DNA from: Actinomycetota bacterium
Lineage (GTDB): Bacteria; Actinomycetota; Thermoleophilia; Solirubrobacterales; Solirubrobacteraceae
Direction of reading: 5' to 3'
Assembly (NCBI GenBank): GCA_018268595.1
Contig: JAFDWH010000009.1
Location: 1 to 64,000 of the forward strand
Length of the DNA stretch: 64,000 nucleotides
Made by a program: the position numbers and the translations under genes. Numbering within the stretch: the first letter of the stretch is position 1; each line of letters starts with the position of its first letter. Below, piece by piece: positions 1 through 64,000 of the stretch. The notes beneath the pieces were generated by a model, which did no database searches, had not been told where the DNA came from, and saw nothing but the letters and a program-made list of their open reading frames with translations.

Positions 1-893
1 CCGGCGCCGCCGGCCGTGCCGGCGGACCCGCTGCCGGCGGACCCGCCCCCGCCGCCCGCGCCGGCGGACCCGTTCGCGCCGCCGGCCGACGTGCCCGCCT
101 CGCGGGCCCCGTGCGGGTGCCGCTCGCGCGCGCGCACGACGCGCACGAGCACGATGGCGGGATCGCCGATCGTGGTCTGCCCGCGCGCGACGTTGAGCAG
201 CACCTGGTAGGTGCCGGAGCCGGCGAAGCGGTGCGAGACGCTCGCCCCCGTCGCGAGCGCTCCGTCGAAGTACCACTGGTACGCGAGCCCCGCCGGGAGC
301 GGCCCGCCGCCGGCCACCGACGCGCGGAAGTCGATGCGCTCATGCGGTCTCGCACGCAGCGTCGAGACCGCGATCCGCGGCTCGAGCGGCTCGCCGCGCC
401 GCAGCCGCAGCGCGAGCGTCGTGCCGGGCAGCGTCACGTAGTCGACCGCGTTCGCGTCGCCGCTCCCGCTCGCCGGTCGCAGGAAGTGGATGCCCGCGGC
501 GTCGCTCCAGACGACCGGGGGACCGTCGTCCGCGCCGCCGAGGTCGTCGCGCATCACGATCGCGCGCGACCCGTTCCCGTCCGGGACCGCGATGTAGTCG
601 AACGCGTCGCCGTCGAGCCCGGCCGCGGCGAGCAGCGCGTCGAGCGAGATGCCGTCGGCCACGGCGACCGTGCGCTCGCTGCCGTCCACGTCGCGCAGGC
701 GGTACGTCCGGCCGTGCACGTCGAAGCGCGCCGACAGGTCGGCGAGCGCGAGCGACCGGACCGCGCCGCCGTCCGACGGCGCGAGCGTCACGCGCACGCC
801 CGGCGGCGCCACGCCGCCGTCGGCCCGGGCCGCCGGCACGGCCACGGCGGCGAGCAGGCCGAGCGTCAGCGCGAGCAGACGGAGCCGAGGCAT
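1..893 (-). CDS. Exported PKD-like domain protein, C-terminus cut by window edge
   Basis: Reading starts at the ATG at 893 and meets no stop before base 1, so the protein is incomplete (297 codons visible). Residues 1-24 are an Ala/Leu-rich signal peptide. Residues about 30-150 form a region I do not recognise. Residues about 165-225 look like a PKD/Ig-type beta-sandwich (motifs AYQWYFDG and HRFAGSGTYQV). After about residue 235 the chain becomes a Gly/Ser/Ala linker. This suggests a cell-surface or secreted protein with a flexible tail. It follows the next gene by 9 nt in the same direction and may be co-transcribed with it. A TAGGCT hexamer overlapping the upstream stop lies 6 nt before the ATG. 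The function is unknown. Confidence 0.7.
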   Translation of the reverse strand, partial: MPRLRLLALTLGLLAAVAVPAARADGGVAPPGVRVTLAPSDGGAVRSLALADLSARFDVHGRTYRLRDVDGSERTVAVADGISLDALLAAAGLDGDAFDYIAVPDGNGSRAIVMRDDLGGADDGPPVVWSDAAGIHFLRPASGSGDANAVDYVTLPGTTLALRLRRGEPLEPRIAVSTLRARPHERIDFRASVAGGGPLPAGLAYQWYFDGALATGASVSHRFAGSGTYQVLLNVARGQTTIGDPAIVLVRVVRARERHPHGAREAGTSAGGANGSAGAGGGGGSAGSGSAGTAGGA

Positions 894-902
894 CCGCTGA
901 GC

Positions 903-1733
903 CTACGCGGCAGCGGGCGGGCACGCGGTGACCGTGGTGGCCGATCTGCGGGTGCCGTCGGCGAAGCGCATCCAGGTGCGGAAGCGGAAGCCGTCCGCCG
1001 GACAGGCGGGCGGCAGCGCGATGCCGTCGGGGTGGTAGGCGACGCGCCGGCCGCGACGCCGCTCGTAGTAGCGGATCGTGTGCGCTCCGAGCACGAGGTG
1101 CAGCTCGGCGAGTGAGATCGTCGCGAGGTCGACGAGGCTCGGCGCGGGCGGCAGCCGCACGGCCAGCGCGCCGCCGTACGGTCTCGGCGCGTCGCGCACG
1201 TCGCCCGCGAACGCGAGCTTGGCGCCGAACGGTCTCTGCCCGTCGACGTAGACGACGAGGCCGAGCCGGCCCTGCGCGTAGGCCCCGGAGAGCAGCGTGA
1301 CGGTCGCGTACTCGGGGATCTCCTGGCCGGTCGTCAGGCGCACGAGCGCGATCGCCGTGCCGGTGCCCATGACCGCGTTCGGAGAGCAGCCGCCGAGCGG
1401 CGGCGCCACGATCAGAACCTTCACGAAGTCGCTCGCGGGGCGCGTGCAGGTCGCGAGCCCGAGCCCGCTGGAGACGATCCCGAGGCTGCTCGGATAGGCG
1501 AAGCGCACCTCGGTCAGCGGCGCCCGCGTGAGCCGGCGCAGGTCGAGTCGCAGCAGCACGTCGACCGCGGTGGCGCCGCCGAGCCGCGCGCCGGCGTCGA
1601 AGCGGACCGCGAGCCGGACCGGCTCGCGGTGGCGGTGACGCGCCGCGGCCGCCGTCGCCGCGGCCGGCCCGCCGGCGGCGCACAGCAGGGCGAGCCCGAC
1701 GAGCGCGAGGCCCGTGCGCGGCCGGCGGCGCAT
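903..1733 (-). CDS. Exported protein of unknown function (276 aa)
   Basis: I do not recognise the family. The N-terminus (Arg-rich, then about 16 hydrophobic residues, then an Ala-rich stretch ending near residue 32) is a clear Sec signal peptide. The mature part is beta-rich, with three scattered cysteines (in LATCTRP, GGCSPN and PACPADG) plus one near the C-terminus (VTACPP), so disulfides are possible. No catalytic motif is evident. The start at 1733 is preceded by a GAGAGG-like ribosome-binding site. It sits 13 nt after the 161-aa exported protein gene and 9 nt before the PKD-like gene; all three point the same way and probably form one operon for surface proteins. Confidence 0.7.
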   Translation of the reverse strand: MRRRPRTGLALVGLALLCAAGGPAAATAAAARHRHREPVRLAVRFDAGARLGGATAVDVLLRLDLRRLTRAPLTEVRFAYPSSLGIVSSGLGLATCTRPASDFVKVLIVAPPLGGCSPNAVMGTGTAIALVRLTTGQEIPEYATVTLLSGAYAQGRLGLVVYVDGQRPFGAKLAFAGDVRDAPRPYGGALAVRLPPAPSLVDLATISLAELHLVLGAHTIRYYERRRGRRVAYHPDGIALPPACPADGFRFRTWMRFADGTRRSATTVTACPPAAA

Positions 1734-1746
1734 CCGCGAACGCCTC

Positions 1747-2232
1747 TCAGTATGTGATCTTCGCGCTGGCGTGGACCGTGATCGCCCACGTCTTGCGGTT
1801 CGCGGTCCCGCTGAAGCTGCCGCTGCCGAGCGCGTGGCGGAAGCGCCCCGTGCCCTTGCGGACGGCGAGGCTCCCGTTGAACCTCGTGATCGTCGCTGCC
1901 GACTGCGGGTAGCCGACCGCCGTCACCGTGAGCGAGCCGCCGCTGTAAGGACGGAACGTCACCGTGCCTGTCACCTTCGCGATGCCGGTGACGAAGCGTG
2001 CGGTGACGGTGCCGGGCAGCGTGCCGGTCGCGGTGCCCTTCTCGTACAGCACGTTGCCCGACTTCTTCGTCAGGTGCAGGCGCGCGGTGCCCGAGAGGTG
2101 AAGCACGCGGCGCGCCGCGTGCGCCGACGGATCGGCGGAGCTGACCCCGCCGGCCAGCAGGCCGATCGCCAGAACGGCGAGCGCCGTGATCGCCATGACA
2201 GTTCCCCGACGCCGAAGCGATTGCCGGTGCAT
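1747..2232 (-). CDS. Exported beta-rich protein of unknown function (161 aa)
   Basis: A small secreted protein with no recognised family. Residues 1-33 are a signal peptide (positively charged start, hydrophobic core around residues 13-28, SSA-type end). The mature chain alternates hydrophobic and Thr/Ser/Gly residues (e.g. GTATGTLPGTVTARF, GSGSFSGTANRKTW), as expected of an all-beta barrel or sandwich; there are no cysteines. The ATG at 2232 has an AGGAGAG ribosome-binding site just upstream. It is the first gene of the leftward exported-protein set and has a promoter candidate at 2289-2317. Confidence 0.7.
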   Translation of the reverse strand: MHRQSLRRRGTVMAITALAVLAIGLLAGGVSSADPSAHAARRVLHLSGTARLHLTKKSGNVLYEKGTATGTLPGTVTARFVTGIAKVTGTVTFRPYSGGSLTVTAVGYPQSAATITRFNGSLAVRKGTGRFRHALGSGSFSGTANRKTWAITVHASAKITY

Positions 2233-2288
2233 CCTGCTCTCCTTCCGAGTTCCCCAGAGGCCGCAGCGGGCCTACGGCTAGGGGTCGC

Positions 2289-2317
2289 AGACTACACACT
2301 CGGGCAGCGGCTGTACA
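2289..2317 (-). promoter_or_regulatory. Promoter candidate for the exported-protein operon
   Basis: On the minus strand a TGTACA -35 (2312-2317) is separated by 17 bp from a TAGTCT -10 (2289-2294), about 57 nt before the ATG at 2232. The ten bases beginning at the -10 (TAGTCTGCGA) recur exactly at 2701-2710 in the oppositely oriented padR promoter. Confidence 0.4.
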
Positions 2318-2634
2318 CATTTCTGTTTTCTGCGGCGGACAGGCGGATTTCCAGGGCGACACCCGCAGAAGGCGGCTTCGCACCGAACGGGTCGAAGCGC
2401 GCTGAGCGGCCCCGACCGACCGGCGATGGAGCGGTCACACGCGGGCGGCGGCGACGTCGGTGCAGCGACGGCGATCCCGCGCGGGCACCATCCCGAATGG
2501 GGGGAAGGTGGGAACGGCGCCTGTCGGATCTTCGTGCCGTATGGGGGAAGGGACACGAAGCTGGCTATCGGGATGCCGTCGCTGCACGAACCCATCGTCG
2601 TGCGCTCGCCGGCCGCCGCCTAGTCGCCGACGCA

Positions 2635-2653
2635 CTATTACATGGCGCAATAG
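2635..2653. promoter_or_regulatory. Dyad, possible PadR operator
   Basis: CTATT and AATAG half-sites separated by 9 bp lie 25 bp upstream of the padR -35. PadR proteins commonly repress their own transporter operons from AT-rich dyads of this size. The assignment is inference. Confidence 0.3.
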
Positions 2654-2677
2654 GTCACCCCGCCGCCATTCCACCAG

Positions 2678-2706
2678 TTGCACAGATGAACGGTGGTGAT
2701 TAGTCT
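2678..2706 (+). promoter_or_regulatory. Promoter candidate for the padR-ABC operon
   Basis: TTGCAC -35 (2678-2683), a 17-bp spacer and a TAGTCT -10 (2701-2706). Transcription would start near 2713, giving a leader of about 40 nt before the GTG at 2754. Confidence 0.4.
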
Positions 2707-2753
2707 GCGATCACTGCTTCGCGCGGGGACCCACCGGAGCGATGGGAGGAGTC

Positions 2754-3299
2754 GTGACGAGATCGACGGTCGACATGGCGGTGTTGTCCGTCGTGATCGA
2801 GCGGCCGGGCCACGGTTACGACATCGGCGTGCGCTTCGTGTCGCGCTACTACCCCCTCTACCGCACCACGGTTCAGAACGTCTACACGAACTTGAGACGG
2901 CTCAGAGAGGCCGGCTTCATCGAGCCGATCGACCTCGAGGACGAGCCGCCGTCGCACGGACAGATCCGCAAGGCGTCATTCCGGGCGACGGCCGAGGGCG
3001 CCCGCAGCTTCCGCGGTTGGCTCGCCAGCCCGATGCCGGCGGAGACCGCGCGCCGCGAGCTGTTCACGCGCCTGCGCGCCCTGCGCCCGGACGACTACGG
3101 CTCGATGCTGCGCCTGCTCGATCGCTTCGAGGAGGCGGTGCTCGGCTCGATCGGGTTCATCTCCGCTGCGGAGCCGCTGACCGTCGTCGACAACCTCGCT
3201 CGCGAGGACCACGAAGCCGCGATCGAGGGCGCGCTTCGCTGGAGCGCCGCGGCGCGCGAGCAGCTGCGTGCGCTGATCGCACGCGAGACGGCCGGATGA
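2754..3299 (+). CDS. PadR-family transcriptional regulator
   Basis: A winged-helix regulator, probably the repressor of the ABC exporter encoded directly downstream. The N-terminal winged helix (first ~80 residues) has the family pattern: AVLSVV...GHGYDIG, then the TVQNVYTNLRRLREAGFIE recognition helix region and the wing. The C-terminal half is a helical dimerisation domain rich in Arg/Glu. I prefer the GTG at 2754: it begins at the usual family position, and a GGAGGAG lies at 2745-2751. An ATG at 2742 in frame would add four residues. Its TGA overlaps the ATG of the first ATPase gene, so translation is coupled. PadR genes are typically linked to drug or lipid ABC exporters. Confidence 0.88.
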   Translation: MTRSTVDMAVLSVVIERPGHGYDIGVRFVSRYYPLYRTTVQNVYTNLRRLREAGFIEPIDLEDEPPSHGQIRKASFRATAEGARSFRGWLASPMPAETARRELFTRLRALRPDDYGSMLRLLDRFEEAVLGSIGFISAAEPLTVVDNLAREDHEAAIEGALRWSAAAREQLRALIARETAG

Positions 3300-4027
3300 G
3301 CAACCTCCTGACGCTCGAGAACGTCTCGAAGCGCTACCCGCGCGGCGCGCAGACCGCGCGAGAGCGGATCGCGCTGCGAGACGTCTCGCTCGCGCTCGCG
3401 CCGGGCGAGTTCGTCGCCGTGTGGGGCCGTCGGCGCTCCGGCCGCACGACGCTGCTCGAGGTGTGCGCGGGACTGGAGAAACCGACGGAAGGCTCGGTGC
3501 GCTTCGCGGGCCACGACCTCGCCCACCGGCGGCTGCTCGGGAAACGGGAGGGCATCGGCTTCGCCCAGCCGCACTTCAGCCGCATGCACGGCGTCGTCGT
3601 CGAGCAGGTCGCGACGCCGATGCTGAAGACGCGCGCTCGCGTCGAGTGCGCGCAGATGCGCGCGTTCGAGCTGCTCGACCGCGTCGGCGTCGCCGGCTGC
3701 GCCGAGATGAGCCCCGACGAGCTGGAGCCCAGCGAGGTCGTTCGGGTGATGCTGGCGCGCGCGCTGATGATGCAGCCGCGGCTCGTGCTGCTCGACGCGC
3801 CGACCTCGGGCGTCCCCGCGCCGGAGCGCGACGCGATCTTCTCGCTGCTGAGGACGCTCACGCGCGAGGCCGGGCCGGCGGTGCTGATGACCGTGGACGA
3901 GGTCCCCGGGCTCGCCACCGTGGCGGATCGTCTGCTCGCGATCGGCGGCGGCGAGCTGCGCGGAGCGACCGCGCCGGCCGAGCCGGCGCCCGTCCTGCCG
4001 CTGCGGCGCGCTGAGCCGTCGGCATGA
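3296..4027 (+). CDS. ABC-transporter ATPase-like subunit with all catalytic motifs degenerate
   Basis: A 243-residue protein with the length and fold pattern of a MacB/LolD-type nucleotide-binding domain, but every catalytic element is altered. Walker A (residues 44-52) reads GRRRSGRTT, so the central Gly is Arg and the invariant Lys is Arg. The signature LSGGE is LEPSE (143-147). Walker B keeps Asp167 but the catalytic Glu is Ala168 (LLDAPT). The switch His is Val (MTVDE). The Q-loop Gln91 is kept. The reading frame is intact and overlaps the genes on both sides by 4 nt, so it is not a decaying pseudogene. It most likely pairs with the canonical ATPase encoded next, giving an asymmetric dimer. 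It could still bind nucleotide weakly or be regulatory. Confidence 0.82.
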   Translation: MSNLLTLENVSKRYPRGAQTARERIALRDVSLALAPGEFVAVWGRRRSGRTTLLEVCAGLEKPTEGSVRFAGHDLAHRRLLGKREGIGFAQPHFSRMHGVVVEQVATPMLKTRARVECAQMRAFELLDRVGVAGCAEMSPDELEPSEVVRVMLARALMMQPRLVLLDAPTSGVPAPERDAIFSLLRTLTREAGPAVLMTVDEVPGLATVADRLLAIGGGELRGATAPAEPAPVLPLRRAEPSA

Positions 4028-4764
4028 CGCTGCGCCTCGACGACGTCGTCAAGCACTATCGCGGCCCCTCCGAGACGGTTCGCGCCGTCGACGGCGTGAC
4101 GCTCGCCGTCGGCCGTGGCGAGATGGTCGCGCTCTACGGCCCGAGCGGCTCGGGCAAGACGACGCTCCTGCTGATCGCCGCGGGGCTGATCGCTCCGGAC
4201 GCGGGAGTCGTCACGGTCGAGGGACGCGACGTCGGCTCGCTGTCGCGCAAGGAGTCCGCCCGCTATCGCCGCGAGGTGATCGGCGTCGTCCTCCAGCACT
4301 CGCACATGATGGCCGGCGTCCCCGCGATCGAGAACGCGGCGCTCAAGCTGCTGGCGAGCCCGGTCCCGCTGCTGCAGGCCAAGCGGCGCGCGCGGCCCTG
4401 GCTCAGACGTCTCGGGCTCGATCGCCAGGGCGACCAGCTGCCGCATCAGCTCTCGGGCGGCGAGCGCCAGCGCGTCGCGGTGGCTCGGGCGCTGGCGAAC
4501 GACCCGGTGCTGCTGCTCGCCGACGAGCCGACCGGCAGCCTCGACTCCCAGCGCGGGCGCTCGGTGCTCGAACTGCTGCACCGGATCGCGCATGAGCGCG
4601 GAATGGCGATCCTGCTCGCGACCCACGATCCGCACGCCGCCGAGATCGCCGACCGGGCCGTCGTCCTGCGCGACGGCAAGCTCCATCCGCACGGCGATCA
4701 GGGCCCCGCGGCGCCCGGAGGCTCCGCGCCCGCGCCGGCGTTCCCCGGAAGCGACCCGTCGTGA
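4024..4764 (+). CDS. ABC transporter ATP-binding protein (MacB/LolD type)
   Basis: A canonical nucleotide-binding subunit (246 aa) that should hydrolyse ATP to drive the FtsX-type permease encoded after it. Visible motifs: Walker A GPSGSGKTT near residues 39-47, Q-loop VLQHS, signature LSGGERQR, Walker B LLLADEPTGSLD and switch His in ATHD. The C-terminus ends in a Pro/Ala/Gly tail of about 25 residues. It overlaps the degenerate ATPase gene upstream and the permease gene downstream by 4 nt each. Family members power lipoprotein sorting, cell-division or antibiotic/peptide export; the substrate here is not evident. Confidence 0.92.
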   Translation: MTLRLDDVVKHYRGPSETVRAVDGVTLAVGRGEMVALYGPSGSGKTTLLLIAAGLIAPDAGVVTVEGRDVGSLSRKESARYRREVIGVVLQHSHMMAGVPAIENAALKLLASPVPLLQAKRRARPWLRRLGLDRQGDQLPHQLSGGERQRVAVARALANDPVLLLADEPTGSLDSQRGRSVLELLHRIAHERGMAILLATHDPHAAEIADRAVVLRDGKLHPHGDQGPAAPGGSAPAPAFPGSDPS

Positions 4765-7346
4765 GTCCCGGAACGCTGATCTGGTTCTACCGCCGCCGCC
4801 TGCGCGTGCACTGGATGCAGGAGCTGCTGGCGGCGCTCGGCATCGCCATCGGCGTCGCGCTCGTGTTCGCCGTGCAGGTCGCCAACAGCAGCATCACGGA
4901 CTCCGCGCACCAGATGCTCCGCGCGATCGTCGGCGACGCGACGCTGCAGGTCGCCGGCCGCGACCCGCGGGGCTTCGACGCCCGCGTCGCCGAGCAGGTC
5001 GGCGCGCTTCCGGGCGTCGCCACCGCCGCCCCGATCGTCGAGCAGCGCGCGACGCTCGTCCGCGACGGCCACCGCGTGCCGATCGACCTCGTGGGCCTCG
5101 ACGCGCGCATCACCGCGCTGGGCGGCAGCGCGACGCGCAGCTTCCTGCTGGGCGCGCTCGTCGGGCAGCGCGGCATGCTCGTGCCCTCGTCGATCGCCGG
5201 GGCGCTGCGGCTGCCGCCGACGCTCTCGCCGGACGCGCCCACGCACGTGACGCTCGACGTCCGCGGACAGCGCTTCGCGATCCCGGTGCGCGCCGTCGTC
5301 ACCGCGCACGACATCGGGTCCCTCGCCGACGCCTTCATCGGCGTCACCTCGCTGGACTACGCGCAGCGCCTCGCGGGGCTGCCCGGGCGTGTGACGCGGA
5401 TCGCGGTGAGCGTCCGGCCCGGAGCGGAGGCCGCCGTCCGCCGCGAGCTGACGCGGCTGGTCGGCGCCCGCCTGACGGTCGCTCCCGTCGACAGCGAGGT
5501 CCACGCGCTCGAGCAGGCGGTCACGCCGAACGATCAGGCGACCGGGCTGTTCGCGGCGATCAGCGCGCTCGTGGGGCTCCTCTTCACGTTCAACGCGATG
5601 CTGCTGACGATGCCCGAGCGCCGGCGGGCGATCGCGGAGCTGCGCATCCAGGGATACGGAAGCGGGCACGTCGTCAGCCTCGTCGCGTTCCAGGCGCTCG
5701 TCCTCGGAGCCGTCGCGTCGAGCGTCGGCTTGGGACTCGGCGACCTGCTCTCGCGCGCCGCGGCGCAGAGCCCGCCGAGCTACCTGTCGTTCGCCTTCCC
5801 GCTGGGGACCCACCGCGTGGTCCCGCTGAGCACGCTGGCGTCGGCATGGCTGGGCGGTCTGGTCGTGACCTGCGTCGTCGCGTCGTCCGCGCTGCTCGAC
5901 CTTCGCAACCCGCATCCGACCGAGGCGATCTCGACGCCGAACGCCGAGCCGGGGCACGCGCTCTCGTCGCGGATCGCGATGTGGCTCGGCATCGCCGCGG
6001 GAGCGCTCGTCCTGCTCGCGACGATCGTCGTCGCCCGCTCGCGCAGCAGCGGCGTGGCGGGGCTGTCCGGAACGCAGGCGGCGACGATCGGCCTGCTGGG
6101 GATCACCCTCGCCGCGGTCCTGGCCGTGCCGGCGGCCTTCCGCGCGACCTTGCGGATGCTGGAGCCGTTCGCCCGGCGCCTGCGGATGAACTCGCTCGTG
6201 CTCGCGTTGCGCGCGCTCCGAGCGACCTCGATCCGCTCGCTGGCGCTGGCCGCGACCGGAGCCGTCGCGGTCTTCGGCAGCGTCGCGATCGAGGGGGACC
6301 ACCGCGACCTCGTCAACGGGCTCGACCGCAACTTCGCCGACTACCTCGCTGCGGGCGACCTGTGGCTCACGACCGGCGGCGACGAGAACAGCCTGACGAC
6401 GCAGAGCTTCCCGGCCGCGGCGGCGCTGCGGCGCATCCGCGCCCTGCCGGCGGTCGCGAGCGCGCGGCCGTACTACGGGAGCATGCTCGACGTCGGCGAG
6501 CGACGGGTCTGGATCATCGGCCGTCCGCCCCAGGACCGCGACGTCGTGCCGCCGACCCAGCTCGACCAGGGCAACCTCGCGACCGCGAGCGAGCTGATCC
6601 GCCGCGGCGGTTGGGTCGCCGTCTCGCGCGTCCTCGCCGACGCGCTCGGGACCGGCGTCGACGGCCGCATCAGCCTTCCCACGCCGTCAGGCGTTCGCAC
6701 GTACCGGATCGCCGCCACGCTCACCAACCTCGGTTGGGGCCCGGGCGCCGTGGTCCTCAACGCGAACGACTACCGGCGGGCGTGGCTGACCGACGACCCG
6801 TCCGCGATCGAGGTCACGCTGCGGCCCGGCACCGCCCCGGCCGCCGCCCGCCGCGCGGTTCAGGCGACGCTCGGCAGCCGGACGGCGCTCCGCGTGCAGA
6901 CCTATGCGCAACGCGACCGGCAGTTCGAGGTCCTCGCACGCCAGGGGCTGGCGCGCCTGTCGCAGATCTCGGCGCTGCTGCTGATCGCGGCGGCGCTCGC
7001 GATGGCCGCCGCGATGGGCGCCGCGATCTGGCAGCGCCGCGTCCCGCTCGCGCGCATGCGGATCGACGGCTTCGAGCCGGCGAGGCTCTGGATGACGCTG
7101 ATGGTCGAGGCCGCGGTGGTGCTCGCGGTCGGCTGCGTGATCGGCGCGACGGTCGGCACCTACGGCCATCTGCTCGGAGGACGCTGGCTGACGTCGAGCA
7201 CCGGCTACCCGGTGCCGTTCGCGATCGGCTGGCTGTCGGCCGCGACCACGTGCGTCCTCGTGGGCGCCGGCGCGCTCGCCGTCACGACGATCCCAGGCGC
7301 CTTCGCGGCGAACGCGAGCCCCCGTCTGGGGCTTCAGGAGCCGTAG
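4761..7346 (+). CDS. Double FtsX-domain ABC permease (861 aa)
   Basis: The membrane component of the exporter: one chain containing two FtsX/MacB-like units. A membrane segment at about residues 20-40 is followed by a large extracytoplasmic domain (~45-260), three membrane segments (~265-385), two central helices (~405-460), a second re-entry helix near 485, a second extracytoplasmic domain and three C-terminal helices (~735-845). The total suits a pseudo-dimeric permease, matching two different ATPases. Translation starts at the GTG (4761) overlapping the previous stop. Its TAG lies inside a hairpin shared with the convergent DUF2600 gene. Mechanotransmission-type (type VII) ABC systems extrude substrates from the outer leaflet or periplasm; the substrate here is unknown. 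Confidence 0.88.
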   Translation: MSPGTLIWFYRRRLRVHWMQELLAALGIAIGVALVFAVQVANSSITDSAHQMLRAIVGDATLQVAGRDPRGFDARVAEQVGALPGVATAAPIVEQRATLVRDGHRVPIDLVGLDARITALGGSATRSFLLGALVGQRGMLVPSSIAGALRLPPTLSPDAPTHVTLDVRGQRFAIPVRAVVTAHDIGSLADAFIGVTSLDYAQRLAGLPGRVTRIAVSVRPGAEAAVRRELTRLVGARLTVAPVDSEVHALEQAVTPNDQATGLFAAISALVGLLFTFNAMLLTMPERRRAIAELRIQGYGSGHVVSLVAFQALVLGAVASSVGLGLGDLLSRAAAQSPPSYLSFAFPLGTHRVVPLSTLASAWLGGLVVTCVVASSALLDLRNPHPTEAISTPNAEPGHALSSRIAMWLGIAAGALVLLATIVVARSRSSGVAGLSGTQAATIGLLGITLAAVLAVPAAFRATLRMLEPFARRLRMNSLVLALRALRATSIRSLALAATGAVAVFGSVAIEGDHRDLVNGLDRNFADYLAAGDLWLTTGGDENSLTTQSFPAAAALRRIRALPAVASARPYYGSMLDVGERRVWIIGRPPQDRDVVPPTQLDQGNLATASELIRRGGWVAVSRVLADALGTGVDGRISLPTPSGVRTYRIAATLTNLGWGPGAVVLNANDYRRAWLTDDPSAIEVTLRPGTAPAAARRAVQATLGSRTALRVQTYAQRDRQFEVLARQGLARLSQISALLLIAAALAMAAAMGAAIWQRRVPLARMRIDGFEPARLWMTLMVEAAVVLAVGCVIGATVGTYGHLLGGRWLTSSTGYPVPFAIGWLSAATTCVLVGAGALAVTTIPGAFAANASPRLGLQEP

Positions 7347-7366
7347 CGCTCGTCACCACGAGCGCT
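7345..7366. terminator. Bidirectional hairpin across two convergent stops
   Basis: AGCGCTCGT and ACGAGCGCT form a perfect 9-bp stem with a CACC loop. It contains most of the permease TAG and the DUF2600 TGA, which are only 6 bp apart. There is no U-tract in either direction. Confidence 0.6.
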
Positions 7367-8468
7367 GTCCGTGGCGGATGCGCCAGAGCCGCAGCGCCGG
7401 CACGAGCACGAGCGTGAGCGTTCCTCCCGCCTGCACGAGGCTCCGGGTCGTCGCGCGCAGCTCCGGCGTGCCGGCGCTGTCCTTGGAGAGGTACATCGCG
7501 ACCATGCAGGCGACCAGCACCGCGTGACGATGTCCGTCGCGCAGTCGCAGGACGCCGCTCCCGGCGCGCGCCAGCGCCTCGCGCAGGCGCTCGACCCCGT
7601 CGGCCGCGCTCGCGTAGTGGGCGATGTAGCTGTGGCCGCCGCTCGCGCTGTCCTCGACCTGGTCGACGTAGCTGTCGAGCATCACGGTCGCGAGCGACAC
7701 CCACGGGAAATAGGCGCCGTGCACCGCGCGCGCGTCCTCGGCACGTGCGCGCGGGCTCGCCGCGAGCGCGAGCAGCGCATGGATGACGAGCGGGGCGCTC
7801 TCCGCGGCCGCCAGCTCGAACCAGTGGAGCGGCGGCCGCCGCCGCGGATCGCCGGCGCGCAGCCAGGTGCGCAGCACGTCCTCTCGGTGCCGCGGGTCGA
7901 GCGCGTGGTTGAGCCCCTGGATCGCCCCGCGCCGCGCCTCGTACAGCAGCGTCGGCTGCACCGTGCGGTAGGACGGGAGCGCGGCGCAGCACGTGCGGCA
8001 GACGCCGACCAGCTCGCGCAGGAACCCGGAGTCGCGCCGCCAGCGATGGTGGCGGTAGTAGTCCGCCATCGGAGTGCCCGGCGTCAGCGAGTCGGCCAAC
8101 GCGCGATGCAGTTGCAGGCCGTTCGCGTCGCCGGCGGCTGCGCCGCGCTCGCTGACGCAGTCGAGGTAGTCCCAGATCAGCTCGTGGGCGACGAGCGCGC
8201 GCAGCAATCGCCGGTCGCGACGGTCCGCGAGCGTCCAGAAGAGGCCCGCGCCGTCGATGCTGCCGCGCTTGCAACGGAGCGCCTGCAGCGCGTCCTCGCG
8301 CAGCGTCCGATCCTCGATCCTCGCCGCGCGCGCCTCCCACAAGCGGATCTCGTGCGCGACGTGACGCCGCCCCCACACCAGCTCGCGGACGACCGCACGC
8401 GCCAGCGCCGCCACCTGCGCTCGGCCGAGCGGCAGCGAGTCGCGAGACGTCTCGGTTCGGACGGACAC
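7353..8468 (-). CDS. DUF2600 / tetraprenyl-beta-curcumene synthase-like protein
   Basis: A 371-residue helical protein resembling the DUF2600 family, whose characterised Bacillus member (YtpB) is a class I-type terpene synthase using C35 prenyl diphosphate. Two Asp-rich helices support this: ELIWDYLDCVSER around residues 92-105 and the later DSYVDQVEDSASGG with SYIAHY. There is no signal peptide. The open frame continues past 9000 without a stop, but the tRNA at 8488-8560 forces a start below 8488; the GTG at 8468 is the best candidate. Substrate and product are inferred from the family only. A membrane terpenoid similar to the sesquarterpenes would be a reasonable guess. Confidence 0.75.
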   Translation of the reverse strand: MSVRTETSRDSLPLGRAQVAALARAVVRELVWGRRHVAHEIRLWEARAARIEDRTLREDALQALRCKRGSIDGAGLFWTLADRRDRRLLRALVAHELIWDYLDCVSERGAAAGDANGLQLHRALADSLTPGTPMADYYRHHRWRRDSGFLRELVGVCRTCCAALPSYRTVQPTLLYEARRGAIQGLNHALDPRHREDVLRTWLRAGDPRRRPPLHWFELAAAESAPLVIHALLALAASPRARAEDARAVHGAYFPWVSLATVMLDSYVDQVEDSASGGHSYIAHYASAADGVERLREALARAGSGVLRLRDGHRHAVLVACMVAMYLSKDSAGTPELRATTRSLVQAGGTLTLVLVPALRLWRIRHGQRSW

Positions 8469-8487
8469 CTCGCGATGATGCCGGCGA

Positions 8488-8560
8488 AGCGGACGACGGG
8501 CCTCGAACCCGCGACCTTCGGCTTGGGAAGCCGACGCTCTACCAACTGAGCTACGTCCGC
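8488..8560 (-). tRNA. tRNA-Gly (anticodon CCC)
   Basis: A 73-nt cloverleaf on the minus strand: acceptor stem GCGGACG/CGTCCGC, D-arm with AGCTCAGTTGGTAGAGC, anticodon stem TCGGC/GCCGA around loop TTCCCAA (anticodon CCC, reading GGG), T-arm GCGGGTTCGAGGCCCGT. The CCA tail is not encoded; discriminator T. It lies between the DUF2600 gene and the divergent gene at 8649. Confidence 0.95.
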
Positions 8561-8635
8561 AGCGGTGACGGATTCTAGTCCCGCCGGGCCGGGATGCGAA
8601 GCGCGGGGCCTGCGGCCGCCGCGGGTCCGGGTCCG

Positions 8636-8641
8636 TAGGCT
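8636..8641 (+). promoter_or_regulatory. -10 element TAGGCT, leaderless start
   Basis: TAGGCT ends 7 nt before the ATG at 8649 and no Shine-Dalgarno is present, so the mRNA probably begins at or next to the start codon. No clear -35. Confidence 0.4.
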
Positions 8642-8648
8642 TCGGGCG

Positions 8649-9098
8649 ATGCGCCGTCGCGTCGTCATCGTGCCGCTGCTCGCGCTCGCCGGCCTGCTGC
8701 TCGCGCGCCGCCTGCGACGCCGGCGCGCGGCCGGCGCCCCGCTCGCCGCCCGCCCGCCGCAGCCGGCGCTCGCGCCGACCGCCGCCCCGGACGCGCCCGG
8801 CAGTCGCTTCGTGAGCGTGCCGTGGACGCTGGTCGAGGCGCCCGCCGACGAGCCGAGCCTCGCGATCCGCTACCGCAGCGACGAGCATATGGAGCTCGAC
8901 CGGATCGACGCGCAGGAGACCCCGACGCAGGTGTTCGTGACCGTGCTGACACGCTGGTCGCCGCCGGCCGGCGGCTGGGTCGCGCTCGGGCGCGAGCAGG
9001 ACGCGGTCGTGCGGCTCAGCGCCCCCCTCGGTGCGCGCGAGCTGGTGCACGCGGCGGTCGACGGCGAGGAGCCGGGCGAGCCGCCGCTCTACCCTTGA
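8649..9098 (+). CDS. Membrane-anchored protein of unknown function (149 aa)
   Basis: I do not recognise the family. The start at 8649 places a hydrophobic helix at residues 4-18 followed by an Arg-rich stop-transfer sequence, so the protein is anchored with the rest probably cytoplasmic, or it is exported uncleaved. Residues about 50-149 form a compact alpha/beta domain (SVPWTLVEAP, LAIRYRSDEHMELDRIDAQET, VFVTVLTRW). It lies 8 nt upstream of a CcmG-like gene and probably heads that small operon, but nothing in it suggests a haem or thiol role. Confidence 0.65.
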   Translation: MRRRVVIVPLLALAGLLLARRLRRRRAAGAPLAARPPQPALAPTAAPDAPGSRFVSVPWTLVEAPADEPSLAIRYRSDEHMELDRIDAQETPTQVFVTVLTRWSPPAGGWVALGREQDAVVRLSAPLGARELVHAAVDGEEPGEPPLYP

Positions 9099-9106
9099 GC
9101 CTCCGC

Positions 9107-9667
9107 ATGCGCCGCACGCTCACGACCCTCGTCGCCGCCGTCCTCGCGCTCCTGCTCGTCGGGCTGCTCGTGTTCGGGGTGCTGCAGACGGGCGACGACA
9201 GCTCGATCGACCAGGCGCTCGCGCGCGGCGAGCACCCGCTCGCCCACGACGCGTCGCTGCCGCTGCTCGACGGCGGCGGCTCGCGCACGCTCGCGGACTA
9301 CCGCAGCAGAGGCGGCTGGGTGGTCGTCAACTTCTTCGCCTCCTGGTGCGAGCCGTGCAGCGAGGAGGCGCCGCTGCTCAACCGCCTCCAGCACAGACTC
9401 GCCGGCCGCGGGACGATCGTCGGCGTCGCATGGAACGACGCGACCGGGGACACGCGCAGCTTCGTGCGCGAGCACCGCATCGCCTACCCCGTGCTGCGCG
9501 ACGTGAACGGCACGTTCGCCGCCGCCTACGGCGTCAAGGGCATGCCGGAGACGTTCGTGATCGACGCCCGCGGGCGGATCGTCGCGCTGCAGCGCAGCCA
9601 GCTCGTGCCGACCTGGATCGCGTCGGCCGTCGACCCGCTGCTCGCACGGGGGGCGCAGCGCGGATGA
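9107..9667 (+). CDS. Thioredoxin-like thiol:disulfide protein (CcmG/ResA type)
   Basis: A membrane-tethered thioredoxin-fold protein (186 aa) of the kind that reduces apocytochrome c or other extracytoplasmic disulfides. A single N-terminal membrane segment (residues ~6-24) anchors it. The fold shows NFFASWCEPCSEEAPLL with the catalytic CxxC, and the cis-Pro loop KGMPETFVID. It overlaps the CcmH-like gene by 4 nt, the usual pairing in cytochrome c maturation. The remaining maturation genes are not in this window. Confidence 0.88.
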   Translation: MRRTLTTLVAAVLALLLVGLLVFGVLQTGDDSSIDQALARGEHPLAHDASLPLLDGGGSRTLADYRSRGGWVVVNFFASWCEPCSEEAPLLNRLQHRLAGRGTIVGVAWNDATGDTRSFVREHRIAYPVLRDVNGTFAAAYGVKGMPETFVIDARGRIVALQRSQLVPTWIASAVDPLLARGAQRG

Positions 9668-10143
9668 GCCGCGCCCGCGCCACGGCCCTGCTCGTCGCGC
9701 TGGCGCTCGCGGCGGTCGCCACCCCGGCCGCCCCCGCCGCGGCCGCGCAGCCGAAGACGACGCTGCCGGCGATGGAGCAGCAGGTCATGTGCGTCGTCTG
9801 CAGAACGCCGCTCGCCGTCGCGAACGGCCCGCAGGCGGACGCCGAGCGGCGCCAGATCCGTGAGCTGATCGCCCAGGGCAAGAGCGAGCAGCAGATCAAG
9901 GCAGCGCTCGTCGCGCAGTACGGCGAGCGCGTGCTGGCGCTGCCGAAGGCCAGCGGCTTCGACCTCGCCGTCTACCTCGTCCCGATCCTGCTCGTCGCGC
10001 TCGCGCTGGCGCTGCTGGCGGTCGCGCTGCCGCGCTGGCGCCGCCACGCCCGCGCCCGCGCCGCCGCGCCCGCCGCCGCGGCGCCCGCGCTCAGCGCGGA
10101 CGACATGCGCCGGCTCGACGAGGACCTCGCGCGGCACGACTGA
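9664..10143 (+). CDS. ccmH: CcmH/CycL-family cytochrome c maturation protein
   Basis: A 159-residue protein with a signal peptide (residues 1-28), a periplasmic helical domain carrying the family CxxC in MEQQVMCVVCRTPLAVANGPQA, and one membrane helix (~105-125) followed by an Ala-rich cytosolic tail. CcmH proteins take part in thioreduction of apocytochrome c CxxCH motifs together with CcmG, encoded immediately upstream with a 4-nt overlap. The usual LRCPVCQ motif is here CVVCRTPL, a common Gram-positive variation. Confidence 0.87.
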   Translation: MSRARATALLVALALAAVATPAAPAAAAQPKTTLPAMEQQVMCVVCRTPLAVANGPQADAERRQIRELIAQGKSEQQIKAALVAQYGERVLALPKASGFDLAVYLVPILLVALALALLAVALPRWRRHARARAAAPAAAAPALSADDMRRLDEDLARHD

Positions 10144-10144
10144 C

Positions 10145-10163
10145 GCGGCGCCCGCCGCGCCGC
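10145..10163. terminator. Hairpin between convergent ccmH and argS
   Basis: GCGGCGC and GCGCCGC form a perfect 7-bp stem with a CCGCC loop immediately after the ccmH stop and 10 nt from the argS stop. No U-tract. Confidence 0.5.
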
Positions 10164-10172
10164 GCGCGAACC

Positions 10173-11816
10173 TCACATCGCGTCGGGCGCGCGCACGCCG
10201 AGCAGCCCGAGCGCCCGCGCGATCGTGCGCTGCGCCGCGACCGACAGCGCGATGCGGAACGACTCGACCGCCGCCGGCTCGGCGCCGACGACGCGGCAGT
10301 CGCGGTAGAAGGCGGTGAAGTCCTGCGCCAGCTCCAGCGCGTAGACGGCGACGCGGTGCGGCGCGCGCCGCTCGGCCGCCTCCGCGACCTCGTCGGGGAA
10401 CGCCAGCAGCTTCTTGACGAGCGCCCGCTCGGCCGGCTCCAGCGACCCCGCAAGCCCGTCGTCGCCCGTCGCGGCGCCGGCCGCCGCGAGCGCCGCCGCG
10501 ACGCGCTCCTCCCCCGCCTTCTCGAGCATCGAGTGGATCCGCGCGTGCGCGTACTGGACGTAGTAGACGGGGTTCTCGTTCGACTGCTCGCGCGCGAGCG
10601 CGAGGTCGAGGTCGACGGTCGAGTCGTGCGAGCGCTGCAGCATGAAGAAGCGCGTCGCGTCGACGCCGATGTCGTCGATCAGCTCGTCGAGCGTCGTGAA
10701 GATCCCGCGCCGCTTCGACATCGCCGAGCGGTCGCCGGCGTTGATCAGGTGCACGAACTGCATGATCAGGATCTCGATCGCGCCGGGATCGCCGCCGAGC
10801 GCCTGGAAGGCGCCTCTCAGCCGCGCGACGTAGCCGTGGTGGTCGGCGCCGAACACGTCGATCTGGCGCTCGAACCCGCGCGACTGCTTGTCGAGCAGGT
10901 AGGCGCAGTCGGACGCGAAGTACGTCGGCTCGCCGTTCGCGCGCTCCAGCACGCGGTCCTTGTCGTCGCCGAACGTCGTCGTGCGCAGCCACAGCGCGCC
11001 CTCCGAGCGGTACGTGTGGCCGCTCGCCTCCAGCGCCGCGAACGCGCGTCTGACCGCGCTCGGCTCGCCCTCGTAGAGCGAGGCCTCGCTGAACACGCGG
11101 TCGTGGCGGACGCCGAAGCGCGCGAGCGTCACGCGAATTCGCTCCAGCATCCGCGCGACCGCCTCTTGCGCGAGGCGGTCGGGGTCGGCGGTCGCGCTGT
11201 CGGGGATCTCGGCCGCCAGCTCGGCGACGTACTCGCCCTCGTAGCCGCCCTCCGGCACCGGCCGGCCGAGCGCGCGCGCCTGCACCGACTCGCCGAGCTT
11301 GCGCACCTGCGCGCCGGCGTCGTTGAGGTAGTACTCGCGCTGCACGTCGTGGCCGTGGAAGGCGAGGATCGCGGCGAGCGCGTCGCCGTACGCGGCGTGG
11401 CGTCCGCTGGCCGCGACGAGCGGCCCCGTCGGGTTCGCGCTGACGAACTCGACGAGGATCCGCTCCGGCTGCTGCGCGCCGCCCGCGCCGAACGCGTCGC
11501 CGGCGGCCAGCACCTCGGCGAGCGCGGCGGCGTGCCAGGCGTCCGCGAGGAACAGGTTCAGGAAGCCCGGCCCGGCGACCTCGTAGCGCTCCAGGCGCGG
11601 GCCGAGCCGCTGCGCCAGCTCCGTCCCGAGCCGCTCGGCGATCTCGCGCGGAGGCGCGCCGACGCTGCCGGCGAGCAGCATCGCGGCGTTCGTCGAGTAG
11701 TCGCCGAAGCCGTCGCGTCTCGGACGCTCGACGGTCGGCGCGGTCGCCGCCTCGCCGTCGCGCAGCGCGGCCGAGGCCGCCTCGACGGCGGCACGCAGGT
11801 CCTGCAGGGGGGTCAC
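10173..11816 (-). CDS. argS: Arginyl-tRNA synthetase
   Basis: Charges tRNA-Arg in the cytosol; 547 aa, the normal size. Visible are the N-terminal Add1-like region, the class I catalytic core with FVSANPTGPL, the substrate loop GADHHGYVARL, the KMSKS-type loop AMSKRRG, and the C-terminal helical anticodon-binding domain with VYYVQYAHARIHS. The HIGH signature, usually HVGHAR after NPTGP, is replaced by VAASGRHAAYGD, so the two canonical histidines are missing; a histidine remains slightly later. The start is the GTG at 11816, with a TACCCT hexamer 7 nt upstream. The gene lies downstream of rlmH, from which it is separated by a 165-nt nested palindrome. Confidence 0.93.
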   Translation of the reverse strand: MTPLQDLRAAVEAASAALRDGEAATAPTVERPRRDGFGDYSTNAAMLLAGSVGAPPREIAERLGTELAQRLGPRLERYEVAGPGFLNLFLADAWHAAALAEVLAAGDAFGAGGAQQPERILVEFVSANPTGPLVAASGRHAAYGDALAAILAFHGHDVQREYYLNDAGAQVRKLGESVQARALGRPVPEGGYEGEYVAELAAEIPDSATADPDRLAQEAVARMLERIRVTLARFGVRHDRVFSEASLYEGEPSAVRRAFAALEASGHTYRSEGALWLRTTTFGDDKDRVLERANGEPTYFASDCAYLLDKQSRGFERQIDVFGADHHGYVARLRGAFQALGGDPGAIEILIMQFVHLINAGDRSAMSKRRGIFTTLDELIDDIGVDATRFFMLQRSHDSTVDLDLALAREQSNENPVYYVQYAHARIHSMLEKAGEERVAAALAAAGAATGDDGLAGSLEPAERALVKKLLAFPDEVAEAAERRAPHRVAVYALELAQDFTAFYRDCRVVGAEPAAVESFRIALSVAAQRTIARALGLLGVRAPDAM

Positions 11817-11823
11817 CGGTCGG

Positions 11824-11829
11824 AGGGTA
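11824..11829 (-). promoter_or_regulatory. -10 element TACCCT of argS, leaderless start
   Basis: On the minus strand TACCCT lies 7 nt before the GTG of argS, without a Shine-Dalgarno. It implies a promoter of its own despite the collinear rlmH gene. Confidence 0.35.
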
Positions 11830-11861
11830 CCGGCGGCGGCGCGCCGAGCGCCCGCTCGCCC

Positions 11862-12026
11862 AGTAGGGCTTGGCGGAACCCGCGTGAGCGGCTGGCGGAT
11901 GGGCGACCAAGCGGGGCAAGGACGCAGGGAGGCAGCAATAGCAGCGCTATTGCGCCGACCGAGGACGCAGCATCCGCGCAGCGTCGCCCGCCGCCAGACG
12001 CCGCGGGGGTTTCGCCAAGCCCTACT
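11862..12026. repeat. 165-nt nested palindrome between rlmH and argS
   Basis: Three concentric inverted repeats. The outer arms, 11862-11884 and 12002-12026, share AGTAGGGCTTGGCG followed by (G/A)AACCC and GCG. The middle arms, 11892-11907 and 11983-11997, pair CTGGCGG and GGGCGAC with one interruption. The inner hairpin at 11931-11956 is GGC-A-GCAATAGC, loop AGC, GCTATTGC-GCC. GGACGCAG is also directly repeated inside. The right outer arm ends on the last base of the rlmH stop. It could be a strong structured 3' end, a small RNA or a palindromic mobile element; no open frame lies in it. Confidence 0.7.
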
Positions 12027-12433
12027 TAGTAGTGGTACGGCTCTCTCGCGAGGATCTTGTGACCGCGGTAGATCTGCTCCAACAGCACGACGCGGGCGAG
12101 CTGATGCGGCAGCGTCATCGCGCCGAGCGAGAGGCGGTGGTCGACGGCGTCGAGCTGCAGCCCGAACGGGCCGCCGACGACGAAGCAGACGTCGCGGCCC
12201 CCCTGGCGCCGTTCCTCCAGGAAGGCAGCGAACGACGGCGAGTCGTACTGGCGGCCCTCCGCGTCGAGCAGCGACACGAACGCGCGGTCGGGGATGCGGC
12301 GGGCGACCTGCTCGTCCTCGCGGACCTCCACCAGCTCGACGCGCGCATGGCGGGCGAGCAGCTTCTGGTAGTGCTGCACGTCGTCGGCGAACGGCGGGCG
12401 CAGGCGACCGACGGCCAGGACGATGATGCGCAC
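12026..12433 (-). CDS. rlmH: 23S rRNA (pseudouridine1915-N3)-methyltransferase RlmH
   Basis: A SPOUT-class methyltransferase that modifies pseudouridine 1915 in helix 69 of 23S rRNA using S-adenosylmethionine. The 135-residue chain, somewhat shorter than the E. coli enzyme (155), has the SAM-binding trefoil knot motifs VVGGPFGL and LSLGAMTLPHQLARVVLLEQIYRG and the conserved C-terminal PYHY. I chose the GTG at 12433 (protein start MRIIVLAVG); a longer frame from 12508 would overlap the divergent gene. TAGTAT lies 7 nt upstream, sharing bases with the promoter of the divergent DUF3467 gene. Confidence 0.92.
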   Translation of the reverse strand: MRIIVLAVGRLRPPFADDVQHYQKLLARHARVELVEVREDEQVARRIPDRAFVSLLDAEGRQYDSPSFAAFLEERRQGGRDVCFVVGGPFGLQLDAVDHRLSLGAMTLPHQLARVVLLEQIYRGHKILAREPYHY

Positions 12434-12439
12434 GGCTGC

Positions 12440-12446
12440 GATACTA
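12440..12446. promoter_or_regulatory. Overlapping divergent -10 elements of rlmH and the DUF3467 gene
   Basis: GATACT (12440-12445, plus) and TAGTAT (12446-12441, minus) share five base pairs. Each lies exactly 7 nt from its start codon (12453 and 12433), and neither gene has a Shine-Dalgarno. Confidence 0.5.
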
Positions 12447-12452
12447 GGCCCC

Positions 12453-12761
12453 ATGGACGACGAAGACCGCGAGCGCCACATCAACATCCACTTCTCCCCG
12501 GAGATCATGGCGGGGGTCTATGCGAACTTCGCGAACGTGAGCCACTCGGAGTACGAGTTCACGATCACGTTCGCGCGCGTCGACCACGAGGTCGACGACG
12601 AGGAGATCCCGGGCGTCGTCGTCTCGCGCGTCAACCTCTCGCCGCGCTTCATGCGCGAGCTGATCGACGCGATGCAGGACAACTACTCGAAGTGGCAGAC
12701 GAGCGAGGGGATCAAGAACCTCCCCGAGTTCGGCGGCCCCGACGAGCCGCGCCAGCCGTAG
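12453..12761 (+). CDS. DUF3467 family protein
   Basis: A short conserved bacterial protein (102 aa) of unknown biochemical role. Family features are visible: PEIMAGVYANFANVSHSEYEF near the start, ITFARVD, and PGVVVSRVNLSPRFMRELIDAMQDNYSKW in the middle. No signal peptide or metal motif. The ATG at 12453 is set by the GATACT element 7 nt before it. It leads a probable operon with the ATP-pyrophosphatase (7 nt gap) and the phosphoesterase. Confidence 0.88.
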   Translation: MDDEDRERHINIHFSPEIMAGVYANFANVSHSEYEFTITFARVDHEVDDEEIPGVVVSRVNLSPRFMRELIDAMQDNYSKWQTSEGIKNLPEFGGPDEPRQP

Positions 12762-12768
12762 CGGCGCC

Positions 12769-13440
12769 GTGAGCCTCGCGCTCGCCTGGAGCGGTGGCAA
12801 GGACTCGGCGCTCGCGCTGCGCGCGCTGCGTGCCGCCGGCCGCGAGCCGCGCGCGCTGCTGACGACCGTCACCGAGGGCGTCGACCGCATCAGCATCCAC
12901 GGCGTGCGCCGCGAGCTGCTGCACGCGCAGGCGGCGGCGCTCGGGATCGAGCCGGTCGAGGTGCGGATCCCGCTGCCGTGCCCGAACGAGGTCTACGAGG
13001 CGCGCATGGAGGAGGCGCTCGCGCGGCCGCCGCTCGACGCGGTGACGGAGGTCGCGTTCGGCGACCTGTTCCTGGAGGACATCCGCGCCTACCGCGAGCA
13101 GCGGCTGGCGCCGAGCGGGCGCAGCGCGCTGTTCCCCGTGTGGGGGCGCGACACCGCCGCGCTGGCGCGCGAGTTCCTCGCCGCCGGCTTCCGCGCGATC
13201 GTCGCGACGGTCGACCCGCGCCACCTCGACCCGTCGTTCGCCGGCCGCGCGTACGACGAGGCGCTGCTCGCGGACCTGCCGGCCGGCGTCGACCCCTGCG
13301 GCGAGAACGGCGAGTTCCACACGTTCGTCCACGCCGGCCCCGTGTTCGGCGCGCCGATCGCGGTCGAGACCGGCGCGGTCGTCGAGCGCGACGGCTTCGT
13401 CTACTGCGACATCCTGCCGGCGGCCGCCGCCGTCGCATAG
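12769..13440 (+). CDS. Diphthine-ammonia-ligase-like ATP pyrophosphatase
   Basis: A PP-loop ATPase of the DPH6/MJ0570 type (223 aa). The adenylating motif SGGKDSALAL is at residues 9-18, and the family C-terminal motif CGENGEFHTFVHAGP is present. In eukaryotes and archaea relatives amidate diphthine on elongation factor 2; bacteria lack diphthamide, so the substrate must differ and cannot be read from sequence. It starts at the GTG at 12769, 7 nt after the DUF3467 gene, and is followed 5 nt later by a phosphoesterase gene. Confidence 0.82.
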   Translation: MSLALAWSGGKDSALALRALRAAGREPRALLTTVTEGVDRISIHGVRRELLHAQAAALGIEPVEVRIPLPCPNEVYEARMEEALARPPLDAVTEVAFGDLFLEDIRAYREQRLAPSGRSALFPVWGRDTAALAREFLAAGFRAIVATVDPRHLDPSFAGRAYDEALLADLPAGVDPCGENGEFHTFVHAGPVFGAPIAVETGAVVERDGFVYCDILPAAAAVA

Positions 13441-13445
13441 CGGCG

Positions 13446-14177
13446 ATGCGCGTCGCGATCGTCTCCGACGTCCATGCGAACCGCCACGCGTTCGAGGCGG
13501 TGCTCGACGCCGTCGAGGCGGCCGGCGCGGAGGAGCTGTGGTGCCTCGGCGACCTCGTCGGCTACGGCGCCGACCCGAACGCGTGCGTCGCGCTGGCGCG
13601 CCGCCACGCGGCCGTCTGCCTCGCCGGCAACCACGACCTGGCGGCCTGCGGGAAGCTGCCACTCGAGCAGTTCGTGAAGGGCGCGGAGCTGTCGATCGCC
13701 TGGACGCGCGAGGTGATCGCGCCGGAGCACCTGGAATGGCTCGACACGCTGGCGCCGCAGAAGCTCGACGAGGCGGTCGGGCTCTACCACGCCTCGCCGC
13801 GCGACCCGGTGTGGGAGTACGTGCTGTCGCCGCTGCAGGCGGAGCTGAACCTCGACCGCCTCCAGCACCGCATCGCCTGCGTCGGCCATTCGCACATGGC
13901 GCTGCAGTACTCGCGCGCCGAGGGCGCGATCGCCTCCGGCGGGACGTGCAGAGCCGAGACGCAGCTCGCGCTCGAGGCGGACACGTGGCTGCTGAACCCC
14001 GGCAGCGTGGGCCAGCCGCGCGACGGCGACCCGCGCGCCGCGTGGCTGCTGCTCGACACGCGCGCCTGCACGGCGACGTTCCACCGCACCGAGTACGACA
14101 TCGCCGGCGCCGCCGCGGCGATCCGCGCCGCGCGCCTGCCCGACTCGCTCGCCGAGCGGCTCGCGCACGGCCAGTAG
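13446..14177 (+). CDS. Calcineurin-like metallophosphoesterase
   Basis: A cytosolic phosphoesterase (243 aa) of the YfcE/MJ0936-like group. The dinuclear metal site is complete: SDVHANRHAF (Asp, His), GDLVGYGADPN, GNHDLA, CVGHSHMALQ and a terminal NPGSVGQPRDGD. There is no signal peptide. Relatives hydrolyse phosphodiesters or nucleotides; the substrate is unresolved. It is the last gene of the DUF3467 operon. Confidence 0.87.
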   Translation: MRVAIVSDVHANRHAFEAVLDAVEAAGAEELWCLGDLVGYGADPNACVALARRHAAVCLAGNHDLAACGKLPLEQFVKGAELSIAWTREVIAPEHLEWLDTLAPQKLDEAVGLYHASPRDPVWEYVLSPLQAELNLDRLQHRIACVGHSHMALQYSRAEGAIASGGTCRAETQLALEADTWLLNPGSVGQPRDGDPRAAWLLLDTRACTATFHRTEYDIAGAAAAIRAARLPDSLAERLAHGQ

Positions 14178-14192
14178 CGCGAGGCCGGTCAG

Positions 14193-14198
14193 TAGCCT
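14193..14198 (+). promoter_or_regulatory. -10 element TAGCCT before the lipoprotein gene
   Basis: TAGCCT ends 10 nt before the ATG at 14209; no Shine-Dalgarno, so a leaderless or near-leaderless start. Confidence 0.4.
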
Positions 14199-14208
14199 TA
14201 GGCGCTTC

Positions 14209-14763
14209 ATGCGGTCGCTCCTGAAGGCCCTCCCCCTTGCTGCGCTCGGCTGCGCGGCAGCCCTGCTCGTCGCCTGCGGAAACAGCAACGGCCTGCTGTC
14301 CGGCTCCCAGGCGAGCAGCCTGCAGGACGCCCTGGCGGCCGTGCAGTCGGCCTGCGAGCGGGGCGACGCCGGTCATGCCGCGATCGCCGTGCAGAGCTTC
14401 GCCGACCGCGTGAACGCGCTGCCGGCGGGCCAGGTCGACCGGCGGCTGATCGGCAACCTGCAGGACGGCGCCGCGACGCTCGAGACGCTCGTGGCGCGCA
14501 CCTGCACGCGCACCGCCGCGACGACCACGACCACCACGCCGACCACCGCCACCAGCACGACGCCGACGACCACCACGTCGACGACCCCGACGACCACCGT
14601 CCCCACGACGACCACGACCACCCCGACGACGCCCACCACGCCGCCGACGACCACGACCACGCCCGGCGGCACGACGCCGCCCGGCAACAGCGGCGGGGCG
14701 CCCGGCGTCAGCGGCGGGGCGCCGCCCGGCCAGCTCAAGAAGCAGGGGAACGAGGACGGATGA
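14209..14763 (+). CDS. Lipoprotein with Thr/Pro-rich tail
   Basis: A surface lipoprotein of unknown function (184 aa). The signal peptide ends in the lipobox LVAC (Cys about residue 23). Residues ~25-100 form a small helical domain with one further Cys pair candidate (SACERG and RTCTRT). Residues ~103-150 are almost only Thr and Pro, and the last 30 are Gly/Pro-rich. Such tails span the cell envelope and may be glycosylated. The gene overlaps the kinase gene by 4 nt, so lipoprotein and kinase are made together; it may act as an extracellular sensor partner. Confidence 0.78.
   Translation: MRSLLKALPLAALGCAAALLVACGNSNGLLSGSQASSLQDALAAVQSACERGDAGHAAIAVQSFADRVNALPAGQVDRRLIGNLQDGAATLETLVARTCTRTAATTTTTTPTTATSTTPTTTTSTTPTTTVPTTTTTTPTTPTTPPTTTTTPGGTTPPGNSGGAPGVSGGAPPGQLKKQGNEDG
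14515..14668 (+). repeat. ACC/ACG-rich codon tract encoding Thr/Pro linker
   Basis: An irregular run of Thr codons interspersed with CCG/CCC. It is prone to slippage but shows no single fixed unit. Confidence 0.6.
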
Positions 14764-15959
14764 GCGAGACCGTGATCGCCGGCCGCTACGAGCTCGGCCG
14801 CCGCCTCGGGATCGGCGGCATGTCGACCGTCCAGCTCGCGCTCGACCGCCGGCTCGAGCGCCACGTCGCCGTGAAGCTGCTCGCCGAGCACCTCGCCGAC
14901 GACCCGGCGTTCGTCTCGCGCTTCCGCCGCGAGGCGCTCGCGGCCGCGCGGCTCGTGCACCCGAACGTCGTGCAGGTGTTCGACTTCGGCTTCGACGAGG
15001 CCGCGCACCACCACTTCATCGTGATGGAGCAGGTGCCGGGCAGATCGTGCGCGGAGTTGCTGCGCGAGCGCGGCCATCTCGACGTCGAGGAGGCGGTCGA
15101 GATCGTCGCGCAGGCGTGCCGCGGGCTCGACTACGCGCACCGCAACGGCGTCGTGCACCGGGACGTCAAGCCCGGCAACCTGCTCGTGACCGAGGACGGC
15201 GTCGTGAAGCTGGCCGACTTCGGGATCGCGAAGGCGACCGAGCAGTCGTCGATCACGCAGGTCGGCTCGGTGCTCGGCACGGCCGCGTACCTCGCGCCCG
15301 AGCAGGCGCGCGGCGAGGAGTCCGGCCCTCGCTCGGACCTCTACTCGCTCGGCGTGGTCGCCTACCAGCTTTTGTCCGGCCGGCTGCCCTACGAGGCGAC
15401 GTCGCTGTCGGAGCTGGCGCTCAAGCAGCAGCGCGAGCTGCCGACGCCGCTCGAGCAGATGAACCCGGACGTGCCGTCCGCGCTCGCGCAGGCGATCGCG
15501 GTCGCGCTCGCGCTCGATCCGGAGGGCCGCTACGAGACGGCCGCAGAGATGGAGCACGCGATCCGCGACGGCGCCCGCGGGGTCCCGCCGGCCGTCGCGC
15601 CGACGCGCGGGACGGCCGCGACGCGCATCCTCTCCCCGGCCGCCGCCACCGCCGAGACGCGCGCCGTCGCCGCGCGGCGCACACCGCAGCAGGTGCCCGC
15701 CCGCCGCCCGGCGCCGGCGCCGGCGCCGGCAGCGTCCCGCCGCGCCACCCCGCCTGCGCCCCCGGCGGATCACGGGGTAGCGCGCCGCCGCTTCCTCGCC
15801 CTGCTCGCGATGCTCGCGCTTGCCGCCGCGCTCGTCGCGATCGTCGTGCTGGCCGGCGGCGGCTCGGGCGGCGGCGTGCGCCTCCAGAGAGTCGCGGGGA
15901 ACGACGCGCGCCAGGCCGTCCAGCAGCTGCAGAGCCTGGTCGACGACAACACGCGCTAG
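14760..15959 (+). CDS. Membrane Ser/Thr protein kinase (PknB-like, no PASTA)
   Basis: A Hanks-type kinase (399 aa). Residues ~8-270 form a complete catalytic domain: Gly-loop RLGIGGMSTV, Lys in HVAVKLL, catalytic HRDVKPGN, DFG in LADFGIAK, and the APE-like LAPEQARG. Residues ~275-340 are an Ala/Pro/Arg juxtamembrane linker with several Thr that could be autophosphorylated. One membrane helix lies at ~343-364, and only about 35 residues are outside. There are no PASTA repeats, so muropeptide sensing is not evident; the coupled lipoprotein may supply the sensor. The stop overlaps the convergent tgt stop. Confidence 0.92.
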   Translation: MSETVIAGRYELGRRLGIGGMSTVQLALDRRLERHVAVKLLAEHLADDPAFVSRFRREALAAARLVHPNVVQVFDFGFDEAAHHHFIVMEQVPGRSCAELLRERGHLDVEEAVEIVAQACRGLDYAHRNGVVHRDVKPGNLLVTEDGVVKLADFGIAKATEQSSITQVGSVLGTAAYLAPEQARGEESGPRSDLYSLGVVAYQLLSGRLPYEATSLSELALKQQRELPTPLEQMNPDVPSALAQAIAVALALDPEGRYETAAEMEHAIRDGARGVPPAVAPTRGTAATRILSPAAATAETRAVAARRTPQQVPARRPAPAPAPAASRRATPPAPPADHGVARRRFLALLAMLALAAALVAIVVLAGGGSGGGVRLQRVAGNDARQAVQQLQSLVDDNTR

Positions 15960-17161
15960 GCGCGCGGCGACGCCCCGGCACGCACCGCCGCGGCCGCCTC
16001 CGCGAGCGTGCCCGCCGCGACCGCGGCGCGCAGGTCCGCCATCAGCCGCGCGACGTAGGAGAGGTTGTGGAGCGTCACGAGCCGCAGCGCGGTCAGCTCG
16101 CGCGCGCCGAACAGGTAGTGCAGGTAGGCGCGCGAGTAGCCGCCCGCGCAGGCCGGGCACGGGCAGTCATCCATGATCGGCTCGCGCGCGTGCTTCCAAC
16201 GACCCTTCGTCAGGTCGACGCGCCAGCGGCGCTCGGGGTCGGGCACGATCGCCATGCCGTGGCGGCCGAGGCGCGTCGGCATCGCGCAGTCGAACGTGTC
16301 GATCCCGAGCTCGACGCCGCGCACGAGGTCGTCGATCTCGCCGATCCCGAGCAGGTGGCGCGGCTTGCCGGGGGCGACCCGCTCCAGCTCGTCGGTTGCC
16401 CACCCGACGACCTCGTACATCTGCGCCTTCTCGGCGCCGAGCGAGCCGCCGATCGCGACGCCGTGCGCACGGCTGCCGGCGACGACGCGCGTGGAGCCGC
16501 GGCGCAGGTCCTCGTGCACGCCGCCCTGCGAGATCGCGTAGAAGACCTGGTCCGCGCGTCCGTGGGCGTCCTGCCACGCGAGGCAGCGCTCGAGCCAGCG
16601 GTGCGTGCGCTCGGTCGAGCGCTCGGTGTAGTCGCGGTCGACGTGGAACGGCGTGCACTCGTCGAACGCGAGCGCGACGTCCGAGCCGAGCGCCGCCTGC
16701 ACCTCCATCGACGTCTCCGGCGCCATGAAACGCTCGCCGCCGTCGATGTAGGAGCGGAAGCGCACGCCCTCCTCCTCGATCGAGAGGATCGCGCCGGCGC
16801 GGTCGGCGCCGGTCGGCGCGCGCCCCTTGATCTCGTCGGCGACCGTGCCGTGCCCCATCGAGAAGACCTGGAAGCCGCCGGAGTCGGTGATGATCGGACC
16901 GCTCCAGCGCATGAACTCGTGCAGGCCGCCCTGCTCGGCGACAAGCTCGTGGCCCGGCGTCAGGAACAGGTGGAACGTGTTCCCGAGCACCATGTCGTAA
17001 CCGAGCGCGGCGACTTCGTGCGGCTCGATCCCCTTCACGACGCCCTTCGTCGCCAGCGGCACGAACGCGGGCGTGCGCACCTCGCCGTGCGCCAGCCGCA
17101 GGACCGCGGTCCGCGCGCGCGAGCCGGGGTCGCGATGCTGGACGTCGAGCAGCTCGGCCAC
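15956..17161 (-). CDS. tgt: tRNA-guanine transglycosylase
   Basis: Exchanges G34 of GUN-anticodon tRNAs for a 7-deazaguanine precursor on the way to queuosine. The 401-residue protein shows the TIM-barrel landmarks: TDSGGFQVFSMG with the catalytic Asp nearby, ALAFDECTPF, SQGGVHEDLR, GIGEIDDLVRGVELGIDTFDCAMPTR, and the zinc site CPCPAC...H near residues 325-355. It starts at the GTG at 17161, which is preceded at 8 nt by TAGGGT. It converges with the kinase gene (4-nt stop overlap). The hsp20 gene lies upstream. Confidence 0.94.
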   Translation of the reverse strand: MAELLDVQHRDPGSRARTAVLRLAHGEVRTPAFVPLATKGVVKGIEPHEVAALGYDMVLGNTFHLFLTPGHELVAEQGGLHEFMRWSGPIITDSGGFQVFSMGHGTVADEIKGRAPTGADRAGAILSIEEEGVRFRSYIDGGERFMAPETSMEVQAALGSDVALAFDECTPFHVDRDYTERSTERTHRWLERCLAWQDAHGRADQVFYAISQGGVHEDLRRGSTRVVAGSRAHGVAIGGSLGAEKAQMYEVVGWATDELERVAPGKPRHLLGIGEIDDLVRGVELGIDTFDCAMPTRLGRHGMAIVPDPERRWRVDLTKGRWKHAREPIMDDCPCPACAGGYSRAYLHYLFGARELTALRLVTLHNLSYVARLMADLRAAVAAGTLAEAAAAVRAGASPRA

Positions 17162-17169
17162 GGCGCGGG

Positions 17170-17175
17170 ACCCTA
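17170..17175 (-). promoter_or_regulatory. -10 element TAGGGT of tgt
   Basis: On the minus strand TAGGGT lies 8 nt before the GTG of tgt, with no Shine-Dalgarno. Confidence 0.35.
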
Positions 17176-17198
17176 GCGCCCGCGCCGCGGACGCGGAT

Positions 17199-17753
17199 CT
17201 ACGCGGTGCCCTCGCCCTCGCGCTGGGGCGCGGTCGGGTCGGTCGGCGCGCCGGCGCGCTCGCTGCCCTCGATCGTGGGGGCCTTGCCGGCGGCGGAGCC
17301 GTTCCCGGAGCCGACGCCGATCGAGACGCGGCGCGGCTTGCGCTGCTCGGGCTTGGGGATGCGGACCTCGAGCACGCCGCGGTCGAAGCTCGCCTGCACA
17401 GCCTCCGGATCGACTCCCTCCGGCAGCGTCAGCGAGCGGGAGAAGGAGCCGTAGGCGCGCTCGAGCCGGTGGTAGCCCTCCCCGCGCTCCTGGTGCTCGG
17501 CCTTGCGCTCGCCGGACACCGTGAGGACGTCGCCCTCGACCTCGATCGTCACGTCGTCGCCCGACAGGCCCGGCAGGTCGGCGCGCAGCACGTAGTGGTC
17601 GCCCGCCTCGACGAGGTCCATCGCCGGAAGCCAGCGGCGGCCGGCGCCCTCGCCCGCGCTCACGGGCGTGTCGAAGAAGCTGTTGAAGAGCCGGTTGATC
17701 TCGCCCTGGATCGTGTTGAGCTCACGGACCGGCTCCCATCGCACGAGTGCCAT
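17199..17753 (-). CDS. Hsp20/alpha-crystallin small heat-shock protein
   Basis: An ATP-independent holdase (184 aa) that binds unfolding proteins. The alpha-crystallin domain covers residues ~43-138 with the conserved DLPGLSGDDVTIEVEGDVLTVSGER and the closing GVLEVRIPKP (the IXI-like tail partner). The N-terminal WEPVRELNTIQGEINRLF helix is typical. The C-terminal ~45 residues are a hydrophilic extension rich in Gly, Ala and Glu. It has the best conventional expression signals in the window: a consensus promoter at 17790-17818 and GGAGGT 7 nt before the ATG. Confidence 0.95.
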   Translation of the reverse strand: MALVRWEPVRELNTIQGEINRLFNSFFDTPVSAGEGAGRRWLPAMDLVEAGDHYVLRADLPGLSGDDVTIEVEGDVLTVSGERKAEHQERGEGYHRLERAYGSFSRSLTLPEGVDPEAVQASFDRGVLEVRIPKPEQRKPRRVSIGVGSGNGSAAGKAPTIEGSERAGAPTDPTAPQREGEGTA

Positions 17754-17789
17754 CTGTCGTACCTCCAGTCAAGAAACTACATTGCCGCC

Positions 17790-17818
17790 AGTATGAAATC
17801 TAAGTCTCACTATGTCAA
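17790..17818 (-). promoter_or_regulatory. Housekeeping-type promoter of hsp20
   Basis: Minus strand: perfect TTGACA -35 (17813-17818), 17-bp spacer, CATACT -10 (17790-17795). The leader is about 30 nt. No CIRCE or HAIR operator is visible. Confidence 0.65.
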
Positions 17819-17848
17819 GTCCAGCGACGCGCCCGCACATGCCTGGAT

Positions 17849-17865
17849 GCCCGCCGAGGGCGGGC
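17849..17865. terminator. Hairpin between marR and the hsp20 promoter
   Basis: GCCCGCC, loop GAG, GGCGGGC: a perfect 7-bp stem. With the stem at 17876-17892 it should insulate hsp20 from marR transcription. Confidence 0.5.
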
Positions 17866-17875
17866 TTGACACCGG

Positions 17876-17892
17876 CTGAGGCGGTCCCTCAG
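17876..17892 (-). terminator. Hairpin across the marR stop
   Basis: CTGAGG, loop CGGTC, CCTCAG: a perfect 6-bp stem that includes the TGA of the MarR gene. Confidence 0.45.
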
Positions 17893-18392
17893 ACCGCGGG
17901 CGGGGGCGGGACGAGGCGGTCCCAGAACTGGCCGAGCAGGCGCAGCTCGTCCTCGCCGAACTGGGCGAGGAAGCGGCGGCGGATGCCGGCCACATGCGTC
18001 GGGCGCGCCTGCGCCAGCAGCTCGAGGCCGGCGTCCGTGATGCACGCGAACGCGCCGCGCGCGTCGTGCGTGCAGGCGCAGCGGACCAGCAGCCCGTCGC
18101 GCTCGAGGCGGTCGACGAGCCGGCTCATGCCGCTGCGGCTCAGCAGGACGGAGTCGGCGAGGTCGCACATGCGCATGCGACGCTCGGGCGCGTCGGCCAG
18201 CTGGATCAGCACCTCGTAGGAGGTGAGCGGCAGCCCGTGCGCCGCCTCCAGCTCCGCGTCGAGCTGCTTCAGCACGCTCGCGTGGACGCGCAGCAGGCCG
18301 CGCCAGGCGGCCAGCTCGGCCGGGCACAGCCCCTCGACCGCCGCCGCGGGAGGACTTGTCACTGCCATCGGGGTGTCCGTGGTGAGCGACAC
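17889..18392 (-). CDS. MarR-family transcriptional regulator
   Basis: A winged-helix dimer (167 aa) that usually responds to phenolic compounds or oxidants. Residues ~30-140 carry the family pattern: helix LTSYEVLIQLADAPERRMRMCDLADSVLLSRSGMSRLVDRLERDGLL and a wing containing CACTHDARGAF. Two Cys near the wing (RCACTHD) could be redox-active, as in OhrR-like proteins; this is inference. Its target is not obvious, because the adjacent genes (hsp20, helicase) are separately signalled. The start is the GTG at 18392; an ATG eight codons later is possible. Confidence 0.87.
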   Translation of the reverse strand: MSLTTDTPMAVTSPPAAAVEGLCPAELAAWRGLLRVHASVLKQLDAELEAAHGLPLTSYEVLIQLADAPERRMRMCDLADSVLLSRSGMSRLVDRLERDGLLVRCACTHDARGAFACITDAGLELLAQARPTHVAGIRRRFLAQFGEDELRLLGQFWDRLVPPPPAV

Positions 18393-18455
18393 GGTTCAGG
18401 CCTCGGGGGCGAAGATAGCAGCGCTCGCGCGCTCATCTGACCGCAAGGTGGGTCG

Positions 18456-20126
18456 TCACCGTCCGCGTTCCAACTCGCGCCGCAGCAGCTCGTTCGCCCG
18501 CGCGAGCTGCTCCAGCGTCGCGTCGGCGACCGAGCGCACGCCGACCGCGCGGTTGACGCGGGCGTTGATCTCGCGGTGCGTCTCGCGTGTCGCGCGGGCG
18601 CGCTGCGCGACGAGCTTGCCGCGCTCCTCGCGCAGCCGCTCGCGGCGCTGGTAGGAGGAGCCCGGATCGCCCGCCGCCGTCGGGAGCTCGTCGGCCGGCG
18701 CCGCCTGCGCGACCGCCCCGCCCGTGAACGCGACGAATGCGGCCGACGGTCTCGGCTCGGGGTCGCCGAAGAGCGACAGGTTCTCCCCCACCGCGATCAG
18801 CTCGTCGGGGCGCGCGTCGGACGAGAGCGCCTCGAACATGTCGCCCGGCTCGCTGCGCACCCGCTCGGGCGGCTCGTCGAGCGCGCCCTCCTCGACGACG
18901 GGTCTCAGCTCGATCGCGTGGTTGCGCTCCTCCTCGATCCGCCCGGCGAGCGCCTTGAGCGTGATGTCGGATGGCAGGAACAGGTAGCTCATCTGTCTGC
19001 GCGGCGCCGGCGAGCGGCGGATGAAGCGGCCGACGACCTGGCGGAAGAACAGCTCCGTGCGCGCGCTCGTCGCGTAGACGCCGACGCGCAGGCGCGGGAT
19101 GTCGACGCCCTCGGAGACCATCAGCACCGAGACGATCCAGCGCTGCGTGCCGGCGGCGAAGCGCGCGATCCGCTGCGAGGCGTCGGCCTCGTCGGAGGTC
19201 ACGATCATCGGCGCCTCGCCGGAGATCGCCTCCAGCCGCACCGCCAGCTCGACCGCGTGCTGCTTGTCGGTCGCGACGACGAGCCCGCCGGCGTCGGGGT
19301 GGTCGCCGGCGCGGACCTCGGCGAGCCGTGCGTCGGCGTCGCGCAGCACACGCCGCACCCAGTCGCCGGAGGCGTCAAGCGCAGTGCGCAGCCGGCGCGC
19401 GTCCTCGGCGCGCGGCAGCACGACGGAGAAGTCCGCGCGGCGGCGCTTGCCGTCGCTCAGCCACTCCATGTCGCCGTCGTAGGGGACGAACGTGATCGGG
19501 CGGCAGACGCCGTCGACGAGCGCGTCGGTGTACGTGTACGTGTAGTCCGCCGAGGAGAAGCCGTCGGCGTCGTACTCGACCCACGGGATCGGCGAGTTGT
19601 CGGAGCGGAAGGGCGTGCCGGACAGCAGCAGCCGCAGCTCCGCGCGCGCGAACGCGTCCATCGTCGTGATCCCCCAGCTGGCGTCCTCGCCCATGTGGTG
19701 CGGCTCGTCGGCGATCAGCAGCGTGCGCCGCTGCGCGCAGGCTCTGCGGTGCGGCGCCGGGCCGGCCGCGACCGCCTGGTAGGTGACCGCCACGCCGTGG
19801 CGGTCCCACGGCTCGGGCCCCTCGGCGTTCGGGCGGTTCGGCTCGAGGTCGATCCCGTAGCGGGCGGCGTCGGCCGCCCACTGGCGCGCGATGTGCGCGG
19901 TCGGCGCGAGGATCGCGACGCGCTGCACGCGCCCGGCGTTCAGCAGCTCGTACGCGACCCGCAGCCCGAACGTCGTCTTGCCGGCGGCCGGCGTCGCGGA
20001 CGCGAGGAACGCCTCGCCGTCATGCGCCGCGAGCGCGTCGAGCGCCCGCTGCTGCCATGCGCGCAGCGGCCGGCGCGCCGGCCACGGCGGCAGCGATCTC
20101 TTGCGGGCAGCGACGCCTGCGCTCAC
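18456..20126 (-). CDS. DEAD/DEAH-box (SF2) helicase
   Basis: A 556-residue ATP-dependent nucleic-acid translocase of the ResIII/SSL2 type. Motif I ATPAAGKTT near residue 45, Ia APTAHIARQW, II DEPHH (within ADEPHHMGED), III SGTPFRS, then the second RecA domain with VSEGVDIPRLRVGVYAT and motif VI QVVGRFIRR. The C-terminal ~130 residues end in a coiled-coil-like Arg/Glu region. I start it at the GTG at 20126, where AAGGAG stands 8 nt upstream, rather than at upstream starts. No nuclease or methylase gene is adjacent, so this is a solitary helicase, perhaps for repair. Confidence 0.87.
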   Translation of the reverse strand: MSAGVAARKRSLPPWPARRPLRAWQQRALDALAAHDGEAFLASATPAAGKTTFGLRVAYELLNAGRVQRVAILAPTAHIARQWAADAARYGIDLEPNRPNAEGPEPWDRHGVAVTYQAVAAGPAPHRRACAQRRTLLIADEPHHMGEDASWGITTMDAFARAELRLLLSGTPFRSDNSPIPWVEYDADGFSSADYTYTYTDALVDGVCRPITFVPYDGDMEWLSDGKRRRADFSVVLPRAEDARRLRTALDASGDWVRRVLRDADARLAEVRAGDHPDAGGLVVATDKQHAVELAVRLEAISGEAPMIVTSDEADASQRIARFAAGTQRWIVSVLMVSEGVDIPRLRVGVYATSARTELFFRQVVGRFIRRSPAPRRQMSYLFLPSDITLKALAGRIEEERNHAIELRPVVEEGALDEPPERVRSEPGDMFEALSSDARPDELIAVGENLSLFGDPEPRPSAAFVAFTGGAVAQAAPADELPTAAGDPGSSYQRRERLREERGKLVAQRARATRETHREINARVNRAVGVRSVADATLEQLARANELLRRELERGR

Positions 20127-20242
20127 GCGCGCGACTCCTTTCGATGAGCGGGACGGGGCTACGAGAAGGGCGTCGAAGGCTAGGCGACGCAGCGGACGGC
20201 GCAGGCAACCGACCACCGGGTCGGCTGGACCGGCATCTGGTG

Positions 20243-20248
20243 TAGCGT
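20243..20248 (+). promoter_or_regulatory. -10 element TAGCGT, leaderless start
   Basis: TAGCGT ends 6 nt before the ATG at 20255; no Shine-Dalgarno. Confidence 0.4.
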
Positions 20249-20254
20249 GGCCCC

Positions 20255-22258
20255 ATGGGGGAAGGCTCGCGGCCCCGCGCGCTCGACGCGGGCGAGATCG
20301 CGTGGGTCGTGCTGCTGCCGTGCGCGGCCCTCGCGCTCGCCGCGATCGTGCTGCTCGGGCCGCCGCTCGGGCACCTGCTGTTCCGGCCCGGGAGCGAGCA
20401 GCTCTGGCCGCCCCGCTGGTGGGAGGCGCAGGGCCGTCCCGAACCGGTCAAGCAGGGCCGCTACGTGCTCGCGGCGCTGGCGCCGCTGCTGCTCGCCGGC
20501 GCCGTGCTCGCCGGCAGCCGCCGCGGCCTGCGCATGCAGCCGCGCCGCGCCCGCGCCCTCGCGACCGCCGGCGGCGCGCTGCTGGCGGCGCTCACGGTCG
20601 TCGCGCTCGCCGCCGATCGCTCGGAAACGACCGTCTTCGGCCCGGTGACGATCGCCGTGGCGGTCGCCGCGCTCGCCTGCGTGCTCGCCGCGCTGCGCGC
20701 CCGCGTCGTGCGCGAGCGGCTCGCCGGGCTGCTGCACGACACGCGCGGGCGAGGCGTCGCGGCCGTGACGATCGCGGCGCTGTTCGCGGCGGCGTGGCTG
20801 CTCAGAGCGCTCATGACCGACCGGCTCGCGGGCGACGTGGGCGGCTTGAACCTGCCGTACACGATGAACGACGCCGTGGCGGTGCTCGCCGGCCGCACGC
20901 CGCTGGTCGACTTCCACGTGATCTACGCGAAGCTGCTGCCGTACCTGTCGGCGGCGGTGCTGGGGGCGTTCGGCACCACGATCTTCGTCTACACGGCCTT
21001 CATGGCGGCGCTCGACGCGCTGGCGCTGGCAGCCGTCTTCGCGACCTTCCGCCTCGTCGCACGCAGCGCCCTGGGCGCCCTGGCGCTGTTCGTCCCGTTC
21101 GTGGCCGTCGGCGACATGGTCGGCCTGCCGATAGCCGGCGGCGTCGCGAGCCCGATGACGCTGTCCGCGAACTGGCCGATGCGCTACGGCGGCGCCTACC
21201 TCGTCGCGTGGCTGACGGCGCGGCACGTCGCAGCGCGGCGGCCACGACACGAGCTGGTCGTCTTCTTCGTCGCGGGACTGGCGACGCTCAACACGCTCGA
21301 ATTCGGCCTCGCGGCGACCGCGGCGACGCTCGCGGCGCTGGTGTGCGCGCGACGCCCGGCGTCGCTGCGCACGCTCGGGCCGCTGGCGGCGCGGGCGGGG
21401 GCGGGGACGCTCGCCGCCGTCGCCGTCGTGTGCCTGCTGACGCTGCTGCGGGCCGGCGCGCTGCCACGTCCGGCCCTGCTGCTCGAGTGGCCGCGGATCT
21501 TCTCCACGCTCGGCTGGTTCTCGCTGCCGCTGCCGACGCTGGGCCTCCACCTGGCGCTCTACGCGACCTTCCTCGCCGCGATCGTCGTCGCGGTCGTGCG
21601 CGCGATCCGCGACGAGCGCGACGTCGTGCTGACAAGCATGCTCGCCTGGAGCGGCGTCTTCGGCCTGCTTGCGGGCAGCTACTTCGTGTCGCGCCCCGAC
21701 GTGCAGAAGCTCACGGCGATGCTGTCGGCGTGGGACTTCGCACTCGCCATGCTCGTGGTGGTGGTCGTGCGTGCGCTGGCGGCGCGCGACTGGCGCCGGC
21801 CGACCGTGGCGGAGCTGCTCGTGCTGTTCGGCTTCGCGCTGTCGGTCTGCGCGCTCGGCGCCTTCTCCCCGCCGCAGCGGGAGATCCGCCGCCTCATGAG
21901 ACCGCTCCGGCCGCCCGCGTACCGGGCCGCCGCCGAGCGGTTCGTGGCGCGGCGCACGCATGCCGGCGAGCGCGTTGCGGTGCTGGTGCCGATGGGCTAC
22001 CGAATCTCGCGCGACCTCGGGCTGGACAACGTCGCGCCGTACGGGTTCATGAACGAGATCGTCACGCGCGCGCAGCTGCGCACGCTCCTCGACACGGCGC
22101 GGAGGGAGCGCGTCGAGGCGCTGTTCGTGCCCTACCCGGGCAGCGAACTGCTGCAGGAGGGCGACACGGCGCCGCAGCAGGTCCAGGCGCTGATCGCGGC
22201 CGGCTACGTGCCCGCCGAGGCGGTGTCGGGGATCCTCGAGCTGCGGCGCGCCCGTTGA
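20255..22258 (+). CDS. Polytopic membrane protein, possibly a GT-C-type glycosyltransferase
   Basis: A 667-residue integral membrane protein with roughly a dozen hydrophobic helices between residues ~15 and 550, then a soluble C-terminal domain of about 115 residues (starting near PPAYRAAAERFVARRTHAGERVAVLVPMGY). Between the second and third helix groups lies a loop GGLNLPYTMNDAVAVLAGRTPLVDFHVIYAKLLPYL, reminiscent of the first extracytoplasmic loop of GT-C enzymes, but a catalytic DD/DE pair is not clear. I therefore leave the function open. It is divergent from the helicase gene and convergent with gpmI. Confidence 0.7.
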   Translation: MGEGSRPRALDAGEIAWVVLLPCAALALAAIVLLGPPLGHLLFRPGSEQLWPPRWWEAQGRPEPVKQGRYVLAALAPLLLAGAVLAGSRRGLRMQPRRARALATAGGALLAALTVVALAADRSETTVFGPVTIAVAVAALACVLAALRARVVRERLAGLLHDTRGRGVAAVTIAALFAAAWLLRALMTDRLAGDVGGLNLPYTMNDAVAVLAGRTPLVDFHVIYAKLLPYLSAAVLGAFGTTIFVYTAFMAALDALALAAVFATFRLVARSALGALALFVPFVAVGDMVGLPIAGGVASPMTLSANWPMRYGGAYLVAWLTARHVAARRPRHELVVFFVAGLATLNTLEFGLAATAATLAALVCARRPASLRTLGPLAARAGAGTLAAVAVVCLLTLLRAGALPRPALLLEWPRIFSTLGWFSLPLPTLGLHLALYATFLAAIVVAVVRAIRDERDVVLTSMLAWSGVFGLLAGSYFVSRPDVQKLTAMLSAWDFALAMLVVVVVRALAARDWRRPTVAELLVLFGFALSVCALGAFSPPQREIRRLMRPLRPPAYRAAAERFVARRTHAGERVAVLVPMGYRISRDLGLDNVAPYGFMNEIVTRAQLRTLLDTARRERVEALFVPYPGSELLQEGDTAPQQVQALIAAGYVPAEAVSGILELRRAR

Positions 22259-22267
22259 GGGGCGCGC
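22246..22267. terminator. Bidirectional hairpin between the membrane-protein gene and gpmI
   Basis: GCGCGCCC, loop GTTGAG, GGGCGCGC: a perfect 8-bp stem whose loop contains the TGA of the plus-strand gene; the gpmI stop is 5 bp away. Confidence 0.55.
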
Positions 22268-22271
22268 TGCG

Positions 22272-23828
22272 CTACGCGGCGTCGATCAGCGAGCGGCCCG
22301 TCATCCCGTCAGGCTGCGTCTCCCCGAGCACCCGCAGGACGGTCGGGGCGACGTCGGCGAGGATCCCGCCGTCGCGCAGGTCGAGGCCGGGCGCAGTCAC
22401 GATCAGCGGCACCGGGTTGAGCGAGTGCGCCGTGTTCGGCGACCCGTCGGGCTCGAGCATGTGATCGGCGTTGCCATGGTCGGCGGTGACGATGCACGCG
22501 CCGCCGGACGCGTGGACCGCCGCGACGACCTCGCCGAGGCAGCGGTCGACCGTCTCGATCGCGGCGACCGCCGCCGGGATCACGCCCGTGTGCCCGACCA
22601 TGTCGGCGTTCGCGAAGTTGATGATCCCGAAGCGCGGGAGGTCCTCGTTCCACGCGCGCACGAACGCCGCTGCGGCCTCCGGGGCGCTCATCTGCGGCTT
22701 GTGGTCGTAGGTCGGCACGTCGCGCGGGGAGGCGACCAGCTCGCGTCGCTCGCCCGCGTACGGGGTCTCCTCGCCGCCGTTGAAGAAGTACGTCACGTGC
22801 GGGTACTTCTCCGTCTCGGCGACGTGCAGCTGGGTCGCGCCGCGCTCGGCCAGCACGTGCGAGAGCGTGATCTGCGGCCGCTCCGGCGGGAACGCGACCG
22901 GGTAGGGCCAACCCTCCTGGTACTCCGTCATGCAGGCGTAGCGAGCGAGCGGCGGCGCACCGCCGCGGTCGACCTCACCGAACGACGGGTCCGCGAGCGC
23001 CTGCGTGATCTCGCGCATGCGGTCGGGGCGGAAGTTGAACGCGACAACGGAGTCCCCCGGGCGGATGCGCGCCTCGTCGCCGACCGTCGTGGCGGTCACG
23101 AACTCGTCTGTCTCGCCGCGCTCGTAGGCGGCGCGCACCGCGGCCGGACCGCTGTCGGCCGCGTGCTGCCCGCGCCCGTGCACGAGCAGGTCGTACGCCT
23201 GCTGGACGCGCTCCCAGCGCTTGTCGCGGTCCATCGCGAAGTAGCGGCCGACCACGGAGCCGATCCGCGCGCGCTCCGCGCCGCCGGCCTGCGCCTCGCG
23301 CAGCCACCGCTCGACCGTCTCCAGGTAGCCGGCGCCGGCCTTCGGCAGCGTGTCGCGCCCGTCGGTGAACGCGTGCACGACGAGGTCCGGGACGCCGAGC
23401 CGGCCGCCCAGCTCGATCAGCGCGCGCAGGTGCTCCCAGCCGGAGTGCACGCCGCCGTCGGAGACAAGTCCAATCAGGTGCACCCGCGGCGCGTCGGAGA
23501 ACGCCGCGCGCAGCACCTCGTTCTGCGCGAGCGTGCCGTCCGCGACCGCGTCGTCGATCCGCGTCAGGTCCTGCCGCACGACCGAGCCGGCGCCGAGGTT
23601 GAGATGGCCGACCTCGGAGTTGCCCATCTGCCCGTCCGGCAGCCCGACCGCGCGACCGCAGGCGGTGAGCTGCGTGTGCGGATACGCGGTCCACAGCTCG
23701 TCGAACACCGGCGTCCGCGCGAGCGAGACGGCGTTGCCCGGACCGTCGGGCGCGAGCCCCCAGCCGTCGAGCACGACCAGCACCGCACGCGGCGCCGGCA
23801 GGCGCTCCGGTCCGGGCGGGAGCGGCAT
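22272..23828 (-). CDS. gpmI: 2,3-bisphosphoglycerate-independent phosphoglycerate mutase
   Basis: Interconverts 3- and 2-phosphoglycerate in glycolysis. The 518-aa alkaline-phosphatase-superfamily enzyme keeps the metal and nucleophile residues: VLDGWG, GQMGNSEVGHLNLGAG (nucleophile Ser), the insert domain with HAFTDGRDT and VVGRYFAMDRDKRW, NFANADMVGHTG, and ADHGNADHM. It ends the gap-pgk-tpiA-gpmI operon, with its ATG overlapping the tpiA stop by one base (TGATG). Confidence 0.96.
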   Translation of the reverse strand: MPLPPGPERLPAPRAVLVVLDGWGLAPDGPGNAVSLARTPVFDELWTAYPHTQLTACGRAVGLPDGQMGNSEVGHLNLGAGSVVRQDLTRIDDAVADGTLAQNEVLRAAFSDAPRVHLIGLVSDGGVHSGWEHLRALIELGGRLGVPDLVVHAFTDGRDTLPKAGAGYLETVERWLREAQAGGAERARIGSVVGRYFAMDRDKRWERVQQAYDLLVHGRGQHAADSGPAAVRAAYERGETDEFVTATTVGDEARIRPGDSVVAFNFRPDRMREITQALADPSFGEVDRGGAPPLARYACMTEYQEGWPYPVAFPPERPQITLSHVLAERGATQLHVAETEKYPHVTYFFNGGEETPYAGERRELVASPRDVPTYDHKPQMSAPEAAAAFVRAWNEDLPRFGIINFANADMVGHTGVIPAAVAAIETVDRCLGEVVAAVHASGGACIVTADHGNADHMLEPDGSPNTAHSLNPVPLIVTAPGLDLRDGGILADVAPTVLRVLGETQPDGMTGRSLIDAA

Positions 23829-24585
23829 CAGCCGGCGGCCGCCACGATCGCCGCGAACGACTCGGCCTCGAGCGAGGCCCCGCCGACGAGCGCGCCGTCG
23901 ACGTCCGGCAGCGCGAGCAGCTCGGCCGCGTTGTCGGGCTTGACGGACCCGCCGTAGAGGATCCGCACCCGCTGCGCCGCCTCCTCCGAGCGCGAGCCGA
24001 CGAGCGCACGCACGAACGCGCACGCCTCCTGCGCCTGCTCGGGCGTCGCGACGAGGCCGGTGCCGATCGCCCAGATCGGCTCGTAGGCGATCACCACCTC
24101 GCCGAGCAGCTCCTCCGGAACTCTCTCGAGGTCCTCGCCGATCTGATGGCGCAGCTTGCGCTCGGTGTCGCCGGCCTCGCGCTCGGCCTCCGTCTCGCCG
24201 ACGCACAGAAGCGGCTTGAGGCCGGCGTCCAGCAGCTTGGGGACCTTGAGCTGCAGCGCGCGGTCGGTCTCGCCGAACAGCTCGCGTCGCTCCGAGTGCC
24301 CGACGATCGCGCCGTGCACGTCGAGCTCGCTCAGCATCTGCGGCGAGACCTCGCCGGTGAACGCGCCGGCGTCCTCGTAGTGGACGTTCTGCGCGTAGAC
24401 CTCGACGCGCGAGCCGCGCGCCGAGTCGACCATCGCGCCGAGCGACAGGAACGACGGGCAGATCGCGACGTCGACCGCGTCGGCGGTCGCGACACGCGGC
24501 AGCAGCGCGGCGACGAACGCCTCCGCCTCCGCGACCGTCTTGTGCATCTTCCAGTTGCCCGCGATCAGCGGCCTGCGTCCGTTGC

Positions 24586-24589
<4 letters not shown>
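23828..24589 (-). CDS. tpiA: Triosephosphate isomerase
   Basis: Interconverts dihydroxyacetone phosphate and glyceraldehyde 3-phosphate. The 253-aa TIM barrel has catalytic Lys in GNWKMHKT, His in IVGHSERR, Glu in [11 protein letters not shown] and the phosphate loop GGSVKPDN. It overlaps pgk upstream by 4 nt and gpmI downstream by 1 nt. Confidence 0.97.
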
Positions 24590-26873
<2,284 letters not shown>

Positions 26874-27890
26874 TCAGGCGACCGCGCGCCGCGCCGCGAT
26901 CGCGTCGACGAACAGCCGCTCCCAGACGCCCGCCATCTCCCAGATCGTCTCGCGCTTCGCCCACGCCTTCGCGCGCTTGCCCTGCTTCGAGCGCTCGCGG
27001 CGGCTGCGGATCAGCCCGTCGAGCGCGTCGAACCAGTCACCGTCCGCGACCAGCCGGCCGCCCTCCTCCGTGCCGAGCTCGCGGTAGGAGCCGACCGGCG
27101 AGGCCAGCCACGGGACGCCCGCGGCGGCGTACTCGCGCGCCTTCACGTTCGAGCGACCCTGGTTGAACGGGATGTCGGCGAGCGGCACGAGCCCGATGTC
27201 GAAGTCGGCGAGCCGCTGCGTCAGCCGTTCGATCGGGATCGCCTCCTCGCGCCGGTAGCGCGGGTGCTCGATCCCGAGGTCGATGTTGATCGTCTCGACG
27301 CGCACCTGCGGGTGCTCGTCGAGGATCCGCGCGAGCGTCTCCGCGAGCCCGAGCGTCTCGGCGTCGACGAGGTGCTCCAGCCCGGCGTGCCAGCCGATCA
27401 CGAGCCCGTCGTGCCCGTGCGGCGCGACGCGGTTGAACGCGCCCGGCAGGTAGTTGTCGACGACGTGGACGTTGCGCGCGCCAGCCGCCTCGAAGCGATC
27501 GGCGAGGTGGTCGCTGGGGGTCGTGACGAGGTCGACGCGGCCGACGTGCTCGAGCAGCAGCTCGAAGTTGCGGCGCGAGCGGTCGAGCCAGTCCTGGCCG
27601 GTCCTCTCCCCCAGCCCGGGCGGCATGTCGAGGATGTTGTCGTCCTCGTCGAAGCCGACGACGATCCCCCGCTCGAGCAGCCTCGTGACGACGTCGCCGT
27701 CGTCGTACAGGAGCGCGGGACGGTGGATGTGCACGAAGTCGCAGCCCGCCAGCGGCGCTATGTCGATGACTCTCTTGTACTCCTGCTCGACGTGCACGAT
27801 GTCGTGACCGCGTTCGCGCAGCGCCATCAACGGCAGCAGCAGGCGGTAATACCCGTTCGCGCCTTCCTGCGCGACAGCCCCCAGTCGCAT
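26874..27890 (-). CDS. Glycosyltransferase family 4-like protein
   Basis: A 338-residue GT-B-type protein. The N-terminal half has an incomplete donor domain pattern with HIHRPALLYDDGD and GFDEDDNILDMP; the C-terminal half has the usual DFDIGLVPLADIPFNQGRSNVKAREYAAAGVPWLAS (acceptor/donor loop with the EX7E-like ending). There is no signal peptide, so it acts at the cytosolic membrane face. It is placed between pdxH and gap with its own leader; the sugar and acceptor cannot be told. It may serve surface polysaccharide synthesis. Confidence 0.8.
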   Translation of the reverse strand: MRLGAVAQEGANGYYRLLLPLMALRERGHDIVHVEQEYKRVIDIAPLAGCDFVHIHRPALLYDDGDVVTRLLERGIVVGFDEDDNILDMPPGLGERTGQDWLDRSRRNFELLLEHVGRVDLVTTPSDHLADRFEAAGARNVHVVDNYLPGAFNRVAPHGHDGLVIGWHAGLEHLVDAETLGLAETLARILDEHPQVRVETINIDLGIEHPRYRREEAIPIERLTQRLADFDIGLVPLADIPFNQGRSNVKAREYAAAGVPWLASPVGSYRELGTEEGGRLVADGDWFDALDGLIRSRRERSKQGKRAKAWAKRETIWEMAGVWERLFVDAIAARRAVA

Positions 27891-27947
27891 CCCCCGTTCC
27901 CCCTGGTCGCTTTCGGCCGAGTATCTCAGGCCGCGTCCGGCGTGCGC

Positions 27948-27961
27948 ACGGGTCGGCCCGT
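27948..27961. terminator. Small hairpin downstream of pdxH
   Basis: ACGGG, loop TCGG, CCCGT: a 5-bp stem with a stable-type tetraloop just before the pdxH stop side. Weak evidence. Confidence 0.3.
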
Positions 27962-27965
27962 CGCG

Positions 27966-28577
27966 TCAGGGCGCGAGGCGCACGTGCTGCCAGGCGCCGT
28001 CCGCGCCGCGCGTGTAGCGGAAGCGGTCGTGCAGGCGGTTCGCCCGCCCCTGCCACAGCTCGATCTCGTCCGGCTCGACGCGGTAGCCGCCCCAATGCGG
28101 CGGCCGCGGCACGACCCCGCCGGCGTAGCGCTCGTCGAGCGCGGCGAAGCGACGCTCCAGCTCGCCGCGGTCCGGCAGCGGCCGGCTCTGCTCCGACGCC
28201 CACGCGCCCAGCTGGCTGCCGCGCGGGCGGGTGGCGAAGTAGGCGTCGGACTCCTCGCCGCCGAGCCGCTCGACGCGACCGCCGACGCGCACCTGCCGCT
28301 GCAAGGGGATCCACAGCAGCACGAGCGCGGCGTGCGGGTTCGCGTCCAGCTCGCGCGCCTTGCGGCTCTCGTAGTTGGTGAAGAACGCGAAGCCGCGCTG
28401 GTCGATCCCCTTCAGCAGCACCGCCCGCGCGGACGGGCGGCCGTCGGGCGTGGCGGTCGCGAGCGTCATCGCGTCGTGCTGCTCGAGCCCGAACGCCTCC
28501 GCTTCTGCGAACCAGCGCCGCACGAGCGCGATCGGGTCCGGCAGCAGGTCGTGCTCGTGCAGCTCGTCGGCGTTCAT
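27966..28577 (-). CDS. pdxH: Pyridoxamine/pyridoxine 5'-phosphate oxidase
   Basis: FMN enzyme that makes pyridoxal 5'-phosphate. The 203-aa protein matches the family over its full length: NADELHEHDLLPDPI start, ATPDGRPSARAVLLKGID, FFTNYESRKARELDANP, the FMN-phosphate region, GSQLGAWASEQSRPL, and the C-terminal PHWGGYRVEPDEIELWQGRANRLHDRFRY, which closes the active site. It is read in the same direction as rapZ and uvrC. Confidence 0.95.
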   Translation of the reverse strand: MNADELHEHDLLPDPIALVRRWFAEAEAFGLEQHDAMTLATATPDGRPSARAVLLKGIDQRGFAFFTNYESRKARELDANPHAALVLLWIPLQRQVRVGGRVERLGGEESDAYFATRPRGSQLGAWASEQSRPLPDRGELERRFAALDERYAGGVVPRPPHWGGYRVEPDEIELWQGRANRLHDRFRYTRGADGAWQHVRLAP

Positions 28578-28633
28578 CGCCGTGCATCTTGCCGCGCGCG
28601 GCGCCTCGGCGCTGCGCCGCGAGCGGCGCGCTC

Positions 28634-29602
28634 CTAGCGACCGCCGTGGTCGACGTCGCGGTGCGCGACCTCGACGAGGTAGTCGCCCGCCTCGCGGTAG
28701 CGCGCGGCGAGGTGCTCGGCGATCGCGACGGAGCGGTGGCGCCCGCCGGTGCAGCCGACGGCGATCGACAGGTGCGCCTTGCCCTCCGCGACGTACTGCG
28801 GCAGCAGGTAGTCGAGCATCGGCAGCAGCCGCGCGTAGAACGCCTCGAGCGCGCCGTCGCGGTCGATGTAGGCGACGACCTCCGCCTGCATGCCGGTCAG
28901 CGGGCGCAGCTCCGGCTCGTAGTGCGGGTTCGGCAGGAAGCGCACGTCGAACAGCAGGTCGGCATCGCGTGCCGGGCCGTGCTTGAAGCCGAAGCTCTGG
29001 ATCGTGACGGCGAGTCTGCCGGGTGCGCGCGTCGGCAGCAGCGCGTCGGCGAGCTTGCGGCGCAGCATCGCGCTCGTGAGCCCGGTCGTCTCCAGCACGA
29101 GGTCGGCGCGCTCGCGCACGGGGGCGAGCAGCGAGCGCTCGCGCGCGATCCCGTCCGCGACGCTGCCGGCCGGCGAGAGCGGGTGCCGGCGGCGCGTCTC
29201 CTTGTAGCGCGTCATCAGCGCCTGCTCGTCCGCCTCGAGGAACAGCACGCGGTGGCTGACGCCCGCGCGCTCCAGCTCGTCCAGCACGGCGACGAGGCCC
29301 GCGAAGTAGCTGCCCCCGCGCGCGTCGGAGACGACCGCGGCCCGCTCGACCTTCGAGCCCTGGTGCATGAACAGCTCGGCCAGCGAGCGGATCATCTCCG
29401 GCGGCAGGTTGTCGACGCAGAAGTAGCCCTCGTCCTCGAAGGCGGCCATCGCCGTCGACTTGCCGGCACCGGAGAAGCCGGTGATCAGGACGAGATCGGT
29501 CAGCGCGGAGCTGCGGATGTCCGCCGGCTCCGGCGTGAGCTCCAACTTGCGCCCCGCCGGACGCTGACGGTCCCCGAGCCCCGTGGGCCGGGAGACGCTC
29601 AT
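28634..29602 (-). CDS. rapZ: RapZ/YvcJ-family nucleotide-binding protein
   Basis: A P-loop protein whose relatives act as RNase adapters or GTPases in cell-envelope regulation. The 322-aa chain has the Walker A GFSGAGKST near residue 42, YFCVDNLPP, and the C-terminal RNA/regulator domain with SFGFKHGP, DVRFLPNPHY and AVGCTGGRHRSVAIAE. It follows uvrC by 45 nt, as in many Gram-positives, but the yvcK and whiA genes that usually follow are absent; pdxH is there instead. A CACAAT hexamer 6 nt before the ATG may be a -10. Confidence 0.92.
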   Translation of the reverse strand: MSVSRPTGLGDRQRPAGRKLELTPEPADIRSSALTDLVLITGFSGAGKSTAMAAFEDEGYFCVDNLPPEMIRSLAELFMHQGSKVERAAVVSDARGGSYFAGLVAVLDELERAGVSHRVLFLEADEQALMTRYKETRRRHPLSPAGSVADGIARERSLLAPVRERADLVLETTGLTSAMLRRKLADALLPTRAPGRLAVTIQSFGFKHGPARDADLLFDVRFLPNPHYEPELRPLTGMQAEVVAYIDRDGALEAFYARLLPMLDYLLPQYVAEGKAHLSIAVGCTGGRHRSVAIAEHLAARYREAGDYLVEVAHRDVDHGGR

Positions 29603-29647
29603 GCCCTCATTGTGCCGATCTCGGCGGATGGCCGTGTGAAGAGGGGG

Positions 29648-31540
29648 TCAATGGCCGGTCTTGTTGAGCTGCGCGTAGAGGTCGCGCGCGACCTTCCCCG
29701 GCAGTCCCGGCACCGCCTCGAGCTGCTCGCGCGTCGCCGCCAGGAACGCCTCCGGCGAGCCGAAGTGCTGCAGCAGCGCGCGCTTGCGCGCCGGTCCGAT
29801 CCCCTGCAGGCGGTCGAGCACGGAGGTGGTCATCGCTCTGTCGCGGCGGATGCGGTGGTGGCCGATCGCGAAGCGGTGCGCCTCGTCGCGCACGCGCTGC
29901 AAGAGCTGCAGCTCGGGCGCGTCGTGCGGCAGCACGATCGGCGCTGCGCGGCCGGGCACGAACAGCTCCTCGATCCGCTTCGCGAGCGAGACGACCGCGA
30001 CGCCGCGACGGCTGAAGCCCTCCAGCGCGCGCAGGCCGGCGGACAACTGGCCCTTGCCGCCGTCGATCACGACGACGTTCGGCAGCGCCGCGAACGAGGC
30101 GTCGTACGCCTCGTCGTGCGGCGAGCGATCGTGCTGGCGCTCGTACTGCGCGAGGCGCCGGCTCAGCACCTCCTCCATCGAGGCGAAGTCGTCCGGCACC
30201 CCGTCGACGCCCTCGCGCAGCGTGAAGCGGCGGTAGTCGGCCTTCTTCGGCGCGCCGCCCTCGAACACGACCATCGAGGCGACCGTGTGCGTGCCGCCGA
30301 GGTTGGAGATGTCGAAGCACTCGACCCGCAGCGGGATCGCGTCGAGCCCGAGCGCCTCCTGCAGGCGCTCGAGCGCCTCGACCCGCTGGTGGCGTCTGCG
30401 CTCCGCCCGCAGCCTCTCCTGGTCGAGCGCGAGCCGCGCGTTGCGCTCGGCCAGCTCGAGGATGCGGCGCTTGTCGCCGCGCTCGGCGGCGCGCAGCTCG
30501 ACCGGCCCGCCGCGCCGCTGCGCGAGCGCCTCGGCGACGGTCTCCGGCACGGCCGCGTCGCGCTGCACCACGATCAGCGGCGGGATCGCGATCGCGTCGC
30601 CGTAGTACTGGAGCAGGAACGCCTCGGCGACCGCGGGCAGCTCGTCGCCCGCCTCGTTCTCGAGGTAGAAGCTCTGGCGGTCGGACAGAATCCCGTCGCG
30701 CACCTGGAAGACCTGGGCGTTCGCCTCCGTCCCGTCGACCGCGAGCGCGACGGCGTCGATCGTGCCGACCGACTCGTTCGCGACGCGCTGGCGCTCCAGC
30801 AGCGAGCGGATCGCTCTCAGGCGGTTGCGCGCGAGCGCCGCGTCCTCGAAGCGCTGCTCGGCGGCTGCCTGGCGCATCGAGCCCTCGATCGCGCGCTCGA
30901 TCTGGCGGTAGCGGCCGGACAGGAAGTCGACGACGCCGTCGATCGCGTCGCGGTACTGCTGCCGGCTGACGTAGCCGACGCAGGGGGCCGTGCAGCGCTT
31001 GATGTAGTAGTCCAGGCAGGGCGAGCCGCTGCGACGGCCGGGCTCCGGACCGTCGCAGGTGCGGAACATGAAGATCTTGCCGAGCAGGTCGAGCGTCTCG
31101 CGCACGCGCTTCGCGTTGGAGTAGGGCCCGAAGTAGACGCGCTCGCGGCGGTGGCGCTCACGCGTGAAGTAGACCCGCGGATAGTCCTCGTCGAGGCTGA
31201 TGCCGATGTACGGATAGGACTTGTCGTCGCGCAGCCGGATGTTGAAGCGCGGCTTGTACTGCTTGATGAAGTTCTGCTCGGCGAGCAGCGCCTCCGACTC
31301 GGTCGTCACGACGAGCGACTCGATCCGCTCGATCATCGGCAGCAGATCGCGGCCCACCTGCGTGCTGGGGTTGGAGAAGTGCGACGCGACCCGCTTCTTG
31401 ATCGACTTCGCCTTGCCGACGTAGATGACGGTGCCCTTCGCGTTGCGGAACAGGTACACGCCGGGCTGGTCCGGCAGCGCGCGGCGCTGCTGCGCGAGTC
31501 GCTGCTCGCGCGTCGTGTCGTTCCCGTCCGTGTCGGCCAT
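29648..31540 (-). CDS. uvrC: Excinuclease ABC subunit C
   Basis: Makes both incisions in nucleotide-excision repair after UvrAB damage recognition. The 630-aa protein has the GIY-YIG 3' nuclease (GVYLFRNAKGTVIYVGKAKSIKKRV), a Cys cluster (RTCDGPEPGRRSGSPCLDYYIKRCTAPCVGY), the UVR domain near residues 205-240, the RNase H-like 5' nuclease (ECFDISNLGGTHTVASMVVFEGG, VVIDGGKGQL) and C-terminal helix-hairpin-helix motifs (DRLQGIGPARKRALLQHFGS). Complete and canonical. Confidence 0.96.
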   Translation of the reverse strand: MADTDGNDTTREQRLAQQRRALPDQPGVYLFRNAKGTVIYVGKAKSIKKRVASHFSNPSTQVGRDLLPMIERIESLVVTTESEALLAEQNFIKQYKPRFNIRLRDDKSYPYIGISLDEDYPRVYFTRERHRRERVYFGPYSNAKRVRETLDLLGKIFMFRTCDGPEPGRRSGSPCLDYYIKRCTAPCVGYVSRQQYRDAIDGVVDFLSGRYRQIERAIEGSMRQAAAEQRFEDAALARNRLRAIRSLLERQRVANESVGTIDAVALAVDGTEANAQVFQVRDGILSDRQSFYLENEAGDELPAVAEAFLLQYYGDAIAIPPLIVVQRDAAVPETVAEALAQRRGGPVELRAAERGDKRRILELAERNARLALDQERLRAERRRHQRVEALERLQEALGLDAIPLRVECFDISNLGGTHTVASMVVFEGGAPKKADYRRFTLREGVDGVPDDFASMEEVLSRRLAQYERQHDRSPHDEAYDASFAALPNVVVIDGGKGQLSAGLRALEGFSRRGVAVVSLAKRIEELFVPGRAAPIVLPHDAPELQLLQRVRDEAHRFAIGHHRIRRDRAMTTSVLDRLQGIGPARKRALLQHFGSPEAFLAATREQLEAVPGLPGKVARDLYAQLNKTGH

Positions 31541-31576
31541 CGTCGGCCGTCGAGGATAGGGGCCGGCGGTGCCGTG

Positions 31577-31807
31577 TCAGTGCCAGCGGCGGCGCAGCCG
31601 GCGAATCCGCACTGCCTGCCTGACACGCCAGCTCCGGACATCCTTGGTGAGCATCCAGGTGGAGAGCATGCCGGCGAAGAAGAGCCCGCCGAGTGCCGTT
31701 CTCACGGCGGACGGCCAGCCGAGCAAGTAGGCAGCCATGACGACCAGCGGTATCACCAAGCCGGTGATGTCCACCCAGATCCGCAGGAGACGACTGTCTT
31801 GCTTCAT
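31577..31807 (-). CDS. Small membrane protein (76 aa), unknown
   Basis: Two hydrophobic helices (about residues 12-28 and 37-53) and a strongly basic C-terminus (RQAVRIRRLRRRWH), so the tail should face the cytosol. No known family. It lies 22 nt after the next small membrane protein gene in the same direction and could be the last gene of the pseudopilin operon. Confidence 0.55.
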   Translation of the reverse strand: MKQDSRLLRIWVDITGLVIPLVVMAAYLLGWPSAVRTALGGLFFAGMLSTWMLTKDVRSWRVRQAVRIRRLRRRWH

Positions 31808-31829
31808 GAATCGATCGTAGGGTCGACGT

Positions 31830-32060
31830 CTACAGCCGATCTATGGCGAAGACGACCAGCAAGCCCAGCACTCCTGCGCCGAAGCCGAGGATCAGCCCAG
31901 CCCGCGTCGCGTCGCCTGCTCTCTCCGAAGGCAGCTTCCGCAGATCGGCCGCGAGCGCTCCGATGACACTGCCGAACGTCGCGGAGAACGTGATTGTGGA
32001 GACGCGACCCGGGTCGGGCAGCTCGGAAGTCAGCAGCACGACGAGGACGAGCAGCGTCAT
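31830..32060 (-). CDS. Small membrane protein (76 aa), unknown
   Basis: Two membrane helices: one at about residues 20-38 (after a Leu/Val-rich first ten residues that may form part of a third) and one near the C-terminus (AGLILGFGAGVLGLLVVFAI). The ATG at 32060 overlaps the stop of the TadG/VanY/transglycosylase gene by 4 nt, so it is translationally coupled to it and probably belongs to the same envelope machinery. No function can be assigned. Confidence 0.6.
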   Translation of the reverse strand: MTLLVLVVLLTSELPDPGRVSTITFSATFGSVIGALAADLRKLPSERAGDATRAGLILGFGAGVLGLLVVFAIDRL

Positions 32061-33430
32061 CTGACGAGGCGGACGGCGAGGCTGGTCGCGAGCCCGGCGC
32101 TGTCGCCGGCGCCGCTCAGCAGGCCGAGGATGCGGGTGACGTAGCCCTGCGTCTCGGGGTACGGCGGCACGCAGCCGCAGGCGGACACGGCGCCGGGGCC
32201 CGCGTTGTAGGCGGCGAGCGCGAGCGGGACGCTGCCGAAGCGGCGCAGCAGGTCGCGCATCAGCCGCCCCTGCGCGTCGATCGCCTGTCTGGCGTCGAAC
32301 GGGTCGTCGAGGCCGAGCGCATGCGCCGTCGCCGGCATGAACTGCGCGATCCCCTGCGCCCCCGCGGGCGAGACCGCCGCGGCGTCGAAGCCGGACTCGG
32401 CGTACAGCTGCGCCGCCAGCAGCGCCGCCGAGACGTTCCAGCGCTGCGCCGCGGCGGCGAGCGGAGCGGCGTACCGCGCCGGCACGAACGACGGCAGGCC
32501 GGCGCGGCCATCGTCGCCGTAGCCGACGGCGGTGGTGCCGGCGTTCAGCGTGAAGCCGTAGTGCCACGGCTCGTACGACATGCGCTGGACGAAGTGGAAC
32601 CCGCCCGCGTGCGCCGCCAGCCAGCCGTACGCGCTCGCCGGCCCGAGGTCCAGCTCGGTGCCGAGCCGGTGCAGCGACCTGCCGGGCGGAGCGACCCATC
32701 TCGGATCGGGGTGCGCGGCGAACAGGCGCGCTTGCTCGGCGTTGCTGCGGAAGCCACTTACGACGATCAGCGACACGCCGCCGCGCGCCGCCGCGGCGGC
32801 CATGCGATCGAACGCGAGCGCCACGTCCGGGCGCATGGGCTTGCCCTGCCGGGACGCGAGCGGACCGCGGTACTCGCCCGCGCCGGCCGCGAACGCGCTG
32901 GTCGCCCCGGGCGCGAGCTGCGCCTCGGCGACCGCGACGACGGGCGCGCTGCGGCGGCGGCCCGCGACCTCCACGACCGCGGGGTCACGGACCGTGACGC
33001 GGATGCGCGTGGGCGCGAACGCGTCGCCGTCCGGGAACGCGACCTCGACGCGCTGCGCGCCGTTCAGCCGGGCGGTCGCGAGCGCCCGTGCGCGCGCTGC
33101 CGCCAGATACGCGGAGCGGTCGAGGTGTTGCGGGTTCGGGACGCCCTCGATCGCCGCCGGCGCGAACAGCCGCTCGTAGCTCGCGCGCATCGCGCGTGCG
33201 CCGCCGAGCGCGGCGAGGTCCGCCGCCTGCTGGTCGCGCCCCTTCGCCCCGATCCCGCGCGCCACGCCGCCGAGCACGAGCGCCGCCACGAGCGCGGCGC
33301 ACATCGCGGCGACGAGCAGGAGCAGGGCCTGCCCGTCCTCGCGCGGGCCGCTCGCAAGGCGGTCGGGGGCAGCAAGCCGGCCGGGCTCCGCGAGCCGGCC
33401 GCGGTCCGCGAGCCGTCTGCGGTCAACCAT
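32057..33430 (-). CDS. TadG-like pseudopilin fused to VanY peptidase and lytic transglycosylase
   Basis: A three-part 457-residue protein. Residues 1-32 are a degenerate repeat (RLADRG/RLAEPG/RLAAPD). Residues ~33-58 are a membrane helix starting GQALLLLVAA, followed by the GRDQQAADLAALGGARA segment of TadE/TadG-like secreted-pilus proteins. Residues ~190-300 form an M15 (VanY-type) peptidase with SLHRLGTELDLG (SxHxxGxxxD) and EPWHYGF. Residues ~325-445 form an SLT lysozyme-like domain with AAQLYAESGFDAAAVSPAGAQGIAQFMP (catalytic Glu) and AYNAGPGAV. It could cut both peptide and glycan strands of peptidoglycan from a membrane-fixed position. It overlaps the neighbouring genes on both sides. 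The combination is unusual. Confidence 0.85.
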   Translation of the reverse strand: MVDRRRLADRGRLAEPGRLAAPDRLASGPREDGQALLLLVAAMCAALVAALVLGGVARGIGAKGRDQQAADLAALGGARAMRASYERLFAPAAIEGVPNPQHLDRSAYLAAARARALATARLNGAQRVEVAFPDGDAFAPTRIRVTVRDPAVVEVAGRRRSAPVVAVAEAQLAPGATSAFAAGAGEYRGPLASRQGKPMRPDVALAFDRMAAAAARGGVSLIVVSGFRSNAEQARLFAAHPDPRWVAPPGRSLHRLGTELDLGPASAYGWLAAHAGGFHFVQRMSYEPWHYGFTLNAGTTAVGYGDDGRAGLPSFVPARYAAPLAAAAQRWNVSAALLAAQLYAESGFDAAAVSPAGAQGIAQFMPATAHALGLDDPFDARQAIDAQGRLMRDLLRRFGSVPLALAAYNAGPGAVSACGCVPPYPETQGYVTRILGLLSGAGDSAGLATSLAVRLVR

Positions 33431-34064
33431 CGCCGCCGCTCAGCGCCAGCTCCGCGACGGCGACTGCCGCCTCCTGCGGAATCGCCATGCCTCCGAGCGC
33501 GAGCGCGCCGGCCAGCCGGCGCGGCGGCGTCAGCTCGGCGACCGGCCGTCCGAGCCGCGCGAGGCTCGCGCGCGCTCGCTCGGCCAGTCCGTCCGCCGCG
33601 TCTGGCTCGCGCACGACGACGATCGCGTCGTGCCACGCGAGCACGCGGTCGAGCGCAGCCGTGCGCGCGAGCGGCAGCGCCACCGTCGTCGGCAGGCCGG
33701 CGAGCGTCCCCGCGCGCCCCAGCTCGGCGCAGAGCGCCGCCGCCCGCGCCGCGGCGTCGTCCTCGACGGTGCCGCGACGATCGGCGAGCCGCACCGGGGC
33801 GTCGTCGTCCACGCCCGCGCGACGATCGGCGAGCCACGCGAGCCGGCCGCTCGCGTCGACCGCACGCCCATCGCGCCGCAGCGCCGCGCTCGCTCGGCGG
33901 GCCGTCGGCAGCCCGCCGAGCGCGCTGCCGCCGCCGTGCCCGAGCGCCGCGGCGAGCGCGCCCCGGGCGCCGGCGGCGCGGGCCAGCGCGAGTGCGATGC
34001 CGGCGGCGGCAACGCGGGCACGCGGCTCCGTGCAGAGGATCGCCACGTGCGGCGCGCCGCTCAC
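33423..34064 (-). CDS. Unknown protein of the pseudopilin operon (213 aa)
   Basis: No recognised family. The N-terminus (HVAILCTEPRARVAAAGIALALARAAGARG) resembles the fold start of MinD/CpaE-like ATPases, whose genes often accompany Tad pilin clusters, but the P-loop Lys motif is absent. The middle has a near repeat, WLADRRAGVDDDAP and RLADRRGTVEDDAA. It is Ala/Arg-rich, lacks a signal peptide, starts at a GTG overlapping the upstream stop and overlaps the fusion gene by 8 nt. It may be an inactivated CpaE-like localisation factor; this is inference. Confidence 0.6.
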   Translation of the reverse strand: MSGAPHVAILCTEPRARVAAAGIALALARAAGARGALAAALGHGGGSALGGLPTARRASAALRRDGRAVDASGRLAWLADRRAGVDDDAPVRLADRRGTVEDDAAARAAALCAELGRAGTLAGLPTTVALPLARTAALDRVLAWHDAIVVVREPDAADGLAERARASLARLGRPVAELTPPRRLAGALALGGMAIPQEAAVAVAELALSGGDG

Positions 34065-34462
34065 CGCTCCGGCCCCGCGTCCGCGCTCGCGTCGGCCGCG
34101 AGGCGCGGGCCCACGCCGGGCAGCAGCGACGGCGGCGTCACCCGCACGCGGACCCTGCTCCCGCTCACCTCGACCCGCAGGCGCGAGTGCGCCCAGCCCG
34201 GCAGCGCCGCCCGCGCCGCCGCCTCGCCGTCGCGGCCGAGCGCGACCGCGACCGCGCCGCTCTGCGCCGCGTGCCCGGCAAGCTCGGCGGCCACTCCCGC
34301 CGCCAGCGCCTGCAGCACGCCCAGCGCGACCGCGACGAGCAGCGGCAGCAGGGCGACCAGCTCGACCGCCGCTTGGCCGGAGGACGCAGCCCGCATGTCG
34401 ACCGCCTGCGCGTCGGCCGCGGCGGAGCGACGCCGGTGCGGGCGGTGAGCGGCGCCGCTCAT
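34061..34462 (-). CDS. TadE-like pseudopilin (133 aa)
   Basis: A short prepilin-like membrane protein. After a basic N-terminal segment comes the leader SSGQAAVELVALLPLLVAVALGV (residues ~27-50), matching the Gly|x4-Glu prepilin-peptidase pattern and a hydrophobic helix. The remaining ~80 residues form a small exported domain. It overlaps the upstream TadE-like gene and the downstream 213-aa gene by 4 nt each. An internal ATG (codon 23, MRAASSGQ) is an alternative start. Confidence 0.78.
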   Translation of the reverse strand: MSGAAHRPHRRRSAAADAQAVDMRAASSGQAAVELVALLPLLVAVALGVLQALAAGVAAELAGHAAQSGAVAVALGRDGEAAARAALPGWAHSRLRVEVSGSRVRVRVTPPSLLPGVGPRLAADASADAGPER

Positions 34463-34809
34463 CGCTGCGCCTCGAAGCGGGCGCGGGCCGTGACGGGCGC
34501 GAGCGTCCCGCGCCCGAGCGCGGCCGGCACGCGCAGCACCAGCACGACCGCGCCGTCCGACGCCCGCTGCACGCGCAGGCCTCGCTCCAGGCGCGGCGGC
34601 AGGACGGCGCGCGCCGCGGCGGCGGGGTCGCCGCCGACCGCCGCCGCGCGTGCGGCGGCGCGTGCCGCGCTGCCGCTCAGCCAGACCGTCTCGCCGGCAA
34701 GCAGCGCCTGCCACAGCAGCGCGACCACCACGCCGACCAGCGGCAGCAGCGCGACCAGCTCGACGCTCGCCTGACCATCGTCCGAGGCGCCACTTCGTGG
34801 CAGATGCAT
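34459..34809 (-). CDS. TadE-like pseudopilin (116 aa)
   Basis: The first gene of the pseudopilin operon. DDGQASVELVALLPLVGVVVALLWQ (residues ~10-34) is a class III prepilin signal with Gly followed by Glu at +5, and it doubles as the membrane helix. The exported part (~80 residues) is Ala/Arg/Val-rich. No tadA/B/C export ATPase or platform gene, and no flp pilin, lies in the window, so the assembly machinery must be encoded elsewhere. Confidence 0.8.
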   Translation of the reverse strand: MHLPRSGASDDGQASVELVALLPLVGVVVALLWQALLAGETVWLSGSAARAAARAAAVGGDPAAAARAVLPPRLERGLRVQRASDGAVVLVLRVPAALGRGTLAPVTARARFEAQR

Positions 34810-34965
34810 GCGCGCAGGCTCATGCGCGAGCTGTCACAGATCCGTCGTGCTTCGCGGCGATTCCGCGCCGGACCGCGCACAGCGCGCGCAAGTGCGGCGT
34901 AGATGCCGCCGCCAGCAGTGCTTGGCGCAGGCAGATGCCCGCGGTGGGGCTGGCCCCCGGCCGGC

Positions 34966-35319
34966 TCAGTACTCGCGCGAGGCGCGGAAGACGTAGTAGA
35001 CGCCGTAACAGGCGAGCGCGATCAGTGCGACCCACACGACCGTCCCCGGGCCGGTCGCCCACAGGCGGTCGGTCGCAGTGACGGTGAGCGCGAGCAGCCC
35101 GGCCGAGGCGTAGAGGATGCCGCGGTTGCGGTCGCCGAGCGCGTAGATGTCGCTGCGGTGCTCGCGGTAGAGCCGCACGCCGAACCACGCGATCGCGGCC
35201 AGCATCGCGATCACGAGCGCCTGCAGGATGCCCGCGCTGGCGTTGCCGCCGCCAGGCGCCAGCATCACGAGCGCGGCGAGCGCGAGCAGGATCAGGACGT
35301 TGCGAGCGGTCTCGGGCAC
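34966..35319 (-). CDS. Four-helix membrane protein (117 aa), unknown
   Basis: Hydrophobic segments at about residues 7-22, 29-48, 67-83 and 92-110, separated by a charged loop (RLYREHRSDIYALGDRNRG). No known family and no catalytic motif. It starts at the GTG at 35319, four nt after the response-regulator gene, and may be co-transcribed with it. The 156 nt between it and the TadE operon hold nothing I can identify. Confidence 0.65.
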   Translation of the reverse strand: MPETARNVLILLALAALVMLAPGGGNASAGILQALVIAMLAAIAWFGVRLYREHRSDIYALGDRNRGILYASAGLLALTVTATDRLWATGPGTVVWVALIALACYGVYYVFRASREY

Positions 35320-35323
35320 GCTG

Positions 35324-36151
35324 CTATTGCAGCAGATGCTCCGGAGTCAGCTCGCCCGCGGCCACGTCGGCGTCCAGCATGTCGGCTGCTTCCGCGTCGA
35401 CGCGCTCGGGCGCGAAGCGGTATCCGACGCCGAAGTGCGTGTGGATGTAGCGCCACTGCGGCGAGGAGCGCTCGAGCTTCTGGCGCAGCTTGCGCACGAA
35501 CACGTCGACCGAACGGTCGCCGTGCGCCATCGCGTAGCCCCACACGCGCTGGTAGATCGCCTCGCGCTCCAGCACGTGGCCGGCGTTGCTCGCAAGCAGG
35601 CGGATCAACTCGAACTCGCGGCGCGTGAGGTCGAGGCTGCGAGTGCCCACGAACGCCTGGAACTGGTCGGAGCGGATCGACAGCTCGCCCGCTTCGAGCG
35701 CGGGGCGTTCGGCCGGCGGCGCGGCCGCTCTGCCGCGGCGGACGATCGCCTCGATCCGCGCGATCAGCTCCTCCGGGTGACAGGGCTTCGCGAGCCAGTC
35801 GTCGGCGCCGAGCCGGAGGGCGCGCACGCGCTGCGCCACGGTCGACGGCCCCGTGCAGACGATCGTCGGCAGCGCGGGGAGCGCCGCGCAGACCTGCTCG
35901 AGGTACGCCCAACCGGGGGCCCCGAGCACCGACAGGTCGATCACGAGCGCGCCGAGCCGCAGCGCGACGAGCTCCTCGACCGGCACGGCGCCCGGCAGCA
36001 CGCGCTGCTGCCAGCCGCGTGCGCGCACGCGCTTCTCGAGCACGTGGAGGAAGCCGCTGTCGCCGTCGATCACGGCCAGGCGGAGCGGAGCAGACCGCGC
36101 TCCTTGGGGGGTGGACTCGCCGAGAGGGCGATCCGGAGCCACGCTGGACAT
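35324..36151 (-). CDS. OmpR/PhoB-family response regulator
   Basis: A two-domain transcription factor (275 aa). The receiver (residues ~24-140) has the acidic pair in VIDGDSG, phosphoacceptor Asp in LVIDLSVLG, the Thr position in IVCTGPS and Lys in LAKPCHPEEL. The winged helix (~165-255) is DNA-binding, with RREFELIRLLASNAGHVLEREAIYQRVWG and DRSVDVFVRKLRQKLE. I start at the ATG at 36151, supported by TAGACT 10 nt upstream; an in-frame ATG at 36280 overlapping the stop of the next gene would add 43 residues. No histidine kinase is adjacent, so it is an orphan. Confidence 0.9.
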   Translation of the reverse strand: MSSVAPDRPLGESTPQGARSAPLRLAVIDGDSGFLHVLEKRVRARGWQQRVLPGAVPVEELVALRLGALVIDLSVLGAPGWAYLEQVCAALPALPTIVCTGPSTVAQRVRALRLGADDWLAKPCHPEELIARIEAIVRRGRAAAPPAERPALEAGELSIRSDQFQAFVGTRSLDLTRREFELIRLLASNAGHVLEREAIYQRVWGYAMAHGDRSVDVFVRKLRQKLERSSPQWRYIHTHFGVGYRFAPERVDAEAADMLDADVAAGELTPEHLLQ

Positions 36152-36161
36152 CGTGGGCGGC

Positions 36162-36167
36162 AGTCTA
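36162..36167 (-). promoter_or_regulatory. -10 element TAGACT of the response regulator
   Basis: Minus strand TAGACT, 10 nt before the ATG at 36151. It favours that start over 36280. Confidence 0.35.
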
Positions 36168-36279
36168 ACGGTCGGCTGCGACGGCGCCGGCTCGGCTCCT
36201 TCGGCGGTAACAGGCGCTTCACAACCTTTCCGCAGATTGCGGCTTTTCAGCAGCACCGCCTCGATCAGCGAGTCGCGCA

Positions 36280-37218
36280 TCAGGCGCGCGTGAGCAGCTC
36301 GGCGCTGACGGTCGCGAGGCGCAGCGGGTCCGGACGCTGCGCGGGCGCCACCTCCAGCAGCAGCGGTGCCGGATGCGTCCGCATCAGCGGCGCGATCGTG
36401 CGCCACGGCAGCGTTCCGCGCCCCGGCGCCATGTGCAGGTCGAGCCGCAGCGGGAGAATCCCGGGCGGCGTGCCCGGACCGCGCCGCAGGCCGAGGTTGT
36501 CGTGCACGTGGAACAGCACGACCTCCGCGCGCACCGCGGCCACCACGTCCACGAGCGCCACGCCGGCCTGCTGCGCGGTGAGGTGCGCGTGGCCGAGGTC
36601 GAGCGCCAGCCCCAGCGCCGGCGAGTCGATCCGCCGCACGAGGTCGCGCACGAACAGCGGCGCGTGGCTCAGCAGCGGCGCGAGCGGCGGCGAGGGATAC
36701 GCCGGCGCCCCGTTCTCGAGCGCGATCATCAGCCCCTGCTGCTCGGCGCGCGCGGCGAAGCGGCGCAACGCGCGCTCCTCCGCCAGCAGGCGGTCCTCGA
36801 CGCGATCGGCCTGCGCGCCGTCGGCGATTGGCAGCGCGGCGGCGTGGTAGACGACGAACCCCGCGCCGACCGCGACCGCATGGTCGAGCAGCCCGCTGAA
36901 GGCCGCGTCGTGGTCCGGCTCGCCGAGCCGCAGCTCGGCGGGCGCGTGGATCGCGACGTGCAAGCTCGTCGGCGCGAGCACCGCCCGCAGGCAGTCCCCG
37001 TGCCGTCGCACGCTCACCGGGTCGGCCAGCATGGCGACCGGCGGCGCGTGCATCTGGACCCATCCGTACCCGCAGGCCTCGAGGCGCTTCAGCTCCGGCG
37101 CGGTCGGCCACGTGTCGCGCGGGACGTCGAGGCCGAGCCGGCCGCCGAGCGGGCGGCTCTCCCCGACCGGCGCGAGCGGCGCCGGAACGCGCGTGTGGTG
37201 GATCGTGAGATCGGTCAT
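36280..37218 (-). CDS. Sugar phosphate isomerase/epimerase-like TIM barrel
   Basis: A 312-residue member of the xylose-isomerase-like/AP endonuclease 2 superfamily. The barrel strands and metal ligands are visible: GYGWVQMHAPP, HVAIHAPAE, VVYHAA, GLMIALENGAP (Glu), LGLALDLGHAHL (Asp, His), VVLFHVHDNLGLRRGPG (His) and LLLEVAP (Glu). It probably isomerises or cleaves a carbohydrate; the substrate is open. The ATG at 37218 has TACGGT 6 nt upstream. It has no obvious pathway neighbour. Confidence 0.82.
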   Translation of the reverse strand: MTDLTIHHTRVPAPLAPVGESRPLGGRLGLDVPRDTWPTAPELKRLEACGYGWVQMHAPPVAMLADPVSVRRHGDCLRAVLAPTSLHVAIHAPAELRLGEPDHDAAFSGLLDHAVAVGAGFVVYHAAALPIADGAQADRVEDRLLAEERALRRFAARAEQQGLMIALENGAPAYPSPPLAPLLSHAPLFVRDLVRRIDSPALGLALDLGHAHLTAQQAGVALVDVVAAVRAEVVLFHVHDNLGLRRGPGTPPGILPLRLDLHMAPGRGTLPWRTIAPLMRTHPAPLLLEVAPAQRPDPLRLATVSAELLTRA

Positions 37219-37224
37219 GGCGCC

Positions 37225-37230
37225 ACCGTA
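37225..37230 (-). promoter_or_regulatory. -10 element TACGGT, leaderless start
   Basis: Minus strand TACGGT, 6 nt before the ATG at 37218; no Shine-Dalgarno. Confidence 0.4.
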
Positions 37231-37273
37231 GGTCCGCGCGTGCGCGCGCGTGTGTCGCGCGTGTGACGGGGAC

Positions 37274-37322
37274 GTGATCGATTGGTCACAAGATCCCGCG
37301 CATTGCAGGGACATCTTGCGGG
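37274..37322. promoter_or_regulatory. Interlocked inverted repeats upstream of the isomerase gene
   Basis: A GTGA/TCAC dyad (37274-37289) is followed by two interleaved pairs, CAAGAT (37289-37294)/ATCTTG (37313-37318) and CCCGC (37295-37299)/GCGGG (37318-37322). On the minus strand the order would allow an H-type pseudoknot; as DNA it could be a compound operator. Nothing shows which. Confidence 0.3.
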
Positions 37323-37360
37323 TATGGCGCGGGCGGGAACCGGGTCGTGCGGGTCGTGCG

Positions 37361-37386
37361 AGCGGCCCCGCGATCGCCGGGCCGCT
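37361..37386 (-). terminator. Hairpin at the ABC-F gene end
   Basis: AGCGGCCC and GGGCCGCT form a perfect 8-bp stem around a 10-nt loop that itself contains the palindrome GCGATCGC. It includes two bases of the ABC-F stop codon. Confidence 0.5.
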
Positions 37387-39301
37387 AGCCCGCGACGCGC
37401 GCGTAGCGCGCGTACAGCTCCTCGACGGCGCGCTTGGCGGCGGCGTGCCGCTCGCCCGCGTCGGCGGCGCGCCCCGGATCGGCCCACGCGCCGGGGTCCG
37501 CCAGCTCCTCCTCCAGCGCCTGCAGCGCCGCCTCCGCCGCTTCGATCTCGCGCTCGAGCCGCTGCGCCTCGCGGATCGCGTTCTTCGAGCGGGCCGGTTT
37601 CGCCGCGCCGTTGCCGGCGCCGTTCGCGACCGCTCTCGCGGGCGGGCGCTTGGCCGTCCTCTCGGCCTTCGCACCGGCCGTCTTCGCCGCCTCCTCCAGC
37701 GCTCTGCGCTCCTCGCGCATGCGCAGGTAGTCGGCCCAGCCGCCCTCGTAGCTGTGCAGCGTGCCGTCCTCGACAGCGACCGTGCGCGAGCCGACCGCGT
37801 CGAGCAGCGCACGGTCGTGCGAGACGAGCAGCACCGAGCCGGGGAAGCCTTCGAGCGCCTCCTCGAGCGCCTCGCGGCTCTCGACGTCGAGGTGGTTCGT
37901 CGGCTCGTCGAGGATCAGCACGTTCGCGCCCGAGTGCACGAGGATCGCGAGCGACAGCCGCTGCCGCTCGCCGCCCGACAGGCCGGCAATCGGCTTCTCC
38001 GCCTCGTCGCCCGAGAAGAGGAACTGGCCGAGCAGCGCGCGCGCCTTGTTCGGCGTCAGTCTCGTCGCGCGCTGCGCCGCCTCCAGCACCGTGCCGGTCT
38101 CGCCGAAGTGCTCGGAGTGCTGCGAGAGGTAGCCGACCTGCACGTTGTGGCCCTTGCGCAGCTTGCCGCCGGCGAGCGGGCGGTTGCCGGCCAGGGTCTC
38201 GATCAGCGTCGTCTTGCCGGACCCGTTCGCGCCGACGAGCGCGACGTGCTCGCCGCGCTCGAGCCACAGCTCGGCATCGTCGAGCAGCGTCCTGCCGGGC
38301 ACCTCGACGCGCCCGTCCTCCAGCTCGAAGATCACGCGTCCGGCGCGCTCCGGTCTCTTGAACGAGAACGACAGCGTCGTGACGTCGCGCGGGTCGCGCT
38401 CGATCCGCTCGATTCTCTCCAGGCGCTTGACGCGCGACTGCGCCTGTCTCGCCTTCGTCGCCTTCGCGCGGAAGCGCTCGACGAAGCGTTCGAGCCGCGC
38501 GATCTCCGCCTGCTGCTTGTCGATCGCGCGACCGAGCGCCAGCTCGCGCGCCGCCTTCTCCTGCCGCCACTTGTGCCACGGGCCCGCGAAGAAGCGCGAG
38601 CGGCCCGCCTCCAGCTCCAGCACGGCGGTGCCGACCGCCTCCAGGAACCAGCGGTCGTGCGCGACCAGCACGACGGCCGCGTCGAGCTCGATCAGGTACT
38701 TCTCCAGCCACTCCAGCGAGGCGATGTCGAGGTGGTTCGTCGGCTCGTCGAGCAGCAGCAGGTCAGGCTCACCGGCGAGCGCGCGAGCGAGCGAGCCGCG
38801 CGTCAGCTCGCCGCCGGAGAAGGTGATGAGCTCGCGGTCGAGCTGCTCGTCGCCGAAGCCGAGGCCGTGCAGCATCGTCTGCGCGCGGTCGCGCCAGCGG
38901 TAGCCGCCGTGGCGGTCCAGCTCCGCCTGCGCGCGGGCGTAGGCGTCGAGCGTCTTCTCGTCGTGCGCGCCGGCGGCCATCGCCTGCTCCAGCCGCGCCA
39001 GCTCGGCCTCGACCGCGAGGATCTCCTGGGCGCCGCCGAGGACGTAGTCGCGCAGTGTGACGTTCCTTTCGCGCGGCGGTCGCTGGTCGTGCAGTGCGAC
39101 CTTCGCGCCCTTCTGGAAGGCCAGCTCGCCGACGTCGACGGAGGCCTCGCCGGCGAGCATCCGCAGCAGCGTCGTCTTGCCGGCGCCGTTGCGTCCGGAG
39201 AGCGTCATGCGGTCTCTGCGCTCGAGCTTGAACGCGACGCCGCGCATGAGCGGGTCGCCCGCCATGTCCTTGCCGAGGTCCGATGCGATCACGACCGCCA
39301 T
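37385..39301 (-). CDS. ABC-F family ATPase (Uup/EttA type)
   Basis: A soluble double-ABC protein (638 aa) that acts on the ribosome rather than in a membrane. ABC1: GRNGAGKTTLL (~36-46), FSGGELTRGSLARAL, LLLLDEPTNHLD. The linker (~245-300) is highly charged and coiled-coil. ABC2: GANGSGKTTLIE, LSGGERQRLSLAIL, ILDEPTNHLD. The C-terminal 95 residues form a basic/acidic coiled coil, as in Uup-like members. Family members resolve stalled translation or protect against ribosome-targeting antibiotics; the subfamily is not certain. Confidence 0.93.
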   Translation of the reverse strand: MAVVIASDLGKDMAGDPLMRGVAFKLERRDRMTLSGRNGAGKTTLLRMLAGEASVDVGELAFQKGAKVALHDQRPPRERNVTLRDYVLGGAQEILAVEAELARLEQAMAAGAHDEKTLDAYARAQAELDRHGGYRWRDRAQTMLHGLGFGDEQLDRELITFSGGELTRGSLARALAGEPDLLLLDEPTNHLDIASLEWLEKYLIELDAAVVLVAHDRWFLEAVGTAVLELEAGRSRFFAGPWHKWRQEKAARELALGRAIDKQQAEIARLERFVERFRAKATKARQAQSRVKRLERIERIERDPRDVTTLSFSFKRPERAGRVIFELEDGRVEVPGRTLLDDAELWLERGEHVALVGANGSGKTTLIETLAGNRPLAGGKLRKGHNVQVGYLSQHSEHFGETGTVLEAAQRATRLTPNKARALLGQFLFSGDEAEKPIAGLSGGERQRLSLAILVHSGANVLILDEPTNHLDVESREALEEALEGFPGSVLLVSHDRALLDAVGSRTVAVEDGTLHSYEGGWADYLRMREERRALEEAAKTAGAKAERTAKRPPARAVANGAGNGAAKPARSKNAIREAQRLEREIEAAEAALQALEEELADPGAWADPGRAADAGERHAAAKRAVEELYARYARVAG

Positions 39302-39329
39302 GTGGCCCTCATGTTGCCGGATCCTTCGC

Positions 39330-39335
39330 TATCGT
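39330..39335 (+). promoter_or_regulatory. -10 element TATCGT
   Basis: TATCGT ends 10 nt before the ATG at 39346; no Shine-Dalgarno. Confidence 0.35.
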
Positions 39336-39345
39336 TCCGCCCCGC

Positions 39346-39630
39346 ATGAAGCGCCTGCGCACACTCCTCGCCGCCTGCGTCACGAGCTGCCTGCTGCTGC
39401 TCGTGCTCGCCTCCGCCGCGCTCGCGAGCGCGCCGAACGGCGGCCAGGGCACGTACGGCCCGGCGGACGACAAGGTCGTCACGAACGCCGGCTTCATCGT
39501 GATCGCGTTCTTCCCGACGCTGATCCTCGTGCTGAGCCTGCTGCAGTGGCGGCTCGACAAGCGCAGAGACGCGCGCAAGGCCGCCGCGAAGCGCCGCAAG
39601 GCGAGCGCGGACTGGTCCGGCGGCTGGTAG
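39346..39630 (+). CDS. Small exported membrane protein (94 aa), unknown
   Basis: Signal-peptide-like start (MKRLRTLLAACVTSCLLLLVLASAALASAP region, cleavage likely near residue 24), a short Gly-rich segment (NGGQGTYGPADDKVVTNAG), a membrane helix (~45-63) and a very basic cytosolic tail (KRRDARKAAAKRRK). It would be a type I membrane protein with almost nothing outside. Divergent from the ABC-F gene. The function is unknown. Confidence 0.65.
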   Translation: MKRLRTLLAACVTSCLLLLVLASAALASAPNGGQGTYGPADDKVVTNAGFIVIAFFPTLILVLSLLQWRLDKRRDARKAAAKRRKASADWSGGW

Positions 39631-39684
39631 TCCGCCGCAACCAGATCCGGCGCATCACCGGGTAACCGGCCACGGCTGCCCGGG

Positions 39685-39690
39685 TAAGGT
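39685..39690 (+). promoter_or_regulatory. -10 element TAAGGT before the acyl-CoA reductase gene
   Basis: TAAGGT ends 6 nt before the ATG at 39697; no Shine-Dalgarno. Confidence 0.4.
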
Positions 39691-39696
39691 CGTGTC

Positions 39697-41679
39697 ATGA
39701 CGTATTTCGTCACAGGCGCGACGGGGTTCATCGGCCGTCACCTGGTCGAGCGGCTGCTCGAGCGCGACGGCGAGATCCACGTGCTGGTGCGGCCGGAGTC
39801 GATCGGCCGACTCGACGCGCTGATCCACCGCTGGGGCGGCGCCGCACGGATCCGCCCGGTCCTGGGCGACCTCAGCAAGCCGCTGCTGGGCCTCGCCCCC
39901 GCGCAGGTCGCGGAGCTTCGCGGCACGATCGACCACTTCTTCCACCTCGCGGCGATCTACGACATGACCGCGAGCGAGGCACAGGACCGGCTCGCGAACG
40001 TCGAGGGGACGCGCCACGCCGTCGCGCTCGCCGGCGTGCTGGAGGCCGGCTGCCTCCACCACGTCTCCTCGATCGCGGTCGCGGGGGAGTACAGAGGCGT
40101 CTTCCGCGAGGACATGTTCGACGAGGGCCAGCCGCTCCCCCATCCCTACCACCGCACGAAGTTCGAGGCCGAGCAGATCGTCCGCCAGGAGCACGTCGTG
40201 CCGTGGCGGGTCTACCGCCCGGGGATCGTCGTCGGCGACTCGCACACCGGCGAGATGGACAAGATCGACGGGCCGTACTACTTCTTCAAGCTGATCCAGC
40301 GGCTCGGCGACGCGCTGCCGTCGTGGCTGCCGCTCGTCGTGCCGGAGCTGGGCAACACGAACATCGTGCCGGTCGACTACGTCGCCGCCGCGATGGACCG
40401 GATCGCGCACGAGCCGGGGCTCGACGGCCGCGCGTTCCACCTCGTCTCCCCCCGCCCGCAGCGTGCCGCCGAGGTCGTCAACGCGTTCGCGCGCGCGGCC
40501 GGCGCACCGCGCATCGCGGTGCAGATCGAGGACGAGCTGACGCTCGGGCTCGCCGACACCTCGCGCGCGCTGCTGCGCCGGCTGCCCGGCGCGCGCACCG
40601 TGCGGCGCGCCGCGCTCGCGCAGGTCGGGATCCCCGAGGCGGCCGTCGACAACATGGACCTCGTGCCCGTCTTCTCGACCGAGGCGACCGAGGCCGGGCT
40701 CGACGGCAGCGGTCTCGAAGTGCCCGACCTGTCGACGTACGCGCAGGCGCTGTGGGACTACTGGGAGGCGAACCTCGACCCGGACAAGTTCCGCGCCGAC
40801 AGCTCGCTCGCGAGCGCGGTCAACGGCAAGACGATCCTGATCACGGGCGCGTCGAGCGGGATCGGCCGCGCCGCCGCGATCAAGCTCGCGCGCGCCGGCG
40901 GGATCCCGCTGCTGGTCGCGCGCAGCGCCGACAAGCTCGAGGACGTGCGCGACGAGATCGCCGCGTTCGGCGGCACCGCGTACGTGTACACCGCCGATGT
41001 CTCCGACCCGGAGTCGATCGACCAGCTCGTCGCGCAGGTGCTGTCGGACCACCCGGCGGTCGACGTCCTCGTCAACAACGCCGGGCGCTCGATCCGCCGC
41101 TCGATCGCGCTCAGCTACGACCGTTTCCATGACTTCGAGCGCACGATCCAGCTCAACTACCTCGGCGCCGTGAAGCTGATCCTCACGCTGCTGCCGCACA
41201 TGCGCGCGCGCAAGAGCGGCCACATCGTGAACATCTCCTCGATCGGGGTGCAGACGAGCCCGCCGCGCTTCTCCGCGTACGTCGCCTCGAAGGCGGCGCT
41301 GGACGCCTTCACCCGCGTCGTCGGGTCGGAGACGATCGCCGACCGCGTCACCTTCACGACGATCCACATGCCGCTCGTGCGCACGCCGATGATCGCGCCG
41401 ACGAAGCTCTACAACTCGTTCCCGACGATCTCCCCCGAGGAGGCCGCCGACCTGATCTGCGACGCGATCCGCAAGAAGCCCAAGCAGGTCAACACGCGGC
41501 TGGGGACGTTCGGCGAGGTCGCCTACGCGCTCGCGCCGAAGGCGGTCGACCAGCTCCTGCACCTCGCCTACCGCGTGTTCCCCGACTCGGCCGCGGCGCG
41601 CGGGCAGGTGGGCGGCGACGAGGTGGTCTCCCGCGAGCAGTTGGCCCTCGCGCACCTCACTCGCGGCGTTCACTGGTAG
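39697..41679 (+). CDS. Two-domain SDR, fatty acyl-CoA reductase-like (AcrA1/FcrA type)
   Basis: A 660-residue fusion of two Rossmann reductases. The N-terminal extended SDR (~1-365) has YFVTGATGFIGRHLVERLL, HHVSSIAVAG and the active-site YHRTKFEAE. The C-terminal classical SDR (~370-590) has ILITGASSGIGRAAAIKLA, LVNNAGRSI, NISSIG and YVASKAALDAF. Length and architecture match the mycobacterial AcrA1 and the Marinobacter two-domain reductases, which reduce fatty acyl-CoA to aldehyde and then alcohol with NADPH. Fatty alcohols would feed wax esters or ether lipids. No wax synthase is nearby. A plain paired SDR of other specificity is possible. Confidence 0.82.
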   Translation: MTYFVTGATGFIGRHLVERLLERDGEIHVLVRPESIGRLDALIHRWGGAARIRPVLGDLSKPLLGLAPAQVAELRGTIDHFFHLAAIYDMTASEAQDRLANVEGTRHAVALAGVLEAGCLHHVSSIAVAGEYRGVFREDMFDEGQPLPHPYHRTKFEAEQIVRQEHVVPWRVYRPGIVVGDSHTGEMDKIDGPYYFFKLIQRLGDALPSWLPLVVPELGNTNIVPVDYVAAAMDRIAHEPGLDGRAFHLVSPRPQRAAEVVNAFARAAGAPRIAVQIEDELTLGLADTSRALLRRLPGARTVRRAALAQVGIPEAAVDNMDLVPVFSTEATEAGLDGSGLEVPDLSTYAQALWDYWEANLDPDKFRADSSLASAVNGKTILITGASSGIGRAAAIKLARAGGIPLLVARSADKLEDVRDEIAAFGGTAYVYTADVSDPESIDQLVAQVLSDHPAVDVLVNNAGRSIRRSIALSYDRFHDFERTIQLNYLGAVKLILTLLPHMRARKSGHIVNISSIGVQTSPPRFSAYVASKAALDAFTRVVGSETIADRVTFTTIHMPLVRTPMIAPTKLYNSFPTISPEEAADLICDAIRKKPKQVNTRLGTFGEVAYALAPKAVDQLLHLAYRVFPDSAAARGQVGGDEVVSREQLALAHLTRGVHW

Positions 41680-41701
41680 CTCGGCGTTCTTCGGCGTCTG
41701 T

Positions 41702-41936
41702 GGTACGCCGGGCCGCGCCGGCACTTGCCAGCGAGACCCTCTCGTGTGACCGTCCGGCGCCGCGTGATGCCGTGCAAGCCGGTGGGGGGTCTCGCTGACA
41801 AGGCCGCGCGGCCGGCTACCCGGGCGGCGCGCAATGTCCTCCGCGAGACCCCCCTGCGGCACCCACTCCCGCCTGAGCCCTGCGCGGCAATGACGAGAGG
41901 GGCTCGCGGGGGAGCATTGCGCGGCCCAGGCGTACC
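41702..41936. repeat. 235-nt composite nested palindrome in a convergent gap
   Basis: Outer arms at 41702-41718 and 41919-41936 match over 17 of 18 positions (GGTACGCC, GGGCCGCGC). Inside are two long imperfect hairpins: CTTGCCAGCGAGACCC (41724-41739) with 41787-41802 (15 of 16), and 41829-41852 with 41899-41922, which share GCGCAATG and CCGCGAG blocks. Between them is the palindrome GGCCGCGCGGCC (41803-41814). The third hairpin overlaps the outer right arm, so alternative folds compete. It fills the space between two converging genes. No gene is visible in it. Confidence 0.7.
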
Positions 41937-41953
41937 GGAGCAGTGAAACGAGG

Positions 41954-42784
41954 TCAGATCCGGAAGACCTGCACGAGGCGCTTCTCGTGTTCGGCGTCGA
42001 TGCGGGCGATCACCTCGACGTGCTGCTCGAGGCCGGAGCCGCGCAGCTTCGTCGCGAGCAGCTCGTCGACCTGGAAGATGCCGGCGCTGTTCGACATCGC
42101 GATCTCGACGCGCACGGCGCGGTCCTTGCCGGGGGTGATTCTGACCTCCTCGATCGCGTAGGCCGACAGCGAGTGGATGTTCTGGTGGCCGGCCTCGAAC
42201 GGCACGCGCGAGCGGCCGCGGGCCATGTCGAGCGCGTCCGCGACGCGCACGATCCCCGCCTCGATCGTGAACGGGTTGCCGCGCCGGCGGTGGCCGATGA
42301 TCGCGTGCAGCGCCTCCGCGACGACGATCGAGCGCTCGGGCTCCTGGTAGGCGTCGGCGAGCAGCGTCCCCAGCTTGTCGGCCGTGAGGAAGAGGCTGTA
42401 CTCCTCGTGGTCGGCGCGGTGGATCGTCATGCCGACGTCGTGGAACAGCGCCCCCGCGGCGATCACGACCTCGGCGTCGCGCTCGCTCATCGCGTAGTCG
42501 GCGACGACGTTCGGCACGACCCCGCGGCGGAACAGCAGGCGCGCGAGCCGCAGCGCGACGTTCAGCACGATCTGGATGTGGATCCACGAGTGGTCCGACA
42601 TGCCGAGCCGGCGCGTCGCGTTGACGGCCGAGACGTGCCACCACGCCTTCACCTGCTCGTCGGCGTTGACCGCGTCGAGCAGGCGCTCGAGCTTGCGGTT
42701 GCCGCGCGTCGGCACGCGGATGCGGACGTCGGCGAGCGCCTCGCGCGGAGGCCGGTCGGAGGGGTCGATCTGCGCGGCGCTCAT
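41954..42784 (-). CDS. HD-domain phosphohydrolase
   Basis: A cytosolic metal-dependent hydrolase (276 aa). HD-superfamily residues: His in DHSWIHIQIV, the HD pair in LFHDVGMTIHRADHEE, His in EALHAIIGHRRRGNPF and Asp in VADALDMARG. The C-terminal ~80 residues are a separate alpha/beta part (ITPGKDRAVRVEIAMSNSAG). The substrate, probably a nucleotide or phosphorylated metabolite, is unknown. The ATG at 42784 has TAGCCT 9 nt upstream. It converges on the acyl-CoA reductase gene across the palindromic element. Confidence 0.85.
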   Translation of the reverse strand: MSAAQIDPSDRPPREALADVRIRVPTRGNRKLERLLDAVNADEQVKAWWHVSAVNATRRLGMSDHSWIHIQIVLNVALRLARLLFRRGVVPNVVADYAMSERDAEVVIAAGALFHDVGMTIHRADHEEYSLFLTADKLGTLLADAYQEPERSIVVAEALHAIIGHRRRGNPFTIEAGIVRVADALDMARGRSRVPFEAGHQNIHSLSAYAIEEVRITPGKDRAVRVEIAMSNSAGIFQVDELLATKLRGSGLEQHVEVIARIDAEHEKRLVQVFRI

Positions 42785-42793
42785 CGCGCGCTC

Positions 42794-42799
42794 AGGCTA
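42794..42799 (-). promoter_or_regulatory. -10 element TAGCCT of the HD hydrolase gene
   Basis: Minus strand TAGCCT, 9 nt before the ATG at 42784; no Shine-Dalgarno. Confidence 0.35.
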
Positions 42800-42819
42800 A
42801 CGCGCGCGGCGGCGCGCGG

Positions 42820-44112
42820 TCAGGCGGCCGCCGCGCCCGGGCGGCAGTCGTCGCGCGGCAGGAACGGCAGGCCGGGCAGGCGCGTCTCGGCGGACAGCAG
42901 GCGCATGCCCTCCGTCGTGCGCTCGAAGTCGGCGCCGAGCCGGGAGCTGGCCGTGACGTCGAGGCCGAGCGCGAGCGCGGAGGAGCTGAGCGCGTACGTG
43001 CGGCGATCGACGACGCCGGCGCGCGCGATCCGCTCGCGGACCGCCGCCGCCCGCCGCGCGAGCGCTCCGAGCGCCAGCGGGTCCCTCAGCGCCGCCACGA
43101 GCGCGTCGGCGGCCGCGCGGTTGCGCGCGTCGTGCAGGTCGAGCGTCCCGTCCAGCTCGGTGACGAGCTGCGCTCCGGCGCCGGTGCCGGCGCGCGCGAC
43201 GCCGCGGATGCCGCGCAGCCCGGCGGCGGCGCCGAAGCGCGTGACGGTGTGGACGACGAGCCGACTCGGCCGGCCTTGCGCGTCGAGCGAGTAGGAGACG
43301 ACGGCCTCGCCCTCGCGGCCGGCGGCCGCCCCGCCGGGCCCGACCGCGGCCGCGAGGTCGAAGCCGGCGTCGACCTGCAGGAACCAGGTGCTGCCGCCGT
43401 CGCGGCGCGTCGACGCGCCGATCAGGGCGCCGGCCGAGCCGCCGAGCGCCGCGACCGGCAGCGCGACCTTCAGCTGCGCGAGGCCGCCGCGCGCGACCGA
43501 GCGCTCGTCCGGCGGCGGCAGCTCGGCGTGCGGGCGCCAGCCGAGCGCGTCGCAGAGGATCGAGCAGCCGCTGCGCACGGCGTCGACCGCCTTGCCGCCG
43601 AGCGTCGCCTTGGACCCGTAGCGCGCGACGAACGCGCGCGCGGCAGCCGCGCTCGGCAGCGTCCAGGAGCGCCCGGAGGTGACGCTCAAGCCGACGCTCG
43701 CGCTCACGCCGACGCCGAGACGCCGCCCGGCGCTCACGTGCAGCCCGAGGCCCACCTCGCCGCCGCGCTGCGACCCGTCGAGCAGCGAGACGGTGACGCG
43801 GCCGTCGGAGTCGCGAACCGTCGTCAGCGTGCCGCTGCGGCCGAGCCGGACCAGCTCGAACGCGCCGTCGAGCGCCTCCCGTCTCGTCGTGCGCTCGAGC
43901 GGGCACGGCGCGAGCTCGTCCGCGGGCGGTTGCGGACGGGCGCAGGGGACGCCGGCGACGTGGCAGAGCCCGCGCTGGAGGCCCGCGAGCACGTGCCCGG
44001 CGCCGCCGCCGGACGTGAGCCCGGCGGCGAGCGCGAGGACGACGGCGACGAGCAGAACGAGCGCGACCCATTCGCTCGTCGCCTGCCCGCATGCGTCGCG
44101 CCAGCGCCTCAT
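42820..44112 (-). CDS. Large prepilin-like exported protein (430 aa)
   Basis: I do not recognise the main domain. The N-terminus (RRWRDACGQATSEWVALVLLV) has a short basic leader, a Gly followed by Glu at +5 and then a hydrophobic helix to residue ~32: the pattern cut by prepilin peptidase. The remaining ~390 residues are soluble and beta/alpha mixed, with Cys pairs (GLCHVAGVPC; SGCSILC) and many Gly/Val strands (GLGLHVSAGRRLGVGVSASVGLSV). It may be an adhesin or a pilus-tip-like subunit carried by a pilin anchor. It stands alone, ahead of the HD gene. Confidence 0.7.
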   Translation of the reverse strand: MRRWRDACGQATSEWVALVLLVAVVLALAAGLTSGGGAGHVLAGLQRGLCHVAGVPCARPQPPADELAPCPLERTTRREALDGAFELVRLGRSGTLTTVRDSDGRVTVSLLDGSQRGGEVGLGLHVSAGRRLGVGVSASVGLSVTSGRSWTLPSAAAARAFVARYGSKATLGGKAVDAVRSGCSILCDALGWRPHAELPPPDERSVARGGLAQLKVALPVAALGGSAGALIGASTRRDGGSTWFLQVDAGFDLAAAVGPGGAAAGREGEAVVSYSLDAQGRPSRLVVHTVTRFGAAAGLRGIRGVARAGTGAGAQLVTELDGTLDLHDARNRAAADALVAALRDPLALGALARRAAAVRERIARAGVVDRRTYALSSSALALGLDVTASSRLGADFERTTEGMRLLSAETRLPGLPFLPRDDCRPGAAAA

Positions 44113-44214
44113 CGCGCCGAGCTTCGCGCAGCGCGACGCGCGGTCCGGCTCGGCGCGCGGCGATTGGCACGGTTGCTGCGCAGCGCTGTGACCGCACGCC
44201 GCTGTCGCGTCGCG

Positions 44215-45102
44215 CTACGCCCCCGCGGCCAGCGCCTGCAGCACCCCCTCGCGCAGGCCACCGCGCGCGATCTCGAGCGGGCCGAGGCGCTCCGCGACCG
44301 CCGCCAGCACGACGATGCCCGCCGGCAGCAGCCGCGCCCGTTCGGGCGCGATCGGCAGCCGCTCGGCGACGCGCGCCGACGGCGCCGCGCAGACGCGCTC
44401 GAGCGCGCGCTCGAGCGTCGCCCGCTCGAGGCAGGGACCGGCGAGGCGCCGCAGCGACGTGGCGCTGCCGCCGACCGCGAGCGCGCGCTCGACCGGCGGC
44501 AGCTCGACGCCGTCGAGCGTCTGCTCGACCGCCGCCCGCAGCGCCTGCAGCTCGCGCGGGCTCGGCGGGTCGCCGGCCAGATGCTCGCGCACGAGGTCGC
44601 CCGTGCCGAGCGGCAACGACGCCGACCACGCCGCCCCGCGAGCGCACGTCCCGACGACGAGCTGCGCGGAGCCGCCCCCGACGTCGACGACGGCGACCGG
44701 GTCCGAGCCGGCGCTGCCGAGCGCGCACGTCGCCCCCGCGAACGCGAGCCGCGCCTCGTCGTGCTCGCTCAGCAGCTCGACCGGGACGCCGGCCGCCGCC
44801 GCCAGCGCGTGGCAGACGGCGAGCCCGTCGGCGCTGCGCCGCAGCGCCGCCGTCGCTACGACCCGCAGCGCGGTGGCGCCGAGCGACCGCGCCTCGTCGG
44901 CCTGCGCGGCGACGACGGCGGCGAGCGCGTCGCGCGTCGCCGCCGGCACGACGCCGCCCGCACGGCACGAGCGCCCGAGCTGCGTGAAGGCGCGCCGCTC
45001 GACGACCGGGGCCAGCGGCGGCCCGCCGTCCGCCGGCTCCGTGACGTCCGCGACCAGCAGCCGCGTCGTGTTCGAGCCGATGTCGATGCAGGCGCAGCGC
45101 AC
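44215..45102 (-). CDS. Ppx/GppA-family phosphatase
   Basis: An exopolyphosphatase or pppGpp phosphohydrolase-like protein (295 aa) consisting of the two actin-fold domains only. Motifs: phosphate-1 CIDIGSNTTRLLVAD, RVVATAALR, LLSEHDEARLAFAGA, phosphate-2 VVDVGGGSAQLVVG, and PLGTGDLV. The start at the GTG 45102 fits the family and has TACGCT 10 nt upstream; an in-frame start at 45141 would add 13 hydrophobic residues. It would influence polyphosphate or alarmone levels. Confidence 0.9.
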   Translation of the reverse strand: MRCACIDIGSNTTRLLVADVTEPADGGPPLAPVVERRAFTQLGRSCRAGGVVPAATRDALAAVVAAQADEARSLGATALRVVATAALRRSADGLAVCHALAAAAGVPVELLSEHDEARLAFAGATCALGSAGSDPVAVVDVGGGSAQLVVGTCARGAAWSASLPLGTGDLVREHLAGDPPSPRELQALRAAVEQTLDGVELPPVERALAVGGSATSLRRLAGPCLERATLERALERVCAAPSARVAERLPIAPERARLLPAGIVVLAAVAERLGPLEIARGGLREGVLQALAAGA

Positions 45103-45112
45103 GGCGTGAGCG

Positions 45113-45118
45113 AGCGTA
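45113..45118 (-). promoter_or_regulatory. -10 element TACGCT of the Ppx/GppA gene
   Basis: Minus strand TACGCT, 10 nt before the GTG at 45102. It favours this start over 45141. Confidence 0.35.
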
Positions 45119-45168
45119 ACCGCGATGAGGAGCGGGCGCACGCGGCGTTTGAGGCATCATGGGCCCCC

Positions 45169-46029
45169 GTGAACGACGAGCTGGCGATCGAGGTCCGCGG
45201 CCTGCGCAAGCGCTACGGCGACCTGGAGGCGGTCCGCGGGCTCGACTTCGCGGTCCGCCGGGGCGAGGTCTACGGCCTGCTCGGCCCCAACGGAGCGGGC
45301 AAGACGACGACGGTCGAAATCCTCGAGGGCTACCGCGACCGCAGCGACGGCGACGTGACGGTGCTCGGCCACGACCCGCAGCTGCGCGCGCGCGAGCTGC
45401 GCGAACGCGTCGGGATCGTGCTGCAGAGCACCGGCATCTACCGCCACCTGACCGTGCGCGAGGTGCTCGCGCACTTCGCCGGCCTCTACCCCGCTCCGCG
45501 CGGCGTCGAGGAGGTGATCGAGCTGGTCGGCCTTGGCGGCAAGGAGGACGCGCGCACGCGCACGCTCTCGGGTGGGCAGCTGCGCCGCCTCGACCTCGCG
45601 CTCGCGCTGATCGGCGACCCGGAGCTGATCTTCCTCGACGAGCCGACGACCGGGTTCGACCCGGCGGCGCGGCGTGGCGCGTGGGATACGATCCGCTCGC
45701 TGAAGGCGCTCGGCAAGACGGTCGTGCTGACGACGCACTACCTCGACGAGGCGCAGGCGCTCGCCGACCGCGTCGCGATCGTCAAGGACGGGCGCATCCT
45801 CGTCGAGGGCGCGCCGAGCGAGCTGGGCGCGGGCGACGGCGCGACGCGCTACCGCGTCGCGTGGCGCAACGGCAGCGGGCTGCTCAACCAGCGCGAGACG
45901 GACGACCCGACCTCGCTGCTGCACGAGCTGACCTCCGCCGCGCTCGAGCGCGGCGAGCGGCTCGACAGCCTCAGCGTCACGCGCCCGACGCTCGAGGACG
46001 TCTACCTGGAGCTGACCGCCGATGCCTGA
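45169..46029 (+). CDS. ABC-2 exporter ATP-binding protein
   Basis: ATPase subunit (286 aa) of a DrrA/CcmA-like exporter. Walker A GPNGAGKTTT, Q-loop VLQSTG, signature LSGGQLRRLDLAL, Walker B LIFLDEPTTGFD, switch THYLDEAQ. The C-terminal ~70 residues, with the closing PTLEDVYLELT, are typical of the drug-exporter subfamily. It starts at the GTG at 45169 and overlaps its permease gene by 8 nt. Likely substrates are drugs, lipids or polysaccharide; not determinable. Confidence 0.92.
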   Translation: MNDELAIEVRGLRKRYGDLEAVRGLDFAVRRGEVYGLLGPNGAGKTTTVEILEGYRDRSDGDVTVLGHDPQLRARELRERVGIVLQSTGIYRHLTVREVLAHFAGLYPAPRGVEEVIELVGLGGKEDARTRTLSGGQLRRLDLALALIGDPELIFLDEPTTGFDPAARRGAWDTIRSLKALGKTVVLTTHYLDEAQALADRVAIVKDGRILVEGAPSELGAGDGATRYRVAWRNGSGLLNQRETDDPTSLLHELTSAALERGERLDSLSVTRPTLEDVYLELTADA

Positions 46030-46768
46030 GCCGCGCAGCGTCGCGGCGCTCTCGTGGCGCCAGTTCCGGCTCGAGCGCACGATGTTCTGGCGCAACCCGA
46101 GCGCCGCCTTCTTCAACTTCCTGCTGCCGCTGCTGTTCCTCGTGCTGCTGTGCGCGGTGCTGACGAAGCAGAGCGACCGCGACGTGATCGTGCCGGGGAT
46201 CGCCGGCATGGCGGTGCTGGCGACGACGTTCAGCGCGCTCGCCTACAACGTCGTCTTCCTGCGCGAGCAGGGGATCCTCAAGCGCATGCGCGGCACCCCG
46301 CTGCCGTCGGGCGCCTACCTGCTGGGGATCGCCGGCAACGCGGTCGCGAACACGGCGATCCAGGTCGTGCTGATCGTCGTCGCGGGCAAGGTCTTCTACG
46401 GGATCGACTGGCCCCAGGACGTCCCCGAGCTGGTGCTGTTCGTCGTGCTCGGCGTCGTCTGCTTCGCCTCGCTGGGCGTCGCGCTCGCGCACGCGATCCC
46501 GACGTTCGAGGCCGCGACCGTCTACGTGAACGTGATCTTCCTGCCGGTCGTGTTCATCTCGATCGACGCGGCGCACGACCCGGCGTTCCTGCGCGGGATC
46601 GCCGAGGCGCTGCCGCTCGCGCACCTGATCGACGGGCTGTCGGCCGCGATGGTGAGCGGCGAGGGGCTCGGCGACGAGTGGTCGGCGCTCGGCGTCCTCG
46701 TCGTGTGGACGGTGCTGGGCGTGGCGCTCGCGATCCGCGGCTTCAGCTGGGAGCAGCGCCGGGGCTGA
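46022..46768 (+). CDS. ABC-2 type permease
   Basis: The membrane half of the exporter (248 aa) with six predicted helices: ~28-45, 57-75, 95-125, 137-160, 166-186 and 222-242. The loop YNVVFLREQGILKRMRGTPLPSGAYL between helices 2 and 3 is the family's conserved cytoplasmic coupling region. Its last 26 nt overlap the convergent GNAT gene end. Confidence 0.9.
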   Translation: MPEPRSVAALSWRQFRLERTMFWRNPSAAFFNFLLPLLFLVLLCAVLTKQSDRDVIVPGIAGMAVLATTFSALAYNVVFLREQGILKRMRGTPLPSGAYLLGIAGNAVANTAIQVVLIVVAGKVFYGIDWPQDVPELVLFVVLGVVCFASLGVALAHAIPTFEAATVYVNVIFLPVVFISIDAAHDPAFLRGIAEALPLAHLIDGLSAAMVSGEGLGDEWSALGVLVVWTVLGVALAIRGFSWEQRRG

Positions 46769-47372
46769 GCGGCTCGGCGGTCGCGACGACGAACGCGGCC
46801 GGCGGCGCTCCCTCCAGCGCGAGTGGGACCGCCGCCAGCGGCCCTTCCTCGAACTCCTCGCGCAGCAGGCTGTAGACGTAGACGTCGTGCGCGAGGTCGC
46901 CGTGGCGGTGCCAGCGACGCAGCAGCCCCTCGCGCCGGAAGCCGAGCCGCTCGAGCGCCGTCTGCGAGCGGCCGTTCTCGACGTCGGCGTAGGCGCCGAG
47001 GCGTTCGAGCCCGAGGTGCAGGAAGGCGAGCTGCGCCACGAGCGCCTTGACCTCGCGGTTCGCGCCGCTGCCCCACCAGCGGCGGCCGAGCCACGTGCCG
47101 ATCACGGCGCGCCGATCGCGGATCGACAGCTCGGCGAGCCCGACGACCCCGATCGGCCCGTCCTCGCGATGGACGATCAGCAGGTCGAGCTGCTCGCCGC
47201 GCTCGCGCCGGTCCGCGAGGCCGACGACGTAGGCGGCCGGCTCCTCGACGCGGACGTACGGGCCCCACGAGAAGAAGCGGGTGACCGCGCGGTCGGAGCC
47301 GAGCTCGAACAGCGCGGGCGCGTCCTCCGGAGCGGCGTAGCGGAGGGTGAGCGTGGGCCCGTGCAGTCGCAT
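46743..47372 (-). CDS. GNAT-family N-acetyltransferase
   Basis: A 209-aa acetyltransferase of the RimJ/RimL-like group. Fold landmarks: TLTLRYAAPEDAPALFELG at the start, IGVVGLAEL, the acetyl-CoA loop region GTWLGRRWWGSGANREVKALV, and the late ERLGFRREGLLRRWHRHG...DVYVYSLLREE. About 25 C-terminal residues are hydrophobic and unlike the family. It may acetylate a protein N-terminus or a small amine. The ATG at 47372 has TATTCT 6 nt upstream. Confidence 0.87.
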   Translation of the reverse strand: MRLHGPTLTLRYAAPEDAPALFELGSDRAVTRFFSWGPYVRVEEPAAYVVGLADRRERGEQLDLLIVHREDGPIGVVGLAELSIRDRRAVIGTWLGRRWWGSGANREVKALVAQLAFLHLGLERLGAYADVENGRSQTALERLGFRREGLLRRWHRHGDLAHDVYVYSLLREEFEEGPLAAVPLALEGAPPAAFVVATAEPLSPGAAPS

Positions 47373-47378
47373 CCTGGG

Positions 47379-47384
47379 AGAATA
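47379..47384 (-). promoter_or_regulatory. -10 element TATTCT of the GNAT gene
   Basis: Minus strand TATTCT, 6 nt before the ATG at 47372; five of six match the consensus. Confidence 0.45.
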
Positions 47385-47449
47385 GGACGGGATGCTGACC
47401 GCCGATCGGCCCGCGCGCGACCGTCCGGACCCGCGCGCACACTCCACGT

Positions 47450-47478
47450 TTGGCGAACTGCGCCTCCGCACATACGGG
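47450..47478 (+). promoter_or_regulatory. Promoter candidate of the RsbW-like gene
   Basis: TTGGCG (47450-47455), 17-bp spacer, TACGGG (47473-47478), 8 nt before the GTG at 47487. Confidence 0.35.
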
Positions 47479-47486
47479 GTGATGAC

Positions 47487-48389
47487 GTGAGCGACGGCGT
47501 CGGGACACGATCTTCGGGCGGCATGCGCCGGCCCACGGGCGAGCACGAGGACGCGGTGCAGCCCGCGGTCCGTCTCGCCATGCCCGCGCTGCCCGCGAAC
47601 GTCGCGCTCGTGCGACAGGCGCTCGCCGGCCTGACCGAGGAGCTGGGCGTCGAGCCGGCCCGCGCGGCCGACATGAAGATCGCGCTCACCGAGGCCTGCA
47701 CCAACGTCGTCGTCCACGCCTACGACGACGAGCCGGGCCCGCTCGAGGTGACGATGGCGGTCGAGCACGAGCGGCTCGTGCTGGGCGTGCGCGACCGCGG
47801 CAGCGGCCTCCACCCGCTGCCCGGCCGCGACGAGGGCGCGCCGCTCGGCTTCGGGCTCGCGCTGATCGCCTCGCTGTCGGACGAGCTGGGCCTCGTCGGC
47901 GGCCGCCACGGCACCGAGGTCCGCATCGCCTTCGCGCTGTCCGGCGCGAGCGCCCCGCCGCTCGCGATCCAGCCGTCGGCGGACCCCGCGCCGGAGAGCG
48001 ACGCGATCGTGCTCGCGCTGCGGCCGCCGGAGCGCACCTCCCCCGTGCTCGGGCGGGTCGTCTCGCTCGTCGCGGCGCGTGCGGACTTCTCGATCGACCG
48101 GCTGTCGGACGCGCAGATCGTGAGCGACGCGATCGCGAGCGCGGCGACCGGCCACCTGCGCGACGGCACGCTCAGCGTCGCGATCGACGAGCATGCGCGC
48201 GGCTTCGACCTGCTCGTCGGCTCGTTCGCGGCCGGAGGCGCACAGCGTGTGGTCGACGACACCGAGCTGCCGGGCCTCGGCTCGCTGCTCGAGCGGCTGA
48301 CCGACGCGGTCACCGTCGAGCCGGTGGACGGCGGCGACGGCGACGGCGACGGCGAGCAGCTGCGTGTTCGCCTGCTGACGCGCGACTGA
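47487..48389 (+). CDS. RsbW-like ATP-binding regulator with unknown C-terminal domain
   Basis: A 300-residue protein. Residues ~30-150 are a GHKL (HATPase_c_2) domain of the anti-sigma/serine-kinase type: N-box ALTEACTNVVVHAYDDE, G1 DRGSGLHP, G2 PLGFGLALIASLSDEL. The second half (~165-290) is an unrecognised domain with alternating strands and helices that also looks like a degenerate repeat of a similar size. RsbW-type proteins bind alternative sigma or anti-anti-sigma factors. No partner STAS gene is adjacent; the Crp-like regulator follows 82 nt later. Confidence 0.8.
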   Translation: MSDGVGTRSSGGMRRPTGEHEDAVQPAVRLAMPALPANVALVRQALAGLTEELGVEPARAADMKIALTEACTNVVVHAYDDEPGPLEVTMAVEHERLVLGVRDRGSGLHPLPGRDEGAPLGFGLALIASLSDELGLVGGRHGTEVRIAFALSGASAPPLAIQPSADPAPESDAIVLALRPPERTSPVLGRVVSLVAARADFSIDRLSDAQIVSDAIASAATGHLRDGTLSVAIDEHARGFDLLVGSFAAGGAQRVVDDTELPGLGSLLERLTDAVTVEPVDGGDGDGDGEQLRVRLLTRD

Positions 48390-48399
48390 GACCTCGCCG

Positions 48400-48494
48400 T
48401 ACAGCGTATCTCGTTCGGGTCCTGACACGATCAGGCTTGGCGCACTTGCCAGGGCCTGAGTTTGCGTTCGCATGCGCAACAGGAATACGCTGTA
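48400..48494. promoter_or_regulatory. Paired inverted operator and control region of the Crp-like gene
   Basis: The decamer TACAGCGTAT (48400-48409) recurs as its exact reverse complement ATACGCTGTA at 48485-48494, four nt before the ATG at 48499. Between them lie the dyad CCTGA-N5-TCAGG (48421-48435) and a CAGGC/GCCTG hairpin (48432-48458), possibly the terminator of the upstream gene. Two oppositely facing sites 75 bp apart suit looping autoregulation by the Crp-like protein. Confidence 0.5.
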
Positions 48495-48498
48495 TCGC

Positions 48499-49242
48499 AT
48501 GGCAGCCGGAAACGCCTTCGTACGCGTTCTCGAGGAGGATCCAGAGCTCGCCGCCGGCCTCGACCCGACCAGCGTGCAGCTGGCGACGCGGCACGCGATC
48601 GCCGCCGTCGAGATCATCGCCCCCGGCCCGTGGGAGCCGGCCTTCCCGGCCGACGGCGGCGCCGGCAGCCTCGGGCTGCTGGTGCTCGACGGCCTGCTGA
48701 TGCGCGACGTGACAGTCGCGCACGCGACGTGCACCGAGCTGATCGGCCGCGGCGACGTGCTGCGGCCGTGGGACTGGGAGCGCGACGTGCTGACGATCAA
48801 GCCCGCGGTCACCTGGACGGCGCTGCAGCCGGTGCGGCTGGCGGTCCTCGACCGGCGCATCGCAGGCGTCATGGGGCGCTGGCCGGAGCTCGTGAGCGCC
48901 GTCGTCGCACGCGCCGTGCGACGCTCGTTCGAGCTGGCCACGAATCAGGCGACGAGCCACCTGACGCGCGTCGACGCGCGCCTGGAGCTGCTGTTCTGGG
49001 GGCTCGCGGACCGCTGGGGTCGCGTGGGCCCGGACGGCGTCGTGCTGGAGCTGCCGCTCACGCACCAGGTGCTCGGCCGCCTCGTCGGGGCCCAGCGCCC
49101 GTCGGTCACGACGGCGCTGTCGGACCTCTCGCGCCGCGGCCTGATCGCGCGGCGCGAAGACGGCGCCTGGATCCTGCGCGGAGCCCCGCCCGGCGAGGAC
49201 GCCGAGCCGGCCGCGACCCAGCGCGCGATGCAGGCCGGTTAG
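48499..49242 (+). CDS. Crp/Fnr-type transcriptional regulator
   Basis: A 247-residue regulator. The N-terminal ~130 residues are a cyclic-nucleotide-like beta-roll (LGLLVLDGLLMRDVTV, GRGDVLRPWDW) without a recognisable cAMP phosphate cassette, and there are no Fnr-type cysteines. The C-terminal winged helix has LPLTHQVLGRLVGAQRPSVTTALSDLSRRGLIARREDGAW. The ligand is unknown. An ATG at 48472 in frame would add 9 residues, but it would put the proximal operator inside the coding region; I prefer 48499. Convergent with the Rpf-like gene across a palindrome. Confidence 0.85.
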   Translation: MAAGNAFVRVLEEDPELAAGLDPTSVQLATRHAIAAVEIIAPGPWEPAFPADGGAGSLGLLVLDGLLMRDVTVAHATCTELIGRGDVLRPWDWERDVLTIKPAVTWTALQPVRLAVLDRRIAGVMGRWPELVSAVVARAVRRSFELATNQATSHLTRVDARLELLFWGLADRWGRVGPDGVVLELPLTHQVLGRLVGAQRPSVTTALSDLSRRGLIARREDGAWILRGAPPGEDAEPAATQRAMQAG

Positions 49243-49252
49243 GAGTCCTAAC
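49238..49252. terminator. Palindrome across both stops of crp-like and rpf-like genes
   Basis: GTTAGGA-G-TCCTAAC, a perfect 7-bp dyad containing both TAG codons. It is too tight for a full hairpin, so it may be a terminator or a protein site. Confidence 0.35.
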
Positions 49253-49790
49253 TGCCGCAGGCGGGCCAGGGCGACGCGCCGCGTGCGCGGTAGAGCGCGA
49301 GCGCGCGGCGGTCCTGCTCGACCTCTGAGGCGTGCGCCGGGTCGCCGTGACCGCCCATCGCGTGCCACGTCTCGCGGTCGAACTGGTACTTGCCGCGGTA
49401 GGTCCCGTCGGCCGAGACCGCCCGCGGGTTCCCGCCCGACTCGCAACGGGCGATCCGCTCGAGCGCCGGCGGCACGCCGACCCGGCGACCGCCGCCGGCG
49501 GCGGCGCGCCCCTCGGCGAGGTCGATCCCGAGCGCGCGCGCCGTCTGCGAACCGACGACTCCGTCGACCGTCAGCCGCTTGCGCGCCTGGAAGCGCTTGA
49601 CGGCGCGGCCCGTCTGCGGACCGAAGACGCCGTCCGCCGGGATGCCGAGCTTGTGCTGCACCTGTGCGACGAGCGGTCCGCGGCTGCCGCGCTTCAGGGC
49701 GTGCGTGTCGGCGCTCGCGGGAGCGGAGAGCAGGCAGGCCGCGGCGAGCGCGAGCACGAGCGCGGGAACGATGGCGTGACGGGTGGACAT
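49248..49790 (-). CDS. Peptidoglycan-binding Rpf/lysozyme-like cell-wall lysin
   Basis: A secreted 180-aa protein. Residues 1-27 are the signal peptide. Residues ~30-92 are a peptidoglycan-binding type 1 domain (LKRGSRGPLVAQVQHKLGI, DGVFGPQTGRAVKRFQ). Residues ~108-178 are an Rpf/transglycosylase-like domain with LERIARCESGGNPRAVS (catalytic Glu), TYRGKYQFDRETWHAMGG and the final WPAC Cys, which likely pairs with the Cys before the Glu. It should cleave glycan strands to allow growth or resuscitation. It is preceded by a c-di-AMP riboswitch leader. Confidence 0.9.
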   Translation of the reverse strand: MSTRHAIVPALVLALAAACLLSAPASADTHALKRGSRGPLVAQVQHKLGIPADGVFGPQTGRAVKRFQARKRLTVDGVVGSQTARALGIDLAEGRAAAGGGRRVGVPPALERIARCESGGNPRAVSADGTYRGKYQFDRETWHAMGGHGDPAHASEVEQDRRALALYRARGASPWPACGS

Positions 49791-49802
49791 GGGACCTCCG
49801 TG

Positions 49803-49970
49803 GGCTCTTTCGGGCGCCTACGGGGTGAGCTGTCGGGCTCGCGCGGAAAGATCGCGCTACGCGGCCAGAGCACCCGTGCGATTCGGAGTGCCGGCGGCGA
49901 TTCGCCCCGTGGATCGCGAACGTCCGCGATCCGAGTGGGTCCCCCGCTCTCCGCCGTCGGGACGGCGAAG
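49803..49970 (-). ncRNA. ydaO/yuaA-type c-di-AMP riboswitch
   Basis: The leader of the Rpf-like gene carries the aptamer landmarks in order on the minus strand: AGCGGGGGACCCACTCGG, GGGGCGAATCGCC, a CGAATCGCACGGGTGC block, and the highly diagnostic CCCGACAGCTCACCCCGTAGGCGCC near the 3' end. Two-fold related halves are typical of this RNA, which binds two c-di-AMP molecules and usually switches expression off. Its association with cell-wall hydrolase genes is common in Actinobacteria. The exact 5' limit is approximate. Confidence 0.85.
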
Positions 49971-49977
49971 ACTCGGC

Positions 49978-50005
49978 AGTATCGGTCTGTCTTGCCTGCA
50001 AGCAA
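49978..50005 (-). promoter_or_regulatory. Promoter of the riboswitch-rpf transcript
   Basis: Minus strand TTGCTT (50000-50005), 16-bp spacer, GATACT (49978-49983). It places the start of the RNA near 49971, just before the aptamer. Confidence 0.5.
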
Positions 50006-50035
50006 AGCAGATCCGCCCGTCGGACGCGCTGCGAC

Positions 50036-50041
50036 TAAGCT
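50036..50041 (+). promoter_or_regulatory. -10 element TAAGCT of the peptidase gene
   Basis: TAAGCT ends 10 nt before the ATG at 50052; no Shine-Dalgarno. Confidence 0.4.
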
Positions 50042-50051
50042 CTCAGGCCCG

Positions 50052-51875
50052 ATGGCCAGCGCCCCCGCAGCCGCCCAGCAGCCCGACGATCCCGAGGTCG
50101 CGGGCGTCGCCTGGGACCTCGAGCCGCTCGTCCGCGGCGAGGGCGAGACGGGCGTGCGGGCGCTGCTCGACGAGGCGGCCGCGCGCGCGGAGACGTTCGC
50201 GACGGCGCACGCCGGCAAGGTCGCCGAGCTGGACACGGACGGGCTGCGCGCCGCGATGGAGGAGCTGGCGGCGATCAGCGAGCTGGTCGGCCGCGCCGGC
50301 TCGTACGCCTCGCTGCGCTTCGCCGTCGACACGGCCGATCCCGCGTTCGGCGCGCTGCTCCAGCACGTGCAGGAGCGCGCCACGGCGATCCAGACGACGC
50401 TGCTGTTCTTCGAGCTGGAGTGGGCGGCGCTCGACGACGAGCGCGCCGAGGCGCTGCTCGCCGACCCCGGCCTCGCCTTCTGCGCGCACCACCTGCGCAG
50501 CGAGCGCCGCTACCGCCCCTACCTGCTCAGCGAGCCGGAGGAGCGGATCCTCAACGAGAAGGCGATCAGCGCCCGCAGCGCCTGGACGCGCCTGTTCGCC
50601 GAGCTGATGTCGGCGACGAAGGTCACGCTGCCGGACGTGGAGGAGCCGGTGGCGCTCGAGCAGGCGCTCGCGCGCCTGTCCGGCCCCGACCGCGAGCAGC
50701 GGCGCGCGGCGGCGGCGGCGGTGACCGCGGCGCTCCAGCCGGGGATCCGCACGCGCGCCTCGATCTACAACACGCTGCTGCACGACAAGGCGGTCGACGA
50801 CCGCCTGCGCGGCTACTCGCACTGGCTCGCGTCGCGCAACCTCGCGAACGAGGCGAGCGACGCGTCGGTCGAGGCGCTCGTCGGCGCGGTGCGCGCGCGC
50901 TACGACATCCCCCAGCGCTGGTACCGCCTGAAGGCGCGGCTGCTGGGCGTCGAGCAGCTCGCCGACTACGACCGCGCGGCGACGGTCGCGACCGAGGACG
51001 AGACGTTCGCGTGGGCCGACGCGCGCGAGCTGGTGCTCGACGCGTACGGCAGCTTCTCGCCCGAGCTGGGCGCGCTCGCGCGGCGCTTCTTCGACGAGCG
51101 CTGGATCGACGCGCCCGTGCGCCCCGGCAAGCGCGGCGGCGCGTTCTGCTCCTACACCGTCCCGTCCGCGCACCCGTACGTGCTGCTCAACTACACCTCG
51201 CGCCGGCGCGACGTGCTGACGCTCGCGCACGAGCTGGGCCACGGGGTGCACGCCGCGCTGGCGGCGCCGCAGGGCGTCTTCCACCAGTCGACGCCGCTGA
51301 CGCTCGCCGAGACCGCCTCCGTGTTCGGCGAGGCACTCGTGTTCGGGCGGCTGCTGGAGGCGGCCGGCACGCCGGAGTCGCGCCTCGCGCTGCTGGCGGA
51401 GGCGATCGAGGGCGCGATCGCGACCGTCTTCCGCCAGACCGCGATGCACCGCTTCGAGCACCTCGTCCACACCACGCGCCGCGAGCAGGGCGAGCTGTCG
51501 GTCGAGCGCTTCTCCGCGCTGTGGAGCGAGACGCAGGAGGAGCTGTTCGGCGACGCGGTCGAGGTGACCGACGGCTACCGCGCGTGGTGGTCCTACATCC
51601 CCCACTTCGTCAACACGCCCGGCTACGTCTACGCGTACGCGTACGGGCAGCTGCTCGCGCTGTCGGTCTACCGCCGCTACGAGGAGGAGGGCGCCGGCTT
51701 CGTGCCCGACTACCTGCGGCTGCTGAGCGCCGGCGGCTCGATGGCGCCGGAGGCGCTCGGCCGCGTCGTCGGGATCGACCTCGCCGACCCCGGCTTCTGG
51801 GACGCCGGCCTCGCGCTCGTGGAGCAGCAGCTCACGGCCGCGGAGCAGGCCGCGCGCGACGCCGGACGCGCGTAG
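50052..51875 (+). CDS. pepF: Oligoendopeptidase F-like M3 metallopeptidase
   Basis: A cytosolic zinc peptidase (607 aa) that degrades oligopeptides. The zinc site HELGHGVH is near residue 392, with the third-ligand Glu in LAETASVFGEALV about 25 residues on. Also visible are the PGKRGGAFCSYTVPSAHPYVLLNY approach and the substrate loop HFVNTPGYVYAYAYGQLLA, both strongly conserved. The N-terminal 200 residues are the helical lobe. Divergent from the riboswitch-rpf transcript. The P-type ATPase gene follows almost directly, with its ribosome-binding site touching this gene's stop. Confidence 0.94.
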   Translation: MASAPAAAQQPDDPEVAGVAWDLEPLVRGEGETGVRALLDEAAARAETFATAHAGKVAELDTDGLRAAMEELAAISELVGRAGSYASLRFAVDTADPAFGALLQHVQERATAIQTTLLFFELEWAALDDERAEALLADPGLAFCAHHLRSERRYRPYLLSEPEERILNEKAISARSAWTRLFAELMSATKVTLPDVEEPVALEQALARLSGPDREQRRAAAAAVTAALQPGIRTRASIYNTLLHDKAVDDRLRGYSHWLASRNLANEASDASVEALVGAVRARYDIPQRWYRLKARLLGVEQLADYDRAATVATEDETFAWADARELVLDAYGSFSPELGALARRFFDERWIDAPVRPGKRGGAFCSYTVPSAHPYVLLNYTSRRRDVLTLAHELGHGVHAALAAPQGVFHQSTPLTLAETASVFGEALVFGRLLEAAGTPESRLALLAEAIEGAIATVFRQTAMHRFEHLVHTTRREQGELSVERFSALWSETQEELFGDAVEVTDGYRAWWSYIPHFVNTPGYVYAYAYGQLLALSVYRRYEEEGAGFVPDYLRLLSAGGSMAPEALGRVVGIDLADPGFWDAGLALVEQQLTAAEQAARDAGRA

Positions 51876-51885
51876 GAGCGGCGCC

Positions 51886-54285
51886 ACGGCTGCCGTCGCG
51901 GGGCTGACGGAGCGGGAGGCGCGCGACCGCCTGGCGCGCCGGCCCCCGCCGCGCGCGGTTGCGACGAGCCGCTCCTACCGCTCGATCGTCGTCGCGAACG
52001 TCTTCACCGTCTTCAACGCGATCCTCGCCGTCGCGGGCGTCGTGACGCTTGCGTTCGGCGACTGGCGCGACGCGCTGTTCCTGGGGATCCTCGTCGCCAA
52101 CACGGCGATCGGGATCGCGCAGGAGGTGCGCGCGAAGCGCGCGCTCGACCGGCTCGCCGCCTTGGTGGCGCCGACCGCGACCGTCGTGCGCGACGGCGTC
52201 GCGCGGCGGCTGCACGTCGACGAGGTGGTCCCCGGCGACCTCGTGCGCGCAGAGGCCGGCGACCAGGTCGTCGCCGACGGGGTCGTGGCGTCCTCGGAGG
52301 GGCTGGAGGTCGACGAGTCGATCCTCACGGGCGAGTCGGCGCCGATTGCGCGGCATGCCGACGAGCGGCTGCGGTCGGGGTCGTTCGTCGCCGAGGGCGC
52401 GGGGACGTACGTGGTGGAGGCGGTCGGCGCGGCCAGCTACGCCGAGCGCGTCGCCGGCGAGGCGCGCGCGTTCCGTCACCCGCGCTCGCCGCTCGAGCGC
52501 GCGCTCAACCGCTTGCTGCTGCTGCTCGTCGCCGTGATGGTGCCGCTCGGCGCGCTGCTGATCGCGGTGCTGGCGGCGCGCGACGAGCCGACGCACAGAG
52601 CCGTCTCGACGGCCGTCGCCGGCGTGCTCGCGCTCGTGCCGGAGGGGCTGCTGCTGCTGAGCGGGCTGACGATGGCGGTCGCGGCGCTGCGGATGGCGCG
52701 GCGCGGCGTGCTGGCGCAGCAGCTCAACGCGGTCGAGTCGCTCGCCTCGGTCGACGTGCTGTGCTGCGACAAGACCGGCACGCTGACGGAGCGCACGCTG
52801 CGGCTCGTCGGCGTCGTGCCGGCGGACGGCGGCGACGAGCGGGCGCTGCGCGCGGCGCTCGCACGCTACGCCGCCTGCTGGGAGCGCGGCGACGAGACGC
52901 TCGACGCGCTCGCGGGCGCGGACGGCGCCGCCCCGGCGGCGGCTGTGGCGACCGCGGAAAACGCGGACGCCGCGGACGCCGACGAGCGCGTGCCGTTCTC
53001 CTCGCGCCGGCGCTGGGGCGCCGTGCGGCTCGACGGCACCACGCTCGTGCTCGGCGCGCCGGAGGCGCTCCCGCTCGGCGACGCGCTGGCGGCGCGCGCC
53101 GGCGCCGAGATGGCGGGCGGCCGCCGCACGCTCGCGCTGTGCGCGACCGGCGAGCCGCTCGGCGACCGCGGACCGGAGGCGGCGCCGCCGGCGCGCCTGC
53201 GCCCGCTCGGGCTCGCGCTGCTGGCGGAGCGGCTGCGACCGAACGCGCGCGAGACGCTCGCCTACCTGCGCGAGCAGGGCGTCGCGGTGAAGGTCTTCTC
53301 CGGTGACGCGCCCGCGACCGTCGCGGCGATCGCGCACGACCTGCGACTGGCCGGAGACGACGGGGTCGTGGCGCTCGACGGGCGCGAGCTGCCGGCGGAC
53401 GACGACGCGCTCGCCGCGCTGGCCGCGCGCGCGACCGTCGTCGGCCGCGTCTCGCCCGAGGGCAAGCGCCGGCTCGTGCGCGCGCTGGCGGCGCAGGGCC
53501 GCTACGTCGCGATGGTCGGCGACGGCGTCAACGACGTGCCGGCGCTGAAGGCCTCGCGGCTCGCCCTCGCGCAGGGCAGCGGCACGCAGATGGCGCGCGC
53601 GGTCGCCGACCTCGTGCTGGTCGAGGGCGACTTCGCGGTCGTGCCGCGGCTCGTCGGCGAGGGTCGGCAGATCCTGCGCAACGTGCAGCGCGTGGCGAAG
53701 CTGTTCGTCAGCAAGTCGGTGTTCGCCGCGGTCGTCGTGGTGACGCTCGGCGTCTCGTCCGTCGCCTACCCGTTCCTGCCGCGCCACCTCAGCCTGGCGT
53801 CGTCGTTCGCGATCGGGATCCCCGCGTTCGTGCTGGCGCTCGCCCCGAGCGCGGGCCGCTGGGAGCCGGCCGGCTTCCTGCGCGAGGTCGCGTGCTTCGC
53901 CGTCCCGGGCGGGCTGGCGCTGGCGGCCGGCGTGATCGCCTCGTACCTCGTCGCGCTCGAGCTGCTCGGCTTCGCGACGATCGACGCGCGCACGGTCGCG
54001 ACCTCCGTGCTCGTGCTGGTGGGGCTGTACCTCGTGTGGCTGCTGGAGGCTGACGGGAGGCCCGGGTCGTCGCTGCGCCGGCGCCTCGTGCTGCTGCTGT
54101 GCCTCCTGCTTGCCGCCGGCTACGTCGCGATGCTGGCGCTCCCTCCCATGCGGCGCTTCTTCGCGCTGAGCGCGCCCGATCCGGCGATCGTCGCGCTCAG
54201 CGCCGCGGGCACGCTGTTCGGCACGGCGCTCGCGCGTGCGGGCACGCGCCGCGCCGCCGCGCGCGAGCGCGTCGCGACAGGCTGA
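51886..54285 (+). CDS. Cation-transporting P-type ATPase (HAD-IC), apparent ACG start
   Basis: A P-type pump of about 799 residues. The N-terminal cation-ATPase segment (GLTEREARDRLARRPPPRA, then RSYRSIVVANVFTVFNAIL) is encoded between 51901 and 52020, upstream of the first GTG. Between the in-frame stop at 51724 and GTG 52042 there is no ATG, GTG or TTG. An ACG at 51886 lies 7 nt after AGGAG (51874-51878), exactly where a start is expected. Later motifs: LTGES, PEGLLLLSG, CDKTGTLTE, GDAPATV and GDGVNDVPALKAS. Ten or so membrane helices. The transported ion (Ca, Mg or K) cannot be deduced. A start at 52042 would delete the first helix. Confidence 0.82.
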   Translation, partial: TAAVAGLTEREARDRLARRPPPRAVATSRSYRSIVVANVFTVFNAILAVAGVVTLAFGDWRDALFLGILVANTAIGIAQEVRAKRALDRLAALVAPTATVVRDGVARRLHVDEVVPGDLVRAEAGDQVVADGVVASSEGLEVDESILTGESAPIARHADERLRSGSFVAEGAGTYVVEAVGAASYAERVAGEARAFRHPRSPLERALNRLLLLLVAVMVPLGALLIAVLAARDEPTHRAVSTAVAGVLALVPEGLLLLSGLTMAVAALRMARRGVLAQQLNAVESLASVDVLCCDKTGTLTERTLRLVGVVPADGGDERALRAALARYAACWERGDETLDALAGADGAAPAAAVATAENADAADADERVPFSSRRRWGAVRLDGTTLVLGAPEALPLGDALAARAGAEMAGGRRTLALCATGEPLGDRGPEAAPPARLRPLGLALLAERLRPNARETLAYLREQGVAVKVFSGDAPATVAAIAHDLRLAGDDGVVALDGRELPADDDALAALAARATVVGRVSPEGKRRLVRALAAQGRYVAMVGDGVNDVPALKASRLALAQGSGTQMARAVADLVLVEGDFAVVPRLVGEGRQILRNVQRVAKLFVSKSVFAAVVVVTLGVSSVAYPFLPRHLSLASSFAIGIPAFVLALAPSAGRWEPAGFLREVACFAVPGGLALAAGVIASYLVALELLGFATIDARTVATSVLVLVGLYLVWLLEADGRPGSSLRRRLVLLLCLLLAAGYVAMLALPPMRRFFALSAPDPAIVALSAAGTLFGTALARAGTRRAAARERVATG

Positions 54286-54320
54286 CGCGTCGCGCGCATC
54301 AGTCGCTGCGCGCGACGCGT
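54285..54320. terminator. Perfect 13-bp bidirectional terminator hairpin
   Basis: ACGCGTCGCGCGC and GCGCGCGACGCGT around a 10-nt loop, between the convergent ATPase and FlgM genes. It touches the ATPase TGA and holds the FlgM stop in its loop. Confidence 0.65.
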
Positions 54321-54514
54321 TCGGCGATCAGCTCCTCGCGCACGGCGCGGTGGAAGAGCGCCCGGCGGACGAGCGCCTCGGCCAGCGCGTCGGCGTCGAC
54401 GTGGTACTCGCCCGCGGCGACCTGCCGCGCGAGCAGTCGCACGCGCGACGAGCGCGTGATGCGGTCGCGGCGGGCGCTGGTGATGCTCTGGATGCGGTCG
54501 TTGGTGGCGACCAT
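54299..54514 (-). CDS. FlgM-like anti-sigma-28 factor (71 aa)
   Basis: A short helical protein with the FlgM C-terminal pattern: RVRLLARQVAAGEYHVDADALAEALVRRAL, which in FlgM contacts the flagellar sigma factor FliA. The length is shorter than enteric FlgM (97 aa) but usual for Gram-positives. An AGGAGG site stands 5 nt before the ATG. No flagellar gene lies in the window. Whether it controls a motility sigma factor or another sigma-28-like factor is inference. Confidence 0.72.
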   Translation of the reverse strand: MVATNDRIQSITSARRDRITRSSRVRLLARQVAAGEYHVDADALAEALVRRALFHRAVREELIAERVARSD

Positions 54515-54548
54515 CGTTTCCTCCTGAGAGTCGATCTGACGTTCACGT

Positions 54549-54572
54549 GGCTTCGCTCCGGCGGAGCGAGCC
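54549..54572 (-). terminator. Hairpin after the Pro-rich repeat protein gene
   Basis: GGCTTCGCTCC, loop GGC, GGAGCGAGCC (one bulged base). It separates the Pro-rich gene from flgM. Confidence 0.5.
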
Positions 54573-54583
54573 GTTGCGATGCG

Positions 54584-55831
54584 TCAGACGACGGGAGGAG
54601 CGCGAGCGGCGGCGTTCGCCGTCGCGGGAGCGGCGTGGTCGTCGCGCGCGCCGGTGAAGGGGCGCTCGGCGTCGGCCAGCTGGATGACGATCTGCTCGGC
54701 GTCGATCGCGGCGTCGCGGTCGCTGCTCGCGCCGCCGGGCGCCGCGATGCCGCCACCGGCCGTGGCGACCGGGGACGTGCGCGTGTCGAGCGGCGCCGGC
54801 GGGCCGCGCAGCTGCGGCGGGTCGCTCTCGGCGCGGCGCGGATGCACGAGCGGGCGGGTCGCGATCGTGCCGTCGACCGCGGGTGCCGGAGCGGCGCCGA
54901 CGCCCATCGGCGCGCAGCCCGGCAGCGGGGCGATGCTGGCGATGGCGGTCTGCAGCTCGCCCGACTTGGGAACGGCGATCGTCCCGATGCCGAGCTTCGC
55001 GAGCGCCTCGCGGACGACCTTCGCCTGCTGGGCGGCCGTCTGGTCGGCGGTGGCCTTCGGCTTGGCCGGGGCCGTTGCGGTCGCGGGCGCCGGCGCGACC
55101 GGCTGGGCCGGCGGTCCGGACACCGGCATCGCCGCCAGCCCGGGGGTGGCGACCTGCTGCTCGCCCGACGGGACGGGGTCGGGCTGCTGCGCGGGCGCTC
55201 TGGCTTCTCTCGGGGCGGGGTCGGTCGGCGCCGGGTCGACCGGAGTGGGAAGCGGGTCGGCGGGCGGCGCGGGATCGGTCGGCGCGGGAGCGGGAGCGGG
55301 GTCGCTCGGGGTGGGCGCCGGCGCGGGGTCGCTCGGGGTGGGCGCCGGCGCGGGGTCGCTCGGGGTGGGCGCCGGCGCGGGGTCGGTCGGAGTGGGCGTC
55401 GGCGCGGGGTCGCTCGGAGTGGGCGTCGGCGCCGGGTCGCTCGGGGCGGGCGCCGGTGCGGGGTCGGTCGGAGTGGGCGTGGGGTCGCTCGGGGCCGGCG
55501 TCTGGTCGGCCGGCGGCGCCGGGTCGGCCGGCGCGGACGTGTCGGCCGGCGGCGCGGGGTCCGTCGGCGCGGGTTCGGCCGGCTGCGCCGGGTCGCTCGG
55601 AGCCGGCGCCGGGTCGGCGGGCGTCTGCTCGTCCGCGACCGTGTCGTGCGCCAGCGCTGCGGTCGCGAACGGGTGCGTGCGCCATGCGGGCTCCCCGCCG
55701 CGATCGGCGAAGGCGCGCGCCGGCAGCGTCGCCAGCAGCACGAGCACCGCGAGCAGGAGCGGCATGCGGCGAACGCGCGTCAGCTTGCGTGCGCGGGGTG
55801 CCGGTGCGGTGGACTGTCGACGAGCGTCCAT
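54584..55831 (-). CDS. Secreted Pro/Asp-repeat protein (415 aa)
   Basis: An envelope-spanning protein of unknown function. The N-terminal ~45 residues carry a basic start and a hydrophobic core (MPLLLAVLVLLATLPARAFA), that is, a signal peptide after an extended n-region; a start at the internal ATG 24 codons later is possible. Residues ~70-215 are nine-residue repeats of the type APTPSDPAP. After a Pro/Ala linker, residues ~260-410 contain a modest helical region (AAQQAKVVREALAKLGIGTIAV) and one Cys. It looks like a wall-crossing stalk presenting a small domain. It has an approximately 115-nt leader. Confidence 0.7.
   Translation of the reverse strand: MDARRQSTAPAPRARKLTRVRRMPLLLAVLVLLATLPARAFADRGGEPAWRTHPFATAALAHDTVADEQTPADPAPAPSDPAQPAEPAPTDPAPPADTSAPADPAPPADQTPAPSDPTPTPTDPAPAPAPSDPAPTPTPSDPAPTPTPTDPAPAPTPSDPAPAPTPSDPAPAPTPSDPAPAPAPTDPAPPADPLPTPVDPAPTDPAPREARAPAQQPDPVPSGEQQVATPGLAAMPVSGPPAQPVAPAPATATAPAKPKATADQTAAQQAKVVREALAKLGIGTIAVPKSGELQTAIASIAPLPGCAPMGVGAAPAPAVDGTIATRPLVHPRRAESDPPQLRGPPAPLDTRTSPVATAGGGIAAPGGASSDRDAAIDAEQIVIQLADAERPFTGARDDHAAPATANAAARAPPVV
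55298..55486 (-). repeat. 27-bp tandem repeat, about seven copies
   Basis: Unit GGGGTCGCTCGGGGTGGGCG plus seven bases on the plus strand, the first three copies identical and later ones diverging at G/A and C/G sites. It encodes the APTPSDPAP nonamer on the minus strand. Copy number may vary between strains. Confidence 0.75.
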
Positions 55832-56056
55832 GGGCGTTCTGCGGCGGTGCCTTCGATCTTCGTCGGCACCCCCGTCAAGCCTCTCAAGCGATTCGAAGCC
55901 GGAACATCGGGCGCCGACCCGATCTGGTCTGTCTTCTGACCATCCAGCGTAGTCGGACCGTTCGGACGTGTCATCGCTCGTGGTCCGCGCTGGCACATCC
56001 GCGCGCCCCCGGCTGCCGGCGCACCGGGCGTGCGGCGCGATCAGACTGTGTCCGCC
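55832..56056. other. Leader and promoter region between divergent genes
   Basis: The minus side has TACGCT (55946-55951) about 115 nt before the Pro-rich gene, then two leader hairpins: ATCGGG/CCCGAT at 55906-55923 and GGTGCC/GGCACC at 55846-55870. This suggests a structured 5' leader, but it matches no riboswitch class I know. On the plus side I see no good promoter for the SDR gene. Confidence 0.35.
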
Positions 56057-56860
56057 GTGACGAGCGCCTTCAGCACCCCCGTCGACCTCTCCCCCCTGCG
56101 CGACCGCGTCGCGCTCGTGACCGGCGGGGCGAGCGGCCTCGGCCGCGCGACCGCCGTCGCGCTCGCGGACGCGGGCGCCGAGGTGGTCGTCGCCGACCTG
56201 CCCGACAGCGCCGGCGCCCAGGTCGCGGCCGAGGTCGGCGGCCACTTCGTCGCGACCGACGTCTCCGACCTGGAGGCGAACCGGGCGATGGTCGCGTTCG
56301 TGCTGGAGCGCTGCGGCCGGCTCGACCTCGCGCACCTCAACGCCGGCGTCACGAGCGGCTGCGGCCTCGGCGAGGACTTCGACCTCGCGTCCTACCGGCG
56401 CGCGATGGGCGTGAACCTCGACGGCGTCGTGTTCGGCACGCACGCCGTCCTCGCCGGCCTGCGTCGCAACGACGGCCCGGAGCGCGGCGCGATCGTCGCG
56501 ACCGCGTCGCTGGCCGGCCTCACGGCCGTCCCGATGGAGCCGCTCTACGCCGCCAACAAGCATGGCGTCGTCGGGTTGGCGCGCTCGCTCGGCCCCGCGC
56601 TCGCGCTCGACGGGATCCGCTTCAACGCCGTCTGCCCCGGCTTCGCCGAGTCGGCGATGACCGCGCCGATCCGCGCGGGGCTCGAGGCGGCCGGCTTCGA
56701 GCTGATCCCCGCGGAGGTCGTCGCCGAGACGGTCGTGCGGCTGTTCGCGCTCGACGCGAGCGGCGAGTGCTGGTTCGTCCAGCAGGGTCGCGAGCCGGCG
56801 CCCTTCCAATTTCGCAACGTCCCCGGGCCGCGCCCGACGAAGTCCCCCGAGGAGGTCTGA
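56057..56860 (+). CDS. Short-chain dehydrogenase/reductase
   Basis: A 267-aa NAD(P)-dependent oxidoreductase with the classical SDR set: VALVTGGASGLGRATAVAL, VVVADLPDSAG (Asp favours NAD), LNAGV in place of NNAG, ATASLAG and active-site YAANKHGV. Starts at GTG 56030, 56048 or 56057 are possible; I give the last. The stop overlaps the ACAD start (TGATG), so both act in one pathway, perhaps oxidation of a 3-hydroxy- or 4-hydroxyacyl intermediate or of an alcohol. Confidence 0.87.
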   Translation: MTSAFSTPVDLSPLRDRVALVTGGASGLGRATAVALADAGAEVVVADLPDSAGAQVAAEVGGHFVATDVSDLEANRAMVAFVLERCGRLDLAHLNAGVTSGCGLGEDFDLASYRRAMGVNLDGVVFGTHAVLAGLRRNDGPERGAIVATASLAGLTAVPMEPLYAANKHGVVGLARSLGPALALDGIRFNAVCPGFAESAMTAPIRAGLEAAGFELIPAEVVAETVVRLFALDASGECWFVQQGREPAPFQFRNVPGPRPTKSPEEV

Positions 56861-58083
56861 TGGAGTTCGAGCTGAGCGATCGCGCGAAGGACTTCCGCGA
56901 GCGGCTGCAGGCGTTCCTGGACGAGCGCGTCTACCCCGCGGAGCGCGAGTACGTGGACGCCGTGCGCTCCGCGGCGACGCCGCACGTGCACCCGCCGCTG
57001 CTGGAGGAGCTGAAGGAGGAGGCGCGCCGGCGCGGGCTGTGGAACCTGTTCCTGCCGGATCCGGAGCATGGCGCCGGCCTGTCGTACCTCGACTACGCGC
57101 CGCTGGCCGAGCTGATGGGCCGCACGATGATCGGCGCCGAGGTCTGCAACTGCTCCGCGCCGGACACCGGCAACATGGAGGTGCTGCACCAGTTCGGCAA
57201 CGAGGAGCAGAAGGCGCAGTGGCTCCAGCCGCTGCTCGACGGCGAGATCCGCTCCGGCTTCGCGATGACCGAGCCCGACGTCGCCTCCTCGGACGCGACG
57301 AACGTCCAACTGCGGATGGAGCGCGACGGCGACGACTTCGTCCTCAACGGACGCAAGTGGTGGACGACCGGCGTCATGCACCCCAGATGCAGAATCCTGA
57401 TCGTGATGGGCAAGACGGAGCTGGAGGCGCCCGTCTACGCGCAGCAGTCGATGCTGCTCGTGCCGCTCGACACGCCGGGGCTGACCATCCTGCGCAGCCT
57501 GCCGGTGTTCGGCTACATGGACCCCGAGGGACACGGCGAGCTGGAGTTCGCCGACGTGCGCGTGCCGCAGGCGAACCTGATCGCGGGGCCGGGCGCCGGC
57601 TTCCTGATCGCGCAGGCGCGGCTCGGTCCCGGCCGCATCCACCACTGCATGCGCGCGCTCGGCGCCGCCGAGCGGGCGCTGGAGCTGCTGTGCGCGCGCG
57701 CCGACGCGCGCGAGACGTTCGGCAAGCCGGTCTCGACGCGCTCGAACATCCGTGACTGGATCGCGGAGGCGCGCATCGAGATCGAGATGGCGCGGCTGTT
57801 CGTGATGAAGACGGCGTGGCTGGTCGACACGGTCGGCGGCAAGAACGCGCGCGTCGAGGTCGCCGGCATCAAGGTCGCGGTGCCGAGCATCGCGCTGAAG
57901 ATCATCGACCGTGCGATCCAGGTGCACGGCGGCGCGGGCGTCTCCGACGACTTCCCGCTCGCGTGGATGTACGCGCACATGCGCACGCTGCGCCTCGCCG
58001 ACGGGCCCGACGAGGTGCACAAGCTGTCGATCGCGCGACGCGAGCTGCGGCGTCAGCGGGGCGAGGCCGAGCCGCTGATGTAG
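56860..58083 (+). CDS. ACAD10/11-like acyl-CoA dehydrogenase
   Basis: A flavoprotein of 407 aa. FAD and substrate motifs: GFAMTEPDVASSDATN, GRKWWTTGVMHPRC, DPEGHGELEFADVRVP, ARLGPGRIHHCMRALGAAERALEL, ETFGKPVS and IQVHGGAGVSDDFPLAW. The sequence pattern around TEPDVASSDATN and KWWTTG is that of the ACAD10/11 branch, whose members work with an APH-fold kinase to convert 4-hydroxyacyl-CoA through a phosphorylated intermediate to the enoyl-CoA. The kinase-like gene is at 60177, two genes away. GGAGG lies 4 nt before the ATG. Confidence 0.9.
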   Translation: MEFELSDRAKDFRERLQAFLDERVYPAEREYVDAVRSAATPHVHPPLLEELKEEARRRGLWNLFLPDPEHGAGLSYLDYAPLAELMGRTMIGAEVCNCSAPDTGNMEVLHQFGNEEQKAQWLQPLLDGEIRSGFAMTEPDVASSDATNVQLRMERDGDDFVLNGRKWWTTGVMHPRCRILIVMGKTELEAPVYAQQSMLLVPLDTPGLTILRSLPVFGYMDPEGHGELEFADVRVPQANLIAGPGAGFLIAQARLGPGRIHHCMRALGAAERALELLCARADARETFGKPVSTRSNIRDWIAEARIEIEMARLFVMKTAWLVDTVGGKNARVEVAGIKVAVPSIALKIIDRAIQVHGGAGVSDDFPLAWMYAHMRTLRLADGPDEVHKLSIARRELRRQRGEAEPLM

Positions 58084-58089
58084 CGGCAC

Positions 58090-58124
58090 CCGTCAGCTCC
58101 CGCCGTCGTCGCGGGAGCTGACGG
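58090..58124. terminator. Perfect 14-bp bidirectional terminator hairpin
   Basis: CCGTCAGCTCCCGC, loop CGTCGTC, GCGGGAGCTGACGG. It starts 7 nt after the ACAD stop and covers the last codons and stop of the sigma-factor gene. Confidence 0.65.
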
Positions 58125-59388
58125 CGGAGCCGCCGTCGCCCGAGCCGCTGCCGCCGGTGTCGGTGCCGCCGCCGGTGCCGCTCGATCCGCTGCTGCCGGA
58201 GCCGTCGCCGGAGCCCGTGCCCCCGCCGTCGCCCGAGCCGGAGCCCGACTGCGAGCCGCCGTCGCCGGAGCCGCTGCCGCTCGAGCCGCCGCTCCGCGAG
58301 TCGCCGCCGCCGTCGGAGCCGCCGTCGCCCGGGCCGGAGCCGGAGCCGGAGCGAGCGCCGGAGCGCTCTCCCTCGCGCGGCGCGCCGGGTCCCGGCCCGC
58401 CGCCGCTGCGCACGTCCCCGCGGCCGTCGTCCCGCCCGGACGCTCCGTGCCGCGGTCCGCGGTCCTCGCGCGGGCGCGAACGCGAGGGCGCGTCCTCGTG
58501 CGGCGCCGCGGCGCTCGTGTCGTGCCGCGCGTGGCCGGTCGAGCCGGAGGGCCGGCGGAGCGCCGGCGCCGCGGCGGGCAGGTCGGCGACCGCGAGCGCG
58601 GCCGGCGCCTGCGCGACGCGCGCCGCATGTGGGCGATGCGGGGCCGCGTGGTGGCGGTGCCGCTCCGCCGCGCCGACGCCGACGGCGAGCGCGCCGGCGG
58701 TGACCGCGACCGCGCCGCCCTTCGCCAGCAGTCCCACGAGCCCGGCGGAGCCGCCGCCGACGGCGAGCTCGGCGGCGGCGCCGCCGCCGTGGCCGGCGAG
58801 GCCCGCCGCCCACGAGGCGAGCGGCATCGGCGTGACCGCGGTGAGCCCCGCGCGCAGCGTGACCCGCGCGCGGTGGACGAGGCCGCGCAGCGCGCTCTCG
58901 CTGACGCCCATCGCCGCCGCCACGTCGGCGTGGCTCGCGCCCTCGACGGCCGTCCGCATCAGCGCCTCGCGCTGCTGCTCGGGCAGCGCGGCGAGCCCCG
59001 CGAGCGCCTCGCGCACGGCGATGCGGCGGTCGAGGTCGGTCTGCGGAGCGTCGGCGCCGGAGAGCGCCTCGGACAGCTCCGCGTAGTCGTAGCCGGAGCT
59101 GCGCAGCGCGTTGAGCGCGGTGTTGCGGACGATGCGGTAGAGCCAGGCGCGCGCGTCGCGCACCTCCGCGCCGCCTTGCAGCGCGAGCCACGCCTGCAAG
59201 AGCGCCTGCTGGAGCGCGTCCTCGGCGCGCGCGTCCGGCAGCAGCGCGCGCCGGCAGTAGCTCAGCAGCGGCTTGCGGTAGCGCTGGACGAGCGCCTCGA
59301 ACGCGCGCTCGTGCCCGTGCCGCGCCAGCTCGACGAGCCGCGCGTCGCTCTGCGTCGCGAGCAGGCGGACGGTGACGGACGGGCTCAT
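58093..59388 (-). CDS. ECF-type sigma factor with C-terminal membrane anchor and Gly/Ser tail
   Basis: A 431-aa protein. Residues ~15-90 are sigma region 2 (FEALVQRYRKPLLSYCRRALL, ARAWLYRIVRNTALNALRS). Residues ~125-180 are region 4 (LAALPEQQREALMRTAVEGASHADVAAAMGVSESALRGLVHRARVTLR). A hydrophobic stretch (~205-240, ending AVAVTAGALAVGVGAAE) could be a membrane helix. The last ~180 residues are His, Arg, Asp and finally Gly/Ser/Asp low complexity, possibly outside the cell. This suggests a sigma factor tethered to the membrane and released by proteolysis. It lies 85 nt after a His-rich exported protein gene in the same direction. Confidence 0.8.
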   Translation of the reverse strand: MSPSVTVRLLATQSDARLVELARHGHERAFEALVQRYRKPLLSYCRRALLPDARAEDALQQALLQAWLALQGGAEVRDARAWLYRIVRNTALNALRSSGYDYAELSEALSGADAPQTDLDRRIAVREALAGLAALPEQQREALMRTAVEGASHADVAAAMGVSESALRGLVHRARVTLRAGLTAVTPMPLASWAAGLAGHGGGAAAELAVGGGSAGLVGLLAKGGAVAVTAGALAVGVGAAERHRHHAAPHRPHAARVAQAPAALAVADLPAAAPALRRPSGSTGHARHDTSAAAPHEDAPSRSRPREDRGPRHGASGRDDGRGDVRSGGGPGPGAPREGERSGARSGSGSGPGDGGSDGGGDSRSGGSSGSGSGDGGSQSGSGSGDGGGTGSGDGSGSSGSSGTGGGTDTGGSGSGDGGSAVSSRDDGGS

Positions 59389-59473
59389 CGCGGGGGTGCG
59401 GCCATCGGGCGCCTCATGGTGTCGGAGCGGGCGGCGGCCGCACGTGGCGGCCGCCGCCCGGGATCGGTCTGCG

Positions 59474-60016
59474 TCAGGAGGTCGGGTGCTGGTCGAGCAG
59501 CACGAGCTTGAACTCGGCGCCGTTCGAGCCGAGCTTGAGGATCGCCTCGTGGACGACCGCGCCGGCAACGAGGTCGGACGTGTCGCACGCCGCCTGGCCG
59601 CCCTGGTCGCCGCCGCCCTGGTTGTCGCCCTGGTCGCCGCCGCCCTGGTTGTCGCCCTGGTCGTCGCCGCCCTGGTCGTCACCCGCGTTGTCGTCGTGCG
59701 ACGCGGTCTGCCCGGCCGCCATGCAGTTGACGTTCGTGTCCGCGGTGACCTTGCCGCTGACGGACGAGCCGTCGGCGAGCGTGATCGTCAGCATGCCGGT
59801 GCCCTGGTCGAACGACGCGACGGTGCCGGCGTCGCCGGGGCCGGCCGGGCCGGCCGGGTCGACGTTCGCCTTGCCGGCGAAGTGCTTGACGCGCGCGTGC
59901 TTGGCCTTGTGCTTGTGGTGATGGCGGTGCCCATGATGGCCGTGCGCGGATGCGACGCTCGGCGCCGCGATCGCCAGGGCCAGCACGCCGACGACCAGCA
60001 AGAAGATTCGTCTCAT
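59474..60016 (-). CDS. His-rich exported DUF5666-like protein with Gly/Asp/Gln repeats
   Basis: A secreted 180-aa protein. Signal peptide at residues 1-24 (ending VASAHG). Directly after it comes a His/Lys cluster (HGHHGHRHHHKHK) suited to metal binding. Then a small beta domain (TVASFDQGTGMLTITLADGSSVSGKV), similar to DUF5666 folds, with a Cys near NVNCMAAG. Residues ~110-142 are GDDQGDNQGGGDQ repeats, then a second Cys and a final strand. It has a very good AAGGAGG site 7 nt before the ATG. The sigma gene follows; the pair could be a metal- or envelope-sensing unit. Confidence 0.75.
   Translation of the reverse strand: MRRIFLLVVGVLALAIAAPSVASAHGHHGHRHHHKHKAKHARVKHFAGKANVDPAGPAGPGDAGTVASFDQGTGMLTITLADGSSVSGKVTADTNVNCMAAGQTASHDDNAGDDQGGDDQGDNQGGGDQGDNQGGGDQGGQAACDTSDLVAGAVVHEAILKLGSNGAEFKLVLLDQHPTS
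59601..59680 (-). repeat. 27-bp repeat, nearly three copies
   Basis: The unit begins CCCTGGTCGCCGCCGCCCTG on the plus strand and encodes GDNQGGGDQ on the minus strand; copies at 59601, 59628 and 59655 (the last diverged). Confidence 0.7.
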
Positions 60017-60162
60017 CAGGCTTCCTCCTTCGGCGCAGTGCGCGCCCGTGGGGTCTCTGCCGGTTCAGACACCGCCGCGCTCGTTTCCTCACGCGCCGCG
60101 TGCGCGGACCTCGAACAAACGTCCAGCGCGCCCCATGCGGCGCCGCGCGACGAGCGGCCGGC

Positions 60163-60168
60163 TACGCT
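60163..60168 (+). promoter_or_regulatory. -10 element TACGCT of the kinase-like gene
   Basis: TACGCT ends 8 nt before the ATG at 60177; no Shine-Dalgarno. Confidence 0.4.
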
Positions 60169-60176
60169 GCCGCGCG

Positions 60177-61232
60177 ATGAGCGACGCGCGGCCGGTGCGA
60201 GCGGAGGACGCGTTCGACCTGGGCGCCGTCGACGCGTGGCTGCGCGCGGCCGGAGTGAGCGGCCTCGACGGGCTCCCGCAGGTGCGCCAGTTCGCCGGCG
60301 GAGCGTCGAACCTGACCTACCTGCTGCGCTATCCCGCGCGCGAGCTGATCCTGCGCCGGCCGCCGACCGGGACAAAGGCCGCCTCGGCGCACGACATGGC
60401 GCGCGAGCACCGCATCCAGGCGGCGCTGCGGCCGGTCTTCCCCTATGTCCCCGAGATGGTCGCGCTGTGCACCGACCACGCCGTGCTCGGCGCCGACTTC
60501 TATGTGATGGAGCGCGTCGAGGGCGTCGTCCCGCGCGCGCAGATGCCGCCGGGGGTGGACACCGACCCGCAGCTGATGACGCGCCTCGGCGAGCGCTTCG
60601 TCGACCTCCTGGCGGAGCTGCACGCGGTCGACGCGGACGCGGCGGGGCTCGCCGAGCTGAGCCGCGGGCCGGGCTACGTGCGCCGGCAGGTCGAGGGCTG
60701 GTCGGAGCGCTACCGCCGCGCCAAGACGTGGAACGTGCCGTCGTTCGAGCGGGTCATGCGCTGGCTCGACGCCGAGCAGCCGGCCGACGTCGGCGCGTGC
60801 GCGATCCACAACGACTTCCGCCTCGACAACCTTGTGCTCGACGCAGCGGACCCGCTGCGCGTGCGCGCGGTGCTCGACTGGGAGCTGGCGACGGTCGGCG
60901 ACCCGCTGATGGACCTCGGCAGCTCGCTCGCGTACTGGGTGCAGGCGGACGACGGCCTCGCCGGCCGGCTGTTCCGCCGTCAGCCGTCGCACCTGCCGGG
61001 GATGCCGACGCGCGCGCAGATCGTCGCCCGCTACGGCGAGCGCGCCGGGCTCGGCACCGACGCGTGGGCCTTCTACGAGACGTTCGGGCTGTTCCGCCTG
61101 GCCGTGATCGCGCAGCAGATCTACTACCGCTACCACCATCGCCAGACGCGCAACCCGGCTTTCAAGCGCTTCTGGGTCGCGGCGCACCTGCTCGAGCGGC
61201 GCTGCCGGCGCACGATCCGCGCCGCGCGCTGA
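60177..61232 (+). CDS. APH-fold phosphotransferase (ACAD10/LvaA-like)
   Basis: A 351-aa kinase of the aminoglycoside-phosphotransferase fold. Nucleotide part: RQFAGGASNLTYLLRY and ELILRRPPTG. Catalytic loop: AIHNDFRLDNLVLD (Asp and Asn). Metal Asp: VLDWELATVGDPLMDL. Then SLAYWVQ and a C-terminal helical lobe. The subfamily with FAGGASNLTY and LRRPP is the one that phosphorylates 4-hydroxyacyl-CoA in levulinate and 4-hydroxy-acid catabolism, and it is fused to ACAD in animals. Together with the ACAD and SDR genes nearby this points to that pathway. Drug resistance is not indicated. Confidence 0.85.
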   Translation: MSDARPVRAEDAFDLGAVDAWLRAAGVSGLDGLPQVRQFAGGASNLTYLLRYPARELILRRPPTGTKAASAHDMAREHRIQAALRPVFPYVPEMVALCTDHAVLGADFYVMERVEGVVPRAQMPPGVDTDPQLMTRLGERFVDLLAELHAVDADAAGLAELSRGPGYVRRQVEGWSERYRRAKTWNVPSFERVMRWLDAEQPADVGACAIHNDFRLDNLVLDAADPLRVRAVLDWELATVGDPLMDLGSSLAYWVQADDGLAGRLFRRQPSHLPGMPTRAQIVARYGERAGLGTDAWAFYETFGLFRLAVIAQQIYYRYHHRQTRNPAFKRFWVAAHLLERRCRRTIRAAR

Positions 61233-62012
61233 TCAGACCTCCTCGAAGGTCTCCTCGAACGACGGCGTGCGCCACCCGAACGTGATCTCGCCGCGCGCTT
61301 GCGACCACGGCTCCTCGCGCCAGCGCGCGAGCACCTCGGGCCGCAGCTTGTAGGCGCGGTAGAAGCGACCGCGCGCGTCGCGCTGGTTCGTGCGCTCGAG
61401 GTCCTCGGCTCCCGGTCCGAAGCGCACGAGCGACGCCAGCTTGCCCGGCGTGCCCGGCAACCCGGCCGTGCCCTTCGGCGTGACCGCCACGCGCGCGTGG
61501 CCGTTGGCGGGCAGCAGCGCGGTGAAGCGCTCGGCGTCCGCGACCTCGAAGACGAATGCGAAGTCCTTGTACCAGCGGCCCTCCTCCGGGCGCCGGCGGC
61601 GCGTGTGGTAGGCGAGGTGGATCTTGTCGATCAGCGCGTCCATCTCCGTCGCGGTGCGCACCGTCACGCCGCGCGCCGCCAGCACGAACGCGCCCGGCGA
61701 GCGGAACGTGATCTCGGCACGTGCCTTCGCGTGCGCGGCTGCCGGGATCAGCTCCGAGGTCTCGCCGCGGTCGTAGAGCCGGAACGCGACGTCGTTGCCG
61801 GACGACAGCTCCCACACGGCGCCGTCGGTCGAGCGCCGCACCTTGCCGGGATAGGCGTTGAAGCGGTGGCGCACCGTCGTGATCGGCCGCCAGCTGCCGT
61901 CGTTGCCGATCGTGCCGATGTCGCCGATCTCGATCGGGAACTCGAGCGGGACCACCGGACGCATGCCGAAGTGGTCGTGCACCTCTGAGACGAAGCCTGC
62001 GATGTCTGCCAT
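61233..62012 (-). CDS. Unrecognised soluble protein (259 aa)
   Basis: I do not know this family. No signal peptide or membrane helix. The chain begins ADIAGFVSEVHDHFGMRPVVPLEFPIEIGDIGTIG, has an aromatic/charged middle (RWYKDFAFVFEVADAERF) and ends in an acidic EETFEEV. No cysteine is present. Gly and Asp turns suggest an alpha/beta or beta-barrel fold. GGAGG stands 4 nt before the ATG. The stop abuts the stop of the convergent kinase gene with no spacing. Its upstream region is unusually AT-rich for this genome and has a TTTAAT element. Confidence 0.65.
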   Translation of the reverse strand: MADIAGFVSEVHDHFGMRPVVPLEFPIEIGDIGTIGNDGSWRPITTVRHRFNAYPGKVRRSTDGAVWELSSGNDVAFRLYDRGETSELIPAAAHAKARAEITFRSPGAFVLAARGVTVRTATEMDALIDKIHLAYHTRRRRPEEGRWYKDFAFVFEVADAERFTALLPANGHARVAVTPKGTAGLPGTPGKLASLVRFGPGAEDLERTNQRDARGRFYRAYKLRPEVLARWREEPWSQARGEITFGWRTPSFEETFEEV

Positions 62013-62065
62013 GGAGCCTCCGCGCGCCGGCGGCTCCGATCGCGCCGTGCCGCCGCGCGAGACCC

Positions 62066-62071
62066 ATTAAA
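62066..62071 (-). promoter_or_regulatory. -10 element TTTAAT of the 259-aa protein gene
   Basis: Minus strand TTTAAT within a short AT-rich patch (62066-62090), about 53 nt before the ATG. No clear -35. Confidence 0.4.
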
Positions 62072-62098
62072 CATCATTTCTGTGTATTGCGGGGCGCT

Positions 62099-62923
62099 TC
62101 AGCCGCCGGCCACGCGGACGACCGTCAACAGGTACGTCGGGTGGGCGAGCAGCGAGCCGTCCGTCGCCTCGTTGTGGCGGGCGTAGAGCGCGGCCAGGTC
62201 CGCGCGCGCCGCCTCCCAGCCGCCCTGCGGCTCGAGCGCCCGCTTCGCCATGATCGTCGGCCCCAGCACGCGCTCGGTGTAGTCGATCCATGCGTCGACC
62301 GACGGCGCGCGCACCGAGTCGCGCGCCGGCCGCAGCTCCGTCGTCACCTCCGCGGCGTCGGCGAACAGCTCGCGTACCACGGCGTCGCTGCCCCACGCGA
62401 TCGGCGGTCTGAAGCCGTCCGGCGGCGGCGGCATGTGACGCCCGAGCGTGCCGAACATCTCGCCGTTGAGCCCGTCCGGCGCCCACGCCGCGACCGCGAC
62501 CGTCCCACCGGGACGGCAGACGCGCAACAGCTCCGCGGCGGTGCGCGCCTGGTCGGGCGCGAACATCGCGCCGAACACGGAGGTGACGCGGTCGAAGCTG
62601 TCGTCGGGGAACGGCAGCGCCTGCGCGTCGCCCTCCACGAGCGCCAGCTCGACGCCCTCCTCGGCGGCGCGCCGCTCGGCGACGAGCAGCAGCTCCGGCG
62701 TGAGGTCGAGCCCGGTCACGCGCGCCCCGCGGCGCGCGGCCTCGAGCGCGGCGTTGCCGGTGCCGGTCGCGACGTCGAGCACGGCCTCGCCCGCCTGCAC
62801 GCCGGCCGCGTCGAGCAGCTCGTGCGAGACGCGCTCGATCGTCCGCGCGATGTCGGAGTAGTCGCCCTCCGCCCACATGGCGCGCTGGCGCCGGGTCAGC
62901 TCGGCTGGATCGAATGTGGTCAT
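62099..62923 (-). CDS. SAM-dependent methyltransferase (UbiE-like)
   Basis: A class I methyltransferase (274 aa). Motif I VLDVATGTGNAALEAA near residue 49, motif II GLDLTPELL, motif post-II VEGDAQALPFPDDSFD, motif III ELLRVCRPGGTVAVAAW. The substrate domain is C-terminal and not diagnostic; small-molecule or quinone methylation are possible. The ATG at 62923 has TAGGGT 7 nt upstream. Confidence 0.88.
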   Translation of the reverse strand: MTTFDPAELTRRQRAMWAEGDYSDIARTIERVSHELLDAAGVQAGEAVLDVATGTGNAALEAARRGARVTGLDLTPELLLVAERRAAEEGVELALVEGDAQALPFPDDSFDRVTSVFGAMFAPDQARTAAELLRVCRPGGTVAVAAWAPDGLNGEMFGTLGRHMPPPPDGFRPPIAWGSDAVVRELFADAAEVTTELRPARDSVRAPSVDAWIDYTERVLGPTIMAKRALEPQGGWEAARADLAALYARHNEATDGSLLAHPTYLLTVVRVAGG

Positions 62924-62930
62924 GCGGACG

Positions 62931-62936
62931 ACCCTA
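62931..62936 (-). promoter_or_regulatory. -10 element TAGGGT of the methyltransferase gene
   Basis: Minus strand TAGGGT, 7 nt before the ATG at 62923; no Shine-Dalgarno. Confidence 0.4.
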
Positions 62937-62975
62937 CTCCACGCGCCCGCGCGGGAGATGAACGGCTCGTGACGC

Positions 62976-64000
62976 TCAGGCGACGGCGGCGCCGGTGGCG
63001 ACCACCGGCTCGATAATCGCCGCCGGCTGCGGGACGCGGGCCGGCTCGCCCGCCGGACGCGCGGGGACGGGCTCGCCGGGACGGCGCCCGCGCACCTCGT
63101 GGTGGCTGCAGACGACGTAGCACCACTCCATCAGCGCCACGCGCGCCGCCGGCTCGAGCTCGACGATGCGCGTCCCCAGCACGAAGCCCTCCGCGGCCGG
63201 ACGGCACGAGCGCACCTCGGCCACGACGTGCACGTCGCGCACGCAGCCCTCGCTGTCCTCCAGGTCCAGGCGCACCGGCATGCGCACGCCGGCGTCGACC
63301 GGCGCGGTCGCCAGCAGGCCGAGGCCGGCAGCGTTCGCATCCAGCAGGCGCGCGGAGACCGAGCCGCCGGGCGTGAGGCAGACAGCGGGCGCGTCGCCCT
63401 CGAAGCGGTAGATCAGGCGGCGCTGGCGGCGACCGGCCACCAGCACGAGCGTGCGCAGGACGCGCCGCAGCTCGATCACCGCCAGAAGCGGGATCAGGAC
63501 GTCGGCGATCGGCGGCAGGTCCGGCAGCGGGCCGACGCCCCACAGGTCGAGCACGCGCATCACGATCCCGGCCGTCAGCGCGAACGCCAGGAAGCAGGCG
63601 ATCTTCAGCCGCGCGAGCGCGTGCGTCCCGCCGAGGTCGATCCCCTCCTTGGGCGTGACCTTGAAGGCGGTCTTCGCCGGCACGATCGCGCAGCGCAGCG
63701 CGCGCGCGTAGATGCCCATCGTCATCAGCTCGTAGTGCGTCGTCTCGGCGATCCGCATGTAGCCGCGCGCGAGCGCCGAGCCGGCCGCGAGGTTGAGCAC
63801 GAGCGCGGGCGCCCACAGCGTCGCGAGCGCGAGCCAGTCGACGCGCATCGGCAGCCAGCCGGACCACAGCACGAGCGCGAGCGTCAGCAGCAGCAGCAGG
63901 CGCATCGGCGGCGCGAGGTAGGAGGCGAGGCTGACGAAGTAGGAGAGCCGCTGGAGCGGTCTCAGCTCGCGCGCGCGCAACGGCGACTCCCGCAGCGTGA
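62976..64000 (-). CDS. BcsA-like glycosyltransferase, C-terminal membrane and PilZ part (cut by window edge)
   Basis: The frame stays open to base 64000, so the catalytic GT-A domain lies outside the window. The visible part begins with LRESPLRARELRPLQRLSYFVSLASYL, the post-catalytic region of cellulose-synthase-like enzymes, followed by about five membrane helices. A PilZ-like domain comes next (starting near RRQRRLIYRFEG), and a Pro/Ala/Val tail. The PilZ RxxxR is present (RRQRR), but the second motif reads DANAAG instead of (D/N)xSxxG. An internal start at 63980 would make a 334-aa protein; I consider that less likely. Role: synthesis of a beta-glucan or other exopolysaccharide, possibly under c-di-GMP. 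Confidence 0.72.
   Translation of the reverse strand, partial: TLRESPLRARELRPLQRLSYFVSLASYLAPPMRLLLLLTLALVLWSGWLPMRVDWLALATLWAPALVLNLAAGSALARGYMRIAETTHYELMTMGIYARALRCAIVPAKTAFKVTPKEGIDLGGTHALARLKIACFLAFALTAGIVMRVLDLWGVGPLPDLPPIADVLIPLLAVIELRRVLRTLVLVAGRRQRRLIYRFEGDAPAVCLTPGGSVSARLLDANAAGLGLLATAPVDAGVRMPVRLDLEDSEGCVRDVHVVAEVRSCRPAAEGFVLGTRIVELEPAARVALMEWCYVVCSHHEVRGRRPGEPVPARPAGEPARVPQPAAIIEPVVATGAAVA

What the first reader, a model, noticed from the sequence alone, without database searches (positions are those of the whole stretch)
31577..34809. Pseudopilin operon ending in a TadG/VanY/lytic-transglycosylase fusion
Six overlapping or closely packed genes encode two TadE-like pseudopilins with prepilin-peptidase sites, a P-loop-less CpaE-like protein, a fusion of a TadG-like membrane stalk with an M15 peptidase and an SLT domain, and two small membrane proteins. 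No pilus ATPase or platform gene is present. A pilin-type anchor carrying both peptide- and glycan-cutting activities suggests a machine that opens peptidoglycan at a defined membrane site, for pilus exit or for another purpose.
Basis: partly seen in the sequence, partly recalled or inferred. Interest (0 to 1): 0.65.

Follow-up and report, generated by a model that had tools for sequence, protein, structure and literature searches.

The report
Wall-cutting enzymes built into pilus part
In a group of soil bacteria (Solirubrobacterales and a related lineage) a membrane part of the Tad pilus machine is fused to two enzymes predicted to cut the cell wall, which may be how this pilus gets through a thick wall, a step for which a 2025 structural study says no such enzyme has been reported.

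Summary
The core of the finding is real. On the minus strand, tadE1, tadE2, a CpaE/TadZ-like gene and a TadG-VanY-SLT fusion (34809-32057) form an overlapping operon. The two small downstream membrane ORFs are not conserved and do not belong. The fusion is full-length in about 80 of 249 sampled class genomes (all four sampled families of the order plus one other). Its M15 zinc/catalytic residues and SLT catalytic residues are invariant in 77-79 homologues. AlphaFold gives a 58-residue helix, a confident VanY fold and a confident SLT fold.

'No ATPase or platform gene' holds for the window only. Twelve relatives carry tadC beside mraZ (tadB called in eleven, tadA in ten, an rcpC-like gene in ten); this genome has the same place, with tadC cut off by a contig end. 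So this is one half of a split Tad (type IVc) system. Conventional Tad loci in the same order show no such fusion; more distant relatives have TadG-VanY without SLT.

Best reading: a Tad pilus or pseudopilus whose TadG subunit carries its own wall-remodelling enzymes for exit through thick peptidoglycan. Enzyme activity, location and the filament itself are not shown.

The parts
34459..34809 (-). tadE1: TadE/Rv3655c-like minor pilin with prepilin site GQASVE
   Evidence: ORF; weak NCBIfam NF041390; orthologue at the same place in relatives; Glu+5 motif in 42 of 48 homologues
34061..34462 (-). tadE2: TadE/Rv3655c-like minor pilin with prepilin site GQAAVE
   Evidence: Pfam TadE 0.002, below cut-off; NF041390 2e-4, below cut-off; Glu+5 motif in 47 of 59 homologues
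33423..34064 (-). CpaE/TadZ-like protein without a P-loop
   Evidence: No family match; conserved position and weak sequence conservation; predicted NTPase-type fold, pLDDT 88.8
32057..33430 (-). TadG-VanY-SLT fusion protein, 457 aa
32903..33343 (-). TadG/Rv3654c-like anchor and stalk of the fusion (residues 30-176; helix 32-89)
   Evidence: TIGR03816 weak; PF13400 weak in the genus-mate orthologue; model
32543..32863 (-). M15/VanY peptidase domain (residues 190-296; H254, D261, E287, H290)
   Evidence: Pfam 3.9e-15; invariant residues; VanYB Z 14.1
32111..32485 (-). SLT lytic transglycosylase domain (residues 316-440; E345, Q363, Y408, N409)
   Evidence: Pfam 3.7e-19; invariant residues; Slt Z 18.2

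Best explanation
This operon is the minor-pilin/anchor half of a Tad (type IVc) filament system whose motor, platform and rcpC-like genes lie at a second locus beside mraZ. TadE1 and TadE2 are minor pilins matured by a prepilin peptidase. The CpaE-like protein is a cytoplasmic positioning or scaffold protein that has lost ATP binding. The TadG-like protein is anchored in the membrane at the assembly base with its C-terminus outside; its SLT domain cuts glycan strands and its M15 domain trims stem peptides at that spot, so that the filament can pass the thick wall. Shown: gene order, conservation, invariant active sites, predicted folds, the two-locus split in relatives. Inferred: joint function of the two loci, enzyme activity, topology, pilus exit.
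For: Both TadE proteins have G-xxxx-E sites. The fusion's N-terminus has a weak TIGR03816 match and, in a genus-mate, a weak PF13400 match. Both catalytic sites are invariant over 77-79 homologues while the stalk averages 45% identity. SLT and VanY folds are confirmed. In twelve of twelve relatives read, tadC lies by mraZ; tadB is called in eleven, tadA in ten, an rcpC-like gene in ten. In this genome tadC is cut at contig base 1 and followed by the same NPD-mraZ-rsmH order. The fusion and this tadC tend to occur together (45 both, 6 neither, 10 only one, of 61; Fisher p 0.002, not corrected for kinship). Wall crossing by monoderm pili is an acknowledged open problem (PMC6916266).
Against: No Flp major pilin was found near either locus, and two pilin families found none in this genus above cut-off, so a filament is not certain. 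tadA and rcpC were not found in this genome's own assembly. Family scores for TadG and TadE are below curated cut-offs. VanY-type carboxypeptidases trim stems rather than cut cross-links. The two loci are unlinked, so cooperation rests on co-occurrence and family knowledge.
Confidence: 0.7

Rival explanations
1. A contact-dependent, Tad-like weapon: the pseudopilus presents the M15 and SLT domains outward and they attack the walls of neighbouring cells, comparable in outline to the Kil apparatus of Myxococcus.
For: No Flp pilin found; Kil is a Tad-like killing system with pseudopilins (PMC8460266); two wall-cutting activities sit on one subunit.
Against: Kil lacks TadG; no candidate immunity gene is conserved in the operon; near-universal conservation at one chromosomal place looks like housekeeping; the enzymes sit on a membrane-anchored protein.
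Confidence: 0.1
2. A general wall-turnover enzyme that merely uses a TadG-like membrane anchor and has no working link to a Tad filament.
For: No flp gene found; the locus is unlinked to the motor genes; position beside uvrC.
Against: The gene is kept in an overlapping operon with two TadE proteins and a CpaE-like protein, and tends to occur with the tadC of the second locus.
Confidence: 0.12
3. The same machine serves DNA uptake: a competence pseudopilus that must open the wall, as the Flp system of Micrococcus luteus serves transformation.
For: M. luteus needs two separate tad clusters, one with only TadE/F-type pilins, for transformation (PMC4322843); a wall hydrolase aids competence-pilus exit in Streptococcus sanguinis (PMC13192262).
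Against: Competence genes were not examined here; no data on transformation in this order were found.
Confidence: 0.25

Closest known systems
Actinobacterial Tad/Flp loci (Mycobacterium Rv3660c-Rv3654c; Micrococcus luteus tad-1/tad-2; Bifidobacterium tad)
   Same: TadE-like minor pilins, TadG/Rv3654c-like anchor, CpaE/TadZ-like protein, tadA-tadB-tadC; split over two loci as in M. luteus
   Different: TadG carries VanY and SLT domains; CpaE has no P-loop; no flp found; rcpC-like gene at the motor locus
Conventional Tad loci in the same order (G043 contig C13, G030)
   Same: TadA, TadB, TadC, TadE, RcpC-like, CpaE
   Different: Flp-like pilins and P-loop CpaE present; the TadG-like protein of G043 has no hydrolase domain
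Specialised lytic transglycosylases of transport systems (as VirB1, FlgJ; from my knowledge) and LytF of Streptococcus sanguinis (PMC13192262)
   Same: a wall-cutting enzyme dedicated to an envelope-crossing machine
   Different: here two activities are covalently part of a pilus-type subunit rather than a separate secreted protein
Myxococcus Kil apparatus (PMC8460266)
   Same: Tad-like machine with pseudopilins
   Different: Kil lacks TadG and lies in a diderm with a secretin

Membership tests
Tad (type IVc pilus) system | TadA ATPase | tested here: inconclusive
   Not in this genome's assembly, which breaks inside tadC; called at the equivalent place in ten of twelve relatives
Tad (type IVc pilus) system | two paralogous platform proteins TadB and TadC | tested here: inconclusive
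   tadC fragment in this genome; tadB lost with the contig end; tadC in all twelve and tadB in eleven relatives
Tad (type IVc pilus) system | TadE-type minor pilins with G-xxxx-E site | tested here: met
   GQASVE and GQAAVE in the window; motif in 42/48 and 47/59 homologues; family scores below cut-off
Tad (type IVc pilus) system | Flp major pilin | tested here: inconclusive
   None found with PF04964 or PF14029 in this genome, but short divergent pilins are easily missed
Tad (type IVc pilus) system | CpaE/TadZ protein with P-loop | tested here: not met
   NTPase-type fold at the expected place, but no P-loop
Tad (type IVc pilus) system | prepilin peptidase | not tested
   not searched for
TadG / Rv3654c family | family profile score | tested here: inconclusive
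   TIGR03816 14.7 bits against a cut-off of 50.95; PF13400 14.6 bits against 22.3 in the genus-mate
M15/VanY metallopeptidase | zinc ligands His, Asp, His and catalytic Glu | tested here: met
   H254, D261, H290, E287 invariant in 78-79 homologues; Pfam above cut-off; fold Z 14.1
SLT lytic transglycosylase | catalytic Glu in the ES motif, GxxQ and AYNAG motifs | tested here: met
   E345, Q363, Y408-N409 invariant; Pfam above cut-off; fold Z up to 18.2
M15/VanY metallopeptidase and SLT lytic transglycosylase | enzyme activity on peptidoglycan | not testable with these tools
   needs purified protein

The most novel reading that the evidence does not exclude
A lineage-wide Tad-derived machine that has given up the Flp pilin and works as a wall-opening or wall-attacking device, with the two-enzyme TadG as its working end rather than an aid to pilus exit.
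Probability: 0.15. Interest if true: 0.8.

Novelty: new variant of a known kind. Interest (0 to 1): 0.6.

Why it matters
[quoted passage not shown] Here a Tad subunit itself carries two such enzymes with invariant active sites. That makes the question directly testable and gives TadG, whose role is unclear, a concrete one. TadG-VanY versions without SLT hint that the peptidase was joined first, but the order of events was not tested on a tree.

Tried and rejected
Small ORFs 31577-31807 and 31830-32060 as operon members: rejected, no homologues in any fetched relative. Motor-less machine: rejected, the missing genes sit at a second locus in relatives and an assembly break explains their absence here. 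Fusion as assembly artefact: rejected. Link to the genome's other type IV pilus genes (two PilB-type and two PilT-type ATPases, PilC-like platform): not favoured, since the operon's pilins are TadE-like. A regular-expression search for Flp in the motor loci gave nothing useful. PHROGs matched only the SLT domain, in phage lysins and tail proteins. The search for rcpC elsewhere in this genome found nothing. The structure searches listed no separate match for the TadG stalk, but domain matches fill those lists.

Full report
What is there. On the minus strand, four overlapping genes run from 34809 to 32057: tadE1, tadE2, a CpaE-like gene and a 457-aa fusion. Pfam finds VanY (residues 199-293) and SLT (326-416) above cut-off in the fusion. 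NCBIfam gives weak Rv3654c-like (TIGR03816) and Rv3655c-like (NF041390) matches for the fusion's N-terminus and the two TadE proteins, which places the set with the actinobacterial Tad genes. These TadE/TadG scores are all below curated cut-offs, so the assignment rests on motif, gene order and relatives together.

Conservation. Of 61 genomes searched with the fusion (this one included), 55 gave a match; about 51 are true fusions (some broken over contigs or frames) and the rest match only a domain. In a class-wide survey about 80 of 249 genomes have a full-length match (my count from the listing; a few contain one in-frame stop), in the four sampled families of the order and one further family. 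A public genome scan gives over 50 loci; where the contig reaches, the usual neighbourhood is a 117-aa membrane protein, tadE1, tadE2, a CpaE-like gene, the fusion and often uvrC. In 79 aligned proteins the M15 residues H254, D261, E287, H290 and the SLT residues E345, Q363, Y408, N409 never vary, against 41 invariant columns of 251 in that region. VanY and SLT average 72% and 70% identity to the window protein, the stalk 45%. The +5 Glu of prepilins is absent in all 76 fusions covering that site but present in most TadE1 and TadE2 homologues.

Structure. The AlphaFold model (mean pLDDT 86) has a helix from 32 to 89, a small alpha-beta stalk to about 176, a VanY domain and an SLT domain. PDB comparison gives Slt at Z 18.2 (136 residues, 2.0 A) and VanY of the VanB cassette at Z 14.1 (114 residues, 2.2 A). 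The CpaE-like protein is predicted with confidence (pLDDT 88.8) as an NTPase-type fold near ParA/MinD, NifH and SRP proteins, though without a strong match (best Foldseek E 2.3e-3); its Walker loop is gone here and degenerate in relatives.

Where the motor is. This genome's four T2SSE hits are two PilB-type and two PilT-type proteins. A tadC-like T2SSF gene begins at base 1 of contig C13 and is followed by a nitronate-monooxygenase-like gene, mraZ and rsmH. In all twelve relatives read, tadC lies near mraZ; tadB is called in eleven and tadA in ten, with an rcpC-like gene in ten and often a response regulator and histidine kinase. The same order in the closed genus-mate G003 makes an assembly gap the natural reason for the missing tadA and tadB. 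The fusion and this tadC tend to occur together, though fragmented assemblies blur the count and kinship was not corrected for.

Controls and variants. Two genomes of the order hold conventional Tad loci with Flp-like pilins and P-loop CpaE. The TadG-like protein of one of them (G043) has no hydrolase domain, and G043 also has the fusion locus. In one genus of the fifth family, and in a more distant family of the class, there are TadG-VanY proteins without SLT; the EPWHWG motif is readable in all four and the SRHxxATE[LF]D motif too, with a TadE gene on the same fetched stretch in two of the four. So the peptidase is the more widely shared partner and SLT the variable one.

Mechanism and rivals. 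The simplest reading is local wall remodelling at a Tad base for filament exit. DNA uptake is a compatible purpose; a killing device and general wall turnover are rivals. My literature searches found no report of a Tad-encoded wall hydrolase, and one 2025 paper states that none has been reported; the library is open-access only, so prior mention elsewhere is possible. LytF of Streptococcus sanguinis is a reported case of a wall hydrolase helping a competence pilus emerge, but as a separate protein.

Limits. There is no experiment. The absence of Flp is inconclusive. The phylum-wide survey failed. TadG membership is weak by sequence. That the two loci make one machine is inferred.

Noticed in passing
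L121:1-675 (G000 contig C13, base 1): The assembly of this genome breaks inside tadC, so tadA, tadB and rcpC are missing from it; gene-absence claims at this locus would be wrong.
   Followed up: yes
L133:6854-16233: A Tad motor locus with an RcpC/CpaB-like gene and a response regulator/histidine kinase pair lies beside the division cluster (mraZ, rsmH) in relatives; RcpC is best known from diderm bacteria.
   Followed up: partly
L196:3053-4045, L197:3833-4744, L198:2662-3444, L199:2228-3259: TadG-VanY proteins without the SLT domain in other lineages of the class.
   Followed up: partly
L192:5899-13495: Several long proteins with Flp-like N-termini (440-470 aa) next to short Flp-like pilins in G043.
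   Followed up: no
L053, L055, L063, L086: Public MAG records titled Bifidobacterium breve carry Solirubrobacterales-like genes; the record titles look wrong.
   Followed up: no
window 31577-32060: Two small membrane ORFs without homologues in any relative fetched, between the fusion and uvrC.
   Followed up: partly
L145:12249-14015, L147:3865-6128: Unrelated genes lie between the 117-aa membrane protein (window 34966-35319) and tadE1 in some relatives, so that gene is probably not part of the operon although it is usually near.
   Followed up: partly
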